From Sporosarcina sp. NCCP-2716 (GTDB lineage: Bacteria > Bacillota > Bacilli > Bacillales_A > Planococcaceae), in NCBI RefSeq assembly GCF_023707985.1, contig NZ_BRCF01000001.1:617967-681966 (forward strand): 64,000 bases of DNA, in the 5' to 3' direction. The notes below the pieces were generated by a model. That model had not been told where the DNA came from and ran no database searches. It saw only the letters and a program-made list of their open reading frames with translations. A program made the translations under genes and the position numbers. Each line of letters starts with the position of its first letter. The first letter of the stretch is position 1. Below, piece after piece: positions 1-64,000 of the stretch.

Positions 1-480
1 GAGTTCCTTTTCGACGTGGTCCGTCAGTTCTTCCAGTGAAGTATCATCTTCCGAGACACTCAGTCCGAGGATCGGGAATGCGTTGATGCTGATCCTTCCG
101 ACTGACGGATCCTGGGCATTTTCAGGGAGCTTGAACGAATTCAGCGCTTCCTTGACATCCTCTTCGGCCGATTTCATATCCGTGCCGAACGAGTACTCGA
201 TCTGGAGGGACGAGGCGTTCTGGTAGGAAGTCGAGCTGACCGCCTTGACCCCTTTCAGGTTCCTCACTGCAAGTTCCAGCGGGGCGGCGAGTTCATCATC
301 CACCTGCTGGGGTGTCGCGCCAGGATAGATTGTCGTGACACTGACGATCGGAACCGTGATGTCCGGAATAGTCTCCAGTTTCATGCGTGTTCCCGAATAA
401 ACGCCGGCCACTGTGATGATGATGGTCAAAAGCCAGACAGCCAGTTTGTTTTTCATGACAAAGTTGATGATCGCGTTCAT
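1..480 (-). CDS. RND-family efflux permease, N-terminal 160 codons (cut by window edge)
   Basis: Only the start of this gene is in the window. It reads leftwards from an ATG at 478-480 behind a GGAGG site at 486-490. The product opens with MNAIINFVMKNKLAVW, a cytoplasmic helix running into the first membrane span, followed by the outward porter domain with the stretch PGATPQQVDDELAAPLE. This is the N-terminal layout of AcrB/SwrC-like drug or surfactant exporters that work by proton exchange. It is divergent from a TetR regulator whose likely operator sits inside its promoter, so drug-inducible export is inferred. Substrate cannot be told from sequence. Confidence 0.9.
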   Translation of the reverse strand, partial: MNAIINFVMKNKLAVWLLTIIITVAGVYSGTRMKLETIPDITVPIVSVTTIYPGATPQQVDDELAAPLELAVRNLKGVKAVSSTSYQNASSLQIEYSFGTDMKSAEEDVKEALNSFKLPENAQDPSVGRISINAFPILGLSVSEDDTSLEELTDHVEKEL

Positions 481-528
481 AATTACCTCCATCGCGTATT
501 TTTTACCAATCTGCTATAATACTTTGTA

Positions 529-557
529 ATAGTAACTGACCGGTCAGTCATAGTCAA
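529..557 (-). promoter_or_regulatory. sigma-A-type promoter of the RND pump gene
   Basis: Read on the minus strand: -35 TTGACT (552-557), 17-bp spacer, -10 TACTAT (529-534). The spacer is filled by the 14-bp palindrome described next. Confidence 0.6.
535..548. promoter_or_regulatory. probable TetR-family operator (perfect 14-bp palindrome)
   Basis: ACTGACCGGTCAGT is a perfect inverted repeat with the TGACCGGTCA core common in TetR/AcrR-type operators. It lies exactly between the -35 and -10 of the pump promoter and just downstream of an extended -10 (TGCTATAAT, 512-520) that may serve the regulator. A bound dimer would block the pump and probably its own gene. Confidence 0.65.
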
Positions 558-595
558 CGATCGGCCATCAGGATTCACCAGGAGAGTGGAACATA

Positions 596-1441
596 TTGAA
601 TGCAAAAAAAGAACTGATCATCAAGAATGCTGCTGAACTATTTGCGGTGAATGGATATGATGCAACGTCGATCCAGCAGATCACGGACTCCTGCGGGATC
701 TCGAAAGGATCTTTCTATCTTTCCTTCAAATCGAAGGAAAGCCTGCTGGGCGGGATCATCTCGTATTTCAGCGAGAGGATCGTCGAGCGGGCGGAAGGGA
801 TGTTCGCAAAGGACCTGACGAGTGGTGAACGTTTCGAGCAATCGCTGTCCGTCTACTTCGAAGAGCTGGAACACTATTCACCATTCATCCTGACATTGAT
901 CCGGGAACAGGCCAACCCGATGAGCGACTCGCTGCGTGTAATGCTTGAGAATCTCAGGAGGAAGATGTACCGGATGCAGGAACGCCTGCTCATCGATCTG
1001 TACGGAGAAGGATACAGGGACCGCATGCCGGACCTCATCACGATGCTGAACGGCATTCTGAAAGGCTATATCGAACTTATCGTGTTCAACAAAGGGGAGC
1101 TGGATCATACGAGGCTGCCGGCGTTCATCCGCCAGGCGATGGATGCGCTCACTGCAGCTGTCGGCACGCCATTCCTGTCGACACGGGAGCTAATTGAATT
1201 CCATTGCGTCCCGGACGGGGACAGTCTGCCGTCCGAAACCCTGATCGGACTTCTCGATGAGGTGCAGGAGGACACCGGTTCGACCGAGGAGGAGCGGGTC
1301 AGCGCAGAGATGATCAAAACCGAACTGCTCTCGGGAACGCCGCGGCGCGCGGTGGTCTCCGGCATGTCGACGAATCTATTGCACAGTGAGAAGGGCAGGG
1401 AAGCGGAAGCCGCCGTATCGGAGTGGCTCGCTGCCGACTGA
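596..1441 (+). CDS. TetR/AcrR-family transcriptional regulator with long C-terminal extension
   Basis: TTG start at 596 with GGAGAG at 581-586. Residues about 5-50 form the TetR DNA-binding domain (NAAELFAVNGYDATSIQQI, then GISKGSFYLSFKSKESLL). Residues to about 190 resemble the usual ligand/dimer domain. At 281 residues the protein is some 80 longer than typical TetR proteins; the tail is hydrophilic with no domain I recognise. Divergent position next to an RND pump and the palindrome at 535-548 point to a local repressor of efflux. Ligand unknown. Confidence 0.9.
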   Translation: MNAKKELIIKNAAELFAVNGYDATSIQQITDSCGISKGSFYLSFKSKESLLGGIISYFSERIVERAEGMFAKDLTSGERFEQSLSVYFEELEHYSPFILTLIREQANPMSDSLRVMLENLRRKMYRMQERLLIDLYGEGYRDRMPDLITMLNGILKGYIELIVFNKGELDHTRLPAFIRQAMDALTAAVGTPFLSTRELIEFHCVPDGDSLPSETLIGLLDEVQEDTGSTEEERVSAEMIKTELLSGTPRRAVVSGMSTNLLHSEKGREAEAAVSEWLAAD

Positions 1442-1556
1442 TGCGCGCGCTGCCTGCCGTCGTTTCGGGGCGGCTTCGTATTGAAGAAGACGACTGCATG
1501 GCGGCTGCATCTGTGCTACACTGTAGTCAGCAAATGCACGAAGAAAGGTGTTCTTC

Positions 1557-2477
1557 ATGAAACAATTAACAGTGCAGGATATCGTACAGGCCTTTTCCTT
1601 CGAAGTGCTGTCGGGTGCAGATCAGCTAATGCGTCCGCTGACCAAGACGAAAGTCCGCCGGCCGGGCCTTGAATTCATGGACGATTTCGAGTTCATCGCA
1701 AGAGGGCATATCCAGATACTCGGTAAGAACGAAGTCAATTACTTGCATACGCTGACGGACGAAGAGTGCAAGCGGCGGATCGCCAATCTGGTGACATACG
1801 ATCCGCCGTGCATCCTGATCACGTCCCAGCAGGATCAGCCGTTCGGCCTGCAGACCTATTGCACGGAAAACCGCATCCCCGTTCTGCGGACCCCCGATTC
1901 CATGAGCGTGGCGAGCGCCAAGCTCGATGCGTACGTCATCAGTTCCATGGCAGAGGAAATCGCGATCCACGGCGTCATCGTCAATGTATCCGGGATCGGG
2001 ATCCTGCTGAGAGGGAAGTCGGGTGTCGGCAAGAGTGAAACAGCCCACACGCTGATCGGAAGGGGACACCGGCTCGTCGCGGATGACATCGTCGTCCTGC
2101 GGAGGCTCAGTCCGCAGACGCTGCTCGGCACGCACAACGAAACGAACAAGGAATTCCTTGCACTCAGGAGCATCGGGCTCATGAATGTCGTGCGCCTGTA
2201 CGGCCGGGCCGCTTTCCAGGAGGAAACGAGGATCGCCCTCGATATCGAGCTGACGGAGTGGAAAGACAATTCTCTGAACAATGAACTCGAGCTGGATGAA
2301 AAATTCAGTGAGTACATGGGTGTTCCGGTTCCGTATATCCAGATCCAGCTCCAGCCCGGCCGCGATGTCGCCGGTCTGATCGAGGCTGCCGCGAACAACT
2401 GGTATCTGAAGCAGCAGGGCTACAGCGCGCTCGAGGAATTCATGGAGCGTCTGGAGCCGAAATTCAACGGACAGTGA
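1557..2477 (+). CDS. hprK: HPr kinase/phosphorylase
   Basis: Bifunctional enzyme that phosphorylates HPr (and Crh) on Ser46 and removes the phosphate, feeding CcpA-dependent carbon catabolite control. The 307-residue length is normal when started at the ATG at 1557 (AAAGG at 1543-1547); a GTG nine bases upstream is inside the ribosome site. His138, the Walker A loop GKSGVGKS (153-160) and Asp176-Asp177 (VADD) are present, as is the C-terminal PVPYIQIQLQPGR segment. Usual Bacillota partner lgt is not downstream here; the gene appears to stand alone or with the small gene that follows. Its presence fits the cre-like sites elsewhere in the window. Confidence 0.95.
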   Translation: MKQLTVQDIVQAFSFEVLSGADQLMRPLTKTKVRRPGLEFMDDFEFIARGHIQILGKNEVNYLHTLTDEECKRRIANLVTYDPPCILITSQQDQPFGLQTYCTENRIPVLRTPDSMSVASAKLDAYVISSMAEEIAIHGVIVNVSGIGILLRGKSGVGKSETAHTLIGRGHRLVADDIVVLRRLSPQTLLGTHNETNKEFLALRSIGLMNVVRLYGRAAFQEETRIALDIELTEWKDNSLNNELELDEKFSEYMGVPVPYIQIQLQPGRDVAGLIEAAANNWYLKQQGYSALEEFMERLEPKFNGQ

Positions 2478-2544
2478 AGAAAAACGTTTAACCCTCCGCC
2501 ATCAGGGAAAACTTGCTGGACAGCGAATAAAAGGAGGGTGCACC

Positions 2545-2682
2545 ATGACAGAAAAGAAACCGCCGCACGAAACGTTGACGGACAAGAACAATGATATGAA
2601 AAAGGCTCAGGAAGTTGAATACGCGAGCGACTTCAAAAAGGCCGACAAGGCAGGCGAAACAGAGGATAAGCGCGACAAGTGA
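2545..2682 (+). CDS. small hydrophilic protein, 45 residues
   Basis: ATG at 2545 follows a strong AAAGGAGGG (2530-2538). The 45-residue product (starts MTEKKPPHETLTDKN, ends KAGETEDKRDK) is very rich in Lys, Asp and Glu, with no hydrophobic span. It lies 67 bp after hprK and ends at a bidirectional terminator. It resembles the many small charged Bacillales proteins of unknown role; I cannot assign a family. Confidence 0.65.
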   Translation: MTEKKPPHETLTDKNNDMKKAQEVEYASDFKKADKAGETEDKRDK

Positions 2683-2683
2683 A

Positions 2684-2730
2684 AATAACCCGGAACTCCC
2701 GTGATCACCAGCGGAGTTCCGGGTTATTTA
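2684..2730. terminator. bidirectional terminator between small gene and protease
   Basis: Perfect 16-bp stem: 2684-2699 (AATAACCCGGAACTCC) with 2713-2728, 13-base loop, A/T tails on both sides; serves the convergent genes. Confidence 0.8.
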
Positions 2731-3626
2731 CTTGTTTCAAGCAAGTGCACAGCCTCTTCCGCTCGGATGAACATGCCGACCTTGCCGTATTGCTCCAATT
2801 CGGTCACGGCAAAGATCACGCCGATCACTTCACCGTCCTGGAACACCGGACTGCCGCTGTTGCCTCTGTAGACAGGGGCGTCCAGCAGAATGATTGGCTC
2901 TGTCCGTCCCGCCCACTCCGTCTCGCCGATCAAGTGGCCTTCGTTTGCAATACCATAGAAATTGAGCGGATTGCCGATAAACCGGACCGGGCTGTCAGGC
3001 ACATAATCAGGGGAGGATGCAAGCGGAAGGGGCTCCACGTCCGGCATGCCTTCGAGCTGCAGGACTGCCAGGTCGTTGACTGCGTCTTCCGCCACCACAG
3101 ATGCAGGGAAGCGGCCTTCCTTATCAAAGGAGACCGTGATTCCGGAACTTCCCTCGATGACATGATGATTGGTGATGACCTTCCCATCATCACCCACTAA
3201 AAATCCAGTCCCTTTCCCGTCTTCTGTCAGAATGACGGCGACCGATTTCTTCCATTTAGCAATGTCCGGCTGTTTGGACAGGGCGGCGGAAGTCTTCAGG
3301 AAGTCGATCGCCGGCAGTGAGTAGATGTCGAACAGGAAGGCGATCGGCTGGAACAGCAGCACCGCTGCCATGAGCCAGATCGCAAAGCGGGGGACCTTCC
3401 GCTTCTTTGCCGTCGGGGAATGCCGTTCCGCTTCTTCCTGTTCCAGTGCCTCCCGCTGCGCTTCGAGCACCATCAGCCGGAAGTTCTCCTCCTCAATCTC
3501 TTCAGGTGTCAGTTCCCGCTCCGCAGAGGCGGAATCCTCCTCATTTTGCTGCAAATGGCCGCAGTAATCCATACTTCCTGTATCGCCGGTCCTTACTGAT
3601 TCATCGAATTCCTCATCCTTTTTCAC
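2724..3626 (-). CDS. membrane-anchored trypsin-like serine protease (S1C/HtrA-like)
   Basis: 300 residues from a GTG at 3624-3626 with AGAGG at 3636-3640; a GTG three codons upstream would sit in the ribosome site. An acidic cytoplasmic stretch (1-75) precedes one membrane span (about 81-100), then an extracellular protease domain. The catalytic triad is visible as His155 (ITNHHVIEG), Asp185 (NDLAVLQL) and Ser257 (GNSGSP). There is no PDZ domain, unlike full HtrA. Likely surface protein quality control; substrate unknown. Convergent with the hprK unit. Confidence 0.85.
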   Translation of the reverse strand: MKKDEEFDESVRTGDTGSMDYCGHLQQNEEDSASAERELTPEEIEEENFRLMVLEAQREALEQEEAERHSPTAKKRKVPRFAIWLMAAVLLFQPIAFLFDIYSLPAIDFLKTSAALSKQPDIAKWKKSVAVILTEDGKGTGFLVGDDGKVITNHHVIEGSSGITVSFDKEGRFPASVVAEDAVNDLAVLQLEGMPDVEPLPLASSPDYVPDSPVRFIGNPLNFYGIANEGHLIGETEWAGRTEPIILLDAPVYRGNSGSPVFQDGEVIGVIFAVTELEQYGKVGMFIRAEEAVHLLETSK

Positions 3627-3731
3627 GAGCAACACCTCTACTTAGGGAGCTTTCCATCCAATACGACTGTTCTTTGCTGTGAGTGTACCATATAATACGT
3701 CTGGAATATAGGGACGGATCGGAAGCGTACG

Positions 3732-3760
3732 TGTCAAAATGTCGGAATCTTTGATATACT
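3732..3760 (+). promoter_or_regulatory. probable promoter of the 3796 gene
   Basis: TGTCAA (3732-3737), 17-bp spacer, TATACT (3755-3760), about 35 bp before the start codon. Confidence 0.45.
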
Positions 3761-3795
3761 ATTACTGACTAAAGCTAGAACAGGGGGTGGCGCAC

Positions 3796-4032
3796 ATGCA
3801 TGAAAATAGTTTGCAGACGAGCGATAACGGGCAGCTGCCCAGCACGGTATCAGAAGAAGTACGGATGCTGCGTGTACAAGTGAAAGAGATGGAAGAGGAA
3901 ATCAGCGAGTTGAAGAAAGATCTCCACGCCATTGACCTGCTTCAGAAGAAACCGATCATCTCGTCAGACTCGCTGGCTATAGGAGGGTTCTGGATTGTAG
4001 CTGCACTGACGATAATCGGAATCTTCTACTGA
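3796..4032 (+). CDS. small coiled-coil protein with C-terminal membrane anchor
   Basis: 78 residues from the ATG at 3796 (AGGGGG 3782-3787 gives good spacing; an upstream in-frame GTG at 3787 would overlap it). A heptad-rich helix (VRMLRVQVKEMEEEISELKKDL) fills the middle and a single hydrophobic span ends the protein (LAIGGFWIVAALTIIGIFY). This is a tail-anchored, probably self-associating protein with the bulk in the cytoplasm. No family recognised. Confidence 0.7.
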   Translation: MHENSLQTSDNGQLPSTVSEEVRMLRVQVKEMEEEISELKKDLHAIDLLQKKPIISSDSLAIGGFWIVAALTIIGIFY

Positions 4033-4037
4033 GCTCC

Positions 4038-4076
4038 AAAAAACCTCCCGGATGTCCATACAGGACATCCGGGAGG
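4038..4076 (-). terminator. terminator of the BCCT gene
   Basis: Stem 4044-4057 with 4063-4076 (CCTCCCGGATGTCC), loop of 5; the A6 run at 4038-4043 is a T run on the minus strand. Confidence 0.85.
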
Positions 4077-4096
4077 ACAGATGGCGGGCGTCAGCT

Positions 4097-5599
4097 CTAT
4101 TTCCTTCTCGCCTTCGCTCGGATGAGCGCCATTTCTGCGTTCAGGCCCTTCATGAGTGAAAAGATCATCAGCAGGACGATGAACGAAAACGGCAGTGCTG
4201 CTATGATGATCGTATTCTGCAGTGCATTCAGGCCGTTCACCGACAGCAGGATGAGTGCGATGGCCGACTGGATCACACCCCAGATCATCTTGATGCTGTT
4301 CGGCGGGATCAGGGAGCCATAACTTGACTGCATACCGAGAACGAACGTTGCCGAATCGGCGGAAGTGATGAAGAACGAAGCAATCAGGAGGATCGCCACG
4401 ATCGAGATGAACACACCCCACGGCATCGTGTTGAACATTTCAAAAATGACCAGCTCAGACGCCTTATCGGCAAGATTCGTCACGCCGGCCCGCTGGATTT
4501 CGATGGCCGTCGTGCCGAAGGTCGTGAACCAGAATGTCGAGAGGATGGTCGGCGCAAGCATGACTCCGACGATGAATTCACGGATCGTACGTCCCCTGGA
4601 CACCCGGGCGATGAACATACTGACGAACGGCGCCCAGGAAATCCACCAAGCCCAGTAGAAGATCGTCCAGTCATCGAGCCACTGTCGGTTTTCCGCATTC
4701 AGCGGTGATGTGCTGAAACTCATTCTGATGAAATTGGTCAAATAACCGCCGATCGCATCCGAATACATATTGAAGATCAGAAGGGTCGGTCCGAGAATGA
4801 CAACCAGCACGAGCAGTGCCAGTGCCAACACCAGATTGAGGTTCGACAAATACTTGATCCCTTTGCTGAGTCCGCTCCACGCAGACATGATGAACAGTAC
4901 GGTGACCGCCAGAATGATGAAAAACTGCGATTGCGTACTGATCGTCACGCCGAAGAGATAATTCAGTCCGGCGTTAATTTGGACAGCGCCAAAGCCGAGT
5001 GAAGTCGCAACCCCGAAGGCTGTTGCGAAAACAGCTAGCACATCGACAAGAGTGCCCCAGGGACCATTCATCTTGTCACCAAAGATCGGCTTTAATGTTG
5101 AAGAAATTAACCCAGGCTCCCCTTTGCGGAATTGGAAGAATGCCAATGTCAGCGCAATGAACCCGTACATTGCCCAAACGTGAATGCCCCAGTGGAAAAA
5201 AGACTGGCGCAATGCGTCTTTATAGGCGGCGGCTGTATTCAGTTCACCCGTAGGGGACTGTACAGCATAATGGGACAACGGTTCCGCTGCGCCATAGAAA
5301 ACGAGGCCGATTCCCATCCCTGCCGAAAACAGCATGGCGATCCAGGAAATCGTGGAGAACTCAGGTTTGTCCGTGTCTTTCCCGAGCCGGATCTTGCCGA
5401 ATGGGCTGAAGATCAGGAAGACACACAGCAGGACAAGGACAGACAGCAGCATCAGGTAGTACCAACCGAAGCCGGACGCTACGAGATTCTTGATATGGCC
5501 GGTCCGTTCGGCAAAGCTGTCCGGCGCGAGCACACCGTAGACAACTGCCAGTACGATCAGTCCGATCGCAATATAGAATACGTTTGATATTTTTCTCAT
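4097..5599 (-). CDS. BCCT-family glycine betaine-type transporter (OpuD/BetP-like)
   Basis: Sodium-coupled uptake carrier for betaine-type osmolytes, 500 residues with about 12 membrane spans. The unwound-helix motif GMGIGLVFYGAAEPLSHY and the tryptophan-rich WAWWISWAPFVSMFIARVS box match the betaine-specific branch, unlike the second BCCT at 17406. ATG at 5597-5599 follows AGGGGG. It is monocistronic between two minus-strand terminators, so osmoprotection rather than catabolism is inferred. Confidence 0.9.
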   Translation of the reverse strand: MRKISNVFYIAIGLIVLAVVYGVLAPDSFAERTGHIKNLVASGFGWYYLMLLSVLVLLCVFLIFSPFGKIRLGKDTDKPEFSTISWIAMLFSAGMGIGLVFYGAAEPLSHYAVQSPTGELNTAAAYKDALRQSFFHWGIHVWAMYGFIALTLAFFQFRKGEPGLISSTLKPIFGDKMNGPWGTLVDVLAVFATAFGVATSLGFGAVQINAGLNYLFGVTISTQSQFFIILAVTVLFIMSAWSGLSKGIKYLSNLNLVLALALLVLVVILGPTLLIFNMYSDAIGGYLTNFIRMSFSTSPLNAENRQWLDDWTIFYWAWWISWAPFVSMFIARVSRGRTIREFIVGVMLAPTILSTFWFTTFGTTAIEIQRAGVTNLADKASELVIFEMFNTMPWGVFISIVAILLIASFFITSADSATFVLGMQSSYGSLIPPNSIKMIWGVIQSAIALILLSVNGLNALQNTIIIAALPFSFIVLLMIFSLMKGLNAEMALIRAKARRK

Positions 5600-5660
5600 G
5601 ATTCCCCCTGTAATATTCGTTTTGGTTTTAACGGGTATTAACTATAGCAAGAACAACTGG

Positions 5661-5713
5661 AAAAAGCAAAAAAACAAAAGAGAGGGAGAGGATGCACGCG
5701 CAGCCTCTCCCTC
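5661..5713 (-). terminator. terminator of the NCS1 permease gene
   Basis: Stem GAGGGAGAGG (5682-5691) with CCTCTCCCTC (5704-5713); the A-rich tract 5661-5680 supplies the U run on the minus strand. Confidence 0.75.
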
Positions 5714-5756
5714 CATTGCGAAAAACACAGAAACTTCACAGGCGGTCGGTGCATAA

Positions 5757-7166
5757 TCAGGATAAGCGGTCAAGCTCATGGATGTTGGCCGGCTCGCTCG
5801 ATAAATAATATTTTCCTTTGGTGAAATAGGCCAGGATAATTGTCAGGACAGCTGCCAGCAAAGATGCGAAGAACGCAGCGGTCGACTGCAGGAACAATCC
5901 CATATAACCGAGTGCAGCCAGCGTGCCGAGCAGGCTGGCTGCTACCAGGGAAACGACCCCGACATGATTCCAGCCATATAAGTACTCCTGGCGGGCTACA
6001 TAATAATCCGGCCCGATCTTCATCACTTTCTTCAAGACCAGTGCATCCGTGACGAGAACGGCTGCCCAGGACAGAAGGAATACCCCCTGGAAGGTCATGA
6101 GTTTATTCAAGTGGTCGACGATACCGCCGAGCATAAGTGCCATGGCGGAAATGCCGGACACGACGACCCAGAATCGGCGGCCGGGCTTGAAACGGACAAC
6201 GTTTTCGAAGAAATTCGACAGGGACAGCGAACTGCTGTAAATATTCGTGACGTTGATGCGCAGCTGCGTGAGCATAGTGAACAGGGCGCCGCCGATACCG
6301 AGCAACAGCACGATATAGACACCGGGATCCGGCTCCATGAAACGGACGCCGAACCAGATGCCGAGACCTCCCATCACCCCGAAACAGAAAATCTGAGGGA
6401 CGAAGCCGATCATGACAGATCCGAGCTTGATGTCCTGGGGCTTCAGGAATCGCGCATAATCCGAGGCGAGCAGGGCGGTCAGCCCCATGATGCCGTGATG
6501 CATGCCGATGCACATGAGCAGTGCCGTGCCGCCGAGTGTCACGCCTTCAGGGAAGTAAGAGAATACAGGCCCTGTATAGACCGCCGGCTTCAAGAACGAG
6601 ATGACGATCGCCGCAATCAGGAACACGATGAAGATCGGCATGGACCATTTCTGAAGCTTGTCGAGCTGTTCAATTCCGAACCAATTCAAGGGGATGACGA
6701 TTGATCCGAAGATGATGATGAAAATCCATTTTGGGAGGGAAGGGAAAAAGTGGTGGACTGCGGAAACCAGGATCAGTCCTTCAAATGCACAGTACATGAT
6801 GAAATTCGATGCGTAGATCAACGACGTCAGTGAGGCACCGATATAGCCGAATCCTCCGCCGCGCGACAGGAGATTGACATTCATACCTGTCTTGGCCGAC
6901 AAGTAGGCGATGACGGTCCCTAAAATACCAGCTACTATTATGGCGTATGCCGATGAAATCATGGCATTTGCCGCTCCGTAGGACAGGGCCATGACGCTCC
7001 CCATCTGAAAATAGAAGATCGCAGTGGCGATACCGAAAGCGATGTTGGTGATACTCAGCCAGCTTTTGTTCCGTTCACTGCGGGGAACGCGGTCCAGTGA
7101 GTAGTCCCCCGTCGTTGGGGTCAGTACTTCGTTAGTTACGTTGGTCTTCTCTGTATTGGTATTCAT
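5757..7166 (-). CDS. NCS1-family nucleobase/hydantoin-type permease (CodB-like)
   Basis: 469 residues from the ATG at 7164-7166 (GAGGAGG at 7173-7179); an in-frame ATG nine codons upstream lacks a ribosome site. About 12 spans. GDYSLDRVPRSERNKSW at the start and NWFGIEQLDKLQKWSMP in the middle are typical of the cytosine/purine/uracil/thiamine/allantoin permease family. No purine or pyrimidine enzyme lies beside it, so the substrate is open. The 251-bp upstream region carries a stacked hairpin (7278-7332). Confidence 0.85.
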   Translation of the reverse strand: MNTNTEKTNVTNEVLTPTTGDYSLDRVPRSERNKSWLSITNIAFGIATAIFYFQMGSVMALSYGAANAMISSAYAIIVAGILGTVIAYLSAKTGMNVNLLSRGGGFGYIGASLTSLIYASNFIMYCAFEGLILVSAVHHFFPSLPKWIFIIIFGSIVIPLNWFGIEQLDKLQKWSMPIFIVFLIAAIVISFLKPAVYTGPVFSYFPEGVTLGGTALLMCIGMHHGIMGLTALLASDYARFLKPQDIKLGSVMIGFVPQIFCFGVMGGLGIWFGVRFMEPDPGVYIVLLLGIGGALFTMLTQLRINVTNIYSSSLSLSNFFENVVRFKPGRRFWVVVSGISAMALMLGGIVDHLNKLMTFQGVFLLSWAAVLVTDALVLKKVMKIGPDYYVARQEYLYGWNHVGVVSLVAASLLGTLAALGYMGLFLQSTAAFFASLLAAVLTIILAYFTKGKYYLSSEPANIHELDRLS

Positions 7167-7277
7167 TCGATTCCTCCTCGTTTTACGGCACATACAACCC
7201 CTTCCTGTTTAGTCTGTCACTTTTTCGCAAAGTTTTAACCTATCAAGCTTACCAAATATCCACCGGGTATTTCAAGG

Positions 7278-7332
7278 TGACGACCTGGAGTTACAAAGGC
7301 ACCTCCAGAGCATGAGATATGACTGGTCGTCA
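7278..7332. promoter_or_regulatory. stacked-hairpin element between NCS1 permease and SDR gene
   Basis: Outer stem TGACGAC (7278-7284) with GTCGTCA (7326-7332); directly stacked inner stem CTGGAG (7285-7290) with CTCCAG (7303-7308); 12-base loop and a 17-base one-sided bulge. The fold is possible in RNA from either strand. The rest of the 7167-7417 gap shows no other clear signal. Confidence 0.4.
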
Positions 7333-7417
7333 GAACACTTCGTATCCGCTTGAGCAGATTAGTTTCTGAATCTATTCGTTAAGTGTTAAACTAAATCCAT
7401 CGTAAAGGAGTGATTTC

Positions 7418-8173
7418 ATGGGCAAACTAGATGGCAAAGTAGCAATCATCACTGGAGGCGCCGGCGGAATCGGCAGCGGAATGGCGAAAGCCTATGTGAA
7501 AGAAGGGGCGAAAGTCGTCATCGTCGACCTGAACGAAGAGACAGGCAGGGCGATGGAGAAGGAACTGCAGGCCATCCAGCCTGACAGCCTGTTCATCCAG
7601 GCGGACCTGACACAGCGGGACAAGCTGAAAGACATCATCACGAAAGTGATCGACACTTACGGCAGACTCGACATCCTCATCAACAACGCACACGCTTCCC
7701 GTCAGGTGCTGATCGAGAACGTGACGCAAGATGATCTGGACTTCTCTTTCAACACAGGATTCTATCCGACGTTCTACCTCATGCAGGCAGCTCTTCCGTA
7801 CTTGAAGGAGTCGAAAGGCGCGATCATCAACTTCTCGTCCGGCGCAGGCATCAACGGCGACGTCATGCAGTCGACGTATGCAGTTGCTAAAGAAGCGATC
7901 CGTGCGGTCACACGCGTAGCAGCGAACGAATGGGGCCAATTCGGCATCAACGTCAACCTCATTTCACCGATTGCAAATTCCCCTGGTATCCAGCAATGGA
8001 AAAAAGACCAGCCGGAAGCGTATGAAAAAATGCTTAACAACATTCCAATGCGCCGACTCGGCGAATTGGAAGAGGACATCGGCCGCGTTGCCGTGTTCCT
8101 CGGAAGCGAAGATGCTTCCTATATCACAGGACAAACGATCATGGTCGACGGCGGCGCTACTAAACTCCGCTAA
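7418..8173 (+). CDS. short-chain dehydrogenase/reductase (SDR, classical type)
   Basis: NAD(P)-dependent oxidoreductase of 251 residues with a Rossmann fold. Visible are the cofactor loop TGGAGGIG (12-19), Asp37 after the second strand (favours NAD), NNAH (89-92, usually NNAG), catalytic Ser140/141, Tyr154 and Lys158 (YAVAK), and the C-terminal GQTIMVDGG. ATG at 7418 follows AAAGGAG. It is a single-gene unit ending in a strong terminator; the alcohol or ketone substrate is not predictable. Confidence 0.9.
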   Translation: MGKLDGKVAIITGGAGGIGSGMAKAYVKEGAKVVIVDLNEETGRAMEKELQAIQPDSLFIQADLTQRDKLKDIITKVIDTYGRLDILINNAHASRQVLIENVTQDDLDFSFNTGFYPTFYLMQAALPYLKESKGAIINFSSGAGINGDVMQSTYAVAKEAIRAVTRVAANEWGQFGINVNLISPIANSPGIQQWKKDQPEAYEKMLNNIPMRRLGELEEDIGRVAVFLGSEDASYITGQTIMVDGGATKLR

Positions 8174-8183
8174 ACGACACTCC

Positions 8184-8220
8184 AAAAAAGGTGCCTCTCT
8201 GCAAAAGAGGCACCTTTTTT
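8184..8220. terminator. bidirectional terminator (SDR gene / siderophore operon)
   Basis: GGTGCCTCT (8190-8198) with AGAGGCACC (8206-8214), flanked by A6 and T6. Confidence 0.9.
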
Positions 8221-9226
8221 ATTTCCGCAGAAGCAGGTAGATGAAGTAAGGTGCGCCGATCAGGGAAACGACCAGTCCGGCGGGGACCATTCCGGCAGAT
8301 ATCACATTCCGGCCGATCGTGTCTGCAAACAGCAGGAGCCAGCCGCCGAGCAGCACGGCGATGGGCAGGTACAGCTGGCTGCGGGGACCGATGAGCGACT
8401 TCGCAATATGCGGCGCCATCAGTCCGACGAAAGCAATCCCTCCTGTGACGGAAACCGCCGACGCAGCAAGCGCTACTGCCGACAGCAGCAGGACAGCGCG
8501 TTCCTTTTCAACGGAAACACCGATCCCGATCGCGACGGGCTCACTCAGGCCGAGCACATTCAGCCGGTTCGCTTTGTAGAGCGTAAACGGAACGAGCACA
8601 AGCAGCCAGGGGGCGAGTGCCAGAACGAACGTCCAGTCCGATCCCCAAATATTACCGGCAAGCCATTTTGTAATGAATTCCACTTTGTCGGGACTGGCCG
8701 AGGATGTGAGAACGATCATCACACCTGACAGCGCCAGGGAAAAGCCGACGCCCGTCAGAACCAGGCGGATCGGCTGCAGGCCTGTCTTCCGGTCATAGGC
8801 CGAAAAATAGATGAACACCGCTGTGAGGATGGCCCCGAGGAATCCGACAATCGGCAGTATGTAGACGAACGCTCCCGCTTCCGCCGGCACGAAGAGGAAG
8901 AAGACGGCAATGGCTGTGCCGGCCCCTGTATTGACACCGATGATTCCCGGATCCGCCAGATCATTGCGCGTGATCGCCTGCAGGATCGAGCCGGACAGGG
9001 CAAGTGCCGCACCTGCGAGGAATGTGATGAAGATGCGCGGCAGCCGGATGGAAAAGAGGACGAAATCCTCCTTGAACGTGCCGCCGCCGAACAAGGCAGG
9101 CAGTATGCGAGACGGCTCGATCGAAGCAGGGCCGAGAGTGATCGCAAAAATACCGGTCAAGAGTGTCAGCAGGCTGAGTATGAGAAGCAGCAGCCGCTGT
9201 TTGCGCAGCAGATGTGTCTGGATCAT
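8219..9226 (-). CDS. FecCD-family siderophore ABC permease, second subunit
   Basis: 335 residues, about nine or ten membrane spans, of the iron-siderophore/B12 permease family. Characteristic stretches are LAGAALALSGSILQAITRN near residue 60-75 and GGIAFVGLMAPHIAKSLIGP near the C terminus. It overlaps the preceding permease by 4 bp (ATGA), so the pair is translationally coupled and forms the membrane channel. Last gene of the Fur-box operon. Confidence 0.92.
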   Translation of the reverse strand: MIQTHLLRKQRLLLLILSLLTLLTGIFAITLGPASIEPSRILPALFGGGTFKEDFVLFSIRLPRIFITFLAGAALALSGSILQAITRNDLADPGIIGVNTGAGTAIAVFFLFVPAEAGAFVYILPIVGFLGAILTAVFIYFSAYDRKTGLQPIRLVLTGVGFSLALSGVMIVLTSSASPDKVEFITKWLAGNIWGSDWTFVLALAPWLLVLVPFTLYKANRLNVLGLSEPVAIGIGVSVEKERAVLLLSAVALAASAVSVTGGIAFVGLMAPHIAKSLIGPRSQLYLPIAVLLGGWLLLFADTIGRNVISAGMVPAGLVVSLIGAPYFIYLLLRK

Positions 9227-10221
9227 GTGAATGCACGGCCCCCTTTTCGGACGATGATCAGGAAGAACGGCAGCCCGATGACTGCCACCAGCGCCGCTAG
9301 CGGGGTTTCATACGGTGCATTCATCGTCCGGCTGACCGTATCCGCAAGCAGCATGAAGGCCCCACCCGCCACAGCGGACATCGGCAGGACGAACCGGTAA
9401 TCGGTGCCGACGACAGCCCGTGTTATATGCGGAATCATCAGACCGACAAATGCCAGGTTGCCGGCGAGAGCGACGGCAGAGCCTGCCAGAATAATTATGA
9501 GCACGAACAATGCGCTCTTTACGCGCAAGGTGTTTTGGCCGAGACCGACTGCCACCTCATCGCTCAGACTGAGCAGGGTGAGCTGCCGGGCAAGGCAGAG
9601 ACTGACGGCGATCGCGATTAGAACAACAGGCCCGATGATCCGGAGCTGGGCCCAGGTCGTGCCGATGACGCCGCCTGCCGTCCACATGGAAATGTCTTTC
9701 GACACATTGAACAGCAGGCCGATGCCCTGTGCAGCCGCGAAGAAGAAAGCGGAGACGGCGGCGCCCGCCAGGACGAGACGAAACGGGGAGAATCCGCCGC
9801 GTTTCACAGCAGCGATTCCGAATACGATACCTGCGCCGGCTGCTGCTCCGAGGAAACATGCAATCATGATACCGGCCGTTGTAATATCCGGCATCACGGC
9901 GAACGCGACAGCAAGCGCCGCATTGGCACCTGCTGTCAGTCCGAGGAGTCCCGGATCAGCGAGCGGATTCCGCGTCATGCCCTGCATGACTGCTCCGGAA
10001 ACGGCCAGTGCTGCTCCTACGAAAAGCGCAGCCAACTCACGGGGGAAGCGGAGTTCCCTCAGCAGCAGACTGTTTTTCCCGGTATCGCCGGACAGTGCCC
10101 CAAGAACATCAGCGGGCGAGACTTGGGCCGCGCCAAAAAGCATCGCTGCTGCCAGGGAGACGGCAAGTACAGCAAGCGCTATGATGAATTTCAAAGAAAA
10201 AGATAAAATGTTTCCACGCAT
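9223..10221 (-). CDS. FecCD-family siderophore ABC permease, first subunit
   Basis: 332 residues from the ATG at 10219-10221 (AAAAGGAG upstream; the in-frame GTG at 10228-10230 lies in that site). Family stretches VGAALAVSGAVMQGMTRNPLADPG and GNLAFVGLMIPHITRAVVG are split here to short pieces: AALAVSGAVMQGMTRNPLAD and FVGLMIPHITRAVVG. Partner of the 8219 permease. A hairpin with a U run lies between it and the binding-protein gene, probably lowering permease expression relative to the receptor. Confidence 0.92.
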   Translation of the reverse strand: MRGNILSFSLKFIIALAVLAVSLAAAMLFGAAQVSPADVLGALSGDTGKNSLLLRELRFPRELAALFVGAALAVSGAVMQGMTRNPLADPGLLGLTAGANAALAVAFAVMPDITTAGIMIACFLGAAAGAGIVFGIAAVKRGGFSPFRLVLAGAAVSAFFFAAAQGIGLLFNVSKDISMWTAGGVIGTTWAQLRIIGPVVLIAIAVSLCLARQLTLLSLSDEVAVGLGQNTLRVKSALFVLIIILAGSAVALAGNLAFVGLMIPHITRAVVGTDYRFVLPMSAVAGGAFMLLADTVSRTMNAPYETPLAALVAVIGLPFFLIIVRKGGRAFT

Positions 10222-10243
10222 ATCGGGCACTCCTTTTCTACTG

Positions 10244-10277
10244 AAAAAAAGATTCCATCATAGAATATGAAGGAATC
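10244..10277 (-). terminator. intra-operon terminator/attenuator after the binding-protein gene
   Basis: On the minus strand GATTCC (10272-10277) pairs with GGAATC (10251-10256), with an inner TCAT/ATGA extension, followed by seven U (10244-10250). Confidence 0.5.
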
Positions 10278-10292
10278 CTCCTTTGTTCACGT

Positions 10293-11216
10293 TCACTTTA
10301 GGAAATGGTCTTTGAAGAATTCCAGCTGATAATCGAGTGACAGCGGATCGTTGAAGAAGAATTCACTCGCTTCCGCTTCGTACACATGTCCGTTCTTCGC
10401 GGCAGGTGTGTTTTTGAACGTCTCGGTTTCCATGAAAGAATTATCGGCTGCGCTGTTGCGGCTCAGAATAACGTAATCTCCCATGTAATCGGGGAGCACT
10501 TCTGACGACAATGCGAAATACCCGTCTTTCAGTGCCGACTCCTTCACTTTTTCAGGCATCGGCAGTTTCATCTCCTGATAGAGGATTTCGGTGCCGCGTC
10601 CCCAATTGTCGCCGTATACATACAGCTGCTTGTCGAAGTTTTCGATGACGGATACCGTTTTGCCTTCGCCAATCTTCGCTTTGATCTGCTCTCCGGCCTC
10701 TTTTGCGCGTTCCTTGAAGCCATCGACCCATTTCTGGGCTTCTTCCTCTTTGTTCAGCAGCTTGCCGATTTCGACTGCCTGCGTCAAATAATCCAGTTTA
10801 CCGTACGTGTACGTCACGACTGGAGCGATCTCTTTAAGTCTGTCCACGTTGTTCGTCGTAGACAGGCCGATGATCAGATCGGGTTCCAGTTCGATGATCT
10901 TTTCCAGGTCGGCATCGGTCACTTCCTCGGCATCTTTCAGCTTCTCACTGAACCGGGGGTTGCCTTTCGACCAGGAATCCACGCCGACGATCGGGGTGCC
11001 GAGCGCCATGACGTGACCTGCATAAGTCGACAGCACGACGACCCGTTTTGGTTGTGCCGGGACTTCGACAGGACCGTTTTCCGATTCATAAGTGATCGTG
11101 TCGGCATTTTGCGTCTCTTTCGGCCCGGCGTCCTCTTTTTTGCTGTCATTCTTTGAAGAGCAGGCACTGAGCATGACGATGAGTGCCAATGTGAGTACTA
11201 AAACTGTTTTTTTCAT
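10293..11216 (-). CDS. iron-siderophore binding lipoprotein (FeuA/FhuD type)
   Basis: 307-residue extracellular receptor of the ABC importer. Signal peptide with lipobox LSAC (Cys19), a charged linker, then the two-lobed periplasmic-binding fold; PAQPKRVVVLSTYAGHVMALG and LEPDLIIGLS are typical of siderophore receptors. ATG at 11214-11216 lies 4 bp after the ATPase stop, with AAAAGGAG just inside the ATPase end. Ligand class (hydroxamate or catecholate) is not decidable. Confidence 0.92.
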   Translation of the reverse strand: MKKTVLVLTLALIVMLSACSSKNDSKKEDAGPKETQNADTITYESENGPVEVPAQPKRVVVLSTYAGHVMALGTPIVGVDSWSKGNPRFSEKLKDAEEVTDADLEKIIELEPDLIIGLSTTNNVDRLKEIAPVVTYTYGKLDYLTQAVEIGKLLNKEEEAQKWVDGFKERAKEAGEQIKAKIGEGKTVSVIENFDKQLYVYGDNWGRGTEILYQEMKLPMPEKVKESALKDGYFALSSEVLPDYMGDYVILSRNSAADNSFMETETFKNTPAAKNGHVYEAEASEFFFNDPLSLDYQLEFFKDHFLK

Positions 11217-11220
11217 TTTC

Positions 11221-12012
11221 CTATTCTCCTTTTAGCAGATCGTATGTAATGCACATCGGCCGGCCGTTCCTCGGGTCCTCGCCGATCAAGGCATCGATGC
11301 CGAAAACTTCGCGGAGCACGGCAGGCTCGATCACTTCTTTGGCCGTCCCAGCCTTGACGACACGGCCTTCCTTCATGGCGATCAGGTGGTCGGCGAACCG
11401 TGCCGCCTGGTTCAGGTCGTGGAGCACCATGATGATCGTCCGCCCCTGGTCTTTGTTCAGCTCGACCAGCAGTTCCAGCACTTCCAGCTGATGCGCCATG
11501 TCGAGATAGGTTGTCGGCTCGTCGAGGAAGATGATGTCCGTCTCCTGTGCGAGCGCCATGGCGATCCACACCCGCTGCCGCTGACCTCCGGATAAGGCAT
11601 CCACCGGGCGGTCCCTGAACTCAGATGTGTTCGTCACCGCCATGGCCCAGTTGATATGGTCGTAATCCGCTTTCGTCAGCCGGCCGAGCCCGTTCTGGTA
11701 AGGGAACCGGCCGTACGAGACGAGTTCGCCCGCAGTCAGTCCGTTCGCCGCTTCCTGCGTCTGGGGCAGGATGGCCATCTTGCGGGCAAGCGCTTTCGTC
11801 TTCTGGCTGCTGATATCGTGCCCGTCCAATAGAACGGCCCCGGACTGTCGGGGGATGAGACGGGTCATCCCTTTCAGGCACGTGGATTTCCCGCAGCCGT
11901 TCGCACCGATGATCGCCGTGATTTTCCTGTCGGGAATCGTCACGGACAAATTATCGACGATCAGCTGGTCGCCATATGCAATTTGCAAGTTCTCGGTTGC
12001 TAACCGCACCAT
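11221..12012 (-). CDS. siderophore ABC importer ATPase (FecE/FhuC type)
   Basis: 263 residues. Walker A GANGCGKST, ABC signature LSGGQRQRVWIAMALAQ, Walker B IIFLDEPTTYLD and the switch His (MVLHDLNQA) are all intact. It is the first gene of a four-gene operon (ATPase, receptor, two permeases), 35 bp downstream of the perfect Fur box, so the operon should be repressed by iron-loaded Fur. Confidence 0.93.
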   Translation of the reverse strand: MVRLATENLQIAYGDQLIVDNLSVTIPDRKITAIIGANGCGKSTCLKGMTRLIPRQSGAVLLDGHDISSQKTKALARKMAILPQTQEAANGLTAGELVSYGRFPYQNGLGRLTKADYDHINWAMAVTNTSEFRDRPVDALSGGQRQRVWIAMALAQETDIIFLDEPTTYLDMAHQLEVLELLVELNKDQGRTIIMVLHDLNQAARFADHLIAMKEGRVVKAGTAKEVIEPAVLREVFGIDALIGEDPRNGRPMCITYDLLKGE

Positions 12013-12045
12013 TTACACGCACTCCTGTCTGAACTGAAAAAATAA

Positions 12046-12074
12046 TTGATAATGATTATCATTCGCGGTATAGT
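12046..12074 (+). promoter_or_regulatory. promoter of the ferredoxin-NADP reductase-like gene
   Basis: TTGATA (12046-12051), 17-bp spacer, TATAGT (12069-12074); the -35 and most of the spacer are the Fur box. Confidence 0.7.
12047..12061. promoter_or_regulatory. Fur box (perfect 7-1-7)
   Basis: TGATAATGATTATCA matches the Bacillus Fur 7-1-7 consensus TGATAATnATTATCA at every position. It lies between the divergent siderophore operon and the 12131 gene and overlaps the latter's promoter, so one site can repress both in iron-replete cells. Confidence 0.9.
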
Positions 12075-12130
12075 AAGAACTATAAAGAGGGATTGCCTCG
12101 TTGTCAAATATATTTTCTAGGAGGATACAT

Positions 12131-13180
12131 ATGACGGAAACGCGAATGACGGATGTAATCATCATCGGGGGAGGGCCGGCTGGACTCTATTCGGCTTTCT
12201 ATAGCGGCCTGCGGGGCATGACCGCCAAAATCATCGAATTCCAGCCGGAGCTCGGCGGGAAGCTGCACGTCTACCCGGAAAAAATGATCTGGGACATCGG
12301 CGGGGTCACCCCTGCGCCTGCAGCTTCAATCATTGAAAACCTGGTCGAACAGGGGACTACGTTCCATCCTGACCTTGTGCTCGGGGAGAAAGTGACAGGT
12401 ATTGAGAAGGACGGCGACGGTAATTTCACGGTCTCCTGCAGTTCGGGCGGCCGGCACCGGAGCCGTGCTGTCATCCTCGCGATCGGGAGCGGCATCCTCA
12501 GCCCGCAGAAGATCTCCATCGAAGGCGCTGATCGTTTTGAAGTATCCAATCTCCATTATACTGTGAAGTCGCTCCGCCGGTTTGCAGGCAGGCGTGTGCT
12601 CATCTCTGGCGGCGGGAACACGGCGATCGATTGGGCGAACGAACTGGAACCGATCGCGGAAAAAGTCATGCTCACCTACCGCAAGTGCGATCTGAACGGT
12701 CACGAGGCGCAAGTGGAACAGCTTCTGCAGAGTGATGTTGTCTGCCACTTCAACACCCGGATCACCCGGCTGATCGCCAGTGACAGCCACGATACGATCG
12801 AACAGGTCGAGCTGAGCGACTGCCTTGACAACAATGCACTGCTCGTCGATGTCGACGATGTCATCATCAACCACGGCTATGAAACGGATACGTCGCTGAT
12901 CGGCAAGGGCGCTGAAGAACTGGAACTGACGGCAGATCATCGGATTGCTGGCACGTCCATGAGCGGCACATCCGTTGCCGGGATCTTTGCGGCGGGTGAC
13001 GTCCTGTTCCATGAAAGCAAAGTGAACCTGATTGCGGGTGCTTTCCAGGATGCTGCAAACGCTGTGAACAGCGTGAAGATGTATTTGGATCCGCAAGCGA
13101 CACAATGGGGGATGGTCAGCTCGCATAATGATGTGTTCAAGGAACGCAATCGCGAACTCATCAGGAAGCTGGTCAGATAA
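12131..13180 (+). CDS. ferredoxin--NADP+ reductase-like flavoprotein (YumC/YcgT type)
   Basis: 349 residues from the ATG at 12131 (AGGAGG 12119-12124). Two-domain FAD/NAD(P)H reductase of the thioredoxin-reductase fold: FAD loop GGGPAGLY near residue 14, NAD(P) loop SGGGNTAIDW near residue 168, FAD contact GIFAAGDV near 286. The redox-active CxxC of true thioredoxin reductases is absent, placing it with TrxR-like ferredoxin reductases. The B. subtilis paralogue YcgT belongs to the Fur regulon, which matches the Fur box here. Probable role: electron supply for siderophore-iron reduction (inference). Confidence 0.88.
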   Translation: MTETRMTDVIIIGGGPAGLYSAFYSGLRGMTAKIIEFQPELGGKLHVYPEKMIWDIGGVTPAPAASIIENLVEQGTTFHPDLVLGEKVTGIEKDGDGNFTVSCSSGGRHRSRAVILAIGSGILSPQKISIEGADRFEVSNLHYTVKSLRRFAGRRVLISGGGNTAIDWANELEPIAEKVMLTYRKCDLNGHEAQVEQLLQSDVVCHFNTRITRLIASDSHDTIEQVELSDCLDNNALLVDVDDVIINHGYETDTSLIGKGAEELELTADHRIAGTSMSGTSVAGIFAAGDVLFHESKVNLIAGAFQDAANAVNSVKMYLDPQATQWGMVSSHNDVFKERNRELIRKLVR

Positions 13181-13228
13181 GTCTGCCCAAACCTGGTTTG
13201 TAACACACAATTGAATACGCGGAACACG

Positions 13229-13259
13229 GCCAGGGGAGAACGGATTCCCCGGGCTTTTT
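13229..13259 (+). terminator. terminator of the reductase gene
   Basis: GCC-A-GGGGA (13229-13237) with TCCCC-G-GGC (13246-13254), one A/G mismatch, then T5. Confidence 0.75.
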
Positions 13260-13374
13260 CCGCTTCCACGACGAACAAAAGGGGCGGTTATAGCAGGAGT
13301 ACGGACCAAGTTGTGTCCGATTCCCGGCGGCGATAGTCTTTTTCTACTGTTTTTAAAGAGTGAAAGAGCCAAAA

Positions 13375-13421
13375 GAAAGTGTAGTACTTTCGTTTTCATG
13401 CTATTATAACTAGTACCTAGT
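13375..13421 (+). promoter_or_regulatory. promoter region of the HD-GYP operon with two palindromes
   Basis: GAAAGT-gtagt-ACTTTC (13375-13391) and ACTAG-tac-CTAGT (13409-13421) flank the -10-like TATTAT (13402-13407). No good -35 is visible. The spacing suggests operator sites at -20 and +1; the cognate regulator is unknown. The rest of 13181-13456 holds only the terminator. Confidence 0.4.
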
Positions 13422-13456
13422 AAACTGCTAACTTATGTTGAGAGAGGAAATACCGA

Positions 13457-14599
13457 ATGAACAAACAAATAGGTCCGATTTCTTTGGCCGAGAGCCGATT
13501 CTCCCAGTCCGATGTCCTCTTATCGACGATTTTCGAGTACATGGGCAAGATGTCGATGGAGACGGATATGCACAAGATGCTGCTGCTGCTGGCTGATTTG
13601 GGAACGAAGCTCGTGAACGCCGACCGCTGCACGGTCTGGCTGCACGACAAAGTGCACAACAACGTGTGGACTGTCGCCGGCCACGGAGTCGAACGGATTG
13701 CAATACCGGAGGATGAGGGGTTTGTCGGACTGAGCATCGGCACCGGACAAGTGCTGAATGTGGAAGACGCCTATTCGGATAACCGGTTCAACAAGGCGGT
13801 CGACCTCGAAACGGGATATCGCACCAGGTCGATCCTCTGCATCCCGATCCTTAACCAGGAAGGCCTCGTCATCGGCGCCTTCCAGGCGATCAACAAACAA
13901 GGGGCAGCACGGTTCGGAAGCGACGATGAAACGCTCCTGACGTTCGCCTCCACGTATGCGGGTAAGTCGCTGGAGTCGTTCATCTTACAGATGGAACTGA
14001 TTGAAACCCAGAAGGAGATCATCGAGACGCTCGGGGAGATCGGGGAAAGCAGATCGCAGGAGACAGGGAACCACGTGAAGCGGGTAGCGAGGTATTCCTA
14101 CACGCTCGCCATACTGGCGGGCCTGCCGCGTGCTGAAGCCCAGCTGCTGAAGTTCGCGTCGCCCATGCATGACATCGGCAAGGTGGCCATCCCGGATTCC
14201 ATCCTGCTGAAACCCGGTAAACTGACCGATGAAGAATTCGAGATCATGAAGAAGCACGCGGATTACGGCTATGATGTGTTCCGGAAATCCGAACGCCAGC
14301 TGCTGAAGACGGCCGCGATCATCGCCCGTCAGCATCACGAACGATGGGACGGCGCCGGCTATCCGCTCGGCCTAAAGAAGGAACAGATCCATATCTATGG
14401 CCGCATCACTGCCATCGCAGATGTGTTCGACGCGCTCGGGAGTGACCGGGTCTATAAGAAAGCATGGCCGCTTGAGAAGATCACCGCTTATTTCGCCGAA
14501 CAGCGCGACCGCCAGTTCGACGGCAGGCTCGTCGATCTGTTCTTAGGGAATCTCCCGCAGTTCATCGAGATCCGGGATAGCTTTGCAGACAGGATGTGA
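13457..14599 (+). CDS. GAF plus HD-GYP domain protein, probable cyclic-di-GMP phosphodiesterase
   Basis: 380 residues, no membrane span. An N-terminal GAF sensor (about 25-170; DLGTKLVNADRCTVWLHDK) is joined by a helix to an HD-GYP domain (about 190-365) with the metal motif HDIGKVAIPDSILLKPGKL (about 236) and the GYP loop HHERWDGAGYP (about 292-302). HD-GYP enzymes hydrolyse cyclic di-GMP to pGpG or GMP; all key residues appear present. It is followed within 30 bp by an adenylate cyclase in the same operon, suggesting a small-molecule or redox input that alters two nucleotide messengers. Confidence 0.9.
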   Translation: MNKQIGPISLAESRFSQSDVLLSTIFEYMGKMSMETDMHKMLLLLADLGTKLVNADRCTVWLHDKVHNNVWTVAGHGVERIAIPEDEGFVGLSIGTGQVLNVEDAYSDNRFNKAVDLETGYRTRSILCIPILNQEGLVIGAFQAINKQGAARFGSDDETLLTFASTYAGKSLESFILQMELIETQKEIIETLGEIGESRSQETGNHVKRVARYSYTLAILAGLPRAEAQLLKFASPMHDIGKVAIPDSILLKPGKLTDEEFEIMKKHADYGYDVFRKSERQLLKTAAIIARQHHERWDGAGYPLGLKKEQIHIYGRITAIADVFDALGSDRVYKKAWPLEKITAYFAEQRDRQFDGRLVDLFLGNLPQFIEIRDSFADRM

Positions 14600-14623
14600 A
14601 GAACGTTGAGGAAGAAATTGCTG

Positions 14624-16444
14624 ATGGAAGAAACGAAGGTCATCCGCAGGCCGCTCAAGGAGGTCTGGGCAGTCGTTTCGGATACGAACCGGCTGAACCG
14701 CTACATCGGACTGTTCCCGGTCGACTTCTCCCCGTTCATCTCCAGTGCTGAGCGGCTTGTCAGGAAAGCGAAGGGGAAGGCATACGGACTGCTGACGTTC
14801 GAGTGGGAGGAGAATGTGTTCGAATGGGTGGAGGAATCTTACTATTCCATCGAACGGAACTATACGAGAGGGCCTGTCGAGCGCGTAGTCTGGAAGGTCG
14901 CTCTGGAAGAGACAGAGAATATGGATACCCGGCTGACGCTTGCCGGGTCATTTGAATACAGTTCACTTATCGGAAAACTGACTGTTAAAAACGGTGTGAT
15001 CCCACAGCTGCGGAAGACGTTCGATTATGCAAGCACAGCCGTGGTGCTAGTGGATGGAGAACCTGCTTCTCAGGGAAGCGGGGCGATTACGGTCGACGAA
15101 CGTCTGCTGGACGACGCAGAGAGCCATCTGGTGGATTTAGGCCTCGGCCGCAATGCCGTCAGTTCCCTTATAGGAACCATCCGGTCGGCGTCTGACGAAG
15201 ACGTCGCCCACATGAAGCCGTATCGATGGGCCCGTCAGTATGGCATCACTAGACCGGAAGCCGTCCAGCTGTTCCTGCTAGCTAGCGAGGAAGGGATCCT
15301 CGACTACGAATGGAGTCTGATGTGCCCGAACTGCCGCGTGGCGAAAGAGCATACGGACCGGCTGGCAGGGGTGAAGAACACTGTCCACTGTGATTTGTGC
15401 GGAGCGGACTACGAACTGGATTTCGACCGGTATATCGAAATGACATTCCGCGTCAATGGCACAATCCGCAAAACGTCGAAGCAGCTGTTCTGCGTGAACG
15501 GTCCGGTCAACTCACCCGGCACAGTCGCGCAGTTCCGCATCCCGGCCGGCGGGGAACGGAACTTCAGCTGGACTCCGGGCCAGCCCGGCCTGCAGCTGCG
15601 TGTCCTGAAGCATAACTTCAAAATCCCGTTCGCCGAACAGGAAGACGGGGCAGAGACCGCCCTGCATATTACAGAAACCGGTCTTTCCGCATCGGTCCTT
15701 CATCAGAATCCGATGCTGACGATCTTGAATGACACAGTGACGGAACTGGTCATCGCAATCGAGGAAACGGACTGGGATCCGGACGCACTCACCGCACGGG
15801 AAGTCACATCCCTCCAGCTGTTCCGGGATTTGCTGCCGACTGAAGTGCTTGCGACCGGGATGCAGATCGGTGTCGGAAAGATGACGATCCTGTTCACCGA
15901 TCTGAAAGACTCGACGCGTCTGTATGAGCAGGTCGGCGATGCAGCGGCCTATACGGACGTCCAAAAACATTTTACATTCCTCCGGATGATCATCAGCGCC
16001 CATGAAGGCGCCATTGTCAAGACGATCGGCGACTCGGTGATGGCTGCATTCAGCAGCAGTGCCGATGCGATGCGGGCAGCACTTGCCATCCAGTCGTCGG
16101 CAGAGGAACTGAACCGCACACTGGTGAATCCGCTGACCATCAAGATGGGTCTCCACACGGGTCCGGTCATTGCCGTCAACGCGAACGGCGTGCTCGATTA
16201 TTTCGGGCGGACGGTTAACATGGCGGCGCGGGTCCAGCAGGAGAGTGAGGGCTGGGATATCGTCCTCGACGAGAGCCAGTTCGATGAGCTGCGGACAGCA
16301 GTGCCTCACCAATTGATCGAAACGTTCACCGCAAGCCTGCACGGTGTCGGCAATTCCATCAGTCTCGTGAGAATACTGCCGGACAGCGTTGCTGATTCTG
16401 CTGCAGTCAAAGAAGAAGAGCAGTTCCGGAAGTCAGTCACATGA
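14624..16444 (+). CDS. class III adenylate cyclase with SRPBCC-like and zinc-ribbon N-terminal regions
   Basis: 606 residues from the ATG at 14624 (GAGGAAG 14608-14614); an in-frame TTG at 14606 has no clear ribosome site. Residues 1-150 look like an SRPBCC/START-type pocket (VIRRPLKEVWAVVSDTNRLN). A four-cysteine ribbon follows (CPNC about 233, CDLC about 258). The C-terminal cyclase domain starts near 420: metal Asp in LFTDLKDST, Lys and metal Asp in VKTIGDSVMAAF, Asp in LDYFGRTVNMAAR, plus the transition-state Asn and Arg. The Lys/Asp pair predicts ATP over GTP. This matches the DUF5939-cyclase architecture. cAMP synthesis is uncommon in Bacilli. Confidence 0.88.
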   Translation: MEETKVIRRPLKEVWAVVSDTNRLNRYIGLFPVDFSPFISSAERLVRKAKGKAYGLLTFEWEENVFEWVEESYYSIERNYTRGPVERVVWKVALEETENMDTRLTLAGSFEYSSLIGKLTVKNGVIPQLRKTFDYASTAVVLVDGEPASQGSGAITVDERLLDDAESHLVDLGLGRNAVSSLIGTIRSASDEDVAHMKPYRWARQYGITRPEAVQLFLLASEEGILDYEWSLMCPNCRVAKEHTDRLAGVKNTVHCDLCGADYELDFDRYIEMTFRVNGTIRKTSKQLFCVNGPVNSPGTVAQFRIPAGGERNFSWTPGQPGLQLRVLKHNFKIPFAEQEDGAETALHITETGLSASVLHQNPMLTILNDTVTELVIAIEETDWDPDALTAREVTSLQLFRDLLPTEVLATGMQIGVGKMTILFTDLKDSTRLYEQVGDAAAYTDVQKHFTFLRMIISAHEGAIVKTIGDSVMAAFSSSADAMRAALAIQSSAEELNRTLVNPLTIKMGLHTGPVIAVNANGVLDYFGRTVNMAARVQQESEGWDIVLDESQFDELRTAVPHQLIETFTASLHGVGNSISLVRILPDSVADSAAVKEEEQFRKSVT

Positions 16445-16467
16445 CATCCGGAGCTGCTCTTTTTTTG
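16417..16467 (+). terminator. terminator of the HD-GYP/cyclase operon
   Basis: AGAGCAGTTCCGGA (16417-16430) with TCCGGAGCTGCTCT (16447-16460), then T7; the 5' arm lies inside the last codons of the cyclase gene. Confidence 0.85.
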
Positions 16468-16496
16468 GCCTCACCCGTATCGGGGGACGGTGCCGA

Positions 16497-17150
16497 TCAG
16501 CGGATATGCTGGTCGATGATCTCGAAAATATAGCGGATGGTCCGTTCGTGCGCTTCTTTCGGTGTCAAGTCGATCCTGTGATTCAGGTAACTGGTGAGCA
16601 TTCCCTGCCAGATCAGGATCGTCATCTCATTCAGCGAAAGGACTTTTTCAGGCTGGAGACTTCCTTCTTCGACAGCCCTCTTCAAAATCGGATTGCCCCG
16701 TTCATTGACATTCTGCTCAATCAGGCTGCGGCGGATCTCATCAGGGACATCCACCAGATCTGATGGATAGAACGCATAATATTTTTCCAGCAGGTTATCC
16801 GGATTATCCCCTAGGTCGCGGATGAACACCGTATGGAAGATGTTCGGGTTCCGGAACGAATACTCCGAAAAGCACAACCACGCTGTCCGGTATTGCTCAA
16901 GTGCGTTCTCCGTCTCCTCCATCCGCCGTGCGACTTCCTCGGTGTAGTCTTTCATGAGTCTCATCGAAGCGAAGAAGAGGAGATGGGAGAATTCATCGAA
17001 ATAATTATAGATTGTCGCACTGTTATAGCCTGCCCGGTCCGCCACTTTCCGGATGGTCACATTATGTGTACCTTCTTCCATGATGATCTCAGTCGCAGCT
17101 TCCACGAAGTATTTCCACATCCTGCTTTTTTGCAGCATCTTTTTGTCCAT
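16497..17150 (-). CDS. TetR-family regulator of the BCCT/CocE unit
   Basis: 217 residues from the ATG at 17148-17150 with AGAGAGGG upstream. HTH at about 20-55 (IIMEEGTHNVTIRKVADRA, GYNSATIYNYFDEFSHLL). The remainder is an all-helical ligand domain. It is divergent from the carrier gene at 17406, and its own -10 overlaps a perfect 12-bp palindrome, so it probably represses itself and the carrier/hydrolase unit until the substrate arrives. Not close enough to BetI to name. Confidence 0.88.
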   Translation of the reverse strand: MDKKMLQKSRMWKYFVEAATEIIMEEGTHNVTIRKVADRAGYNSATIYNYFDEFSHLLFFASMRLMKDYTEEVARRMEETENALEQYRTAWLCFSEYSFRNPNIFHTVFIRDLGDNPDNLLEKYYAFYPSDLVDVPDEIRRSLIEQNVNERGNPILKRAVEEGSLQPEKVLSLNEMTILIWQGMLTSYLNHRIDLTPKEAHERTIRYIFEIIDQHIR

Positions 17151-17223
17151 CGGTGTACCCTCTCTTTGTTTGCCAGTTGTGTTGGAACTTCCCTGTAAGT
17201 CAGTATACATGCAAATCTACCGC

Positions 17224-17252
17224 TTGTCATAGCCGATATATTCTGATACTAT
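17224..17252 (+). promoter_or_regulatory. promoter of the BCCT/CocE unit
   Basis: TTGTCA (17224-17229), 17-bp spacer, TACTAT (17247-17252). Confidence 0.6.
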
Positions 17253-17280
17253 GAACAAGTTCACAATGTAATCATGATTA
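17252..17280. promoter_or_regulatory. putative operators: two palindromes between facing promoters
   Basis: TGAAC-aa-GTTCA (17252-17263) and the perfect TAATCATGATTA (17269-17280). They lie at the start point of the carrier promoter and across the -10 of the regulator promoter. Confidence 0.55.
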
Positions 17281-17305
17281 TATTCCAAGCAAATACGGAT
17301 AGCAA
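17277..17305 (-). promoter_or_regulatory. promoter of the TetR regulator gene
   Basis: Minus strand TTGCTA (17300-17305), 17-bp spacer, perfect TATAAT (17277-17282). Confidence 0.65.
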
Positions 17306-17354
17306 TCATTAAATATGGATAGGTTGCTGCGGACGGTGAGAAGGGAGGAAAAGT

Positions 17355-17368
17355 TGAAAGCGTTCTCA
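17355..17368 (+). promoter_or_regulatory. cre site (CcpA)
   Basis: TGAAAGCGTTCTCA fits the consensus TGWAANCGNTNWCA at all fixed positions. About 100 bp downstream of the promoter, it would act as a roadblock during growth on preferred sugars. Confidence 0.75.
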
Positions 17369-17405
17369 CGTTGTGGTTACAGACAACTAAACAGGAGGTC
17401 ATTCA

Positions 17406-18917
17406 ATGCAAAAAGCAAAACTGGATCCATTTGTTTTCTATACTTCTATGATTTTCATCCTGCTGGCGACAGTCCTGCTCGTCGTTTTCCGCAATAGTGC
17501 GGAACCGGTGCTCGATGATGTGATGAGTTTCATCACTTTCAAGATGGACTGGGCATTCCAATTCCTGACGTTCGGCTTATTCATCTTCCTGATCTGGCTG
17601 GCATTCAGTAAATACGGCAAGATCAAACTGGGAGAAGGGAAGCCTGAGTTCTCAAGCTTCAGCTGGGGGGCGATGCTGTTCACCGCCGGTATGGGGACGA
17701 GCATCATGTACTGGTCGATGATCGAACCGATCTCCTATTTCGACGGCCCGCCATTCGGCATCGAGCCGGGGAGCCAGGAAGCGGCGGAGTGGGCGCTGAC
17801 TTACGGTCTGTTCCACTGGGGCATTTCTGCTTGGTCGCTGTATGCATTTCCGACAGTCGTCATCGCCTATTCGTACTTCGTCCGGAAGCGCCCTTCACTC
17901 AAAATCAGTACGGCTCTAAGCGGGGCGCTCGGGAAGTATTCGGAAGGCTGGGTGGCAAAACTGATCGATGTGCTCGTCATCTGGAGCCTTGTCGGCGGTC
18001 TCGGCACTTCACTCGGACTCGGGGTTCCGATGGTGTCCGCTGTAGTCGGCTCGATATTGAACATCGAACCTTCTCTTGGGATGGACGCAATCATCGTCAC
18101 ACTGATCACAATCATCTACTCGTCGAGTGCGTACTTAGGACTCCATAAAGGGATCCGCCGCCTCAGTGATATCAATATCTATTTGGCGGTCGCACTCGCG
18201 TTGTTCGTATTCATCGCCGGACCGACGTCATTCATCATGACGTATTTCTCGAACAGTTTTGGCATGATGCTGCAAAACTTCACGTTCATGAGCTTCCATA
18301 CCGATCCAATCGGCAAAGGAGGGTTCCCGCAAGGATGGACGGTATTCTACTGGGCATGGTTCTCGGCCACCGCGATGTTCATGGGGCTGTTCGTCGCCCG
18401 GATTTCGAAAGGCCGCACGCTGCGTGAATTGATCACTCATATGCTTCTGTGGGGCTCGATCGGCGGCTGGGTCTATTTCCTCGTATTCGGCGGCTACTCG
18501 ATGAACCTGCAGCTGCAGGGAATTGTCGACGTTGCGAAGACACTGGCCGACCAGGGCGGTCCGGCTGCGGTGGTGGATATTTTACGCTCGCTGCCGCTCG
18601 ATACCCTGCTGCTGCCATTCTTCGTGATTGTCGGTGTCATCTTCCTTTCGACATCGATGGACTCGGCGACTTATATTTTAGCGGCTGTCGCAACTAAGGA
18701 ATTGCAGCCGGGTGAAGACCCGGCACGCTGGCACCGGATGATCTGGGGGGCAGTGATGGCGATCCTATCGCTGTCGCTGCTGCTCATCGGCGGCTTGCGG
18801 GTGATCCAGACATCGGCCGTCGTCGTAGCCGTCCCGATTTTCATCATCTATCTGCTGCTCCTCGTGTCGCTTGTAAGGTGGCTGCGGCAAGATTATCCGA
18901 CAAGTAAACGTCAATAA
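17406..18917 (+). CDS. BCCT-family carrier, divergent (carnitine/choline-like branch)
   Basis: 503 residues, about 12 spans. The core glycine motif reads GMGTSIMYWSMIEPISYF rather than GMGIGLVFYGAAEP, and the tryptophan box reads FYWAWFSATAMFMGLFVAR, both different from the betaine carrier at 4097. ATG at 17406 with AGGAGG just upstream. The hydrolase gene starts 20 bp after its stop, so transport and hydrolysis of one compound are probably coupled. A cre site and TetR operators suggest catabolic use of a trimethylammonium-type ester or amide (inference). Confidence 0.87.
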   Translation: MQKAKLDPFVFYTSMIFILLATVLLVVFRNSAEPVLDDVMSFITFKMDWAFQFLTFGLFIFLIWLAFSKYGKIKLGEGKPEFSSFSWGAMLFTAGMGTSIMYWSMIEPISYFDGPPFGIEPGSQEAAEWALTYGLFHWGISAWSLYAFPTVVIAYSYFVRKRPSLKISTALSGALGKYSEGWVAKLIDVLVIWSLVGGLGTSLGLGVPMVSAVVGSILNIEPSLGMDAIIVTLITIIYSSSAYLGLHKGIRRLSDINIYLAVALALFVFIAGPTSFIMTYFSNSFGMMLQNFTFMSFHTDPIGKGGFPQGWTVFYWAWFSATAMFMGLFVARISKGRTLRELITHMLLWGSIGGWVYFLVFGGYSMNLQLQGIVDVAKTLADQGGPAAVVDILRSLPLDTLLLPFFVIVGVIFLSTSMDSATYILAAVATKELQPGEDPARWHRMIWGAVMAILSLSLLLIGGLRVIQTSAVVVAVPIFIIYLLLLVSLVRWLRQDYPTSKRQ

Positions 18918-18937
18918 ATCTTCAGGAGGTTTTTCAA

Positions 18938-20983
18938 TTGGTATTCAACGTACGAGAAACGAACAGAGTGATCCGCAACAAGTTCCCGCATGACGTCAAG
19001 GTGATGAAAGATGTCATGATCCCGCTGTCGGATGGAACGCAGCTCGCGGCGCAGATCTGGCTGCCGGAAGACGCGGAGAAAAATCCCGTACCCGCAATCC
19101 TCGAGTACCTGCCGTACCGGAAAAACGAATTCACTGCACTGCGCGATTCGCTGCGTCACCCGTATTTCGCTGGTCACGGCTATGCGAGCATCCGGGTCGA
19201 CATCCGGGGGACCGGTGATTCGGACGGAATCCTGTATGACGAATACTTGAAGCAGGAACAGGACGACGCACTTGAGGTGCTGGACTGGATCGGGCAGCAG
19301 CCATGGGCTGAAGGCGGCGTCGGCATGATCGGCAAATCTTGGGGAGGATTCAACGGCCTGCAGATCGCCGCAAGGAAGCACCCGGCCCTGAAAACGATCA
19401 TCACACTCTGTTCGACGGATGACCGCTATGCGGACGATGTGCATTACAAAGGGGGCGCAATGCTCGCTTCCGATATGCTCTGGTGGGCCTCGACGATGTT
19501 CGCGTACAATGCGCGGCCGCAGTTCCCGGAAGCGCGCGGGGAATCTTGGCGGGAGAACTGGCTCGAGCGGATGGAACTGACGCCGCCCTATGCCGAGGAA
19601 TGGGTCCGCCATCAGCGTCGTGACGCCTACTGGAAACATGGTTCCGTCATCGAGAACTATGAAGATATTACAATACCTGTCTATGCAGTCGGCGGCTGGG
19701 CAGACGGCTATACAAATGCAATCCCGCGTCTGCTGAGCGGACTGAAGGGGCCGAGGAAAGGGCTGATCGGACCTTGGGCGCATGAGTATCCTGAAATGGC
19801 TGTGCCCGGCCCGCAGATCGGTTTCTTGCAGGAAGCGGTCCGCTGGTGGGACGAATGGCTGAAAGGCGAAAAAACAGGCATTATGGACGAACCGATGCTG
19901 CGAGTCTACATGCAGGACAGCGTGCCGCCGCAGACCGAGTATATGCACAGACCGGGTCACTGGGCAGCCGAAGCGCAATGGCCGCCTGCAGATCTCAAGG
20001 AGAAGAAGCTGTTCCTGAATGGCAGGATGCTGAGCGGGACGGCGGGCAATTCGGACGTCATCGTCTCGTCCGTCCAGCAGCACGGCCTGTACGCCGGCGT
20101 ATTCTGCCCGTTCGGCCAGCCGGGAGACCTTCCTGCTGATCAGCGGATCGAGAACGGCATGGCGACTGTGTTCGACGGGGAACCGGCGGAACAAGATGAA
20201 GCGATCCTCGGGGAACCGGAATTCCGCTGCCGGATTACGCCTGACAAAAAGGCGGCACATTTGGTCGTCCGTCTGAACGACGTGGCGCCTGACGGGTCTT
20301 CCACACGGGTCACATGGGGTGTGCTGAATCTGACACACCGTAACAGCGACGAGGATCCAAGTTACCTGGAACCCGGCAAGCCGGTAGATGTCACTGTCAA
20401 GATGAATGTCATCGGCCATACACTGCAGCGAGGCCACCACTGGCAGCTCGCCATTTCGCCGAATTACTGGCCGCATATTTGGCCATTCCCGGAAGCGGTG
20501 ACGTTCTCTGTCGAGACATCCGAGCAGACAGCCCTCGTTCTGCCGCTGCGGGAGCCGAAACAGCTGGACCGGGAACTGAAACCGTTCGCCCAGCCGGAAA
20601 CCGCACTTGTGCTCGACAAGGATATACTGCGGGAAGCGGGACGGACGCGTGAAGTCAAACAGGATGCCGCAACAGGTGTCTGGGTACTGGACGATTTCTC
20701 CGATGAAGGCAAGCGGAAGCTGCACGTCAACGGTCTGGAATACGGAAGTACAAACCGCAATGTCTATACGATCCGGGAAAACGATCCGCTGAGTGCCCGT
20801 GTGCAATGTGATTGGACGCTGAGCGTCGGAAAAGGGGACTGGCAGACATATCTCGAGACGAAAAGTGTCATGTCCGCCGACGAAACGCATTATCACTTGG
20901 TGAACGAACTGAAAGCATGGGAGAACGGCCGCGAAGTGTTCTCCAAAACATGGAACGAAAAGATCAAGCGCGACTTTACGTAA
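18938..20983 (+). CDS. CocE/NonD-family hydrolase (alpha/beta, X-Pro peptidase S15-like)
   Basis: 681 residues from a TTG with AGGAGGT at 18924-18930. The hydrolase core holds the nucleophile elbow GKSWGG (Ser about 133), an Asp in GGWADGYTN (about 255) and a His in IGPWAHEYP (about 281); the C-terminal third is the jelly-roll domain seen in cocaine esterase and X-Pro dipeptidyl peptidases. No signal peptide, so cytoplasmic. It forms an operon with the BCCT carrier; likely cleaves an imported ester or amide. Exact substrate unknown. Confidence 0.88.
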   Translation: MVFNVRETNRVIRNKFPHDVKVMKDVMIPLSDGTQLAAQIWLPEDAEKNPVPAILEYLPYRKNEFTALRDSLRHPYFAGHGYASIRVDIRGTGDSDGILYDEYLKQEQDDALEVLDWIGQQPWAEGGVGMIGKSWGGFNGLQIAARKHPALKTIITLCSTDDRYADDVHYKGGAMLASDMLWWASTMFAYNARPQFPEARGESWRENWLERMELTPPYAEEWVRHQRRDAYWKHGSVIENYEDITIPVYAVGGWADGYTNAIPRLLSGLKGPRKGLIGPWAHEYPEMAVPGPQIGFLQEAVRWWDEWLKGEKTGIMDEPMLRVYMQDSVPPQTEYMHRPGHWAAEAQWPPADLKEKKLFLNGRMLSGTAGNSDVIVSSVQQHGLYAGVFCPFGQPGDLPADQRIENGMATVFDGEPAEQDEAILGEPEFRCRITPDKKAAHLVVRLNDVAPDGSSTRVTWGVLNLTHRNSDEDPSYLEPGKPVDVTVKMNVIGHTLQRGHHWQLAISPNYWPHIWPFPEAVTFSVETSEQTALVLPLREPKQLDRELKPFAQPETALVLDKDILREAGRTREVKQDAATGVWVLDDFSDEGKRKLHVNGLEYGSTNRNVYTIRENDPLSARVQCDWTLSVGKGDWQTYLETKSVMSADETHYHLVNELKAWENGREVFSKTWNEKIKRDFT

Positions 20984-20991
20984 CTCAACAG

Positions 20992-21028
20992 GCCGATCCG
21001 CATGCATGATTTCAGCGGGTCGGCTTTT
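20992..21028 (+). terminator. terminator of the BCCT/CocE unit
   Basis: GCCGATCCGC (20992-21001) with GCGGGTCGGC (21015-21024), one G.U pair, then T4. Confidence 0.7.
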
Positions 21029-21126
21029 AACCGTACTTCAAGCAGGGTCATCCGATTGTTTAGCGAACAGGGCTTTCAGGGAATACTCGGTAAGAGAAGC
21101 CAAAAGAAACCCGAGGAGGTGGCGTT

Positions 21127-21480
21127 TTGGAACAGCCAACATCGCTTGAACAATTTTGTGAGTCCGCTGCCCGGCTCGGAGGAAAGCCGCAGGGACTGCT
21201 CGTCAGCCAGTCAGATTACACGCCGGAAGAGCCGATCGTATCCGATGAGGATACTTCAGGCGGCGTCAACATGCAGATCGTCCGGCTGCTCGCCTGTACG
21301 GACGAAGCGGCGGTCTACTGGGCGGAACCGATCTATGACAGCGGGGAACTGGAACAGATGAATATCAAACTGCAAGCGCTTGAGAAGTTCCCGCGATCAG
21401 TCGTCACGGAAGAGGAGCTGTCTGACAAGATGAAAGAAAAAGGGATCGAGGAAAACAGCATCCAACAGGAAACCGACTGA
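21127..21480 (+). CDS. hypothetical protein, 117 residues
   Basis: TTG start at 21127 behind GAGGAGGT (21113-21120). Acidic, soluble product starting MEQPTSLEQFCESAARLGG, with no membrane span, signal or recognised domain. It is followed by a hairpin/T-run and then the helicase gene in the same direction, so it may share transcription with it. No function proposed. Confidence 0.7.
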   Translation: MEQPTSLEQFCESAARLGGKPQGLLVSQSDYTPEEPIVSDEDTSGGVNMQIVRLLACTDEAAVYWAEPIYDSGELEQMNIKLQALEKFPRSVVTEEELSDKMKEKGIEENSIQQETD

Positions 21481-21524
21481 CAAGAACGAGTCTTTTCTCA
21501 CTCGCAGTCGGAGCCCGAATCGTT

Positions 21525-21530
21525 TATAAT
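21525..21530 (+). promoter_or_regulatory. possible -10 upstream of the helicase leader terminator
   Basis: TATAAT at 21525-21530 without a convincing -35. If used, the transcript would meet the terminator at 21555-21587 before the helicase gene. Confidence 0.3.
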
Positions 21531-21554
21531 GAAGATAAGGGAATTTCACAGACA

Positions 21555-21587
21555 GGTTCAGCCATTCCACATGGCTGACCTTTTTTT
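21555..21587 (+). terminator. terminator between 21127 gene and helicase
   Basis: GGTTCAGCCAT (21555-21565, one bulged T) with ATGGCTGACC (21571-21580), then T7. Only 23 bp separate it from the helicase start, with no visible promoter between. Confidence 0.8.
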
Positions 21588-21610
21588 ACGGACGGAAAGA
21601 AGTGAACAGC

Positions 21611-24600
21611 ATGAACCGTACTACATATGAGGATATCGTGACATGTGAACTGACGATGACGTCAAGCGCCAGGAAAGGAATCGAAAAAGTAGCGCGTGAT
21701 GAACACGCGTTTTTTGCGATCCAGAAAACGTTCATCGTCCATATCGAAAAGCGGCCAGAAAACCAGCATGGCAATGCGTCGTTCTCCTTCTTCTTCGATA
21801 ACGAGGAGAACGGAAAGCTGATGAGCACCCTCGACAACCGGGTCGCCGTTCTCGACTGCATCGTAAAAAATGACGGATTCCTCGCTGTCGGTTTCCATGT
21901 GAGGGGAAGGCGGGAGCCGGCCGCAACGAACCGCAGGCTGCGGGCGACGGTCAGGTTCCGTCCGGGCAAAAGTACTGGTCGTGCACTTCCGATCGAATTC
22001 GCGGCGCTGCTCCGTGAACTGCCGGTGGCCGAGAAACGTTCCGACTATGTAAAAAAACGGATCGGCGGCTGGGAAGGCTATTTGCGCATTATGGAGAAAA
22101 ACGCGGATGTGGAAGATATCCAAGCCGCGGTGCAATCCGTATCCCTCAGCCAGGATTTCCAGAAACTCACCGTGAACGTGAACGGGGTGCCACAGAAGTC
22201 ATGGAAAGGATTGCCTGGATTCGCTGCCAAGTTCAGCGAAGCAGGCACCGATCTCGGAAACGTCACAGCTGTGAACCGCAAAACGAATGAAGTGGAGATC
22301 AGCCTGAAGCCGGCTGCGATCCAGCAAGCCCGCAAGACCGGTTTCCGCGGAAATGGGTTCAAAATGCTGTCATTCAGCAACTTTGCCGAACTCAGCCAGG
22401 TGAGGAGACTTCGGAACGGATTCAAAGACTTGCAGGACGGGCTCGCTGCAAATGCCAACTTGGAAATGATCCTGTTCGAAGAACGTCCTGTCGTCAAGAT
22501 CACGAACCGGCGCACGCCGCTCGAGTTCGATACCGTCCTGAACGAATTCCAGGAAGAAGCGGTCACCGGGGCGATGAATGCAAGTGACGTTTTTGTGATC
22601 CAAGGTCCTCCAGGCACCGGGAAGACGACGGTCATCTCGGAAATCTGCAACCAAGCCGTGAAAGCCGGCCTTCGCACATTGGTGGCGTCCCAGGCAAACC
22701 TGGCTGTCGACAATGCTTTAGGCCGCCTTCTCCACAATTCCGATATCCGTATTTTGCGGTACGGCAGGACAGAGAGTATCGAAGAGGAAGGGCGCAAGTA
22801 CATCGAAGAGAATGTCGCCGAGCATTGGCGTCAGCAGACAATTGAAACGACGGAAGCAGCTCTTTCGGAGCACAGTACGATGCAAGAAACACTGTCAGCA
22901 GAACTCCAGAGTATCGAAGGCCGTATCGGCTCAATGGAAGCTGAAAAAGAGCAGCTGCTGATCCTCCTGGCCGTCTGGAAGGAAAAGCAAGAAGAGAAGA
23001 AGGCTCTCGCGACGGCAATGAAAGAGGGTCAAAGAGAGCTGCACAGCCTGTCGCTCGAATCCGAGAAAGCTGCAGGCAGCACGAACGAACTGGAACGGAA
23101 ACGGACGAAAATGGAGCAGGCAATGGCGGAATTGGAAGACAAGCTCGGCGCCCTGCCGGAGTCTGCGGTCCCGGAAACGGAATTGAAGGAAGAGCAGGAG
23201 CGTCTCCGCTTGCGGATCGAACTTCTGAAGAATGCCCGGTCAGCAGCTGCATTGGAGGAACAGGCAGCAGCCATGCGCACGGATCTCGAGTATCTCCAGC
23301 GTGAATATGACGATGCGATCCGGCTAATGGACCAAGTGCAGGAAGCCGCCAAGCTGAATGACCTGAATGATTTGCTGGACGGCGTTTCCTACACGCCTGC
23401 ACGAGAAGTCGAGCAGATGATGATCACACTGATCCGCCGAATCGACGCAATCCAGGAGGCAGGAGGGGAATCGGGCGCTTCCGAATGGACGGAACTGCTG
23501 ACCCGGACGGATAAAGCAATCACCATGGTGACGGACATTCTCCACCAGCATCATTTCCAGAACCGGATCGTCACGCCGACAGGATACCGGAGCCGCCACT
23601 CGCTCGCTTCCATCCAGCAAACCGTGAACCGTGTCGGCCGCTATCTCGTACAGCCGAACGTCAAGGAGATATTGCGGTCGACGTCCTTTTCCGTGGAAGC
23701 CTACGACTGTCTTGAAAACTTGACGAAAGCGGTCAGCCTGCTGCATGACCGGCGCAATTTCATCCGCGCATTTCTGACGGAAGCCGCCTCGACAGCCGAC
23801 CTGTTCCGATCCATCAAAGAACGCGTCTGTGCCGATCAAGCTATGAAAGCGCAAAAACTGTCGGAGGAACTTGCCGAGAAGTCGGTAGCTTCCGAGCGTC
23901 TGAACGGACAGCTCGCAGAAATACGGCGGGCCGGCGGAGAAGTATCGGGCACGTCGCTCACCGATGTCCTGGCAGCCGCGGAGCAGTCGTACATGGACAT
24001 TACCGGGCAGCTGTCTTCAGCCAGCCGCGTCGAAGCTGAGCGGAATCAGGCACTTTCAGAATTACGTGAGCTCCAGGACAGCCACGGCAAGCTCGATGCA
24101 CAGCTTGAAGAGAAACGTTTGCTGATTTCCCGGCTTGAGGAAGCCCAAGTGACTGCCCGTCAGGCGGCCGAAGAGATGAACAGAAGGTCCGGTGAGCTTG
24201 ATAAGGCTCTGGCGGAAGACCCATCGGTCCGTCTTGCCGAGTTGGAACGTGAGCTTGCAGCGGCTGATCAGCAAGCTGTTGAAATCGGGAAGCAGCTCGA
24301 GCATCTGCCGCTCATCCAGTCCCTGCAGACTCAGTGGCATTCCATGCTGCGCGACGCGAGCCCTTATGATCTCGATGAAATCCGTAAACTGTATGTCAAG
24401 CATGCGAACGTCATCGGGACGACCTGCGTCGCGTCCGCGCGCAAGGAGTTCGCCGAAGAGTATCCGCAATTCGACCTCGTCATCATCGACGAAGTGTCGA
24501 AAGCGACTCCTCCTGAATTGCTGCTGCCGATGCTTAAAGGGAAGAAGATCATCCTTGTCGGCGATCACCATCAGCTGCCGCCGCTCGTCGGGCAGGAGAC

Positions 24601-25426
24601 GATGGAAGAATTCCTGGAGGAGCTGCCGGAAGATACGGAAAAACGGGAAATGGAAAAACTCCTGAAGGAATCACTGTTCGAACGGCTGTTCCGCACGCTG
24701 CCGAAGCAGAATAAGACGATGCTCGGCAAACAGTACCGTATGCACGAAAACATCATGCAGACGATCACGCCGTTCTATAACGAAAACGGCTATGCGCTGA
24801 CGTGCGGACTGACGGACTCGGATGCGGCACGGACACATGGACTGGAAACCCGTCTCGTCAAGACGGAAAACCATCTGCTGTGGCTCGATATGCCGAATAC
24901 TCCGCCGTATTTCGAAGCGAAACCGAATGGCGGCACGAGCCGATACAACGACAGTGAACTGACCGCGATCCGGCAGCTGCTGGAAGAGATGGAGGAAGGG
25001 ACGGCTGCCGCCATTGCAAAAGGCATCCTCCCGCATGGAACGAAAAAGAAGGTCGGCGTCATCAGCTTCTACGGCGAACAGGTGAAACGGATAGACCGTC
25101 TCCTCCAAGAGGACATCCAGCCCGAGCATCTCGAGTTCAGGACAGGCTCTGTCGATAAATTCCAGGGGATGGAGATGGACATCATCATCGTCAGTTTCGT
25201 CCGGAATCACGGGGAGCCTTCCGGTGATATCGGATTCGCGAAAGACTATCGCCGCCTGAACGTCGCGCTGTCGCGTGCCAAGGAACTGCTCGTCATCGTC
25301 GGCAGTTCCGCCATGTTCACCGAAAAGCCGAAGCAGGAGTCCGTCCGGTCGATGTACCGGCGGCTGTATGAAACGGTTGAGCGCCAGAACGGCCTCCGTT
25401 CACCCGCGGAACCGGTCCGGAACTGA
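21611..25426 (+). CDS. large SF1 (Upf1/DNA2-like) helicase with coiled-coil insertion
   Basis: 1271 residues from the ATG at 21611; an in-frame GTG at 21602 is too close to GGAAAG (21594-21599). After an N-terminal region of about 320 residues come helicase motifs: I QGPPGTGKTT (about 330), II VIIDEVSKA (about 960), III GDHHQLPPL (about 985), IV KQYRMHENIM, V VDKFQGMEMD and VI RRLNVALSRAKE. Between motifs Ia and II lies roughly 500 residues of Glu/Lys/Leu-rich coiled coil, far longer than in housekeeping relatives. Motif II is DEVS rather than DEAS/DEAQ. Likely 5'-3' nucleic-acid translocase. A partner gene follows after 16 bp. Confidence 0.88.
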   Translation: MNRTTYEDIVTCELTMTSSARKGIEKVARDEHAFFAIQKTFIVHIEKRPENQHGNASFSFFFDNEENGKLMSTLDNRVAVLDCIVKNDGFLAVGFHVRGRREPAATNRRLRATVRFRPGKSTGRALPIEFAALLRELPVAEKRSDYVKKRIGGWEGYLRIMEKNADVEDIQAAVQSVSLSQDFQKLTVNVNGVPQKSWKGLPGFAAKFSEAGTDLGNVTAVNRKTNEVEISLKPAAIQQARKTGFRGNGFKMLSFSNFAELSQVRRLRNGFKDLQDGLAANANLEMILFEERPVVKITNRRTPLEFDTVLNEFQEEAVTGAMNASDVFVIQGPPGTGKTTVISEICNQAVKAGLRTLVASQANLAVDNALGRLLHNSDIRILRYGRTESIEEEGRKYIEENVAEHWRQQTIETTEAALSEHSTMQETLSAELQSIEGRIGSMEAEKEQLLILLAVWKEKQEEKKALATAMKEGQRELHSLSLESEKAAGSTNELERKRTKMEQAMAELEDKLGALPESAVPETELKEEQERLRLRIELLKNARSAAALEEQAAAMRTDLEYLQREYDDAIRLMDQVQEAAKLNDLNDLLDGVSYTPAREVEQMMITLIRRIDAIQEAGGESGASEWTELLTRTDKAITMVTDILHQHHFQNRIVTPTGYRSRHSLASIQQTVNRVGRYLVQPNVKEILRSTSFSVEAYDCLENLTKAVSLLHDRRNFIRAFLTEAASTADLFRSIKERVCADQAMKAQKLSEELAEKSVASERLNGQLAEIRRAGGEVSGTSLTDVLAAAEQSYMDITGQLSSASRVEAERNQALSELRELQDSHGKLDAQLEEKRLLISRLEEAQVTARQAAEEMNRRSGELDKALAEDPSVRLAELERELAAADQQAVEIGKQLEHLPLIQSLQTQWHSMLRDASPYDLDEIRKLYVKHANVIGTTCVASARKEFAEEYPQFDLVIIDEVSKATPPELLLPMLKGKKIILVGDHHQLPPLVGQETMEEFLEELPEDTEKREMEKLLKESLFERLFRTLPKQNKTMLGKQYRMHENIMQTITPFYNENGYALTCGLTDSDAARTHGLETRLVKTENHLLWLDMPNTPPYFEAKPNGGTSRYNDSELTAIRQLLEEMEEGTAAAIAKGILPHGTKKKVGVISFYGEQVKRIDRLLQEDIQPEHLEFRTGSVDKFQGMEMDIIIVSFVRNHGEPSGDIGFAKDYRRLNVALSRAKELLVIVGSSAMFTEKPKQESVRSMYRRLYETVERQNGLRSPAEPVRN

Positions 25427-25442
25427 CAAGGAGGTCTGACCT

Positions 25443-26195
25443 ATGCAGAAGAAACAGGAAACGTTGCGCGAGGAACTGCTGCAGCCGAAAGACGTCCGGC
25501 TTCTTGAGGAAGCGGACTGGGCGCTGCCCGCCGTCCGGCTCGCCGTCACCTACACGACTGTCGAAAAAACCACGATGGATATTCTGATGAAGATGATCCT
25601 GCTGACACTGAAGCAGCTGCCAGTCGACAATGGCAGTGAAATCGCAGGACTGCTCGGTGTCGAGCCGCTATTCGTCGACGATCTCCTCCTCATGATGGAG
25701 CGGGACGGGCTCGCTCTGAACAAAAACGGCTGGTCGATCACGGAAAAGGGGATCGACCAGCTGGAAGCAGGCTTATATATCCACGCGGAGGAACAGGTGA
25801 AATCGGTGCTCACCTACTGTCCGCTGCTCCAGGAATTCTACGAAGACGCTGCATTGCCGGCGGAGAGCGGAGCTTCCGGTCTTTTCCGCTGCGCACCGGA
25901 CACCGGCCCGCCCGAGACCGATTCAGTTCCGCGGGACGGACTTGCCTCTATCCTCGCGGCAGCACTGGAAACGGACAATACAGAGAACCGGGCGAAAGTG
26001 ATCAGCGGCATTACAGAGATCACGGTGGTCGGGACCTCAGCCATTCCATGCTTCGAGTACAGGCTGTATAATGAAAGCAAAGACATGCTGTTCGCCCGTG
26101 TCTGGAATACAGCGGCAAAGCAGTGGGACGGCCGCCTTGAGGAAATCATTCTGGCGGAGGAGCGAACTGCCTGGCGGAAGCAGTATAAACTTTAG
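25443..26195 (+). CDS. helicase-linked protein of unknown function, possible winged helix
   Basis: 250 residues, ATG at 25443 with GGAGG upstream, 16 bp after the helicase stop. Residues about 55-105 (ILLTLKQLPVDNGSEIAGLL ... GWSITEKGIDQLEAGL) look like a winged-helix fold of the MarR/PadR kind. The middle is Pro/Gly-rich and variable, and the C-terminal part (about 175-250) looks like a small beta domain. No transmembrane segments. Co-transcription suggests it recruits or regulates the helicase. No database family recalled. Confidence 0.75.
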   Translation: MQKKQETLREELLQPKDVRLLEEADWALPAVRLAVTYTTVEKTTMDILMKMILLTLKQLPVDNGSEIAGLLGVEPLFVDDLLLMMERDGLALNKNGWSITEKGIDQLEAGLYIHAEEQVKSVLTYCPLLQEFYEDAALPAESGASGLFRCAPDTGPPETDSVPRDGLASILAAALETDNTENRAKVISGITEITVVGTSAIPCFEYRLYNESKDMLFARVWNTAAKQWDGRLEEIILAEERTAWRKQYKL

Positions 26196-26206
26196 GAGGA
26201 ATGATC

Positions 26207-26692
26207 ATGACACGCGATGCAGCATACTGGAAAGAACACTTGAAGCTGGAGAGCCACCCGGAAGGCGGAAGTTATGCGAGCACGTTCAGGAATGATGAGA
26301 CGATCGGGACGGACAGTGGTGAACGGCCGCTTTATACGAGCATCTATTTCCTGCTCGCAGAAGGTGAAGTGTCCAAATTCCACCAGCTGAAATCAGACGA
26401 ACTATGGTATTACCACGACGGTGCACCGCTGACCGTCCATATGATTGCAGCAGACGGAACCTATACCGCAGCTAAACTAGGACTCGCTATCGAACAGGGG
26501 GAACAGCCGCAGCTGCTCGTTCCGGCCGGTACGATCTTCGGTTCTTCGATGACCGGAACGGACGGCGCATGCTCCCTCGTCGGCTGCATGGTCTCTCCGG
26601 GATTCGATTTCGAGGATTTCAAATTATTCACGGCCGGGGAACTTATTGAGAGATTCCCGCAACATGAACCGATTATCCACAAAATGACGTGA
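26207..26692 (+). CDS. cupin-fold protein (DUF985/cupin_5)
   Basis: 161 residues from the ATG at 26207; the ATG at 26201 is only one base from AGGAGG (26194-26199). A single small beta-barrel with LESHPEGGSYASTFR, FHQLKSDELWYYHDG and LVPAGTIFGS is typical of the cupin_5 family, whose members bind metal or sugar-like ligands; enzymatic role is unclear. It lies 11 bp after the helicase partner and closes this unit before a terminator; functional linkage to the helicase is uncertain. Confidence 0.85.
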   Translation: MTRDAAYWKEHLKLESHPEGGSYASTFRNDETIGTDSGERPLYTSIYFLLAEGEVSKFHQLKSDELWYYHDGAPLTVHMIAADGTYTAAKLGLAIEQGEQPQLLVPAGTIFGSSMTGTDGACSLVGCMVSPGFDFEDFKLFTAGELIERFPQHEPIIHKMT

Positions 26693-26694
26693 AG

Positions 26695-26745
26695 AAAAAG
26701 CCGATCCCGGCAGTCTGTTCAACGACTGCCGGGATTGGCTTTTTT
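26695..26745. terminator. bidirectional terminator (cupin / LCP genes)
   Basis: GCCGATCCCGGCAGTC (26700-26715) with GACTGCCGGGATTGGC (26724-26739), A5 before and T6 after. Confidence 0.9.
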
Positions 26746-26756
26746 CATGGGAGGAT

Positions 26757-27767
26757 TCATTCGTTTTCTGCAGCAGGCGCACCGTCCGGATCATTGTTTC
26801 CGTCGGTTTCCGCCGTTCCGTCATCCGGAGATTTGCCGGCGAGGAAATCATCAAGCGCTTGGGTGTTTTTCTCGAAATCGATATCGAGCACTAAGCCTGC
26901 GCCTTCAATCCGTTTGTCTTCGTACGTGTTATCCAGCGGGAGACGGAGAGATTCGATGCCTGCATCCTTGTTGTCGAGGAGGCCTTTTGCAATCGACAGC
27001 ATCGTCCGCTTGTCAAGGTTGGTCTTCACGTAGCTGTCCGCCATGCCGAGCAGTTTCGGCAGGCTGAGTATACTATGGAGACTGACCGCTTCTTTTTTCA
27101 GTTTGGCGAGCGCTTCCTGCTGGCGTGCCACCCGTCCGAAGTCACTTTGGCTGTCATGGCGGAAGCGCACATAGCCGAGCAGTTCCTTGCCGTGGAGCCG
27201 CTGGACGCCAGGCTCGAGTGTCATATTGATCCCGTGGGACATTTGATAGGGGATGTCGACTTCGATACCGTCAGGAGCAACGACATCGACCATTTTCGGG
27301 AAGCCTTCGAAGTTCACTTCAGCATAGTAGTGGACGTCCAATCCGAAGTTTTCCTTGATCGTCTGCCGGACGAGTTCCGGGCCGCCGAACGAATAGGCGG
27401 CGTTCATCTTATGTTTTCCGAAACCGGGGATGTCTACGTAAATATCGCGCATGATCGATACCGTTTTCACTTCTTCGGTCTCCTGGTTGTAATGGGCGAT
27501 CATGAGCGAGTCGGAGCGGCCGTCGTCATCTTCCGGCCGGGCATCCGAGCCGAGAAGCAGGATATTGATCTCGCCGAACTTGGGTTCCGGTGCGTTGAAG
27601 ATATCCTCCTCTTCATCTTCCGGTTTTTCCCCTGCGAGCGACTGTCCGGCATTGAACTGGGTGAACCAGAAATAAGCGGCCCCTCCTCCAATCAGCAGGA
27701 ATAGGATCAGCAGCGTAAGCCAGACTTTCTTTTTTTTCCTCTTTGTTCTATGTTCAGAACGCTTCAT
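26757..27767 (-). CDS. LytR-CpsA-Psr (LCP) family cell-wall glycopolymer transferase
   Basis: 336 residues from the ATG at 27765-27767 (GGTGG upstream). A basic cytoplasmic tip and one membrane span (about 14-36) are followed by the extracellular LCP domain: LLGSDARPEDDDGRSDS, VSIMRDIYVDIPGFGKHKMN and RFRHDSQSDFGRVARQQ hold the Asp/Arg residues that bind lipid pyrophosphate and magnesium. The tail is Asp/Asn/Pro-rich. LCP enzymes join teichoic acid or other polymers to peptidoglycan. Monocistronic. Confidence 0.92.
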   Translation of the reverse strand: MKRSEHRTKRKKKKVWLTLLILFLLIGGGAAYFWFTQFNAGQSLAGEKPEDEEEDIFNAPEPKFGEINILLLGSDARPEDDDGRSDSLMIAHYNQETEEVKTVSIMRDIYVDIPGFGKHKMNAAYSFGGPELVRQTIKENFGLDVHYYAEVNFEGFPKMVDVVAPDGIEVDIPYQMSHGINMTLEPGVQRLHGKELLGYVRFRHDSQSDFGRVARQQEALAKLKKEAVSLHSILSLPKLLGMADSYVKTNLDKRTMLSIAKGLLDNKDAGIESLRLPLDNTYEDKRIEGAGLVLDIDFEKNTQALDDFLAGKSPDDGTAETDGNNDPDGAPAAENE

Positions 27768-27845
27768 AGTGCCACCACCTGTTATAAGTACCGCTTCTAT
27801 GCGGGTTGTTGCTGTCAATAGGACGCTGTCCAACTAAAAATGTTT

Positions 27846-27953
27846 TCAGCTTTCCTCTGTTTTCTTCCCTAACTCATGAAGCATACGACGGATTTCCTGA
27901 TTTTGCAATACATAATTCTCTACGCGGCTGCACGAGTCGCAATTGCAACTCAT
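27846..27953 (-). CDS. possible 35-residue cysteine-bearing microprotein
   Basis: ATG at 27951-27953; product begins MSCNCDSCSRVENYVLQNQ and ends in a charged helix. Three closely spaced Cys could bind metal, and the composition looks protein-like rather than random, but no good ribosome site is visible (GAGCAGC only) and the start codon lies over the -35/-10 spacer of the yitT-side promoter. Tentative. Confidence 0.35.
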   Translation of the reverse strand: MSCNCDSCSRVENYVLQNQEIRRMLHELGKKTEES

Positions 27954-27971
27954 GCAGCTGCTCGTTATAAT
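27943..27971 (+). promoter_or_regulatory. promoter of the YitT-type gene leader
   Basis: TTGCAA (27943-27948), 17-bp spacer, perfect TATAAT (27966-27971). Confidence 0.75.
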
Positions 27972-27977
27972 AACAAA

Positions 27978-28053
27978 AGAATAGGGATCCGCCCTGCAGC
28001 TTGGTATCGCGGGATGGAGAGTCCGCGTCTCCGCTGCAGACGGGACTTTTTTT
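27978..28053 (+). ncRNA. leader RNA with terminator and competing antiterminator (attenuator or sRNA)
   Basis: Terminator: AGTCC-g-CGTCT (28020-28030) with AGACG-GGACT (28038-28047), then T6. An upstream CTGCAGC (27994-28000) is an exact complement of GCTGCAG (28033-28039), which covers the loop and part of the 3' arm, so the two folds exclude each other. The transcript would be about 75 nt if terminated. No known riboswitch class was recognised. Confidence 0.6.
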
Positions 28054-28095
28054 GTTGCACAACGACTATTGGAGGTTTTTGAAAGGAGTAATTGC

Positions 28096-28953
28096 ATGTT
28101 TTTCATCGAAGCCAAAAGACTTGTAACTGTCGTCATCGGTGCATTGTTAATGGCCGTATCGCTCAACTTATTTCTGATCAATGCGAATGTCTATGCGAGC
28201 GGATTTTCTGGGATGGCACAGCTGCTGTCCAGTGTATTGGATGATTATGCAGGCGTCACGGTTTCTACGGGAACGCTGATCCTGCTGCTGAATATTCCGG
28301 TCTTCATCCTCGGGTGGTTCAAAGTCGGGAAAGGCTTCACGATCTACAGCATCGTATCGGTCATTTTCACGACGATCTTCATGGGAATCCTTCCGGTCAT
28401 GTCGCTGTCGGATGATATTATCCTGAATGCCGTATTCGGAGGAGTCATCGGAGGGGTCGGCGTCGGGATCTCCCTCAAGCTCGGTGCTTCGACAGGCGGG
28501 ATGGACATCGTCGCGATGGTGCTGTCCCGGCTGCAGGACAAACCGATCGGCACGTATTTCCTCTTGCTGAACGGTGTGATCATCGTCGCAGCCGGAATCC
28601 TGTTTGAACCGGAGAACGCGCTGTATACGATGGTGGCACTGTACGTGTCCACTGCGGTCATCGACATGATCCATACACGCCATGAGAAGGTCACTGCCAT
28701 GATCGTCACGCGCAAAGCGGACGAATTGCAGGCGGCCATCCATGATAAAATGGTGAGGGGAATTACGATCATCCCGGCGAAAGGCGGATATACAAAAGAA
28801 GAGAAGAACATGATGTATTTGGTCATCACGCGGTATGAACTGTATGACCTGGAGAAAATCATCAATGAGGTCGATCCGAAAGCATTTGCGAATATCGTCC
28901 AGACCGTCGGCATTTTCGGTTTCTTCCGCAGGGAAGGTGAGACGATCGCCTGA
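28096..28953 (+). CDS. YitT-family membrane protein (DUF161 + DUF2179)
   Basis: 285 residues from the ATG at 28096 with AAAGGAG at 28082-28088. Five or six membrane spans (AKRLVTVVIGALLMAVSLNL first) are followed by a cytoplasmic DUF2179 domain (about 220-280; RGITIIPAKGGYTKEEKNMM), which resembles a small ligand-binding module. The family includes several Bacillus paralogues without firm function, possibly transporters. Expression seems to pass through the leader attenuator at 27978-28053. Confidence 0.88.
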   Translation: MFFIEAKRLVTVVIGALLMAVSLNLFLINANVYASGFSGMAQLLSSVLDDYAGVTVSTGTLILLLNIPVFILGWFKVGKGFTIYSIVSVIFTTIFMGILPVMSLSDDIILNAVFGGVIGGVGVGISLKLGASTGGMDIVAMVLSRLQDKPIGTYFLLLNGVIIVAAGILFEPENALYTMVALYVSTAVIDMIHTRHEKVTAMIVTRKADELQAAIHDKMVRGITIIPAKGGYTKEEKNMMYLVITRYELYDLEKIINEVDPKAFANIVQTVGIFGFFRREGETIA

Positions 28954-28968
28954 TCAGCAAAATTTTAT

Positions 28969-29006
28969 CAGCTGTGCCGTCACGAGAGTGGCGGCACAGC
29001 TGTTTT
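28969..29006 (+). terminator. terminator of the YitT-type gene
   Basis: CAGCTGTGCCGTCAC (28969-28983) with GTGGCGGCACAGCTG (28988-29002), loop GAGA, T4. Confidence 0.8.
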
Positions 29007-29072
29007 CATTGGAACCCCGATTCACCAATCAGACAGCCGCCCCATATGTATAGAAGGAAAGGGGAGGATGCT

Positions 29073-29375
29073 GTGGTTACCGTCAATACCGTTTCGATCG
29101 AAGGACACAGTTTCACAGCGGTGTCCGTTTCGCTTCCGAAGACGACTTTGCTCACTGTTTCGAACGATCATGGCTATATTATGTGCGGTGCGCTCGATGT
29201 CGGTCTGCTGAATCGGCTGCTGGGTGACCGGAAAATCATCGCTGGGCGGGCGACAGGGGTTAAGACGATTGAAGAGTTGCTCGCCGCCCCGCTCGAATCC
29301 GTCACACTGGAAGCGGAGAGTCTCGGGATAACAGCAGGGATGACCGGCGAACAAGCACTGCTCAAAATGTGCTGA
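29073..29375 (+). CDS. yunC: YunC-family protein (DUF1805)
   Basis: 101 residues from a GTG at 29073 behind GGGGAGG (29061-29067). The near-invariant core NDHGYIMCGALDVGLLNRLL, the GRATGVKTIEELL stretch and APLESVT identify the DUF1805/YunC family, small conserved Bacillota proteins of unknown biochemical role. Single gene with a hairpin at its end. Function not proposed. Confidence 0.9.
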   Translation: MVTVNTVSIEGHSFTAVSVSLPKTTLLTVSNDHGYIMCGALDVGLLNRLLGDRKIIAGRATGVKTIEELLAAPLESVTLEAESLGITAGMTGEQALLKMC

Positions 29376-29393
29376 ACTGGAGATTACCAGCTG

Positions 29394-29421
29394 AAGATGA
29401 AGCGAACTGCTTCATCTTGTT
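29394..29421 (+). terminator. weak terminator after yunC
   Basis: AAGATGAAGC (29394-29403) with GCTTCATCTT (29409-29418), perfect 10-bp stem but only a short T tract. Confidence 0.5.
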
Positions 29422-29458
29422 TCCGGCAGAAGAAAGGACAAGTACGGTGAGTTCTGTA

Positions 29459-29507
29459 TTGCGATTTACCGGGCAGTGCTTTACAATGAGAATGAGAAAC
29501 AATCTCA
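29459..29507 (+). promoter_or_regulatory. promoter with Fur-like box before the small protein/hmoB unit
   Basis: TTGCGA (29459-29464), 17-bp spacer, TACAAT (29482-29487). From 29488 GAGAATGAGAAACAATCTC matches the 19-bp Fur consensus at 14 positions and carries a TGAGA/TCTCA dyad; it would cover the transcription start. Confidence 0.5.
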
Positions 29508-29567
29508 ACGATTACATACAGACCATGCGTCCGCCGACGTTCAGCGGGCAGAAGGAAGGTGAGTACG

Positions 29568-29747
29568 ATGAAAAAAGTTATCGCAGCCGCGATTGTCAGC
29601 GGTATGCTTCTCGCAGCGATTGCAGCAGGGAGCGTGTCCGGCAATTTCGCTTCAGGATTGACGATCGGCATCATCACCGTCGTGCTTTTGGCAGCCGGTT
29701 CTGCGGCCGCAGCGCTGAAAGAGCGGAAACGGCACGCATGGAATTGA
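29568..29747 (+). CDS. small two-span membrane protein, 59 residues
   Basis: ATG at 29568 with AAGGTGAG upstream (an in-frame GTG at 29559 overlaps it). Product starts MKKVIAAAIVSGMLLAAIAA, then a short Gly/Ser turn, a second hydrophobic stretch (GLTIGIITVVLLAAG) and a basic tail. It is the first gene behind a probable Fur-controlled promoter, 86 bp before hmoB. Unknown family; a link to heme or iron is inferred only from position. Confidence 0.65.
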   Translation: MKKVIAAAIVSGMLLAAIAAGSVSGNFASGLTIGIITVVLLAAGSAAAALKERKRHAWN

Positions 29748-29833
29748 ACAGCTTGACAGATCGGCAGGCCTGAACTGCCGGTTTTGCGCCTAATGCACGA
29801 AAAAGACTACCAGTTCAAGATAGGAGACGACAT

Positions 29834-30343
29834 ATGAATATACATGTAACGTACGGCGACCCAGCTGCCCTGAAAGCGATCCAGCACGGACTCGGAGACG
29901 AAGGGATCGTCCTGATGGAGCAGGGCAACGAAGCGGTGCTCATCCAGGAGAATGACGGGTCCGCGAGTTTCGCGGAAGCCGATTCCTATACAGTGCTCGA
30001 TGCGTCCGGCGATATCAGTGACGGATCATTCGCCGTATTCAACAACATTCCGGTAACGGAAGAAGGTCGAGAGCTGTTTGAACAGCGGTTCATGGGACGG
30101 GCCCGTAAGATTGAAGACACTGAAGGGTTCGGCGCGATCCGGGTCCTCCGCCCGCTTGAAAACGATACGTATGTCATCCTGACGATTTGGACAGGGGAAC
30201 AGGCATTCCATAATTGGCAAACCTCACAGGCCTATGAGCAGGCTCATCAGAAACGGGGGACTGACGAAGGAATCGACAAAAAGCCGAACATCTTCTCACG
30301 CCCTTCTTTCGTGACGACCTATAAGAAACCTGAACATGCATAA
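29834..30343 (+). CDS. hmoB: heme-degrading monooxygenase, HmoB/IsdG-like
   Basis: 169 residues from the ATG at 29834 (AGGAG 29823-29827). The C-terminal ABM (ferredoxin-like) domain carries FNNIPVTEEGRELFEQRF, GFGAIRVLRPL and ILTIWTGEQAFHNW, as in HmoB, with the conserved Asn and Trp of IsdG-type enzymes; the N-terminal half is the duplicated non-catalytic-looking domain typical of HmoB. It opens heme to release iron. Probable Fur control through the promoter at 29459 agrees with this role. Confidence 0.85.
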   Translation: MNIHVTYGDPAALKAIQHGLGDEGIVLMEQGNEAVLIQENDGSASFAEADSYTVLDASGDISDGSFAVFNNIPVTEEGRELFEQRFMGRARKIEDTEGFGAIRVLRPLENDTYVILTIWTGEQAFHNWQTSQAYEQAHQKRGTDEGIDKKPNIFSRPSFVTTYKKPEHA

Positions 30344-30351
30344 CGGCTGAC

Positions 30352-30399
30352 AGGCCGCTTCCCATCAGCCGGATGACCGGCTGACGGGAAGCGGCCTTT
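30352..30399 (+). terminator. terminator after hmoB
   Basis: AGGCCGCTTCCC-A-TCAGCCGG (30352-30372) with CCGGCTGA-C-GGGAAGCGGCCT (30377-30397), one mismatch; short T tail. Confidence 0.75.
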
Positions 30400-30480
30400 C
30401 CTATATGGGTTCCGGAAAGGTTTAGAAGCACAGCCGTCGTGTAAGAGATAGAGTAGGACTGCAGGCGAGGAGGAAATTGA

Positions 30481-31083
30481 GTGAAGAAGACAATGATACT
30501 CTGTCCGGTAATTGCGCTCATACTTCTGCTGGGCGCATGCGGATCGGATACGACGGACGGAAATTCGGATAAGACAGGCGGGGGTGCAGATCAGGCCGAA
30601 TCTGCCGGTAATGGTGAATCAGTCGAAACGAAGCCGTTCTCCGTCCTCGTCGACTTGAAAGACAGAGAGGGAAAGACGACCGGCACCGCTGAACTGTCCG
30701 AAACGGATCAGGGCGTCAGCGTCTTTGTGAAAGTGGATTCTCTTACACCCGGAAAACACGGCATCCATTTTCACGAGAAAGGCGTCTGTGAAGGCCCGGG
30801 ATTTGAATCCGCAGGCGGCCACTTCAACCCTGCGGGCAAGGAACATGGCCTTGAAATGCCCGGCGGCCCGCATGCAGGAGACCTTCCGAATCTGGAAGTG
30901 GAAAGCGACGGGACAGCGGAAGACCGGTTCACATCCCACAGTGTGACACTTGAAACGGGAAAAACAAATTCCCTGCTGCGGGACGGCGGAACAGCTCTCG
31001 TGATCCATGCAGGCGAGGATGACGGAGAATCACAGCCGTCAGGGGATTCAGGTGACCGGATCGCATGCGGCATCATCAAATGA
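30481..31083 (+). CDS. sodC: Cu/Zn superoxide dismutase-like lipoprotein
   Basis: 200 residues from a GTG with GAGGAGG at 30467-30473. Signal peptide and lipobox LLGAC (Cys20) place it on the outer face of the membrane. The SOD domain retains every metal ligand I can check: HGIHFHE, GGHFNP, KEHGLE, GPHAGDLPN and VIHAGED, and the disulfide pair (GVCEGPG, IACGI). Bacillus YojM is reported to lack one copper ligand, so this version looks more complete and may be active against extracellular superoxide. Confidence 0.88.
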   Translation: MKKTMILCPVIALILLLGACGSDTTDGNSDKTGGGADQAESAGNGESVETKPFSVLVDLKDREGKTTGTAELSETDQGVSVFVKVDSLTPGKHGIHFHEKGVCEGPGFESAGGHFNPAGKEHGLEMPGGPHAGDLPNLEVESDGTAEDRFTSHSVTLETGKTNSLLRDGGTALVIHAGEDDGESQPSGDSGDRIACGIIK

Positions 31084-31089
31084 ACGACT

Positions 31090-31131
31090 AAAAAGACAGC
31101 GCCCGAAGTAACTCGGTTGCGCTGTCTTTTT
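31090..31131. terminator. bidirectional terminator (sodC / DUF2653 gene)
   Basis: AAAAAGACAGCGC (31090-31102) with GCGCTGTCTTTTT (31119-31131). Confidence 0.88.
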
Positions 31132-31145
31132 GTCTGCCGCTTTTA

Positions 31146-31424
31146 TCAGAGGAGAGCTGCTACGATACCGCGCTCATCGTCGAGCAGCAGCTTGATGCCC
31201 GCTGCGTACGGATCCTGATGGAGCTGTTCTTCAATCCACATTCGCAGTGCCTGCGTCATGTCGAATGTATTCATGGTGAGTTTACTGCCGTCCACGTAAG
31301 CTTCAGCGAAAAACCCTTCGTCGTCTTCGTAGCACAGTTCCACCTCAACTGTCTCGGGTTCTGTATCATGTTGTCTGGCCTGATACAGACAGATGGCGTT
31401 GATGATGTCCTGTTCTTCGATCAT
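31146..31424 (-). CDS. DUF2653 (YxcD-like) protein
   Basis: 92 residues if started at the ATG at 31422-31424, whose A is the last base of the preceding gene's TGA (TGATG coupling); a GTG at 31434-31436 would add four residues. The EEQDIINAICLYQARQ and GFFAEAYVDG stretches fit the DUF2653 family of small soluble Bacillales proteins. Coupled to the membrane protein upstream, suggesting they act together. Function unknown. Confidence 0.8.
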   Translation of the reverse strand: MIEEQDIINAICLYQARQHDTEPETVEVELCYEDDEGFFAEAYVDGSKLTMNTFDMTQALRMWIEEQLHQDPYAAGIKLLLDDERGIVAALL

Positions 31425-31861
31425 CAGTTCTGCCACCGGTGCCGATCGTCCCGGTCATCCCGCTTCCGTGTAAAACGGCTGAAGAGCATCCGTACGATGC
31501 CGATCACTGCGACGATCGCAAACACATTGATCAGCAGTCCGAGCATCGAGCCGAGGATACCCATATTTGCAAACAGGCTTCCGAATAGGAGACCTGCCAG
31601 GCCGCCGATCATCATGCCTCTCATGAGACCGCCGGATTTCGGTTTTGCGCCTTGCGCATTTTTGTCTTTTGTAAATGACGATTGGTCTTTCTTCTTATCG
31701 ACTGCCGGCTTGTTGAAATTATTCTGATTCGGCGTGAATCCCCGTTTGCCTGATTTGTAGCCTCTTGCATCAGCCGAGTGTGGCTGGTCGGGCGTCAGAA
31801 ACGATCCGACAGGTGATAGAATGAGGGTGAGCGCCAAAAAGGCTGCTGCCAGTTTCTTCAT
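31424..31861 (-). CDS. secreted/membrane protein with glycine-rich spans
   Basis: 145 residues. N-terminal signal peptide (MKKLAAAFLALTLILSPVGS), a basic Asn/Lys-rich linker, then two hydrophobic stretches, the first glycine-rich (GGLMRGMMIGGLAGLLFGSL) like the N-terminal part of bacterial Tim44-domain proteins, and a charged tail. The TGATG junction couples it to the DUF2653 gene. The Tim44 domain itself is absent. Function unknown. Confidence 0.75.
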   Translation of the reverse strand: MKKLAAAFLALTLILSPVGSFLTPDQPHSADARGYKSGKRGFTPNQNNFNKPAVDKKKDQSSFTKDKNAQGAKPKSGGLMRGMMIGGLAGLLFGSLFANMGILGSMLGLLINVFAIVAVIGIVRMLFSRFTRKRDDRDDRHRWQN

Positions 31862-31996
31862 AGATGTGTCAATCCTCCGGTGAAATAATGGACTGCTCTG
31901 CAGTCCTCCCTACAAGTATACAGCAAACAAATCCGAAGTAACATGAAAGCGAATTCATACAGATTAGTTAAATACTTAAATACCGAACTAAAACAC

Positions 31997-32025
31997 TTGA
32001 AGAAAGCTTGGAAAAAGCGTATAGT
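31997..32025 (+). promoter_or_regulatory. promoter of the DUF1641-ndh operon
   Basis: TTGAAG (31997-32002), 17-bp spacer, TATAGT (32020-32025). Confidence 0.65.
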
Positions 32026-32047
32026 GACGGATGGTAATCTGAATAGG

Positions 32048-32106
32048 AGAATGTGCCTCCTGAGCAGGAATTTGTCTGTTGCGGTGCATATTCTGCCTAC
32101 CTCAGG
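32048..32106 (+). promoter_or_regulatory. structured 5' leader of the ndh operon
   Basis: AGAATGTGC (32048-32056) pairs with GCATATTCT (32086-32094) over 9 bp with one G.U; inside, TCCT/AGGA can close a small hairpin. CCTGAG (32059-32064) is also complementary to CTCAGG (32101-32106), giving an alternative or pseudoknotted fold. Confidence 0.4.
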
Positions 32107-32142
32107 AAAACAACACTAATATACTGAAAAGGGGATTTGCAT

Positions 32143-32592
32143 ATGACTACGCCGCTCAATCCTGAAGAAGCAGCAAACACAGCTGCTGAAGGTACACAGC
32201 TTCCTTCAGAACAAAAACAAGATATTCTGGATCAGCTGCTGAAACCGGAAGTACAGGAATCACTGACCACTCTTGTGGAAAAACTTCCGCAACTGACAGA
32301 GCTTGTCGACTTGATGACGAAATCTTACGACATCGCTAAAGCTGTCGCAACGGATGATGTATTGAAAAACGATACAGCTGAATTCATGAAAGAAATCGCT
32401 GCACCTGTCAAGGACTCTGCAAAGAACATGGCAGCGACCATCATCGAAGCAAAAGATCTTGCTGCAAAAAGCAGCGAAACGATCGGCTTGTTCGGTCTCA
32501 TGAAGATGATCAAAGACCCGGAAGCGCAACGGATCTTCCGTTTCCTGAATGCATATTTGGAAATCGCAGGACAGCGCAGCCGCAATAACTAA
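32143..32592 (+). CDS. DUF1641 protein (YjlC-like)
   Basis: 149 residues from the ATG at 32143 with AAAAGGGG at 32127-32134. Soluble helical protein; ETIGLFGLMKMIKDPEAQRI near the C terminus is the DUF1641 signature. In Bacillus the same pair, yjlC-yjlD(ndh), is co-transcribed, and DUF1641 proteins often accompany NADH or formate dehydrogenases, so an accessory role to Ndh is likely. Confidence 0.88.
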   Translation: MTTPLNPEEAANTAAEGTQLPSEQKQDILDQLLKPEVQESLTTLVEKLPQLTELVDLMTKSYDIAKAVATDDVLKNDTAEFMKEIAAPVKDSAKNMAATIIEAKDLAAKSSETIGLFGLMKMIKDPEAQRIFRFLNAYLEIAGQRSRNN

Positions 32593-32628
32593 TAAGATAG
32601 TAAATAACTTGTAGAAGGAGATTAGACA

Positions 32629-33813
32629 ATGACCAAACAAATCGTTATTTTAGGAGCAGGTTATGGTGGTCTTTTAGCAGCATTGAATGCACGCAACTTC
32701 TTGACAGAAAGCGACGCAGCCATCACGCTCATCAACCAGACTCCGACTCACCAGATCATTACTGAACTTCACCGTCTGGCAGGGGGTACGATCAGCGAAG
32801 GCGCAGTTGCGCTTCCATTGGAGAAACTCCTTGCAGGAAAAGGCATCCAATTAGTCATCGAAACAATTGAAAACTTCGATGTGAATACGAAGAAAGTCCA
32901 CCTTGCAAACGGTGAGTCATTGTCATACGATGCACTCGTCGTCGCACTCGGCAGCAAAACAGCCTACTTTGGCATCCCGGGCCTCGAGGAGAACAGCATG
33001 GTGCTGAAATCCGCAGGCGAGGCGAATGCCATCTATGCGCACATCGTCGACCGAATCAAAGCCTATGCAGTGTCAGGCGATGAAGCGGATGCTACGATCC
33101 TCATCGGCGGCGGCGGACTGACCGGTGTCGAACTGGTCGGGGAAATCGTCGACCATATGCCGCAAGTTGCGCGTGATAACGGCGTAAACCCGGCAGACTT
33201 GAAGATCATGCTCGTAGAAGCAGGTCCGAAGATCCTTCCGGTGCTGCCTGATCACCTGATCGAACGTGCAACAGAAAGCCTTGCGAAGCGCGGCGTGGAA
33301 TTCCTGATCGGTCTTCCTGTCACGAACGTCGAAGGGAACGAAATCTCCCTCAAAGACGGCCGGACCATCAAAGCCAACACATTCGTCTGGACTGGCGGCG
33401 TCACTGGGAATCCGCTCGTCGGTGAGTCGGGTCTTGAAGTGGACCGCGGCCGCGCGACAGTGAACGAATTCCTGCAGTCGAAATCACACAGTGACGTATT
33501 CGTCGTCGGTGATGCTGCAGTTGCCTTCCCTGCTGTTGAAGGTGCCCGTCCATATGCACCGACTGCACAGAATGCTTGGCAGATGGGTGAGCTTGTCGGC
33601 TACAATCTGTACGCTATGCTCGGAAACAAGAAGATGGAAGTCTTCAATCCGGTCAACTCGGGTACACTTGCGAGCCTCGGCCGTAAAGATGCAGTCGCTT
33701 CCATCGGTGCAAACAATACGTCCCTTAAAGGAATGCCTGCATCGCTTATGAAAGAAGCGAGCAACGTGCGTTACCTATCCCATATCAAAGGTCTCTTCAG
33801 CCTCGCATACTGA
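32629..33813 (+). CDS. ndh: type II NADH dehydrogenase
   Basis: 394 residues, 36 bp after the DUF1641 gene. Non-proton-pumping NADH:menaquinone oxidoreductase, membrane-associated. FAD loop ILGAGYGGLLAAL (6-18), NADH loop IGGGGLTGVELVGEI (about 160), and the second FAD contact VFVVGDAA (about 289) are clear; the C-terminal amphipathic segment (MKEASNVRYLSHIKGLFSLAY) is the membrane-binding end. No Rex box (TTGTGAAnnnnnnTTCACAA) was seen upstream. Confidence 0.93.
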   Translation: MTKQIVILGAGYGGLLAALNARNFLTESDAAITLINQTPTHQIITELHRLAGGTISEGAVALPLEKLLAGKGIQLVIETIENFDVNTKKVHLANGESLSYDALVVALGSKTAYFGIPGLEENSMVLKSAGEANAIYAHIVDRIKAYAVSGDEADATILIGGGGLTGVELVGEIVDHMPQVARDNGVNPADLKIMLVEAGPKILPVLPDHLIERATESLAKRGVEFLIGLPVTNVEGNEISLKDGRTIKANTFVWTGGVTGNPLVGESGLEVDRGRATVNEFLQSKSHSDVFVVGDAAVAFPAVEGARPYAPTAQNAWQMGELVGYNLYAMLGNKKMEVFNPVNSGTLASLGRKDAVASIGANNTSLKGMPASLMKEASNVRYLSHIKGLFSLAY

Positions 33814-33827
33814 GCTGTCACATAACT

Positions 33828-33876
33828 GACTGCCCCGGAAGCCTGAATCCATCGGCTTCCGGGGCAGTCGTTTGTT
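33828..33876 (+). terminator. terminator of the ndh operon
   Basis: GACTGCCCCGGAAGCC (33828-33843) with its perfect complement at 33854-33869, then a T-rich tail. Confidence 0.88.
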
Positions 33877-33897
33877 TTTATCTGAACGATCCGTCAA

Positions 33898-33927
33898 TTG
33901 ACAGGTCAAAATGGAATTCGCTATGAT
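33898..33927 (+). promoter_or_regulatory. glmS promoter
   Basis: Perfect TTGACA (33898-33903), 18-bp spacer, TATGAT (33922-33927). Confidence 0.75.
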
Positions 33928-33999
33928 AGTAGTTGGCTGATAAAGCAGTCCGTGCAGAAGGGGGAATGGATGCACGCAAACGTACAGGAAACCAATTGA

Positions 34000-34160
34000 A
34001 GCGCCAGAGCCGGGGAAATTATCACGAATTTCCGGCAGACGAGGTGGAGGTTCATCGAACATTCGGCGGATGCCTCCCGGTCGCCGCTGCCCGATTGTTA
34101 CGCCATTCCTAAACCTGCGGGGCAACCCGGAGTCACAAACGGAATGAGCAGGCAGCTGAA
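34000..34160 (+). ncRNA. glmS ribozyme: glmS ribozyme/riboswitch
   Basis: Glucosamine-6-phosphate-dependent self-cleaving RNA. The strongly conserved core is visible: AGCGCC at the 5' end with the expected cleavage between 34000 and 34001, GACGAGGTGGAGGTT, ATCGA, TTCGGCGGATGCCTCCCGG, and a 3' domain with a CATTCC/GGAATG pairing near 34113-34145. Cleavage when the product sugar is abundant destabilises the glmS message. The 3' border is approximate. Together with the promoter and a short 5' segment it fills the 427-bp gap before glmS. Confidence 0.92.
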
Positions 34161-34240
34161 TACTTGATACGGTCCGGCAGCATGACTGCCAGGAAACCGG
34201 AACAGTTATGCTGACCGGCCGCTGAAGCGGAGGAAACAGC

Positions 34241-36034
34241 ATGTGCGGAATTGTAGGCTATAACGGAAAGAACCAGGCGGCGGAAATTTTGCTGGCCGGC
34301 TTGGAAAAACTTGAATACCGAGGATATGACTCGGCCGGCATGGCTTTCCAGACAGAGGACGGTTTAGTGCAATACAAAGAAAAAGGCCGGGTTGCAGATT
34401 TACGGAAGGCAGTGGATGGAAGTCTCGAGTCTTCTGTAGGGATCGGTCATACCCGCTGGGCGACCCATGGCGTGCCTGACCGGAAAAACTCGCATCCTCA
34501 TCAGAGCGCAACCGGCCGTTTTACGCTCGTTCATAACGGTGTCATCGAAAACTATGAGAAACTGAAAAACAGTTACTTGAAGGATGTTCCCTTTGCATCT
34601 GACACAGACACGGAAGTGATCGTGCAGCTCGTCGAGCATTTTGCTGAAGAAGGGCTGATGACAGGCGAAGCGTTCCGGAAAGCACTGTCCCTTCTGCACG
34701 GCTCCTATGCGATCGCCCTGCTTGACGAACAGGCACCAGAAATGATCTTTGTTGCGAAAAACCGGAGTCCTCTGCTCGTCGGAGTTAGTGAAGACTGCAA
34801 TGTTGTTGCTTCGGACGCAATGGCGATGCTGCAGGTGACCGATCAGTTCATCGAGCTGCATGACGGTGAAGTCGTCCTTCTCGGTCGTGGCGGGGTTACT
34901 ATTGAAACACTCGAAGGTGAGAAAATCGAGCGGGCACCCTATACAGCCGAACTCGACATGAGCGATATCGAGAAAGGGACCTACCCGCATTACATGCTGA
35001 AAGAGATCGACGAACAGCCGGGTGTGATCCGCAAAATCATGGAAGCCTACAGTACTGAAGACGGTACGCTTACCATTGAGCCGGCAATCCGCCAGGCGTT
35101 CCGACGTGCTGACCGTTTGTATATTATCGCGGCTGGAACGAGCTATCATGCCGGATTGGTCGGTAAGGAGTATATTGAAAAACTTGCAGGCCTTCCTGCT
35201 GAAGTGCATATTTCCAGCGAATTTGGCTACAATATGCCGTTGCTTTCGGAGAAGCCGTTGTTCCTGTTCATCACTCAATCCGGGGAGACGGCCGACAGCC
35301 GACAAGTGCTTGTGAAAGTAAAGGCGCTCGGCTATCCGGCGATTACGATGACGAACGTACCCGGTTCGACTCTTTCGCGCGAAGCGGACCATACGCTGCT
35401 GCTCCATGCAGGCCCGGAAATAGCAGTCGCCTCGACAAAAGCCTATACAGCCCAGCTCGCTGTACTTGCCATTTCCGCTTATTGCCTGGGTGACGGGGCT
35501 TGCGACTTCGATCTGAAACAGGAACTTGGGATTGCAGCGAATGCCATCGAAACCTTGACGGACGCCAAGCAGGAGATGGAGTCACTGGCTGCAGAACTGC
35601 TGGACAACAAACGAAATGCATTCTTCCTCGGTCGCGGACTCGATTATTACGTCAGTCTGGAAGGGGCTTTGAAACTGAAGGAAATTTCGTATATCCAGGC
35701 AGAAGGCTTTGCCGGCGGCGAACTGAAACACGGAACGATTGCACTGATCGAAGAAGGCACACCGGTCATCGCGCTTGCCACACAGCGAAACGTCAGCGCC
35801 AACTTGCGCGGCAATGTCAAGGAAGTGACCGCCCGCGGTGCGAACGCCTGCATCATCTCGATGGAAGGCGACAGCGAACCGGGTGACCGGCTCATCCTGC
35901 CGCACATCCACGACTTGCTGACGCCGCTCGCGGCTGTCATCCCGCTTCAGCTGCTCAGCTACTATGCTTCCCTGCAGCGCGGCTGTGACGTCGACAAGCC
36001 GAGGAACTTGGCGAAGAGCGTCACAGTTGAATAA
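34241..36034 (+). CDS. glmS: glutamine--fructose-6-phosphate aminotransferase (isomerizing)
   Basis: 597 residues. Converts fructose-6-phosphate and glutamine to glucosamine-6-phosphate, the entry to cell-wall amino sugars. Class II glutaminase domain with the N-terminal nucleophile Cys (MCGIVGYNG) and [11 protein letters not shown]; two SIS isomerase domains ([28 protein letters not shown] region [14 protein letters not shown]) and the C-terminal [11 protein letters not shown] tail. ATG at 34241 with GGAGGAA at 34229-34235. Controlled by the ribozyme upstream. Confidence 0.96.
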
Positions 36035-36049
36035 GGATCATCCAGTAAC

Positions 36050-36079
36050 AACCCCATGCAAGTGTGCATGGGGTTTTTT
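36050..36079 (+). terminator. glmS terminator
   Basis: AACCCCATGCA (36050-36060) with TGCATGGGGTT (36065-36075), loop AGTG, T run. Confidence 0.9.
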
Positions 36080-36198
36080 CCTGATGTGCAAGTCGGTTGG
36101 GGATTCATTTTATGGTATACTTTGGTAGACTTCCAGTACGATTTAAGCGGGGGGTCAGCATTTTGCAAAGTTTCTCCATTGGAAAGGAAGTGGTTGGA

Positions 36199-36684
36199 TT
36201 GGATAGATTCACGACCCTGGCGCTGCTCAGTATCGCGGGCATGGGATTGCTGTTTTACACAGTCGAGAAACTGTCCCGCAGGTGGCTTGGTGTCAAGAAA
36301 GGTGTATCGTTCGTCAGCCGTTCCGTCAATGACACCCACCGTAAGATCGACTGGACACTGCGGGCGCTGTTCATCTTCGGCCTCTTGTTCGGAGGGATTG
36401 TTTTTTCTGCAGTCCGATATGATTCCACGGCCTGGTTTTATATTTTCCTCGGCTATATAGTCACCACGAACTTCATACTCGAACTGATACGGGCCTTTTT
36501 CCAGAAGAAATACGGCGACGAGAAGAATGAATACAAGGTGACGCTGATCCAGCTCTGCATGCTCTTGCTGTTCGCAATTGTGATTCTCTCCACAGAGTTT
36601 TTCGGACTGATCCCGTTGGATGGTTCCCGAGATCAGGCTGCCGGTTACGTGGTAAGCTGGCAATTTGAAACTGAAAGTGACTGA
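36199..36684 (+). CDS. four-span membrane protein (DUF4181-like)
   Basis: 161 residues if started at the TTG at 36199 with AAAGGAAG at 36182-36189; a much longer in-frame ORF begins at 36097 but lacks a ribosome site. Four hydrophobic stretches with a charged loop between spans 1 and 2 (RKIDWTLRALFIFGLLFGG starts span 2) resemble the DUF4181 family of Bacillales. Function unknown. Monocistronic. Confidence 0.7.
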   Translation: MDRFTTLALLSIAGMGLLFYTVEKLSRRWLGVKKGVSFVSRSVNDTHRKIDWTLRALFIFGLLFGGIVFSAVRYDSTAWFYIFLGYIVTTNFILELIRAFFQKKYGDEKNEYKVTLIQLCMLLLFAIVILSTEFFGLIPLDGSRDQAAGYVVSWQFETESD

Positions 36685-36710
36685 TGAATCGGAAAAAATG
36701 AAACAATTTA

Positions 36711-36739
36711 TTGACTTTCAGCGCGGCACCGTTTACGAT
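36711..36739 (+). promoter_or_regulatory. promoter of the leader-peptide/rsgA-paralogue transcript
   Basis: TTGACT (36711-36716), 17-bp spacer, TACGAT (36734-36739). Confidence 0.7.
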
Positions 36740-36771
36740 AGACCTAACTTATTGGAAAGCAGGTGATCACT

Positions 36772-36837
36772 ATGGCGACATTCAACTTGCAAATTGTTAA
36801 ATGGTTCGGTCCCATACTTTCACCTGCAGTGCGTTGA
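36772..36837 (+). CDS. 21-residue leader peptide before the RsgA paralogue
   Basis: ATG at 36772 follows AGGTGATC (36761-36768), an eight-base match to the 16S 3' end. The product, MATFNLQIVKWFGPILSPAVR is 21 residues written as MATFNLQIVKWF plus GPILSPAVR; it is hydrophobic with Trp and two Pro near the end. It sits between a good promoter and a strong terminator (36870-36907), the usual place for a regulatory uORF. No separate function is claimed. Confidence 0.6.
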   Translation: MATFNLQIVKWFGPILSPAVR

Positions 36838-36907
36838 AATCTGGCACGTTTCTTCTGTTATGTGCGTGAAAGCATGGCGTCCGAGCCCTCGGATTGCATG
36901 CTTTTTT
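36829..36907 (+). terminator. leader terminator with alternative pairings
   Basis: Terminator stem AAGCATG-gcg-TCCGA (36870-36884) with TCGGA-ttg-CATGCTT (36889-36903), then U4. Upstream segments GTGC (36829-36832, last codons of the leader ORF), GCACGT (36844-36849) and ATGTGC (36860-36865) can pair 1:2 or 2:3, and CTTTCAC (36817-36823) matches GTGAAAG (36866-36872) at the foot of the terminator. Confidence 0.65.
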
Positions 36908-36934
36908 ACTTGCCCAAAAACAGGAGGAATCGAA

Positions 36935-37984
36935 TTGAATAGTTTACAAATGTATGGTTGGAACAATAGGCACGAAACAGATTGGGAGGAGTTGGACGGC
37001 AGGCAATGGCGGCCTGGCCGGGTCACTTCGGAACACCGTAACATGTACACCGTAATTACGGAAGACGGGGAATGGCTCTCGGTCTGTTCTGGTGCCATGC
37101 TGCACGGAGCTGATGACAGGCGGCATTACCCGGCGGTCGGCGACTGGGTGGCGGTCGAAAAGATGCCGGGTGAAGAGCGCGGCATAATCCATTGCATTCT
37201 GCCCCGAACTTCTATCTTCTCCCGTAAAGCAGCCGGGGAATCCGGCGGTGAGCAGCTGATTGCCGTTAACGTGGACCTCGTCTTTCTTGTGACCTCGATG
37301 AATGACGATTTCAACATCCGCAGGCTCGAACGGTATCTCGTTGCAGCCTACGAGTCGGGGGCTGTTCCGGTTGTTGTACTGACGAAATCGGATCTTTGCG
37401 AAGATCCCGCGCAGTACGCAGCTGAGGCAGCGGGCGTAGCGGCAGGAGCTGATATTCTTATCGTAAGCAGCCGCACAGGTGCCGGAATCGACCGTCTGCA
37501 CAGTTTGCTGCAAGGCGGCAAGACCGCTGCGCTGCTCGGTTCATCCGGTGTCGGAAAGTCTTCGCTCGTCAATGCGATTTGCGGAGACGGGACGATGGCT
37601 GTCCAGAACATCCGTGATGACGATTCGAAAGGACGCCACACGACGACCCACCGGGAGCTGATCGCGCTGCCCGGCGGCGGTGTCCTTATCGACACGCCGG
37701 GAATGCGGGAATTCCAGCTGTGGAATGAAAGGGAAAGTGTCGACTCAAGCTTCACGGACATCGCTTCCTTGGCGGAGACGTGCAAGTTCAGCGACTGCGG
37801 GCATATTCAGGAGCCCGGCTGTGCGGTCCGCCGGGCGATCGGTGACGGTACATTGGAAGAAAGCCGATTCGCCAGTTATTTGAAACTCCAGCGGGAAATC
37901 GCCTACTTGGACCGCAAATCGGATTCCCAAGCCCGGCTGGCTGAACGGAAACGCTGGAAAGCGCTGACGAAAGCGAAGCGCTGA
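36935..37984 (+). CDS. rsgA: RsgA-family circularly permuted ribosome GTPase (likely second copy)
   Basis: 349 residues from a TTG at 36935 with AGGAGG at 36922-36927. OB-fold N-terminus, then the permuted GTPase order G4 TKSD (150-153), SSRTGAG, G1 GSSGVGKS (202-209), G3 DTPG (253-256), and the zinc site Cys283, Cys288, His290, Cys296. RsgA checks maturation of the 30S subunit. It is longer than the housekeeping Bacillus RsgA (YloQ, about 298 residues) and lies outside the usual prpC-prkC-rsgA neighbourhood, so a paralogue is inferred. Expression appears to depend on read-through of the leader terminator. Confidence 0.88.
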   Translation: MNSLQMYGWNNRHETDWEELDGRQWRPGRVTSEHRNMYTVITEDGEWLSVCSGAMLHGADDRRHYPAVGDWVAVEKMPGEERGIIHCILPRTSIFSRKAAGESGGEQLIAVNVDLVFLVTSMNDDFNIRRLERYLVAAYESGAVPVVVLTKSDLCEDPAQYAAEAAGVAAGADILIVSSRTGAGIDRLHSLLQGGKTAALLGSSGVGKSSLVNAICGDGTMAVQNIRDDDSKGRHTTTHRELIALPGGGVLIDTPGMREFQLWNERESVDSSFTDIASLAETCKFSDCGHIQEPGCAVRRAIGDGTLEESRFASYLKLQREIAYLDRKSDSQARLAERKRWKALTKAKR

Positions 37985-38019
37985 CCGTTTCGTGCGCGGG
38001 GCGTGATTTACTGGAACGA

Positions 38020-38070
38020 AAAAAAAGACTGTGTCCGCATGCTCGGGAGCATCGCGGCACAGTCTCTTTT
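38020..38070. terminator. bidirectional terminator (rsgA paralogue / yjcZ-like)
   Basis: GACTGTG (38028-38034) with CACAGTC (38058-38064), inner CCGC/GCGG and ATGC/GCAT helices, A8 before and CTTTT after; base positions within one or two. Confidence 0.85.
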
Positions 38071-38073
38071 ACA

Positions 38074-38283
38074 TTAGCAGTCTTTGTTGTGATGATGATT
38101 ATTCGGCACATACGATGCACCGATGATGATCAACAAGATGAACAGCACAACTAGGAGTGCAAATCCGCGTCCTCTGCCAAATCCGCTGCCACAATTTTGC
38201 GGTCCTCCGCACGGACCATAATATGGCTGGCCGCCATAGCCACCTTGACCGCCGCACCCGCACAAATCCCATCCGTAGCCCAT
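38074..38283 (-). CDS. YjcZ-family small sporulation-type membrane protein
   Basis: 69 residues from the ATG at 38281-38283 with AAAGGAGG upstream. Gly/Tyr/Cys-rich N-terminal half ([19 protein letters not shown]) followed by the family's signature single span [20 protein letters not shown] and a His/Asn-rich end. The tiny YjcZ family is found in spore-forming Bacilli and associated with the spore coat or outer layers. Single gene. Confidence 0.85.
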
Positions 38284-38491
38284 TAGTTCCGCCTCCTTTC
38301 TTCCAGGGCAGTGGAATGATGGCGGCATCTGCACTGCGATCCCGCCCCTTCCGAGCTGCCTATATGGTTAGAGTATGTAGCGGTCCGGGAATTGACAGGG
38401 ACAAATGACCAGGGAGGCTGAGTTATTCATCATCCGCGGGAAATCCGGCGGCTGTCCGCGGCACAGTTTCATGAAGAAAGGGGACTGTAAG

Positions 38492-39007
38492 ATGAAACGT
38501 ATTCTCATATTGGGTGTGTCAGCAGGTGCCGGCAAGTCGACATTTGCCCGTCAACTGGGGGAGAAGCTGGATATTCAGGTCTGCTACTTGGATGGCCTCA
38601 ATTTCAAGGAGGGATGGGAAGAGGTGACGCGCGAATCGTTTGAGGAGGCACAGCGGGAAGCAGCCTCAGGTGATAAATGGATCATCGAAGGGAATTATTC
38701 GAGCACCTTGGCCTGCAGGGAGGACCGGGCGGATACGATCATCTATCTGGAATTGCCGCTTGCGCTCTGTCTGTATAGGGTTATGAAACGCCGTATTAGA
38801 TACCACGGCAAAACAAGACATGAACTGGGCGGGGGCTGTCCGGAGAAACTGGACCGGCAATTTGTCAGGTATATCATTACAACGTATGCGAGGCGGAAGA
38901 AATCGATGCGGAAACGGCTGGCCCACTATCAGCAGGAAGGGCGCACTGTGGTAACTTTGCAGTCCCGGCGTGAAATCCGGGAGTTTTTGAGGAGATTGGA
39001 CTGCTGA
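38492..39007 (+). CDS. P-loop nucleotide kinase-like protein (topology modulation/FlaR type)
   Basis: 171 residues from the ATG at 38492 with AAAGGGG about 10 bp upstream. Walker A GVSAGAGKST (8-17), a YLDGLNFKEGW substrate strand, WIIEGNY and DTIIYLELPLALCLYRVMKR give the adenylate-kinase-like fold of 'topology modulation' proteins. The C-terminal part is very basic (RRKKSMRKRL). Substrate unknown. It is directly followed by the 20-bp repeat array. Confidence 0.8.
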   Translation: MKRILILGVSAGAGKSTFARQLGEKLDIQVCYLDGLNFKEGWEEVTRESFEEAQREAASGDKWIIEGNYSSTLACREDRADTIIYLELPLALCLYRVMKRRIRYHGKTRHELGGGCPEKLDRQFVRYIITTYARRKKSMRKRLAHYQQEGRTVVTLQSRREIREFLRRLDC

Positions 39008-39021
39008 ATGGGGGAACTGTG

Positions 39022-39311
39022 CGGCTGCTGGCGTGGTTATGAGCGGTTTTTTGGATTTATGAGCGGTTTCTGGGATTTATGAGCGATTTTCGCGATTTAT
39101 GAGCGATTTTCCAGATTTATGAGCGATTTCTCAGTTTTATGAGCGCTTTCCGAGTTTTATGAGCGCTTTCCCTAGATTTATGAGCGAAACCCGCAATTCA
39201 TGAGCGTTCCCCTAGATTTATGAGCGAAACCCGCAATTCATGAGCGTTTCCCTAGATTTATGAGCGAAACCCGCAATTCATGTGCGTTCCTCAAATTTTT
39301 TGAGCACCACC
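39022..39311. repeat. 20-bp-period tandem repeat array 1 (about 14 units)
   Basis: The core TTTATGAGCG recurs with gagcg at 39041, 39061, 39081, 39101, 39121, 39141, 39161, 39182, 39202, 39222, 39242, 39262, then degenerate copies at 39282 (TGTGCG) and 39302 (TGAGCA). Period is exactly 20 bp except one 21-bp step. The other ten bases vary (GTTTTCTGGGA, GATTTTCCAGA, GAAACCCGCAA types). It fills the 360-bp gap between a kinase gene and the 39368 gene; no promoter or ORF of note lies in it. A second array of the same unit is at 53170-53345. Confidence 0.9.
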
Positions 39312-39340
39312 CCAGCTCCACAAGCACTCTCTCCCAATAA

Positions 39341-39368
39341 AAAAAGAGCAGCCGCGGCTGCTCTTTTT
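39341..39368. terminator. bidirectional terminator next to array 1
   Basis: Perfect palindrome: AAAAAGAGCAGCCG (39341-39354) with CGGCTGCTCTTTTT (39355-39368). Confidence 0.85.
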
Positions 39369-40189
39369 CAATCTGTCTCGTTCAAGATCGCTTCCACTGT
39401 TTCATTCACTTCATCGCGCTTCATCTTTTCCTCGCCACGCTCCATGGCGGAGAGGGTCTTCTTGGCGAGGGCCAGCGGGATCTTGCAGAAGAGGATGATG
39501 TTCTTCGTCTGGATCGACTTCATGTATTCATCCGCCATTGCGAGGTTCGCTTTGGCGTAGTCGAATAAGTCTTCACGTGTCCAGCCTTCAGGTAGGAATC
39601 GGACACCGCGTTCGGCGTCTTCGTCCTGGTTGCGCAGCATGTTGACGGCCTGCAGCCCGCGGCCGTAGCCGATCGCGAGTTCGCGGTCGGTCACCGTGCC
39701 GTCGTATGCTTCCCATATGTCGGACAGCATGACGCCGACCAGACCGGCGACATAATACGTGTAATCGTCCAAGTCTTCCTTCGTTTCGATCTGGAAGTCA
39801 CGCTCGACCCATTTGGCCATCCCGTCCGCCATGATAGCTGTGACGTCCCGTACGTTGTCATACAGATCGGGCGGGCAGACGGCGAGCCAGTCAGCGAGAC
39901 GGCGAGTCACTTCCGGCAGACTGTCTTCTGCGCCGTCCAACAGAGCGGCATAAGCGGAAGCGTCGAAACCTTCGCGCAGCAGCTCGGCGGTCGCGCGCAG
40001 TAATGCTGTCTTTTTGGATGAGTCCATCTGCTCATGGTCTTCGATCTCATCGATGGCGCGCAAGCATAAGTACGCAGAGCCTACTGTTTTGCGCAATGTC
40101 GGTTTCAATAGTTTGATCGGTATGTAGAACGTGCGGCTCGTCTCTTTCAGAACACGCATCGCGTCTTTTTGCAATGTCGCTTCACTCAT
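39368..40189 (-). CDS. squalene/phytoene synthase family protein (YisP-like)
   Basis: 273 residues from the ATG at 40187-40189 (AGAAGG upstream). All-helical trans-prenyltransferase fold with first Asp-rich motif DEIED (47-51, in LRAIDEIEDH) and second motif NMLRNQDEDAERG (183-195), so catalytic magnesium sites look intact. Family members condense two prenyl diphosphates or, as YisP of B. subtilis, release farnesol. No carotenoid or hopanoid genes lie nearby, which favours a solitary YisP-type role. The stop codon abuts the terminator. Confidence 0.85.
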   Translation of the reverse strand: MSEATLQKDAMRVLKETSRTFYIPIKLLKPTLRKTVGSAYLCLRAIDEIEDHEQMDSSKKTALLRATAELLREGFDASAYAALLDGAEDSLPEVTRRLADWLAVCPPDLYDNVRDVTAIMADGMAKWVERDFQIETKEDLDDYTYYVAGLVGVMLSDIWEAYDGTVTDRELAIGYGRGLQAVNMLRNQDEDAERGVRFLPEGWTREDLFDYAKANLAMADEYMKSIQTKNIILFCKIPLALAKKTLSAMERGEEKMKRDEVNETVEAILNETD

Positions 40190-40381
40190 ATCCAAATCCT
40201 TCTTTCCTTCATACTCAGTTTCCTCTGCACTTGCCTCTATCATACCGGTTCCGCTGCCGCTAATCCATTAAAAAGGTGCGTCCGCCTGATGACCCGGTCC
40301 CGGCCCGCTTTGGTGCCCGGACAGAACAGACGGAAATCCGGACAGTTTCCGCGCGATTTCCGCCATTATACGCACGGGACC

Positions 40382-40410
40382 TTGAATTCAAAGGAATGCC
40401 GCCGTACACT
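40382..40410 (+). promoter_or_regulatory. probable promoter of the thioredoxin-like gene
   Basis: TTGAAT (40382-40387), 17-bp spacer, TACACT (40405-40410). Nothing else stands out in 40190-40474. Confidence 0.45.
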
Positions 40411-40474
40411 GTATCTAGTATTCAGAAAGTTTTCAACATTGGGCGTACCGTCCTTACAAACAGGAGGAATCATA

Positions 40475-40816
40475 ATGGGAGAATTACAGCAAGTTTCCAA
40501 AGAACAGTTTAACGAAGAAGTGCTGAACAGCAGCGTTCCCGTACTTATCGACTTCACGACCGACGGCTGCGGACCGTGCGAGCTGGTGGTGCCCATCCTG
40601 AAGACGATCGGTGAAAAGTATGGCGATGACCTCAAAATCATCCAGCACAATGTAGACTTCGATGACCTCGTGAACGAGGCGAACGAGCACATCAAGACCT
40701 ATGACGTCATGGCGTTTCCGACGCTGGTCCTTGTTAAGGACGGCAAACAGGTCGACAGCATCCTCGGCATTTATGATCCTGAGGAAATCGAGCGCCGCGT
40801 GAAACAAGTATTGTAA
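40475..40816 (+). CDS. thioredoxin-family protein
   Basis: 113 residues from the ATG at 40475 with AGGAGG upstream. Thioredoxin fold with active site Cys32-Gly-Pro-Cys35 and cis-Pro82 (AFPTLVLV). The usual Trp before the first Cys is Gly (TTDGCGPC), so its redox potential or partner choice may differ from TrxA. Cytoplasmic disulfide reduction is the general role. The ABC exporter gene starts 34 bp downstream, suggesting one operon. Confidence 0.85.
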   Translation: MGELQQVSKEQFNEEVLNSSVPVLIDFTTDGCGPCELVVPILKTIGEKYGDDLKIIQHNVDFDDLVNEANEHIKTYDVMAFPTLVLVKDGKQVDSILGIYDPEEIERRVKQVL

Positions 40817-40850
40817 CAACGGTGTTTCTGATGAAAGGGTGTGAGCCATC

Positions 40851-42617
40851 GTGGTGACGGCAACGCAGAGGAGCGCAAAGAGGGATATCCGCCGCCAGCA
40901 GGAGAGCGGTATGTGGCGTTCGTATATCCGGTTATTATTCAAGACGAAGCTGCCATGGTTCTGGCTCATCCTGATCATGCTGCTGAACATCGGCGACACG
41001 ACGATGGGCCTGCTGCTGCCGCAATATACGGCGCAAGTTGCGACTGGCGTCATTACGAAACCGGTCATCACCGGGGTCATCGCGGTCATCCTGATCCGTG
41101 TGCTGGCAAGCGGGATCATCCGCTATATCGGCAAACTGACCGCCTACAAGATCGACATCCGGTACCGGAAGCTTATTTGGGAACGGCTCATGCGTTCACC
41201 GATCAAGCTGTATGACGACGTCAAACCGAGCGAGCTCGTCAGCCGGACAGTGAATGATACGTCCCTGATCAGCAATGTGCTGGCAGGTCTCGTTCCGGCG
41301 CTCATCGGCCTCGTCTACGGGACGATCTATATTTCAAAAGTGCTGTATGGCTACGACTGGCGGCTCAGTGCGGGTCTGCTGCTGTACACGCCCATCTACA
41401 TCGCTTCGATGGTCATCTATGGCAAGTGGAATTACCGGACACACAAGCAGACGCAGAACCGGCTTGCGTCACTGACCCAGTTCCTCTCCGAGCTGCTGGC
41501 GAATATCCCGCTCATCAAGTCCTTCGCCAACGAACGGAAAGAGACCGAGCGGGGCAGTGATAACATCCAGCTCTATTACCGGGCCAACATGAAACGGTCG
41601 CTGACGGCATGGGTCAATACGCCGCTTACGACGGTGCTCAACCTTGTAATGGAACTGTTCGTCATCGTGTTCGGTATTTTCCTCGTCACCCAGGGGACGA
41701 TCACGATCCAGAACTGGATTGCGTTCTTCATGTATGTCGGGATGTACTTCGGCATGCTCGAGACGTTCGGCCTCATGTACACGCAGATCAAACAAAGCCA
41801 GGGAGCGACGTCACGGATCGCCCACCTTGTCGAAAATGACTTGGAGCAATATTACCGGGAGCGGGAAGTCCATGACAACAAGCTTGATATCGCATTCGAT
41901 CATGTCACATTTGCATACGGTGACAAGCTGGTCCTCGATGATGTGTCATTCGAAATCCCGTATGGCAAAGTGACGGCGATTGTCGGCCCGAGCGGCGGCG
42001 GGAAATCGACCGTGCTCGCACTACTGCAGCAGCTGTATGAGCCGAATGGCGGCGTCATCACATTCGGCGGGACACCGATCGATAAGTTTCACTTGGACAG
42101 CTGGCGCAGACTGTTCAGTTACGTTGCGCAGGACAGCCCGCTGTTTGCCGGAACGATCCGGGAAAACATCATGTATGGGCTCGAAAGGGAAGTGACAGAG
42201 TCCGAACTCGAACAAGCGGCTGAGAACGCCAATATCCTGTCGCACATCAATACGCTGCCCGAGCGCTTCGATACACCGGTCAGTGAAGGCGGGGCTAGTC
42301 TTTCGGGCGGTCAGCGCCAGCGGATCGCCATTGCGCGGGCATTCTTACGGAATTCCGATTTCTTGCTTCTTGACGAAGCGATGGCGAGTCTCGATGTGAA
42401 GTCCGAAAAGGCGGTGCAGCAGGCGATGGAAGTCCTGCTCGAAGGCCGGACAGCTGTCGTTGTTGCGCATGACCTGTCGATGATCCGCAACGCCGATCAG
42501 ATCATCTTGCTGAACGAAGGTTCCGTGGAAGCGAGCGGCACGCACGGCGAACTGCTGGAAGCAAGCGAGCTGTATCGCCAGTTCGTTTCGTTCCTGAACA
42601 ATACGACGAACGGCTGA
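40851..42617 (+). CDS. ABC exporter half-transporter, subunit 1
   Basis: 588 residues from a GTG at 40851 (AAAGGG upstream). Six-span type IV membrane domain (about 30-330) fused to an ATPase: Walker A GPSGGGKST, signature LSGGQRQRIAIARAFL, Walker B FLLLDEAMASLD with catalytic Glu, switch His in VVAHDLS. Pairs with the next gene as a heterodimer of the BmrC/BmrD or YheI/YheH type, exporting drugs, peptides or lipids. Substrate unknown. Confidence 0.9.
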   Translation: MVTATQRSAKRDIRRQQESGMWRSYIRLLFKTKLPWFWLILIMLLNIGDTTMGLLLPQYTAQVATGVITKPVITGVIAVILIRVLASGIIRYIGKLTAYKIDIRYRKLIWERLMRSPIKLYDDVKPSELVSRTVNDTSLISNVLAGLVPALIGLVYGTIYISKVLYGYDWRLSAGLLLYTPIYIASMVIYGKWNYRTHKQTQNRLASLTQFLSELLANIPLIKSFANERKETERGSDNIQLYYRANMKRSLTAWVNTPLTTVLNLVMELFVIVFGIFLVTQGTITIQNWIAFFMYVGMYFGMLETFGLMYTQIKQSQGATSRIAHLVENDLEQYYREREVHDNKLDIAFDHVTFAYGDKLVLDDVSFEIPYGKVTAIVGPSGGGKSTVLALLQQLYEPNGGVITFGGTPIDKFHLDSWRRLFSYVAQDSPLFAGTIRENIMYGLEREVTESELEQAAENANILSHINTLPERFDTPVSEGGASLSGGQRQRIAIARAFLRNSDFLLLDEAMASLDVKSEKAVQQAMEVLLEGRTAVVVAHDLSMIRNADQIILLNEGSVEASGTHGELLEASELYRQFVSFLNNTTNG

Positions 42618-42648
42618 AGAAGCGGACAGCGAAACGGGGGGGAAACAA

Positions 42649-44403
42649 GTGAACGACCGAAAACGAAAAAGTTCCTGGGGGGAGTTCTTTCATCTCATCC
42701 GGACCGCCAGACTGCCGTGGCTGCTGTACTTTCTGCAGATAATCACAGCACTCAGCACGACGACACTCGTGCTGAGCCTGCCCCTTGTACTCCAGCAGAT
42801 CGTGGAAGGGAACATCTTCGACAAGGAAATCATCTGGCGCTATGTCTACTTGAGCCTTGGCAGCGCCGGTCTGCTGACAGTGTCGACGTTCTTCATCTAT
42901 ATCACGAGTCCGATCACGAAGCGCAACATCCAGCGAGTGATCTGGCCGAAGCTGATCCGTCTGCCGATGAAAAACTACCGGGACAACAAATCGCTCAACA
43001 TGATCAGCCGTGTCACACTGGATCCGTCCTATATCGACCGGGCTATCGGGGATTTCACGAGTCTGACGAACACGACGTACAGTCTGGTCGGTTCGTTCGT
43101 CATCATGTACGGCATGAACGTCAAGCTGACACTTGCGCTACTGCCGGTCATCCCTTACATCATCATCGTCTCAATCGCTGTCGGACATTTCACGCAGAAG
43201 ACGCAGCACGGTGTACAGAACCGGCTGTCCGACATGACTGCGTTCTTTGCAGAGCGGCTGCCAAAAATTAGGCTCATCAAGACTTTCGGCAAGGAGAACT
43301 ACGAATCCGAAAAGTCCGGCACGGTCATTCAGAACCAATACAAGGCCGACAAACGGCGGGCTACAGTCGATCTGTTCGCCGAGCCGCTCATGCAGAGTGT
43401 CCAGGCGATCGTCGTCGGGACTGTGCTCGTTTATGGGGGCTACCTCGTCTCGAAGGGCGAAATGAAAGTGAGCCAGGTCCTTTCGTTCTACCTGTATGTG
43501 CAGTTCATCCATAACAATGTCCTGCAGTATGGCTTGTTCTGGCAGACGCTCAAACAGGCGAAAGGGGCCTCCGCAGAAATCGCGAAGATCCAGGAAGCCG
43601 GGGAAGAGCAGCTCATGCGCACATTCGCGTTCAGTGAAAAAGCCCAGCAGCCCGATGCCGATCTGACGCTTGAGAACGTGTCGTTCAGCTACGGCGACCG
43701 GCTTGCGCTAGAAAACGTCAATCTGACAATCCCGAAAGGCAAGACGACCGCAATCGTCGGTCCGAGCGGCGGAGGAAAGTCGACGATCTTCGGACTGCTT
43801 GAAAGGTTGTACGAACCGAACGTCGGACGTGTGCTGATCGGTTCGACACCGGCGGAGAACGTCCATCTGGATGAATGGCGCGCCGGCATCGCGTACGTTT
43901 CGCAAAATGCCCCGCTGCTGTCGGGCACGATACGGGAGAACATCCTGTACGGTGTCCGGGAAGACGTCGGCGATGATATCGTCTGGCTCGCCGCGAAGCA
44001 TGCAGCGGCCGATGAATTCATCCGCGAGTTTCCGGAAGGGCTCGATAAGGACGTCGGCGAATTCGGATCCAAATTGTCAGGCGGCCAGCGCCAGCGGGTT
44101 GCCATCGCACGGGCATTCATCATGGACCCTGATTACCTGCTGCTGGACGAAGCGATGGCGAGTCTCGACGCACAGAGTGAACATGACATCAACCGGGCAC
44201 TCCGCCTCCTTATGAAAGGGCGGACGACGGCACTCATCAGTCATAACTTGCGAACGATGAAACAGATGGATCATATCATCCTCGTCAACGGCGGCCAGGT
44301 CGAAGCATCCGGCACTCATGCCGAACTGATGCGCAGCAGTGACTTGTACAAAGACCTGATCACCATCCAGGATGAGAAAGAACAGCTGCTGTCGACGGTG
44401 TGA
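42649..44403 (+). CDS. ABC exporter half-transporter, subunit 2
   Basis: 584 residues from a GTG at 42649 with a G7 tract as ribosome site, 31 bp after subunit 1. Same fusion layout: six spans, then Walker A GPSGGGKST, signature LSGGQRQRVAIARAFI, Walker B YLLLDEAMASLD and switch His in LISHNLR. Both subunits keep a catalytic Glu, so unlike many heterodimeric exporters neither ATP site looks degenerate. The next gene encodes a lipoprotein. Confidence 0.9.
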   Translation: MNDRKRKSSWGEFFHLIRTARLPWLLYFLQIITALSTTTLVLSLPLVLQQIVEGNIFDKEIIWRYVYLSLGSAGLLTVSTFFIYITSPITKRNIQRVIWPKLIRLPMKNYRDNKSLNMISRVTLDPSYIDRAIGDFTSLTNTTYSLVGSFVIMYGMNVKLTLALLPVIPYIIIVSIAVGHFTQKTQHGVQNRLSDMTAFFAERLPKIRLIKTFGKENYESEKSGTVIQNQYKADKRRATVDLFAEPLMQSVQAIVVGTVLVYGGYLVSKGEMKVSQVLSFYLYVQFIHNNVLQYGLFWQTLKQAKGASAEIAKIQEAGEEQLMRTFAFSEKAQQPDADLTLENVSFSYGDRLALENVNLTIPKGKTTAIVGPSGGGKSTIFGLLERLYEPNVGRVLIGSTPAENVHLDEWRAGIAYVSQNAPLLSGTIRENILYGVREDVGDDIVWLAAKHAAADEFIREFPEGLDKDVGEFGSKLSGGQRQRVAIARAFIMDPDYLLLDEAMASLDAQSEHDINRALRLLMKGRTTALISHNLRTMKQMDHIILVNGGQVEASGTHAELMRSSDLYKDLITIQDEKEQLLSTV

Positions 44404-44439
44404 ACCGGACGGCAGCCAAACTAAAACGAGGTGGATAAA

Positions 44440-44955
44440 ATGGAAAAGATGAAAAAAGTGCTTTTTTTGCTCATGGTAGGGATTGTCGCTGCGGCGCTTG
44501 CAGCTTGCGGCGGGGATAAGAAGGCGGATGACAAGCCGGCTGCACCGGCAGGAGAGGAAGCCGGAACGGACAGCGGGACAGCTGACGAACCGGTGGCTGA
44601 AGACGTCGACCCGGTCGATCCGAATTTTGATAAGATCATCGACCTGCTGAAGAAAGCGGGCCTCGAAGTCGGCGAGAAGAAAACCGGTTTTGCGGATATC
44701 GAAGGCACACAGCAAGTGATGGAAGTCGAAATCGATGGAGAAGACATGCTGCCGCTTCAAATCTACAAAATGGATCCGGACAGTGAAAATTTGAAGTCCG
44801 CAAAAGAAGAGGGCAAAGTGACGATGACATTCGAAGGGGAGTCCGGAGAGATCCCGATGAACGCGAAAGGCGACTTCCTTTACTTCATCGCGGACGGCCA
44901 TCCTGACCGTGACAAAGTGTATGAAGTGATCGAAAACGATTTCGAACAGGAATAA
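44440..44955 (+). CDS. lipoprotein of unknown function linked to the ABC exporter
   Basis: 171 residues from the ATG at 44440 (GAGGTGG upstream). Signal peptide with lipobox LAAC, an acidic Ala/Asp/Glu linker, then a compact domain (about 60-170; IIDLLKKAGLEVGEKKTGF ... FLYFIADGHPDRDKVYEVI). It lies 36 bp after the exporter and before a terminator, so it may be an accessory surface protein. Family not recognised. Confidence 0.75.
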   Translation: MEKMKKVLFLLMVGIVAAALAACGGDKKADDKPAAPAGEEAGTDSGTADEPVAEDVDPVDPNFDKIIDLLKKAGLEVGEKKTGFADIEGTQQVMEVEIDGEDMLPLQIYKMDPDSENLKSAKEEGKVTMTFEGESGEIPMNAKGDFLYFIADGHPDRDKVYEVIENDFEQE

Positions 44956-44966
44956 GCGGACGCTAT

Positions 44967-45006
44967 ACCGGCAAACCAGAGTCTTTACCGGTTTGCCGGT
45001 TATTTT
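44967..45006 (+). terminator. terminator of the exporter operon
   Basis: ACCGGCAAACC (44967-44977) with GGTTTGCCGGT (44990-45000), then TATTTT. Confidence 0.8.
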
Positions 45007-45039
45007 ATGGACCGCTGAAGCAGGGAAAGGAGCACTATC

Positions 45040-46335
45040 ATGACAAAAATTTCAGCTGAGGATCAGAAGGTGAACGGAATGACGCTCCATCTGATCGAAA
45101 ACAAGAATGTCAAAACTGTAACTGTGGAATGCAAGCTTCAGACACTGCTCGACCGGAAGACGATAACGGAGCGCACGCTGCTGCCGGGCATACTCCGCGC
45201 GGGCTGCAGTGAATACCCGACAGCGAAAGAGATGCAGGAGCACCTCGACGACCTGTACGGCGCTTCACTCGTCATCTATCCGAGTACAGCAGGGAACAGT
45301 CATGTACTGACTGTCCAGCTCGAGTTTGCGAACGAACGGTTCATCGGAGGGGAGGATGATCTGGCCGAAAACGTCTACCGTTTTCTGAATGAAATCCTGT
45401 ACCACCCGCGAACAGAAGGGGATGGATTCGATCCCCGAGTCGTCGAGCAGGAAAAAGAGAAACTAAAAAAAGCGCTTGAATCCGCGAAGGACGACCGCGC
45501 CGCCTATGCCGATGAGCGGCTGCTGGACGAGATGGCACCGGACGAACGCTATTCAGTGCATCCGAATGGCTATTTGGAAGATTTGGCAGCGATTACGCCG
45601 AACAGTCTGCTTGCCGCCTATCGTGAGCTTTTGGCGACTGCGCGCTTTGACTTGTTCGTCGCAGGTGATCTTGATTTTAAAAGAAACCGCCGGATCATCA
45701 CCGAAACTGTGACAGACGGACCGCGCTCAGCGGAACAGCTGGAAACAGGTCTTGCACTGCCTGCTCAAGCCGCAAAACCGTCTGATGTCAAAACGTTCAC
45801 CGAAACGGAACAGATCCAGCAGGCGAAGCTGCATATCGGCTACCGGACCGGGAGGACGTTCCGGGATACGGATTTCGAAGCGCTGATGGTCGGCAGTGTC
45901 CTCCTCGGCGGACATCCCGGCTCGCTCCTCTTCTCGACAATCCGCGAAGAGCACAGCCTGGCCTATTATGTAGGGGCGGACCTCGACATGTACAGCGACA
46001 AACTATTCGTCTACTGCGGCATCGCTCCGAATGATTATGAAGCGGCACGCAAACTGATTGCAGAACAAATCGCCATCTTGAAGGACGGGTCGTTCTCCGA
46101 CGAAAACCTTGAAGATTCGAAGACCATGCTCGTCGGCAGTTATCAGACATCCCTTGACTCCGTGGCCGGAATGGTTGCCACCGAGTACCAGAAAGTGCTG
46201 ACTGGCAGCAGCAAGTCGCCCGTCGACATGGCGGAGACATTCAAAACGATCACACGGGAAGACGTCGTGCGGGCGGTCCGTGATTTGGACCTCGACACCG
46301 TCTTCCTGCTGACGAGTGAGGAGGCAGGCCGATGA
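45040..46335 (+). CDS. yfmF: M16-family protein YfmF (EF-P modification-associated)
   Basis: 431 residues. Insulinase-like two-domain fold but without the HxxEH zinc motif, as expected for the inactive partner of an M16 pair. The GCSEYPTAKEMQEHLDDLYG and GGHPGSLLFSTIREEHSLAYY stretches identify it. In B. subtilis the ymfF-ymfH pair is linked to the 5-aminopentanol modification of elongation factor P. It overlaps the next gene by 4 bp. Confidence 0.9.
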   Translation: MTKISAEDQKVNGMTLHLIENKNVKTVTVECKLQTLLDRKTITERTLLPGILRAGCSEYPTAKEMQEHLDDLYGASLVIYPSTAGNSHVLTVQLEFANERFIGGEDDLAENVYRFLNEILYHPRTEGDGFDPRVVEQEKEKLKKALESAKDDRAAYADERLLDEMAPDERYSVHPNGYLEDLAAITPNSLLAAYRELLATARFDLFVAGDLDFKRNRRIITETVTDGPRSAEQLETGLALPAQAAKPSDVKTFTETEQIQQAKLHIGYRTGRTFRDTDFEALMVGSVLLGGHPGSLLFSTIREEHSLAYYVGADLDMYSDKLFVYCGIAPNDYEAARKLIAEQIAILKDGSFSDENLEDSKTMLVGSYQTSLDSVAGMVATEYQKVLTGSSKSPVDMAETFKTITREDVVRAVRDLDLDTVFLLTSEEAGR

Positions 46336-47615
46336 ACAAGATGGAATATCAAACAGTTGACGAAACCGTCTATACCGAACAGCTGCCGAACGGACTGCAG
46401 GTGATCCTTATCCCGAAGCCGGGTATGAACAAGACATTCGGCATCTTCACAGCGGACTTCGGTGCAGCCGATCTTGAATTCATCCCGCAGGGCAGCGGGG
46501 AACCCGTCCGGATCCCTGAAGGAACCGCCCACTACCTGGAACACAAGTTGTTCGACAAAGGCGACTACGATGTCTACTCGGAGTTCGGAAAGCTTGGTTC
46601 AGATGCCAATGCCTATACGAATGATTCGGAGACGTCCTATTATTTCACGACTGTCGGCCACGTGAAGGAAAATGCAGAGCTGCTGCTCGATTTCGTGCAG
46701 GACCCGTATCTGACAGACGAAACTGTCGACAAAGAGAAGGGGATCATCAGCCAGGAGTTCCAGATGTACGCAGACATGCCTGACCAGCGGATCTACCTTG
46801 CTGTCCAGGAAGCCTTGTTCTCAAAACACCCAGTGAGGAACGAAGTGCTCGGCACACTGGAGACCATCAACTCCATGACGAAGGAGCAGCTCCTGTCCGC
46901 CTATCGGACTTTCTACCACCCGTCCAACATGACGTTCTGCCTGGCGGGGAACTTCGATACGACGGAGATGATGGAACTTATCCGCGCCAACCAGGAGAAG
47001 AAGACGTTCCCGGAAATCGGCCCGTTCGAAGCGGTGCATCCGGAAGAATCACCTGCTGTCCATGAAGCGGAACGGACGCTGCGCATGAGCGTCAGCATGC
47101 CGAAACTGATGCTCGGCGTGAAAGAATATGCCCGGGACATCGGGTCTGATGAACTCGGCCGCCGCAAATTGCTGACGAGCATGACACTCGACCATTTCTA
47201 CAGCCGCAGCGGCCCGTGTTACAAAGAACTGGCAGATGCCGAACTGATCGACTCCTCGTTCCTGTTCACGTCTGTCGTGGATAAGTCGTTCGGATTCAGC
47301 ATGATTGGAAGCAACACGGCATCACCGAATGAGCTCGCGGACCTGCTGAAGAAACAACTCCGCTCACTCCGCTCAGCTGAAGTGACGGAAAGTGTGTTCG
47401 AGCGATTGAAGCGCCGGACGATCGGCAAGATGCTGCGCCGCATGAATTCGATCGAGAACAACGCGCAGGGCATGATCTGGTACCGCAACCGCGGACTTTC
47501 ATATTTCGAACAGATCCCGGCGATTCAGCAGCTGACGCTCGATGACTGGAAACAGTTCCTCGCAGAATGGGCGCCTGAACACTCGATCAGTGTTGTCACC
47601 ATCCATCCCGAATGA
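46332..47615 (+). CDS. yfmH: M16-family zinc peptidase YfmH (EF-P modification-associated)
   Basis: 427 residues starting in the ATGA overlap with yfmF. The active-site motif HYLEH (His67, Glu70, His71) is present, with the distal Glu in NDSETSYYFTTV region downstream, so this is the catalytic half of the heterodimer. Linked in Bacilli to maturation of the unusual lysine modification on EF-P. Terminator follows immediately. Confidence 0.9.
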   Translation: MNKMEYQTVDETVYTEQLPNGLQVILIPKPGMNKTFGIFTADFGAADLEFIPQGSGEPVRIPEGTAHYLEHKLFDKGDYDVYSEFGKLGSDANAYTNDSETSYYFTTVGHVKENAELLLDFVQDPYLTDETVDKEKGIISQEFQMYADMPDQRIYLAVQEALFSKHPVRNEVLGTLETINSMTKEQLLSAYRTFYHPSNMTFCLAGNFDTTEMMELIRANQEKKTFPEIGPFEAVHPEESPAVHEAERTLRMSVSMPKLMLGVKEYARDIGSDELGRRKLLTSMTLDHFYSRSGPCYKELADAELIDSSFLFTSVVDKSFGFSMIGSNTASPNELADLLKKQLRSLRSAEVTESVFERLKRRTIGKMLRRMNSIENNAQGMIWYRNRGLSYFEQIPAIQQLTLDDWKQFLAEWAPEHSISVVTIHPE

Positions 47616-47619
47616 TTGG

Positions 47620-47653
47620 AACTCCTCTCCCTTAACCGGGCAGAGGAGTTTTT
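47620..47653 (+). terminator. terminator of yfmFH
   Basis: AACTCCTCT-CCC (47620-47631) with GGG-c-AGAGGAGTT (47638-47650), then T3. Confidence 0.8.
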
Positions 47654-47728
47654 CAATTCCGATGATTTCGCCGGTTTCATGGTCTATGGTATACTTTCAT
47701 CAGTAGAAATCGGTCAGGTGATAACGGT

Positions 47729-49045
47729 ATGGGAATTCAAACAATCGTATTTTCAGCAGCTTCCGTCTGTTCAGGACTCATTCTCGGCCAGATCGCGGCC
47801 GGCAGTCAGGCAAACAGGAGCCGGGGGAAACTGCTGGCTTCCGCAATCGCGGCGGCAGTGATTTTCGCGGTCTTTGGCAACGTCACAGGTGTTTCGCTGA
47901 ACAGCGGGATTGTCTATGTGCTGCTCATCCCGTTTTTGATCTTTTTCGTTAAGATGCCGCTTCTGCAGGCAGGTTTCGTACTGCTGGCTGCCTGGACATA
48001 CCAGCTTGCTGTCGTCGATCTCGTGGAACGCAATCTGTTCCAGCTGGCGATCGGACAGGCCGGCCTGCAGGCGGACCGGTTCATCGAGCTCGTGATGGAA
48101 TTGTTCATCCTGCTGAACCATCTGCTGGCAGTGATGGCTGCCGTCCGGCTGAAACCTGTACTCATTCCGGCCGAGGTGTTCAGAAGGGCGTCGGACGGCG
48201 GTGAAGGCGCTTCGTCCTACAGGAATGCGCTTGGCGTCAGTGCCCTGCTGATTGTGCTGATGAACCTCTTCCTTCAATATACAGTGATCGAGCGCGACTT
48301 CTTTTCGACGGCATACCGTCTGTTCATCACTGGATGGGCAATCCTCATGCTCGCCATCCTGCTCGTTTTCCTGAAGACGTTCCTCGAACAGAAACTTACC
48401 CAGGAGAAATTCTATTTGGACCAGCAGTACCAGCAGGATCTGTTATCATTCTTCACCGTCATCCGTTCACAGCGGCATGACTTCAACTTCCATCTGACAA
48501 GTGTGTATGGCCTGCTGAAGAACAAGAAGTATGCAGAAGCTGACGCCTATATCGGCGAAGTCGTGCGGCAGGTGCAGGACGTGAATGAGCTGCTGCCGCT
48601 CGCTCACCCAGCGCTCAGTGCGATGCTGAATACCCAGGCGGAAGCGGCGAAACGGCAGGACATCGCGATCCACTTTTCGATATTCGATGATCTGCGCGGG
48701 ATACCGGTATCCGTCTATGATGTGAACAAGATTCTCGGCAACCTGATCCAGAATGCATCTGAGGAACTGACGTTACTGCCTCCTGCTGACCGGCAGCTGT
48801 CCGTTGAAATCAGCAAGGAGAAACGATACTATGTAATCCGCGTGAAAAACCGGACAGGGGCGGGTGATGAGCAGATCCTGCACATGTTCGAGCCGGGCTT
48901 CTCGACAAAAGGGACGCATGAAGGAATCGGACTGGCAGGCGTCGAAAAGATCGTCAAAGCCCATTACGGTATGATCTACCCGGAGCTGACTGACGGCTGG
49001 CTGACGATCCACGTCAGGATACCGGAGAATACGGAAGACTATTGA
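47729..49045 (+). CDS. GHKL-type sensor histidine kinase (AgrC/CitA-like)
   Basis: 438 residues from the ATG at 47729 (AGGTG upstream). Five to seven membrane spans fill residues 1-215, with no extracellular domain. The phospho-acceptor region is RSQRHDFNFHLTSVYGLL (His about 250) and the ATP domain has NKILGNLIQNASEE (N box about 336) and STKGTHEGIGLAGV (G box). This polytopic sensor plus LytTR regulator layout is that of peptide- or lipid-sensing systems. No linked precursor peptide gene was seen. Confidence 0.88.
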   Translation: MGIQTIVFSAASVCSGLILGQIAAGSQANRSRGKLLASAIAAAVIFAVFGNVTGVSLNSGIVYVLLIPFLIFFVKMPLLQAGFVLLAAWTYQLAVVDLVERNLFQLAIGQAGLQADRFIELVMELFILLNHLLAVMAAVRLKPVLIPAEVFRRASDGGEGASSYRNALGVSALLIVLMNLFLQYTVIERDFFSTAYRLFITGWAILMLAILLVFLKTFLEQKLTQEKFYLDQQYQQDLLSFFTVIRSQRHDFNFHLTSVYGLLKNKKYAEADAYIGEVVRQVQDVNELLPLAHPALSAMLNTQAEAAKRQDIAIHFSIFDDLRGIPVSVYDVNKILGNLIQNASEELTLLPPADRQLSVEISKEKRYYVIRVKNRTGAGDEQILHMFEPGFSTKGTHEGIGLAGVEKIVKAHYGMIYPELTDGWLTIHVRIPENTEDY

Positions 49046-49061
49046 CGGGAGGGGGAGTCGT

Positions 49062-49799
49062 ATGGAAATCAGGACATTGCTCGTCGATGATGACCAGCAG
49101 GCGATCGATCTGCTGAGTGCGGACTTGACGTCATTTCCGTTCATCCGCATCATCCAGACGGTGAACAGCGGCAAGGCTGCGCTCGATTACTTGAGGAGCC
49201 ATGAAGCGGATCTCGTGTTCCTCGACATCGAGATCGGCGACATCACGGGCCTTGAGCTGGCGGGTCATATCAGGTCGGCCTACCCATCCATGAAAGTCAT
49301 CTTCGTGACAGGCCATGCCGGCTTTGCGCTTGACGGCTACGATTACCGGCCCCTCGACTTCCTCATCAAGCCCATCAACTTCTTCCGTCTCGAGAAGACG
49401 ATGGCCGCCGTCGAGCAGGCATTCGGGGAACGTGCAAGGACGGCGCCGCCCGATCGGAAAATCGGTATGAAAGTGGCAGGCGGCATCCGTATCGTGAATG
49501 TGGCGGATATTTTATATATCGAGAAGAGCGGCCGCAAAATTTCGATTGTGACCGGGCAGACGGCGTTCCTGTCCAGTGACTCCATGAAAGAGATCGAGGC
49601 GATGTTCGAGCCGTTCGGTTTCTATCGCGCCCATCAGTCTTTCATCGTCCCGCTTCACCAGATCGTCTCGGTCGAAGCCGATTCAGCTTCAAGATCGTAC
49701 GCCATCGAATTGACAAATGGCCACAAAATCCCTTTGAGCCGGTCGAAGTACAGTGAACTTCAACAGATGCTCGAAGCGGACGGCATCCATATCCTCTGA
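49062..49799 (+). CDS. LytTR-family response regulator
   Basis: 245 residues, 16 bp after the kinase. Receiver domain with Asp9-Asp10, phospho-acceptor Asp55, Thr83 and Lys103, then a LytTR DNA-binding domain (about 145-240; GGIRIVNVADILYIEKSGRK, FYRAHQSFIVPLHQI). It should bind direct repeats about 21-22 bp apart. Target genes are not evident in the window. Confidence 0.92.
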   Translation: MEIRTLLVDDDQQAIDLLSADLTSFPFIRIIQTVNSGKAALDYLRSHEADLVFLDIEIGDITGLELAGHIRSAYPSMKVIFVTGHAGFALDGYDYRPLDFLIKPINFFRLEKTMAAVEQAFGERARTAPPDRKIGMKVAGGIRIVNVADILYIEKSGRKISIVTGQTAFLSSDSMKEIEAMFEPFGFYRAHQSFIVPLHQIVSVEADSASRSYAIELTNGHKIPLSRSKYSELQQMLEADGIHIL

Positions 49800-49805
49800 C
49801 ATCAG

Positions 49806-49833
49806 CACTTTTCTTCAGGAAAGGTGTTTTTTT
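49806..49833 (+). terminator. terminator of the two-component operon
   Basis: CACTTTTC (49806-49813) with GAAAGGTG (49819-49826), one mismatch, then T7. Confidence 0.75.
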
Positions 49834-49886
49834 GATTGAACTTACCGGAAAAGGGAAGGGAAATACAAGAAAGGAAGTGGAGGCAA

Positions 49887-50657
49887 GTGATCGTACGGGA
49901 GAGGGAAGAGTCATTCATACTGATTGAACAGAACTGCCATGGACTGCTTGCTGAGCAGATCATGGATAATTGGAAGGAAGAGTTGTTTCCGGAGACTGAT
50001 CTCAGGCAGTCCGTCTTGACGGCCATCCGGCTGCACGACGTCGGCTGGGCTCCGTTTGACCGGCAGCCGTTCTGGAATGACGGCAAACAGGCACCATACC
50101 GGTTCACCGATTTCCCGCTGCTGTCAAAATTGGTGCTTTACAGACACGGCATCGATACGGTGGAAGCGGTCGACCCATATGCAGCCATGTTGTGCAGTGA
50201 ACATTACTCGCATTTCGTCAACCGGAAGGACGGGGAGGAGTCAGCAGAGTTTCTTGAGAGGGAGGAGAGCCGGAGAAGGCGGCTGTCGGAATCCATGGCT
50301 GATTTCAACCTGAAACTTTTTCATGAACATTATGCACTTCTGCAGTTCGGCGATAATTTTTCGCTATACGCCTGCGTGAACGAGCCGGGCGTGTCCAAGG
50401 AAAACGAACATCCATTTTTCGTGAACGGCATCCCTTCACCCGAAACACTTGACGGGCTGCCTCACCACCGGCTCGCAATCCGTTTTACAGATACGGAAGT
50501 GATCGCTGTCGAAGATTTTCCATTTGAATCACCTTTTAGCGTCAGCTATCCGTATAAGGAGATACCGAAACAGAGGATTTCGGATATCGGATTCCTGAAA
50601 GCTTACGAAGAAACGGGAACAAAGCGGACAGACCTTCAGTTCGTTCCGATGAAGTGA
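49887..50657 (+). CDS. DUF3891 family protein
   Basis: 256 residues from a GTG at 49887 (AAGGAAG nine bases upstream, GGAGG closer in). Soluble; the LTAIRLHDVGWAPFDRQP stretch has an HD-like His-Asp pair and the family is annotated DUF3891. A second conserved-looking part is YAAMLCSEHYSHFV. A hydrolase related to HD proteins is possible but not shown. Single gene before a bidirectional terminator. Confidence 0.75.
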   Translation: MIVREREESFILIEQNCHGLLAEQIMDNWKEELFPETDLRQSVLTAIRLHDVGWAPFDRQPFWNDGKQAPYRFTDFPLLSKLVLYRHGIDTVEAVDPYAAMLCSEHYSHFVNRKDGEESAEFLEREESRRRRLSESMADFNLKLFHEHYALLQFGDNFSLYACVNEPGVSKENEHPFFVNGIPSPETLDGLPHHRLAIRFTDTEVIAVEDFPFESPFSVSYPYKEIPKQRISDIGFLKAYEETGTKRTDLQFVPMK

Positions 50658-50658
50658 A

Positions 50659-50693
50659 AAAGAGCAGACCGTGTAGACAGGTCTGCTCTTTTA
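50659..50693. terminator. bidirectional terminator (DUF3891 / CHY genes)
   Basis: AAAAGAGCAGACC with GGTCTGCTCTTTT around a nine-base loop; positions good to about one base. Confidence 0.85.
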
Positions 50694-51026
50694 CGTCATT
50701 GTCCCGAAATAACGATCGGCGTGCAGGCTGCAGCCCGGGTTGAAAGGGGCGCTGCAGGAAGGGCAGGCGGAAGCGCAGGCGAGGTAATCACTCACCGACA
50801 GCTCATGCCCGCACGCTCCGCAAAGGACCGCTTTCTCAGCAAAACGGGAATGCGGCCACACTTCCGCCTTTCCGCAGCCAAGTTCATCATGGCATTCATA
50901 GCAGGGAAAGTACGTATCGCAACAATGGAATTTGATGGCGATCCGGTCGATTTCAGAATGGTAATGAAGGCAGCGTGTTTCGCTGTCCACCTGAACACCG
51001 ATCACTTCCTGTCCGTGGATATTCAT
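50691..51026 (-). CDS. CHY zinc-finger protein
   Basis: 111 residues from the ATG at 51024-51026 (AAGGGGG upstream). Dense Cys/His pattern: CLHYHSEIDRIAIKFHCC, FPCYECHDE, CGACGHELS and ACPSCSAPFNPGC, the CHY-type fold binding about three zinc ions. Small bacterial CHY proteins are of unknown role; metal storage or a protein-interaction function is possible. Confidence 0.88.
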   Translation of the reverse strand: MNIHGQEVIGVQVDSETRCLHYHSEIDRIAIKFHCCDTYFPCYECHDELGCGKAEVWPHSRFAEKAVLCGACGHELSVSDYLACASACPSCSAPFNPGCSLHADRYFGTMT

Positions 51027-51078
51027 CTTCAGACCCCCTTATACACACAGTATAAAGGTTTTCGTGAATGGGGAGAAG

Positions 51079-51942
51079 TCAGCGGCCGTTCCCTTTTTCC
51101 TCGTCCTTCACGTACTTTCCATGATCCGGTACAGCAAGCTCCTTGAAGTGACGGTCCAGCGTGTCTAGATGCTCGGTCAGCCATGCGCCTTCGGCCGCCT
51201 CGCCGTGGCCGGTCACCGCATAAGCAGGCTTGAGCCCGTTCAGCGTATGGACAGACGATTCGGCGGCTGTCCAGTCCGGTGTCAAATAACGGGGAGGTCC
51301 TGTCAGTTCCTTCTCCTGTGTCATCACTTTGTAGAGCTGGTCCTGACGCACGGTGACGAAGGCATCACCGGCGATCAGCGCCCGGTCAGCGTCCCGGAAG
51401 AAGGAGACATGGCCGGCGGAGTGGCCAGGGGTATGGATCCACCGCCATCCAGGGAGCGGAGGGACGGTTCCGTCTTCAGGGAGACCTTCCAGAAACTCCG
51501 TGATGACGATCGGATCAGTCGGGAAAAGGAACGATAGCTTCGCGAGCATACCGCCTTCCACAGTGACGTCCGGATCGGGATAATTTTCGCTGCCCGTCAA
51601 ATACGGATGCTCCAATGGGTGGGCATAGACCGGCACATGCCATTTCTCCAGAATATCGATGATACCGCCGATATGGTCGAAGTGACCGTGCGTCAGTACG
51701 ATCGCTTCCGGAGGACGGTCCTTGCCGAAACGCTCTTCCGCCTTCTCAATGATCTTGCCGCCCGACTTCGGCATGCCGGCATCGACCAGCACCCACGGAT
51801 TCCCGGGTTCCGGGTTGCCGACGAAAATGACGTTGACGATCTGGTCGGTCAAATAAGCGAGATCCGGCAGCACTTCCACTACATCGCCGCTATTCTTGGA
51901 TGTGACCGGCTGATACCGTTCTGTCGATGAACTTCTTTCCAA
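51079..51942 (-). CDS. MBL-fold metallo-hydrolase
   Basis: 287 residues from a TTG at 51940-51942 with AGGAGGAG upstream. Metallo-beta-lactamase fold with the metal motif His85-x-His87-x-Asp89-His90 (LTHGHFDHIGG), a third His in HTPGHSAGH (about 173), Asp in AGDAFV and His in VTGHGE, so two zinc sites look complete. General thioester, lactone or phosphodiester hydrolase of the YflN-like group; substrate unknown. Monocistronic. Confidence 0.87.
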   Translation of the reverse strand: MERSSSTERYQPVTSKNSGDVVEVLPDLAYLTDQIVNVIFVGNPEPGNPWVLVDAGMPKSGGKIIEKAEERFGKDRPPEAIVLTHGHFDHIGGIIDILEKWHVPVYAHPLEHPYLTGSENYPDPDVTVEGGMLAKLSFLFPTDPIVITEFLEGLPEDGTVPPLPGWRWIHTPGHSAGHVSFFRDADRALIAGDAFVTVRQDQLYKVMTQEKELTGPPRYLTPDWTAAESSVHTLNGLKPAYAVTGHGEAAEGAWLTEHLDTLDRHFKELAVPDHGKYVKDEEKGNGR

Positions 51943-52107
51943 TTCGATCTCCTCCTCAGTAAGTAATATCTATAACAGTTTCCCCTTTTTCCGAAAGAAA
52001 ACTCATCTTTTCTGCAGACAGCCGCTAAAAGAGCGCTCTGTAAGTCGTCGGGGTGCATATTCAGCTGGCATTTGTGGTATACACAAATAAGAAGGAGGGA
52101 TATTTGG

Positions 52108-52530
52108 ATGATGCTAACCCATATTGGTGTTTTTCTGATTGCTGTATCGTTTGCTGTGTTCGCCGTCTATTTATGTATACTGCTCACTCGGATTTCCGGT
52201 CTGATAACGACTGTCGGACATACGGCGAAACAGATGGAAAGCAAAATGGAAAACTCCATCCATGAATTGGAGCTGACCCTCGTGGAAGCACGATCTTCCG
52301 CAGTGGATGTGCAGGTCAAGCTGGATGCGCTGACAAGTTTAGTGGAAACGGTCGAAAACGCAGGCGATACTGCTGAAACAGCAGCTGAAGGGATCAGTGA
52401 TTTGACCGGCCGCTATGCGGACGAACCGGGACTTCCCGGAACAAAACCGTTCGTCGGTGCGATCCACATCGGCGAACTTGCCGCCAGTCTATTCTCGACG
52501 TGGAAGAAAGCGGAGAATGTTACAAAATAA
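52108..52530 (+). CDS. DUF948-type membrane-anchored protein (1 of 4)
   Basis: 140 residues from the ATG at 52108 (AGGAGGG 52093-52099). One N-terminal span (MMLTHIGVFLIAVSFAVFAVYL) and a long helical cytoplasmic or wall-side region rich in amphipathic repeats. YtxG-like DUF948 proteins are general-stress related in Bacillus. First of four related genes within 2.3 kb; 24 bp before the second. Confidence 0.75.
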   Translation: MMLTHIGVFLIAVSFAVFAVYLCILLTRISGLITTVGHTAKQMESKMENSIHELELTLVEARSSAVDVQVKLDALTSLVETVENAGDTAETAAEGISDLTGRYADEPGLPGTKPFVGAIHIGELAASLFSTWKKAENVTK

Positions 52531-52554
52531 TCGAATGTCTCTGGAGGGATGAAG

Positions 52555-53088
52555 ATGAGTTTAACGGGTTTAGGCGTCCTTCTCATCGGCGCCGGATTTC
52601 TAGTGCTCGCTATCTACATAGGGCGCGTGCTGAATGGAATTGCAGGAACGCTCGGCGGAGTTAACAAGACACTCGACCAGCTGCCGGAACAACTGGATGG
52701 TGTGTTGGGGGAGACGGGACAGCTGATCCGTCATTCCAATGACACGCTGGCCGACGTCAATACGAAGCTCGGCAATCTGACACCGCTGTTCCAGGTGGCA
52801 GGGGATCTCGGCAATACGACACGCAATCTGACCGCGTCGCTGCAAAATGTGACCGAGTCGGCGAAACGGAAAGTCGAAGGTGCTGACGAAGCGAAGCGCA
52901 GCAAATCGATCGGTGGCATTTATGGGACAGCGGCCCTCGGGTATTACGCAGTCCGTAAAGGTAAAGCATTGAAACAGCCGGAGAGCTATCCGCGCCCCGG
53001 GACGATGGCGGAGGCAGGTCAAAAACGTTCCGCTGATATCGACCGGATGAAAGCCCAGGCGGCCGCAGCTGTGAATGAAAAAAAATAA
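52555..53088 (+). CDS. DUF948-type membrane-anchored protein (2 of 4)
   Basis: 177 residues from the ATG at 52555; an ATG at 52549 touches GGAGGG. N-terminal span GLGVLLIGAGFLVLAIYIGR, then LGGVNKTLDQLPEQLDGVL and a phasin-like run of polar heptads (NTTRNLTASLQNVTESAK), ending in a basic Ala/Lys tail. The block TPLFQVAGDLGN is shared with gene 3 (TPLFQIVGDTGE), showing common ancestry across the array. Confidence 0.85.
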   Translation: MSLTGLGVLLIGAGFLVLAIYIGRVLNGIAGTLGGVNKTLDQLPEQLDGVLGETGQLIRHSNDTLADVNTKLGNLTPLFQVAGDLGNTTRNLTASLQNVTESAKRKVEGADEAKRSKSIGGIYGTAALGYYAVRKGKALKQPESYPRPGTMAEAGQKRSADIDRMKAQAAAAVNEKK

Positions 53089-53099
53089 TGGACAGGAAG

Positions 53100-53125
53100 A
53101 GCACTGGCGGCTGCCAGTGCTTTTT
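53100..53125 (+). terminator. terminator of DUF948 genes 1-2
   Basis: AGCACTGGC (53100-53108) with GCCAGTGCT (53113-53121), then T4. Confidence 0.85.
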
Positions 53126-53169
53126 GTTTGCGGTCGGCTGGGGGGAGAGGGTTTTAGAGGGGAGGTGGT

Positions 53170-53345
53170 ATGGTTTATGAGCGGTATTCAGGATTTATGA
53201 GCGGTATTCTCGTTTTATGAGCGCTTTTCCGGGTTTATGAGCGGTTTCTGGATTTTATGAGCGATATACGTGATTTATGAGCGTTTTCCACGATTTATGA
53301 GCGTTTTCCGTAATTTATGAGCACACGTCAGTATGTATGACCCCA
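53170..53345. repeat. 20-bp-period tandem repeat array 2 (8-9 units)
   Basis: TTTATGAGCG cores with tgagcg at 53178, 53198, 53218, 53238, 53258, 53278, 53298, then degenerate units at 53318 (tgagca) and 53338 (tgaccc). Period exactly 20 bp throughout. Variable halves include GTATTCAGGA, GTATTCTCGT, CTTTTCCGGG and GTTTTCCACGA. It fills the gap between the two inward-ending terminators of the DUF948 genes and is clearly homologous to array 1 at 39022-39311, 14 kb away. Confidence 0.9.
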
Positions 53346-53384
53346 CCCGTCTACACAGCGACCCTCCACCCGCCAAAACCATAC

Positions 53385-53411
53385 AAAAAAGCCAGCGCAT
53401 GCGGCGCTGGC
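53385..53411 (-). terminator. terminator of DUF948 genes 3-4
   Basis: GCCAGCGC (53391-53398) with GCGCTGGC (53404-53411); A6 at 53385-53390 is the U run on the minus strand. Confidence 0.85.
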
Positions 53412-53422
53412 GGGCACATCTG

Positions 53423-53869
53423 TTATTTGTTCAGGACATCTGCCTTCACTTTGATTTCCTTTTTGTTCTGCTGGAGATAGAACAGGAACGAAAGCAGGCC
53501 GTACAGACCTTGGTACCGTTCACGGCGGGAAAGTCCCGACGCTTCTGTTGTGCGTGTCTTCAAGTTAGCTGATTTCTCAAGTGCAGAGTGGGTGAGCGAG
53601 CGGGCCGCTTCCCCTGTATCTCCGACAATCTGGAAAAGCGGTGTGATTTCATTCACCTGCTGGTTCACATTGCCGATCGTTTCGTTGCTCGTGTTCAGTA
53701 CCAGCTGGGCTTGACCGGTGACACTTTCGACTGTATGCGGCAGCTTGGCTGTCGTCTGTTTCAAGTTCTCTGTCACATCTCCTAGATTTTTCAGCGGTTT
53801 GATGAGGATCACGACCAATACTGCAAAGGCGATCCCGATGATCAACACGCCAATTCCCATCCAATCCAT
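53423..53869 (-). CDS. DUF948-type membrane-anchored protein (3 of 4)
   Basis: 148 residues from the ATG at 53867-53869 (GAGGTG at 53876-53881; the ATG at 53873 is too close). N-terminal span MGIGVLIIGIAFAVLVVILI, then LKQTTAKLPHTVESVTGQAQ and TPLFQIVGDTGEAARSLTHS, and a short Lys-rich end. Similar to gene 2 in layout. Lies 13 bp downstream of gene 4, same operon. Confidence 0.85.
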   Translation of the reverse strand: MDWMGIGVLIIGIAFAVLVVILIKPLKNLGDVTENLKQTTAKLPHTVESVTGQAQLVLNTSNETIGNVNQQVNEITPLFQIVGDTGEAARSLTHSALEKSANLKTRTTEASGLSRRERYQGLYGLLSFLFYLQQNKKEIKVKADVLNK

Positions 53870-53882
53870 CTGCATCACCTCA

Positions 53883-54407
53883 TTAGTTTGTTTTGCGTTT
53901 CGGTTCAGGGAGCCGTTTCTGCGGCGCCGGCAGCAGTTCGACCTGCTGCTGATTTCTGCGTGACTTCGGAGTACTGAAATCAAAGTCCGTCTGTTTCGCT
54001 CTTTCCCGCTTCGCACGGTAGAAGATGCTCGCTGCAATTCCGGTTACGGTGTTCGCTTTCTGCATCAGATCCTTGTATTTCGGATCCGGATTGCCGATCT
54101 GATCTGCGAGTGCCTGGAAGGAACGGTTCAAGTGATTCGTCGATTCTTCCAGTTTCTCAGCGGTCTTGGCTACGCTGTTCAATGATTGCAGTTTGCGTTC
54201 AGCATCTTCGGTGATGCGGTTCGTGCTGGCGAGCAGCTCATTTGCCTGGCTGGTCACGCCATTCAGTCTGCTTTGCAGATCCTTGATGGACTCCGCAACC
54301 TCATCTTTCGTCTTGTTGACGCTTTTCACAGCTTTGATGACAAAAATTGCGATGAGGAGCAGTGATAATGCCGCGATTGCTGCGCTGGCATATAGCAGTA
54401 TTTCCAT
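53883..54407 (-). CDS. DUF948-type membrane-anchored protein (4 of 4)
   Basis: 174 residues from the ATG at 54405-54407 with GGAGTGG upstream. N-terminal span (LLYASAAIAALSLLLIAIFV), a long helical part with SIKDLQSRLNGVTSQANELL and NHLNRSFQALADQIGNPD, and a basic Pro/Gln-rich tail. First gene of the minus-strand pair. The four DUF948 genes probably form alternative or mixed membrane-associated coiled-coil assemblies; role unproven. Confidence 0.83.
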   Translation of the reverse strand: MEILLYASAAIAALSLLLIAIFVIKAVKSVNKTKDEVAESIKDLQSRLNGVTSQANELLASTNRITEDAERKLQSLNSVAKTAEKLEESTNHLNRSFQALADQIGNPDPKYKDLMQKANTVTGIAASIFYRAKRERAKQTDFDFSTPKSRRNQQQVELLPAPQKRLPEPKRKTN

Positions 54408-54506
54408 TCCACAACCCACTCCATTCTGACTGTCGTCTTCTAATTACCCTGCTTACCTAGTTGTACCACTATTCCATTGTGCATAAACACTTCAGCGCAT
54501 GCAAGT

Positions 54507-54851
54507 TCAACGGTAGAAGAACCCCATAGCGACAAGCATGCAGAGCAGGATCGGGATGCCCGTCAGGAAGAGGAGGCGCGGACTTGCCGAGAACACCTCG
54601 GATGGTTTCCTCATTGTCTCCATCTCTTCCTTCATATGACGGCGGGACAAGACTTTTCGCATACTGCTCGTGAAAAAATCAAATGATCCTGTCCGGAAGA
54701 TGTAGATAAAACCTCCTGCAAGCAGCAGCAGACCGCCTATATAGAATGAGATATTAATATAGGAGAGGAGTGAAAGACCGCCTTTTGACAGAAAAGACAG
54801 AATGAAAATAATAAGCTGTCCGATTAAAAAAAACAATGTGATTTTTTTCAA
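54507..54851 (-). CDS. DUF3899-like membrane protein
   Basis: 114 residues from a TTG at 54849-54851 (GAGG eight bases upstream). Three hydrophobic stretches: TLFFLIGQLIIFILSFL, SFYIGGLLLLAGGFIYIF and LLFLTGIPILLCMLVAMGFF, with a charged cytoplasmic loop between spans 2 and 3 (FDFFTSSMRKVLSRRHM). This fits the DUF3899 family. Function unknown. Confidence 0.78.
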   Translation of the reverse strand: MKKITLFFLIGQLIIFILSFLSKGGLSLLSYINISFYIGGLLLLAGGFIYIFRTGSFDFFTSSMRKVLSRRHMKEEMETMRKPSEVFSASPRLLFLTGIPILLCMLVAMGFFYR

Positions 54852-55019
54852 AGTTCTAACCTCAATTTCGTATATCGTAATAATTCATTATATATCATAC
54901 AGTAGATTATTCGTTTAGACAAAGCAAAAAGTACCGAGAAACCGCTTACCGACACAATTCTACAACTATTCGAATTCGTTGTTTGGTTATGCCAAGTAAA
55001 ATTTTTTGTAAAAAACACT

Positions 55020-55047
55020 TTGACTTAAGAGAATTTGATTGTATAAT
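55020..55047 (+). promoter_or_regulatory. promoter of the opp operon
   Basis: TTGACT (55020-55025), 16-bp spacer, perfect TATAAT (55042-55047), in an AT-rich region. Confidence 0.8.
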
Positions 55048-55093
55048 GAAATAGTGTTAATTCTTCAGACAATTATAAAAAGGGGGAATGACC

Positions 55094-56818
55094 TTGAAGA
55101 ACACAAAGTGGCTGTTACTAATGGCAATGACATTAGTACTAAGCATCTTCCTTGCTGCATGTGGCGGCTCGGATAAAAAAGAAGAAGGTTCAAAAGATGA
55201 CGGCAACAAAGATGAAGGTTCGGCAACTGAAACACCGAAGAAAGAAGACGGCGAGCCGGATGCTGAGCAGATTCTGAATCTGGATGAATTGGCAGCTATC
55301 CCATCTGTTGACTCGGCAATTGTCGAAGATGCAGTCGGATTCAACGTTTTGAACAACGTGAATGAAGGGCTGTACCGCCTCAACGCAGAGAACATTGCTG
55401 AACCGGCAATGGCTGCTGAAGAAGCGGTAGTTAGCGAAGACGGCTTGACTTACACGTTCAAGCTCCGTGATGCTAAATGGTCTGATGGCTCTGCAGTCAC
55501 AGCAGACGACTTTGTGTTCGCATGGCAGCGCGCAATCGATCCTGACACTGGATCTCCTTACGGTCCGTTCATGATGTCCGGATCTGTCAAGAATGCAACA
55601 GCGATCAGTGAAGGCAAAATGGACAAGAAAGAACTCGGTATCGTAGCAAAAGACGAGAAGACAATCGAAGTAACACTCGAGCGTCCGGTTCCTTACTTCC
55701 TGTCACTTATGTCCTTCGGAACGTTCTACCCGCAAAAAGAAGAGTTCGTCACTGAAAAAGGCGACGCTTATGCAACAAACTCTGAAAACCTCCTCTATAA
55801 CGGACCATTCGTCTTAACTGAATGGGATGGCACAGGAGACAGCTGGGTTTATAAGAAAAACGACAACTACTGGGATGCAGAAAATGTCAAGCTTACTCAG
55901 ATCAACGTCAACGTTGTTAAAGACCCAGCAACAGGTGTGAAATTGTACGAAGATGGTAAATTGGACCGGGCAGCTCTTACCGGCGACCTGGCGATGCAAT
56001 ACCAAGACGACCCAGAAGTGGTGAAGCAGCCCGACACGGCAGTTTACTATTTCAAATTCAACCAGCTTAAGGGTGGAAAAGAAACACCACTCGCAAACGT
56101 GAACATCCGGAAAGCGATTGCAAAGTCGTTCCAAAAAGAAGACCTTGCAGATGTAGTATTGGCTAACGGTTCTTTGCCGGCTTACTACCTTGTGCCAAAA
56201 GATTTCGCTTATGACGAAAACAAAAAAGACTTCCGTGAACTTAGCGGAAACCACCTTGAGTACAACGTCGACGAAGCGAAAGACCTTTGGAAAAAAGGTC
56301 TGGATGAACTCGGTGTGGACAGCCTGGAGCTTGAAATCCTCGGCGGAGACACAGAAACATCGAAAAAGATGGATGAGTACTTCAAGTCCCAGCTTGAAAC
56401 GAACCTCGAAGGGTTGACAATCAAGCTGAAAGAAGTACCTTTCGCAGTACGTCTCGAGCTTGACAGTGCACAAGACTACGACATCCAAGTTTCCGGATGG
56501 GGCCCTGACTTCCAGGATCCGATTTCCTTCCTGGACCTGTTCGTAACTGATGGTACGAACAACTTGATGTCTTATTCGAACAAAGAGTATGACCAGCTGA
56601 TCGCTGACTCGAAAGGCGACCTTGCATTGAAGCCGGAAGAGCGCTATGAAGCATTCGCAAAAGCTGAAAAGATCCTTCTCGATGATGAAGCTGCAATCGC
56701 ACCGATTTATCAAAAAGGTGAAATCTTCCTTGAAAAGCCTTACTTCAAAGGCCTTGCCAGCCACCCGTTCGGTGCTGACTACAGCTTCAAGTGGGCTTAC
56801 ATTTCAGGGAAAGAGTAA
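55094..56818 (+). CDS. oppA: oligopeptide ABC transporter substrate-binding lipoprotein
   Basis: 574 residues from a TTG at 55094; an ATG at 55088 is one base from AAAGGGGG. Signal peptide with lipobox LAAC, acidic linker, then the SBP_bac_5 fold with WSDGSAVTADDFVFAWQRA and VQVSGWGPDFQDP-like QVSGWGPDFQDPISFLDLFV stretches. Captures extracellular peptides for the permease encoded downstream; in Bacilli Opp also imports signalling peptides. Codon use is A/T-richer than neighbours, as for a highly expressed gene. A strong terminator separates it from oppB. Confidence 0.93.
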   Translation: MKNTKWLLLMAMTLVLSIFLAACGGSDKKEEGSKDDGNKDEGSATETPKKEDGEPDAEQILNLDELAAIPSVDSAIVEDAVGFNVLNNVNEGLYRLNAENIAEPAMAAEEAVVSEDGLTYTFKLRDAKWSDGSAVTADDFVFAWQRAIDPDTGSPYGPFMMSGSVKNATAISEGKMDKKELGIVAKDEKTIEVTLERPVPYFLSLMSFGTFYPQKEEFVTEKGDAYATNSENLLYNGPFVLTEWDGTGDSWVYKKNDNYWDAENVKLTQINVNVVKDPATGVKLYEDGKLDRAALTGDLAMQYQDDPEVVKQPDTAVYYFKFNQLKGGKETPLANVNIRKAIAKSFQKEDLADVVLANGSLPAYYLVPKDFAYDENKKDFRELSGNHLEYNVDEAKDLWKKGLDELGVDSLELEILGGDTETSKKMDEYFKSQLETNLEGLTIKLKEVPFAVRLELDSAQDYDIQVSGWGPDFQDPISFLDLFVTDGTNNLMSYSNKEYDQLIADSKGDLALKPEERYEAFAKAEKILLDDEAAIAPIYQKGEIFLEKPYFKGLASHPFGADYSFKWAYISGKE

Positions 56819-56838
56819 TCGATCGCAACTGAATAACC

Positions 56839-56877
56839 GAGAGTATATGGCGGCAGTCCGCCATATACTCTCTTTTT
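56839..56877 (+). terminator. terminator between oppA and oppB
   Basis: GAGAGTATATGGCGG (56839-56853) with its perfect complement 56858-56872, loop CAGT, T5. Partial read-through would make the receptor more abundant than the channel. Confidence 0.85.
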
Positions 56878-56903
56878 AATAACAACGAGTATTGCGAATG
56901 TTA

Positions 56904-56917
56904 TGTAAGTGCTTTCA
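56904..56917 (+). promoter_or_regulatory. near-consensus cre between oppA and oppB
   Basis: TGTAAGTGCTTTCA agrees with TGWAANCGNTNWCA except T for the central C. Confidence 0.45.
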
Positions 56918-56980
56918 ATTCGAAAACAACTCGTGATGAACGGGTTAACATAAAGCGGTACATAGATCTGGAGGTGCACT

Positions 56981-57913
56981 ATGGTTAAATATATTGGTAA
57001 ACGTATCATTTACATGTTCATCACAATGTTCCTCATTGCGACTGCAACTTTTTTTCTAATGCAAACATTGCCGGGTTCGCCGATTGCGTCATATAGCAAA
57101 CTGAATGACACGCAGAAAGCGATTGTCGAAAAGAAATACGGAATTGACAAACCGACACCGGTGCAATACGCCATTTACATGAAAAACCTGGCGAAAGGGG
57201 ATTTGGGTACGTCATTTGCCTTTAAAGGCAAAAGCGTCAATGATTTGCTCGCCTCACGAATCAAGCCGTCCTTCATCCTCGGTGCGCAGGCGATGGTGTT
57301 TGGGACAATTATCGGAATTCTGCTCGGGATGCTTGCTGCTCTCAGGCAGAACACCTTCTGGGATTATGGCAGTACGTTCCTAGCCATACTAGGAACCTCC
57401 ATACCTTCTTTCGTATTTGCGGCACTTTTACAGTACTATGTCGCGTCCCAGTGGCATTTGCTCCCGGTCGGACTCTGGAATGACGGTTGGAAGTCCAGTA
57501 TCCTTCCTTCACTCGCACTCGCGATGGGACCGCTTGCACTTTCTGCCCGATTCATCCGTACGGAGATGATCGAAGTGATGAGTTCGGATTATATTACGCT
57601 TGCGAAAGCAAAAGGCGCTAATAAGTTCGAAATCGCCTTCAAGCACGCGTTCCGGAATGCACTCATCCCACTCGTCACCGTTCTCGGTCCGGTTGCCGCA
57701 GGTCTCGTCACCGGATCGCTCGTTGTTGAAAAGATTTTCGCGATTCCTGGTATCGGGGAACAGTTCGTTTCTTCCATCATGGTAAACGACTTTGCAACAA
57801 TCATGGGAACGACGTTGTTCTTCTCGGCATTTCTTATTGTCGTCATTTTCATTGTGGATATATTATACGGTGTTATTGATCCGCGTATCCGCTTGGCTGG
57901 AGGGAAATCATAA
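56981..57913 (+). CDS. oppB: oligopeptide ABC permease, OppB
   Basis: 310 residues, ATG at 56981 with GGAGGTG. Six-span permease with the N-terminal TRAP-like segment of the family and the ATPase-coupling loop SSDYITLAKAKGANKFEIAF. GSLVVEKIFAIPGIGEQFV is typical of OppB/DppB. Forms the channel with OppC; stop and next start overlap (TAATG). Confidence 0.94.
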   Translation: MVKYIGKRIIYMFITMFLIATATFFLMQTLPGSPIASYSKLNDTQKAIVEKKYGIDKPTPVQYAIYMKNLAKGDLGTSFAFKGKSVNDLLASRIKPSFILGAQAMVFGTIIGILLGMLAALRQNTFWDYGSTFLAILGTSIPSFVFAALLQYYVASQWHLLPVGLWNDGWKSSILPSLALAMGPLALSARFIRTEMIEVMSSDYITLAKAKGANKFEIAFKHAFRNALIPLVTVLGPVAAGLVTGSLVVEKIFAIPGIGEQFVSSIMVNDFATIMGTTLFFSAFLIVVIFIVDILYGVIDPRIRLAGGKS

Positions 57914-58932
57914 TGCAAAAAGATTACGAACAGCTGCCTCAAGACAAATTCAAGCGCATCACGCTGAACAGTGACCACGCCGAGCGAATTGCAAAACCGA
58001 GTCTGAGTTTCTGGCAGGATGCCTGGCTGCGTCTCCGCAAAAACAAAGGGGCTGTCGTCAGCTTGGTCGTCCTCGTGCTGATGATCATCCTGGCACTCGT
58101 CGGTCCTCATCTGAATGGCCATGATGGCACGACACAAAATCTGCGTCATGCGAACCTGCCTCCTAAAATGCAGGGGATCGAAAACCTCGGTGTCATGGAC
58201 GGTGTCGGGAACCTCGGCGGCAAGAAAATCGATCTGTACGAAATGAAGAAAGTCGATGAATACTACTGGTTCGGAACAGACGGCCTCGGCCGGGATCTAT
58301 TCACCCGCCTTTGGCAGGGTACTCAGATCTCGCTTCTGATTGCGTTTGTCGCAGCGATGATCGATCTGGTGATCGGTGTCATCTATGGCGGGGTCTCCGG
58401 ATACTTCGGCGGCCGGACGGATGATATCATGCAGCGGATCGTAGAAATTCTGATCGGAATCCCTACGCTCATCGTCGTCATCCTCATGCTGATGATCATG
58501 GAGCCGGGAATCAAAGCGATCATTATTGCAATTTCCATTACCGGCTGGATCGGGATGTCACGGATCGTACGAGCACAAATCTTGAAATTTAAAAACCAGG
58601 AGTTTGTACTGGCTGCCCGGACACTCGGAACGAATGATAAAAAGATTATGTCGAAGCACCTCATGCCAAACGTGCTCGGTATTATCATCATCAATACGAT
58701 GTTTACGATTCCGAATGCGATTTTCTTTGAAGCTTTCTTGAGTTTCATCGGAATTGGGCTTCAACCGCCAAATGCCTCTCTTGGTACGCTAATCAATGAT
58801 GGTTACAAAGTGATGGAACACCAGCCGTACGTCCTGCTGTTCCCCGCAATTGTAATCAGTGTTCTCATGATTGCCTTCAACCTGATCGGTGACGGCTTGC
58901 GTGATGCACTCGATCCGAAGATGAAAGACTGA
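57913..58932 (+). CDS. oppC: oligopeptide ABC permease, OppC
   Basis: 339 residues, ATG inside the oppB stop (TAATG). Long N-terminal cytoplasmic and first-span region, then DGLGRDLFTRLWQGTQISLL and the coupling loop FVLAARTLGTNDKKIMSKH, diagnostic of OppC/DppC. GDGLRDALDPKMKD closes the protein. Works with OppB as the heterodimeric channel. Confidence 0.94.
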   Translation: MQKDYEQLPQDKFKRITLNSDHAERIAKPSLSFWQDAWLRLRKNKGAVVSLVVLVLMIILALVGPHLNGHDGTTQNLRHANLPPKMQGIENLGVMDGVGNLGGKKIDLYEMKKVDEYYWFGTDGLGRDLFTRLWQGTQISLLIAFVAAMIDLVIGVIYGGVSGYFGGRTDDIMQRIVEILIGIPTLIVVILMLMIMEPGIKAIIIAISITGWIGMSRIVRAQILKFKNQEFVLAARTLGTNDKKIMSKHLMPNVLGIIIINTMFTIPNAIFFEAFLSFIGIGLQPPNASLGTLINDGYKVMEHQPYVLLFPAIVISVLMIAFNLIGDGLRDALDPKMKD

Positions 58933-58948
58933 TAAGGAGGAAAGCGGT

Positions 58949-60010
58949 ATGACTAAAATATTACAAGTGAAAGATCTGGAGCTTTCCTTCCATACATTTG
59001 CAGGAGAAGTGAAAGCGATCCGCGGCGTGAATTTCGATTTGAACAAAGGAGAGACACTGGCGATTGTCGGGGAGTCGGGATCCGGTAAGTCGGTAACGAC
59101 CAAGTCGATCATGCGGCTGCTGCCGGAGTCGAGCTCCGAGTTCAAGAACGGGGAAATCCTCTTCAACGGAAAAGATCTGACGAAGCTCCCGGAACAGGAA
59201 ATGCAGAAGATCCGCGGCAAAGATATCTCGATGATCTTCCAGGACCCGATGACTTCCCTGAATCCGACGATGACGATCGGCAAACAGGTCATGGAGCCGA
59301 TCTTGAAGCACCAGAAAGTGAGCAAGGCGAAAGCCCGAAAAGTCGCCATCGAACTGCTTGCGATGGTCGGCATCCCGAATGCGGAAAACCGGTACAAAAT
59401 GTATCCGCACCAGTTCTCAGGCGGTCAGCGTCAGCGGATCGTCATTGCGACGGCGCTTGCGTGCAACCCGCAGATCCTCATTGCGGATGAACCGACAACT
59501 GCGCTTGACGTAACGATCCAGGCACAGATCCTCGAGCTCATGAAGGACATCCAGAAGAAGATTGACACATCCATCATCTTCATCACCCATGATCTCGGTG
59601 TCGTGGCGAACGTCGCGGACCGCGTGGCTGTCATGTACGGCGGCAAGATCGTCGAAATCGGCACGGTCGATGAAATATTCTACAACCCGCAACATCCTTA
59701 CACGTGGGGTCTGTTGAGCTCGATGCCGTCGATGGACGTCAACGAGGAGAAACTGTACGCAATCCCAGGAACGCCGCCAGACTTGCTGTTCCCGCCAAAA
59801 GGCGATGCTTTCGCATTGCGGAGTGAGTATGCGCTGCAGATCGACATGGAGGAACCGCCGCCGTTCTTCCAAGTGAGCGAAACGCACTATGCGGCTACAT
59901 GGCTCCTGCATCCGCAGGCACCACAAGTGGAACCACCCGCTGCAATCATCGAACGGATGCGGACATTCCCGGGAAGCCGTTACTACGAAGCGACAGGAGG
60001 GCGTGCATAA
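58949..60010 (+). CDS. oppD: oligopeptide ABC ATPase, OppD
   Basis: 353 residues, AAGGAGG eight bases before the ATG. Walker A GESGSGKSVT, signature FSGGQRQRIVIATAL, Walker B ILIADEPTTALD, and switch His in FITHDLGVV. The C-terminal region (PGTPPDLLFPPKGDAFALRS) lacks the Cys cluster present in many Dpp/Opp ATPases, as in Gram-positive OppD. Stop overlaps the oppF start. Confidence 0.94.
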   Translation: MTKILQVKDLELSFHTFAGEVKAIRGVNFDLNKGETLAIVGESGSGKSVTTKSIMRLLPESSSEFKNGEILFNGKDLTKLPEQEMQKIRGKDISMIFQDPMTSLNPTMTIGKQVMEPILKHQKVSKAKARKVAIELLAMVGIPNAENRYKMYPHQFSGGQRQRIVIATALACNPQILIADEPTTALDVTIQAQILELMKDIQKKIDTSIIFITHDLGVVANVADRVAVMYGGKIVEIGTVDEIFYNPQHPYTWGLLSSMPSMDVNEEKLYAIPGTPPDLLFPPKGDAFALRSEYALQIDMEEPPPFFQVSETHYAATWLLHPQAPQVEPPAAIIERMRTFPGSRYYEATGGRA

Positions 60011-60951
60011 TGGCTGATGTATTACTCGAAGTGAAAAACCTGAAACAGTATTTCAATGAAGGCAAACCGTCGGAAGTGCGCGCCATCGACGACATCAGTT
60101 TCTCCATCAACCGGGGAGAGACTTTCGGGCTGGTCGGTGAGTCCGGCTGCGGGAAATCGACGACCGGACGAACGATCATCCGCCTGTATGACGCGACAGA
60201 CGGGGAAGTCCTCTTCGACGGCGTCAATGTCCAGGACAAGAAATCGAAATCAGCCAACAAGGAATTCAACCGCAAGATGCAGATGATCTTCCAGGATCCG
60301 TACGCATCACTGAACCCGCGGATGAAAGTCATGGACATCATCGCTGAAGGGATCGACGTCCACGGCTTGGCGAAATCACGGAAAGAGCGGAGAGACCGTG
60401 TCATTCAGCTTCTTGAAACCGTCGGACTGAACCGGGAGCACGCCGAACGCTATCCGCACGAATTCTCTGGCGGTCAGCGTCAGCGGATCGGGATCGCCCG
60501 TGCACTTGCGGTCGATCCCGAGTTCATCATCGCGGACGAACCAATTTCGGCACTTGACGTGTCCATCCAGGCACAGGTCGTCAACTTGCTGAAAGAACTT
60601 CAGGAAGAACGGGGATTGACGTATTTGTTCATCGCCCACGATCTGTCGATGGTCAAATACATTTCGGACCGGATCGGTGTCATGTATTTCGGCAAGCTTG
60701 TCGAAATGGCACCTGCGGAGGAACTGTACCGCAACCCGATGCATGCGTATACGAAATCGCTACTGTCGGCGATTCCGCTTCCGGATCCGCGGTATGAACG
60801 TACGCGTGTGCGGACCCCATACAACCCGAAGGATCACCAGTACGGAGCCGGCGACACAGTCCAATTCCGAGAGATTGCGCCGGAGCATTTCGTATTATGC
60901 TCCGACAAGGAATTCGAAGAGATGAAAGCGGCCCATACACAGAACGCCTGA
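60010..60951 (+). CDS. oppF: oligopeptide ABC ATPase, OppF
   Basis: 313 residues from the ATG at 60010 in a TAATG overlap. Walker A GESGCGKST, signature FSGGQRQRIGIARAL, Walker B FIIADEPISALD, switch His in FIAHDLSMV, and the OppF-type ending (REIAPEHFVLCSDKEFEEM). Second motor subunit with OppD, completing the importer. Terminator follows. Confidence 0.94.
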   Translation: MADVLLEVKNLKQYFNEGKPSEVRAIDDISFSINRGETFGLVGESGCGKSTTGRTIIRLYDATDGEVLFDGVNVQDKKSKSANKEFNRKMQMIFQDPYASLNPRMKVMDIIAEGIDVHGLAKSRKERRDRVIQLLETVGLNREHAERYPHEFSGGQRQRIGIARALAVDPEFIIADEPISALDVSIQAQVVNLLKELQEERGLTYLFIAHDLSMVKYISDRIGVMYFGKLVEMAPAEELYRNPMHAYTKSLLSAIPLPDPRYERTRVRTPYNPKDHQYGAGDTVQFREIAPEHFVLCSDKEFEEMKAAHTQNA

Positions 60952-60957
60952 TCAGAA

Positions 60958-61000
60958 GAAGAGCCCGGAACCTCCCATACGGAGATTCCGGGCTCTTCCT
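60958..61000. terminator. terminator between oppF and glnA (convergent)
   Basis: GAAGAGCCCGGAA (60958-60970) with TTCCGGGCTCTTC (60986-60998); T-rich on the + side. Confidence 0.8.
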
Positions 61001-61009
61001 TTGCTTCGG

Positions 61010-62344
61010 TCAATAGATCTTCATGTAACGGTCGAGCTCCCATGGATGGACGGTGATGCGGTAGCTGTCCCATTCCGCTTGTTTCGCCGCTTTGTAGTTC
61101 GCGTAAATATGACTGCCGAGCGCTTCCTGGACGACCGTGTCTTCCGCCAGCGCAAGCAGGGCGTGGTCGAGGTCTGTCGGCAGGGTGACGATGCCGGCCT
61201 CTGTCAGTTCATCAGCATTCATCTCATAGATGTTGCGGTCGCATGGCTCGCCGGGATCGAGTCCGCGGCGGATTCCGTCGAGCCCCGCTTTCAGGATAGC
61301 GGCAAGGGCCAGGTACGGATTCGCCACCGAGTCGACGGAGCGCACTTCGATACGGGTGCTCAAGCCCCGGGAAGCCGGAATGCGGATTAGCGGGCTCCGG
61401 TTCTGGGCGGACCAGGCAATATAGCACGGCGCTTCGTAGCCCGGTACTAAACGCTTGTAGGAGTTGACCGTCGGGTTCGTGATCGCAGTGAACCCTTTGA
61501 CATGTTCGAGAATGCCGGCCATGAACTGGTAGGCGGTGCTGCTCAGTTTGCGCTCGCCGTGTTCATCGAAAAACATGTTATCGCCGTCCTTGAACAGCGA
61601 AATGTTGCAGTGCATGCCGGAACCGTTCACACCGAACAGCGGTTTCGGCATGAACGTTGCGTGCAGTCCGTGTTTGCGGGCGATCGTCTTGACGACCAGT
61701 TTGAACGTCTGGATATGATCGCACGCCGTGAGTGCATCGGCATATTTGAAATCGATTTCGTGCTGGCCGGGTGCTGCTTCGTGGTGGGACGCTTCTACTT
61801 CGAAGCCGAGCGCTTCCAGTTCGAGGACGATATCCCGGCGGCAGTTCTCCCCGAGGTCGAGCGGGGCGAAATCGAAGTAATCACCATGGTCGTTCAGTTC
61901 CATCGTCGGTTGGCCGCTGCTGTCGAGTTTGAAGAGGAAGAATTCAGGTTCCGGTCCGAGGTTGAAGTCGGTGAAGCCCATGTCTTCCATCTCGCGGAGC
62001 ACCCGTTTCAGATTGCCGCGCGGGTCGCCGGGGAACGGCTGTCCGTCCGCGAGGGACACATCACAGATCAGGCGCGCCACTTTTCCCGTACCGGACGGCC
62101 ATGGGAATACCATCCATGTATCCAGATCGGGGATGAGATACATATCCGATTCTTCAATCCTGACAAACCCTTCGATGGAAGAGCCGTCGAACATCATTTT
62201 GTTGTCCAGTGCTTTGTCGAGCTGGCTGATCGGAATTTCGACGTTTTTGATCATCCCGAGGATGTCGGTGAATTGCAGTCGGACGAAATTGACGTTGTCT
62301 TCTTTCACGTACTTGCGGATATCGTCTTTGGTTGTCTTCCTCAT
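61010..62344 (-). CDS. glnA: glutamine synthetase type I-alpha, copy 1 (Arg62 form)
   Basis: 444 residues, the same length as B. subtilis GlnA. Makes glutamine from glutamate, ammonia and ATP as a dodecamer. Motifs [20 protein letters not shown] and [13 protein letters not shown] are intact. Numbering matches B. subtilis: Arg62 ([10 protein letters not shown]) and Glu304 ([10 protein letters not shown]), the residues tied to glutamine feedback and GlnR control, are both conserved. No adenylylation-type insert, as usual in Bacillota. Own promoter at 62408-62436; no GlnR box was found by eye. Confidence 0.95.
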
Positions 62345-62407
62345 CAGGCCACTTCCTTCATGTCGGTTTCATATTAGCGCACTGTCACGGCTGCTTAATA
62401 TTTTTTT

Positions 62408-62436
62408 ATATTACGGAAACAGCGACCGCTTGACAA
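62408..62436 (-). promoter_or_regulatory. promoter of glnA copy 1
   Basis: Minus strand TTGTCA (62431-62436), 17-bp spacer, TAATAT (62408-62413). Confidence 0.6.
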
Positions 62437-62467
62437 GAAGTTTTTTGTGTCGGTTTTCAGTCCATGT

Positions 62468-62494
62468 AAAAACCGGACACGCAGGGGTGTCCGG
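62468..62494 (-). terminator. terminator of glnA copy 2
   Basis: CCGGACAC (62473-62480) with GTGTCCGG (62487-62494); A5 at 62468-62472 is the U run on the minus strand. Makes the two glnA genes separate units. Confidence 0.8.
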
Positions 62495-62506
62495 CTTAAG
62501 TGCAGG

Positions 62507-63841
62507 TCAGTAGATTTTGCGGTATTCATCGATCTCCCACGGATGGACGGTGATCCGGTAGCTGTCCCATTCCTTCTGTTTCACCTCGCGGAAGTTTCGG
62601 TAGATGTGCGGCCCTAGGGCTTCCTGTACGACCGGGTCGCCGTCGAGCGCGAACAGGGCATGGTCGAGGTCGGTCGGCAGCATGGAAATGCCTTCTTCCT
62701 TCAGGTCCTGTTCGGACATGTCATAGAGGTTGCGGTCACACGGCTGTCCCGGGTCTAGCTGCTGCTCGATGCCGCTCAGGCCGGCTTTCAGGATGGCAGC
62801 GAGCGCGAGGTACGGATTCGCCACAGAATCGACGGACCGGAGTTCGATGCGCGTGCTCAAGCCCCGTGAAGCGGGAATCCGGACGACCGGGCTGCGGTTC
62901 TGTGCAGACCAGGCGATGTAACAAGGCGCTTCGTAGTCGGGAACAAGCCGCTTGTAGGAGTTGACGATCGGATTCGTGATTGCGGTCATCCCCTTCACGT
63001 GCTTCAGGACGCCGGCCATGAACTGATACGCTGTCGTGCTCAGCTGATCGTCCGTCTGTTCGTCATAGAACGTGTTCTGTCCGTCTTTGAACAGGGACAC
63101 GTTGCAGTGCATGCCAGATCCGTTCACACCGAAAATCGGCTTCGGCATGAACGTCGCATGCAGGCCGTGTTCGCGGGCGATTGTCTTGACGACGAGTTTA
63201 AACGTCTGGATATTGTCGCATGCTTTCAAGGCGTCCGCATATTTGAAATCGATCTCATGCTGACCGGGAGCGGATTCATGGTGGGACGCTTCCACTTCGA
63301 AGCCGAGCTCCTCGAGCTGCAGGACGATATCCCGGCGGCAGTCTTCACCGAGGTCGAGCGGCGAGAAGTCGAAATAGTCGCCGTCATCGTTCACATGCAT
63401 CGTCGGTTCCCCGTGACGGTCCAGTTTAAAAAGGAAGAACTCCGGCTCGGGTCCGAGATTGAACTGTGTAAAGCCCATTGCTTCCATCTCTTTCAGCACT
63501 CGTTTCAAATTGCCTCTCGGATCACCGGGGAACGGGGAACCGTCCGCCTGGCAGACATCACAGATCAGCCGCGCGACTTTGCCGGTGCCTGACGCCCACG
63601 GGAACACCATCCATGTATCGAGGTCCGGGACGAGGTACATGTCCGATGCTTCGATTTTCGTGAAGCCTTCGATGGATGACCCGTCGAACATCATCTTGTT
63701 ATCGAGCGCTTTGCCGAGCTGACTCACCGGGATCTCCACGCTTTTGATCATCCCGAGAATGTCGGTGATCTGCAGGCGGATGAAATTCACATTCTCCTCC
63801 TTTGCATACTGCTGAATGTCTTCTTTCGTCGTTTTACTCAT
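62507..63841 (-). CDS. glnA: glutamine synthetase type I-alpha, copy 2 (Lys62 form)
   Basis: 444 residues, closely similar to copy 1 over its full length, with the same active-site motifs ([33 protein letters not shown]). Differences fall at regulatory places: Lys62 instead of Arg ([10 protein letters not shown]) and Asp302 before the conserved Glu304 ([10 protein letters not shown]). An enzyme with altered glutamine feedback is inferred. AAAGGA precedes the ATG at 63839-63841. Upstream of it (63842-64000) I see no glnR and no clear promoter; glnR could lie beyond the edge. Confidence 0.94.
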
Positions 63842-64000
63842 GAAGGCACGTCCTTTGTCTTTTTTCTGTAACGTTATGTGATGGATATCACTCCACCTTA
63901 TGTATAACCTATTTTCATAGTTTCAGTCCTGGAAAATCCAGTTAGCAGGGAAGCGGCCATTTTTTTCGTCGGTCCTGCCGCACGCAGCGGAAAGTGGGTA

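Follow-up and report, generated by a model that had tools for sequence, protein, structure and literature searches.

The rsgA2 gene of Sporosarcina sp. NCCP-2716, which encodes a second, non-housekeeping RsgA GTPase, is preceded by a leader that is likely to be an attenuator sensing the position of a ribosome on a short open reading frame (ORF). The genes controlled by attenuators like those of vmlR, hflXr, and erm serve to defend the ribosome, and an attenuator of this kind, placed before a second RsgA across many Bacilli genera, points to a GTPase for ribosome defense or repair. Together with the spare RsgA copy, the leader hints that Bacilli have an undescribed system of ribosome protection, one that antibiotics could possibly induce. 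Coordinates refer to the window, the whole 64,000-nt stretch of DNA analyzed here.

Structure of the rsgA2 leader

The leader ORF (36772–36837, + strand; ATG, 21 codons, and TGA; MATFNLQIVKWFGPILSPAVR) has its own Shine-Dalgarno (SD) sequence and lies 5' of rsgA2 (36935–37984, +), and an intrinsic terminator is located between the ORF and the gene. rsgA2 starts with TTG and encodes a circularly permuted GTPase of the RsgA family with 349 amino acids. The leader SD (AGGTGATC, 36761–36768), with eight bases that we take to be complementary to the 3' end of 16S rRNA, is contained in segment 1 (GCAGGTGA/AGGTGATC, 36759–36768, +). Segment 2 (36803–36827, +) lies inside the ORF and has two partners: positions 36803–36823 pair with the 5' arm of the terminator, forming the antiterminator (helix 2:3), while its 3' part (36820–36827) pairs with the leader SD in segment 1 (helix 1:2). 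By folding, helix 1:2 is able to include the leader start codon. The end of the ORF carries hairpin P2 (36826–36848, +), which comprises only approximately four pairs in the window and is longer and covarying in relatives. It is followed by an anti-SD strand (UUUCUUCUGUU, 36849–36859, +), which pairs with the rsgA2 SD region (AACAGGAGGAA, 36919–36929, +; AGGAGG at 36922–36927). Segment 3, the antiterminator strand (36866–36887, +), overlaps the 5' arm of the terminator (helix 3:4), which, together with its U run, spans 36869–36907 (+; −20.2 kcal/mol, z −3.3). The whole leader folds at −54.2 kcal/mol (z −4.0), and none of 200 shuffles equaled this value. The terminator was absent from the output of a simple terminator scanner over the 0.9 kb scanned, probably due to the internal loops in its stem.

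The original prediction named a 21-codon ORF with an eight-base anti-16S site, a strong terminator, and a downstream gene with its own ribosome site, all of which are present. It also named a good promoter. A promoter match is present at 36711–36739 (+; −35 TTGACT, 17-nt spacer, −10 TACGAT) with 9 of 12 consensus positions; on its own it is weak, with one such match found in the 0.9 kb scanned versus 0.6 in shuffles. Of 79 terminator-bearing leaders, 73 have TTGAC 15–85 nt 5' of the ATG of the leader ORF. An Rfam search of the whole window at gathering thresholds returned the glmS ribozyme as the sole match; this known element (RF00234, 33989–34159, +) lies directly 5' of glmS at 34241.

We examined how often such a layout occurs in a 464-kb sample of this genome, which held 422 script-predicted genes, of which 156 had 150 nt or more of upstream space. 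Three of the 156 genes were preceded by a short ORF with an SD and then by a terminator, and among these three, significant 2:3 pairing was found only before rsgA2 (p 0.005 versus 0.77 and 0.29). The combination of leader ORF, terminator, and pairing between the ORF and the downstream RNA was thus confined to one of the 156 genes, rsgA2.

RsgA2 is a second RsgA paralogue

NCBIfam and Pfam both assigned the window gene to the RsgA family, in agreement with the RsgA-type ribosome GTPase that had been proposed; the gene is not, however, the housekeeping rsgA. The other RsgA in the same genome is 35% identical to the window protein. In a tree with 30 proteins of the housekeeping type and 32 of the second type, a single branch with 100/100 support separated the two sets, a clean split that was helped by collecting one set with a housekeeping query and the other with the window query and in which several rows were long-branched. 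Judged by these sequences, rsgA2 is a second paralogue, distinct from housekeeping RsgA. The reading frame upstream of the housekeeping rsgA of this genome ends approximately 12 nt before the gene and is not a leader.

At E ≤ 1e-60, 187 of 398 Bacilli genomes, from 65 of 145 genera, had an RsgA2, which was mostly chromosomal in the genomes examined. Among 32 RsgA2 proteins, the G1 and G3 motifs were present in all, G4 in 29, HTT in 30, and the zinc site in 31, and the proteins have an N-terminal extension, often with a GWN motif. A structure model built with 17 sequences (mean pLDDT 77.5, pTM 0.67) aligned with 30S-bound RsgA over 312 columns (TM 0.61–0.67), and on this model RsgA2 has the RsgA fold. 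With the housekeeping RsgA/YjeQ/YloQ structures (PDB 5no2, 7boi, and 1t9h), RsgA2 shares the GTPase motifs, the zinc site, and, in the model, OB-like strands, at approximately 26–32% identity in structural alignments. RsgA2 differs from them by forming a separate clade, by its N-terminal extension, and by the absence of a match to Pfam RsgA_N (PF16745), which matched the housekeeping copy; the model nevertheless shows strands in this region.

Plasmids labelled as Stenotrophomonas rhizophila (H1 and H2) carry an RsgA2 that is 56.7% identical to the window protein, compared with 56.3% for that of a Lysinibacillus plasmid; this reflects either transfer or mislabelling. The rsgA2 stretch of Rummeliibacillus stabekisii has one in-frame stop.

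Conservation and covariation in the genus

An alignment of 32 Sporosarcina-type leaders was used to count covariation for helix 1:2, P2, and helix 2:3; the alignment was poor at 3:4. Helix 1:2 was paired in 95.3% of cells and P2 in 88.8%, with both sides changed in five of the seven P2 pairs. Taken together, 1:2 and P2 were paired in 92.3% of cells and had 23 double-changed cells versus 6.3 in shuffles, a count reached by none of 500 shuffles. Two of the five measures for these helices were weaker: the number of pairs with both sides changed was reached by 10 of 500 shuffles and the number of pair types by 96 of 500. Helix 2:3 was paired in 93.9% of cells, and both sides had changed in 6 of its 19 pairs versus 0.6 in shuffles; none of 500 shuffles matched its count of double-changed cells, and the 32 rows are related, so the shuffles overstate these differences. 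When the partners were slid by 1–3 columns, pairing fell to 28–45%, a comparison in which the structures, being drawn from one row, are favored over the slid versions.

A covariance model matched 38 of 61 genomes of the genus at E < 1e-8 (40 matches, with the leader in two pieces in two genomes), and the next match beyond these had an E value of 0.0017; the search used strict filters and scored 47 candidates per genome. The position relative to rsgA2 was checked in 15 of the 38 matched genomes. The leader was present in all 15 genus members with rsgA2, directly 5' of the gene in each, and the model at E < 0.1 found it in none of 12 members without rsgA2. Insertions 5' of the conserved core of the ORF measured 3, 6, and 9 bases, which keeps the frame. 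This pattern in the aligned sequences suggests that the leader ORF is probably read by ribosomes.

The ORF, the stems, and their order are thus conserved in relatives that keep the gene, and the alternative pairing of segments 1:2 or 2:3 in the original prediction was borne out by folding of the window and by covariation in the 32 leaders. What relatives do not share is the peptide: the position and frame of the ORF are kept and the stems covary while the residues change, and we refer to a leader ORF rather than the leader peptide first proposed.

Could the leader be non-functional, a leftover terminator beside a chance ORF? The promoter match, near chance when taken alone, would fit such a reading. 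However, it is contradicted by the covariation, by the co-occurrence of gene and leader, and by the genome and shuffle controls, and we regard it as hardly credible.

Several rsgA2 leaders contain repeat-like inserts of tens to several hundred bases that leave the flanking pairing arms intact. They are located in the P2 loop in L012 and L042 and between the terminator and the SD in L013, L014, L043, L049, L058, and L062. The L012 record, titled Arthrobacter beigongshangensis, has the same rsgA2 leader as genus member G140 (L042) and is probably mislabelled.

Leaders in other genera

After the removal of 13 duplicates and 32 loci that failed the leader rule, 147 loci yielded 102 distinct leaders. 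Pairing between the ORF and the downstream RNA (2:3) exceeded shuffles at p ≤ 0.05 in 84 of the 102 leaders and at p ≤ 0.01 in 73; helix 1:2 alone beat shuffles in 46, and hiding of the SD in 45. Since many of these leaders are close relatives, the count by genus is fairer. Significant 2:3 pairing was found in 28 of the 61 genera sampled and not, by the rule, in 33, misses that include limits of the rule; genus labels were assigned by hand, and the count becomes 27 of 60 if Macrococcoides and one f9 genus are the same. The rule misses some leaders: among the 32 failing loci, a leader was visible by reading in L012, L042, L049, L058, and L062, and a leader ORF with a terminator was also present in L093, L096, L098, and L105. 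The remaining failing loci may truly be without a leader.

Between genera, the sequence and the peptide change completely, while the layout and the pairings persist. This bears on a further explanation, namely an amino-acid starvation attenuator of the trp type or a ligand riboswitch, which would share the plan of 1:2, 2:3, and 3:4 helices or the high degree of structure. A complete change of primary sequence with persisting pairings is unlike an aptamer, no Rfam match was found in 36600–37000 up to E 5, and repeated or shared control codons were not seen in the listed leaders. We consider both forms of this explanation very improbable.

A terminator was present in 79 of the 102 leaders. The 23 leaders without one include L086–L089 (family f22, with Brevibacillus marinus), in which, by eye, the ORF and the RNA that follows could compete for the SD of the gene. 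An early stall raised equilibrium SD access in 10 of the 23 and lowered it in 7, and equilibrium folding revealed no clear switch in this group. A translational form of the switch in terminator-less leaders is offered as a suggestion.

Listeria monocytogenes (L150) has a short SD-led ORF (MAIVKMENLIINTGVFYL) just 5' of an rsgA2-like gene and one segment able to pair with either the ORF or the SD of the gene, a possible translational version of the leader. Similar short ORFs with competing pairings occur in Listeria and in Peptoclostridium (L181). We rejected both as support for the switch: in their minimum-energy folds, the 2:3 hairpin persists whether a ribosome is present or not.

Predicted operation of the switch

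We propose that in a leader without a ribosome, segments 1 and 2 would pair, the terminator 3:4 would form, and transcription would stop. A normally moving ribosome would cover segment 2, and the terminator would again form. A ribosome held at the start codon or within approximately the first six codons would instead mask segment 1 and leave segment 2 free; segment 2 would then capture segment 3, the terminator would be blocked, and rsgA2 would be transcribed. In transcripts that leak through, a further helix (36849–36859 with 36919–36929) would hide the rsgA2 SD.

The effect of a ribosome was modelled by equilibrium folding of the exposed RNA, with the footprint edge placed 16 nt 3' of the first P-site base, a toeprint distance also seen for vmlR (PMC9226507). 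Without a ribosome, the probability of the terminator in the window was 0.99. With the P-site at codons 1–6, the antiterminator reached 0.90–1.00, and with the P-site at codons 7–21, the terminator returned to 0.98 or more. This OFF/ON/OFF order was found in 49 of the 79 terminator-bearing leaders (15 of 26 terminator-bearing genera), with a median last ON codon of 6, and arose in 13 of 790 trials with shuffled ORFs. These results support the plan of ribosome-mediated attenuation that had been put forward. The order was not seen at equilibrium in 30 of the 79 leaders, and the terminator was mostly absent even without a ribosome in nine leaders, including the close relatives L004, L005, L009, and L011.

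Two features of the folding point to kinetics. In a ribosome-free transcript ending at 36891, 2:3 was favored at equilibrium (0.97); therefore, the OFF state relies on 1:2 forming first, before segment 3. Furthermore, the helix that hides the rsgA2 SD had a probability of 0.97 without a ribosome, and in the full readthrough RNA, the SD-hiding fold was approximately 5 kcal/mol better than the antiterminator (−47.0 versus −41.8). At equilibrium, an early stall left the rsgA2 SD of the window hidden. Since the SD-hiding fold is better and is not opened by an early stall, expression relies on a kinetically trapped antiterminator. This predicted helix is an addition to the original prediction and may act as a second lock on transcripts that leak through, a role also proposed for vmlR (PMC9226507). 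We judge that the predicted switch very probably works in cells.

Ribosome position and the nascent peptide

In 22 near pairs of leaders, codons 2–10 showed 14 synonymous and 46 nonsynonymous changes. The observed synonymous share was 0.233, and a crude neutral model gives 0.251; amino-acid selection was not detectable at these codons. Therefore, the leader seems to sense the position of the ribosome, not the peptide, and the product of the leader ORF seems not to matter.

An alternative is a leader that works by nascent-peptide arrest, as in erm, hflXr, or tnaC, where one particular peptide stalls the ribosome together with a particular drug or metabolite. Some constancy in the ORF is in line with this: the length is 18–26 codons in 87 of the 102 leaders (the search rule allowed 9–34), the C-terminal residues IGPILSPA are conserved in the Sporosarcina type, and the second codon specifies Ala in 43 of the 102 leaders versus 10 of the 129 ATG genes in the sample of this genome. 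However, the conserved C-terminal codons form part of the RNA helices, and a ribosome stalled on them would cover segment 2, so that the gene would stay off. The peptides are wholly different between genera, the RLR motif of hflXr was found in one of the 102 leaders (L073), and codons 2–10, as described above, carry no detectable selection. Peptide arrest thus appears improbable. Ala at codon 2 could suit stalling by phenicols or oxazolidinones; it may hint at these drugs or may reflect only helix 1:2.

Under position sensing, any agent that holds ribosomes at the start or within the first six codons, whatever the peptide, would be expected from the model to induce rsgA2. We lean towards an antibiotic, or another agent that blocks initiation or early elongation, as the usual inducer. 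vmlR is induced by lincomycin and retapamulin, both of which stall ribosomes at initiation (PMC9226507). Set against a drug signal, a proteome study reports that chloramphenicol lowers, and does not raise, housekeeping RsgA in Enterococcus faecium, and the loss of housekeeping RsgA in Staphylococcus aureus is cited as raising resistance (PMC12441150). For the second copy, the drop in E. faecium is neither helpful nor decisive. A sensor of position and not peptide could be used as a general reporter for arrest early in translation.

Possible function of RsgA2

Two roles are conceivable for RsgA2: protecting or resetting small subunits blocked by a drug, or acting as a back-up for 30S maturation in cases of failed assembly. 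By analogy with HflXr and Tet(M) and their targets, RsgA2 could clear or protect small subunits under stress, a reading to which we give slightly less than even weight. More tentatively, RsgA2 might be the small-subunit counterpart of these proteins: a GTPase induced by stress and spread through Bacilli, with the task of freeing or resetting 30S or initiation complexes that a drug has blocked. Its leaders might constitute a family of sensors that respond, independently of the peptide, to ribosomes stuck within the first six codons.

The back-up role belongs to a rival explanation in which the same switch responds not to drugs but to small subunits that are defective or slow (through assembly faults, cold, or low magnesium) and RsgA2 is a reserve 30S maturation factor. 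RsgA is a 30S maturation factor, the loss of which leaves unprocessed 17S rRNA (PMC9032327), and ribosome assembly defects constitutively induce the vmlR leader (PMC9226507); the lack of a conserved drug-specific peptide motif also fits. Nevertheless, the leader would need an initiated, waiting ribosome; if active 30S were simply scarce, 1:2 would stay paired and the gene would remain off. Furthermore, housekeeping RsgA was present in 30 of the 31 Bacilli genomes examined, and a back-up is not obviously needed. We regard this explanation as unlikely, but worth keeping in view. Since vmlR is also induced by assembly defects, induction alone cannot separate the protective from the back-up role. 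The rsgA2 system offers a ready test of roles of RsgA-type GTPases besides maturation.

Comparison with known systems

The genes of the tet(M) type for ribosomal protection resemble rsgA2 in encoding a GTPase that is paralogous to a housekeeping factor and acts near the decoding site, and in being under leader attenuation. They differ in belonging to the EF-G family and in being mobile resistance genes, whereas RsgA2 is mostly chromosomal.

In the open-licence PMC literature, the matches listed contained nothing on a leader or attenuator of rsgA, nothing on a second RsgA, and nothing on drug induction combined with protection for rsgA. In PMC6912228, PMC8579695, and PMC10502375, the matched words were unrelated to a leader of rsgA.

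The closest likeness in wiring is the vmlR leader of Bacillus subtilis. This leader (PMC9226507) shares a short ORF inside an anti-antiterminator, an antiterminator, an intrinsic terminator, and a helix that hides the SD; variants of its ORF with other residues still work, and drugs that stall ribosomes during initiation induce it. With three codons, the vmlR ORF is shorter than the 21-codon ORF of the rsgA2 leader, which is long enough for a moving ribosome to cover segment 2 by itself. vmlR encodes an ABC-F ATPase directed against large-subunit drugs, whereas the rsgA2 product is an RsgA-family GTPase.

The choice of gene is closest to hflXr (lmo0762) of Listeria monocytogenes, with its leader rli80, which is likewise a second copy of a housekeeping ribosome GTPase under short-ORF transcription attenuation (PMC6310831). 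The uORFC-6-1 motif before hflX, from a survey of bacterial RNAs (PMC8632094), offers the same likeness. However, HflX splits 70S ribosomes and hflX leaders carry an RLR motif, while rsgA2 leaders have no conserved peptide; rsgA had no occurrence in the main texts of these two papers. The rsgA2 leader is wired as in vmlR and, as with hflXr, it controls a second copy of a ribosome GTPase. The logic of the switch is known; new here are a longer ORF read by position and a widespread target that acts, by family, on the small subunit.
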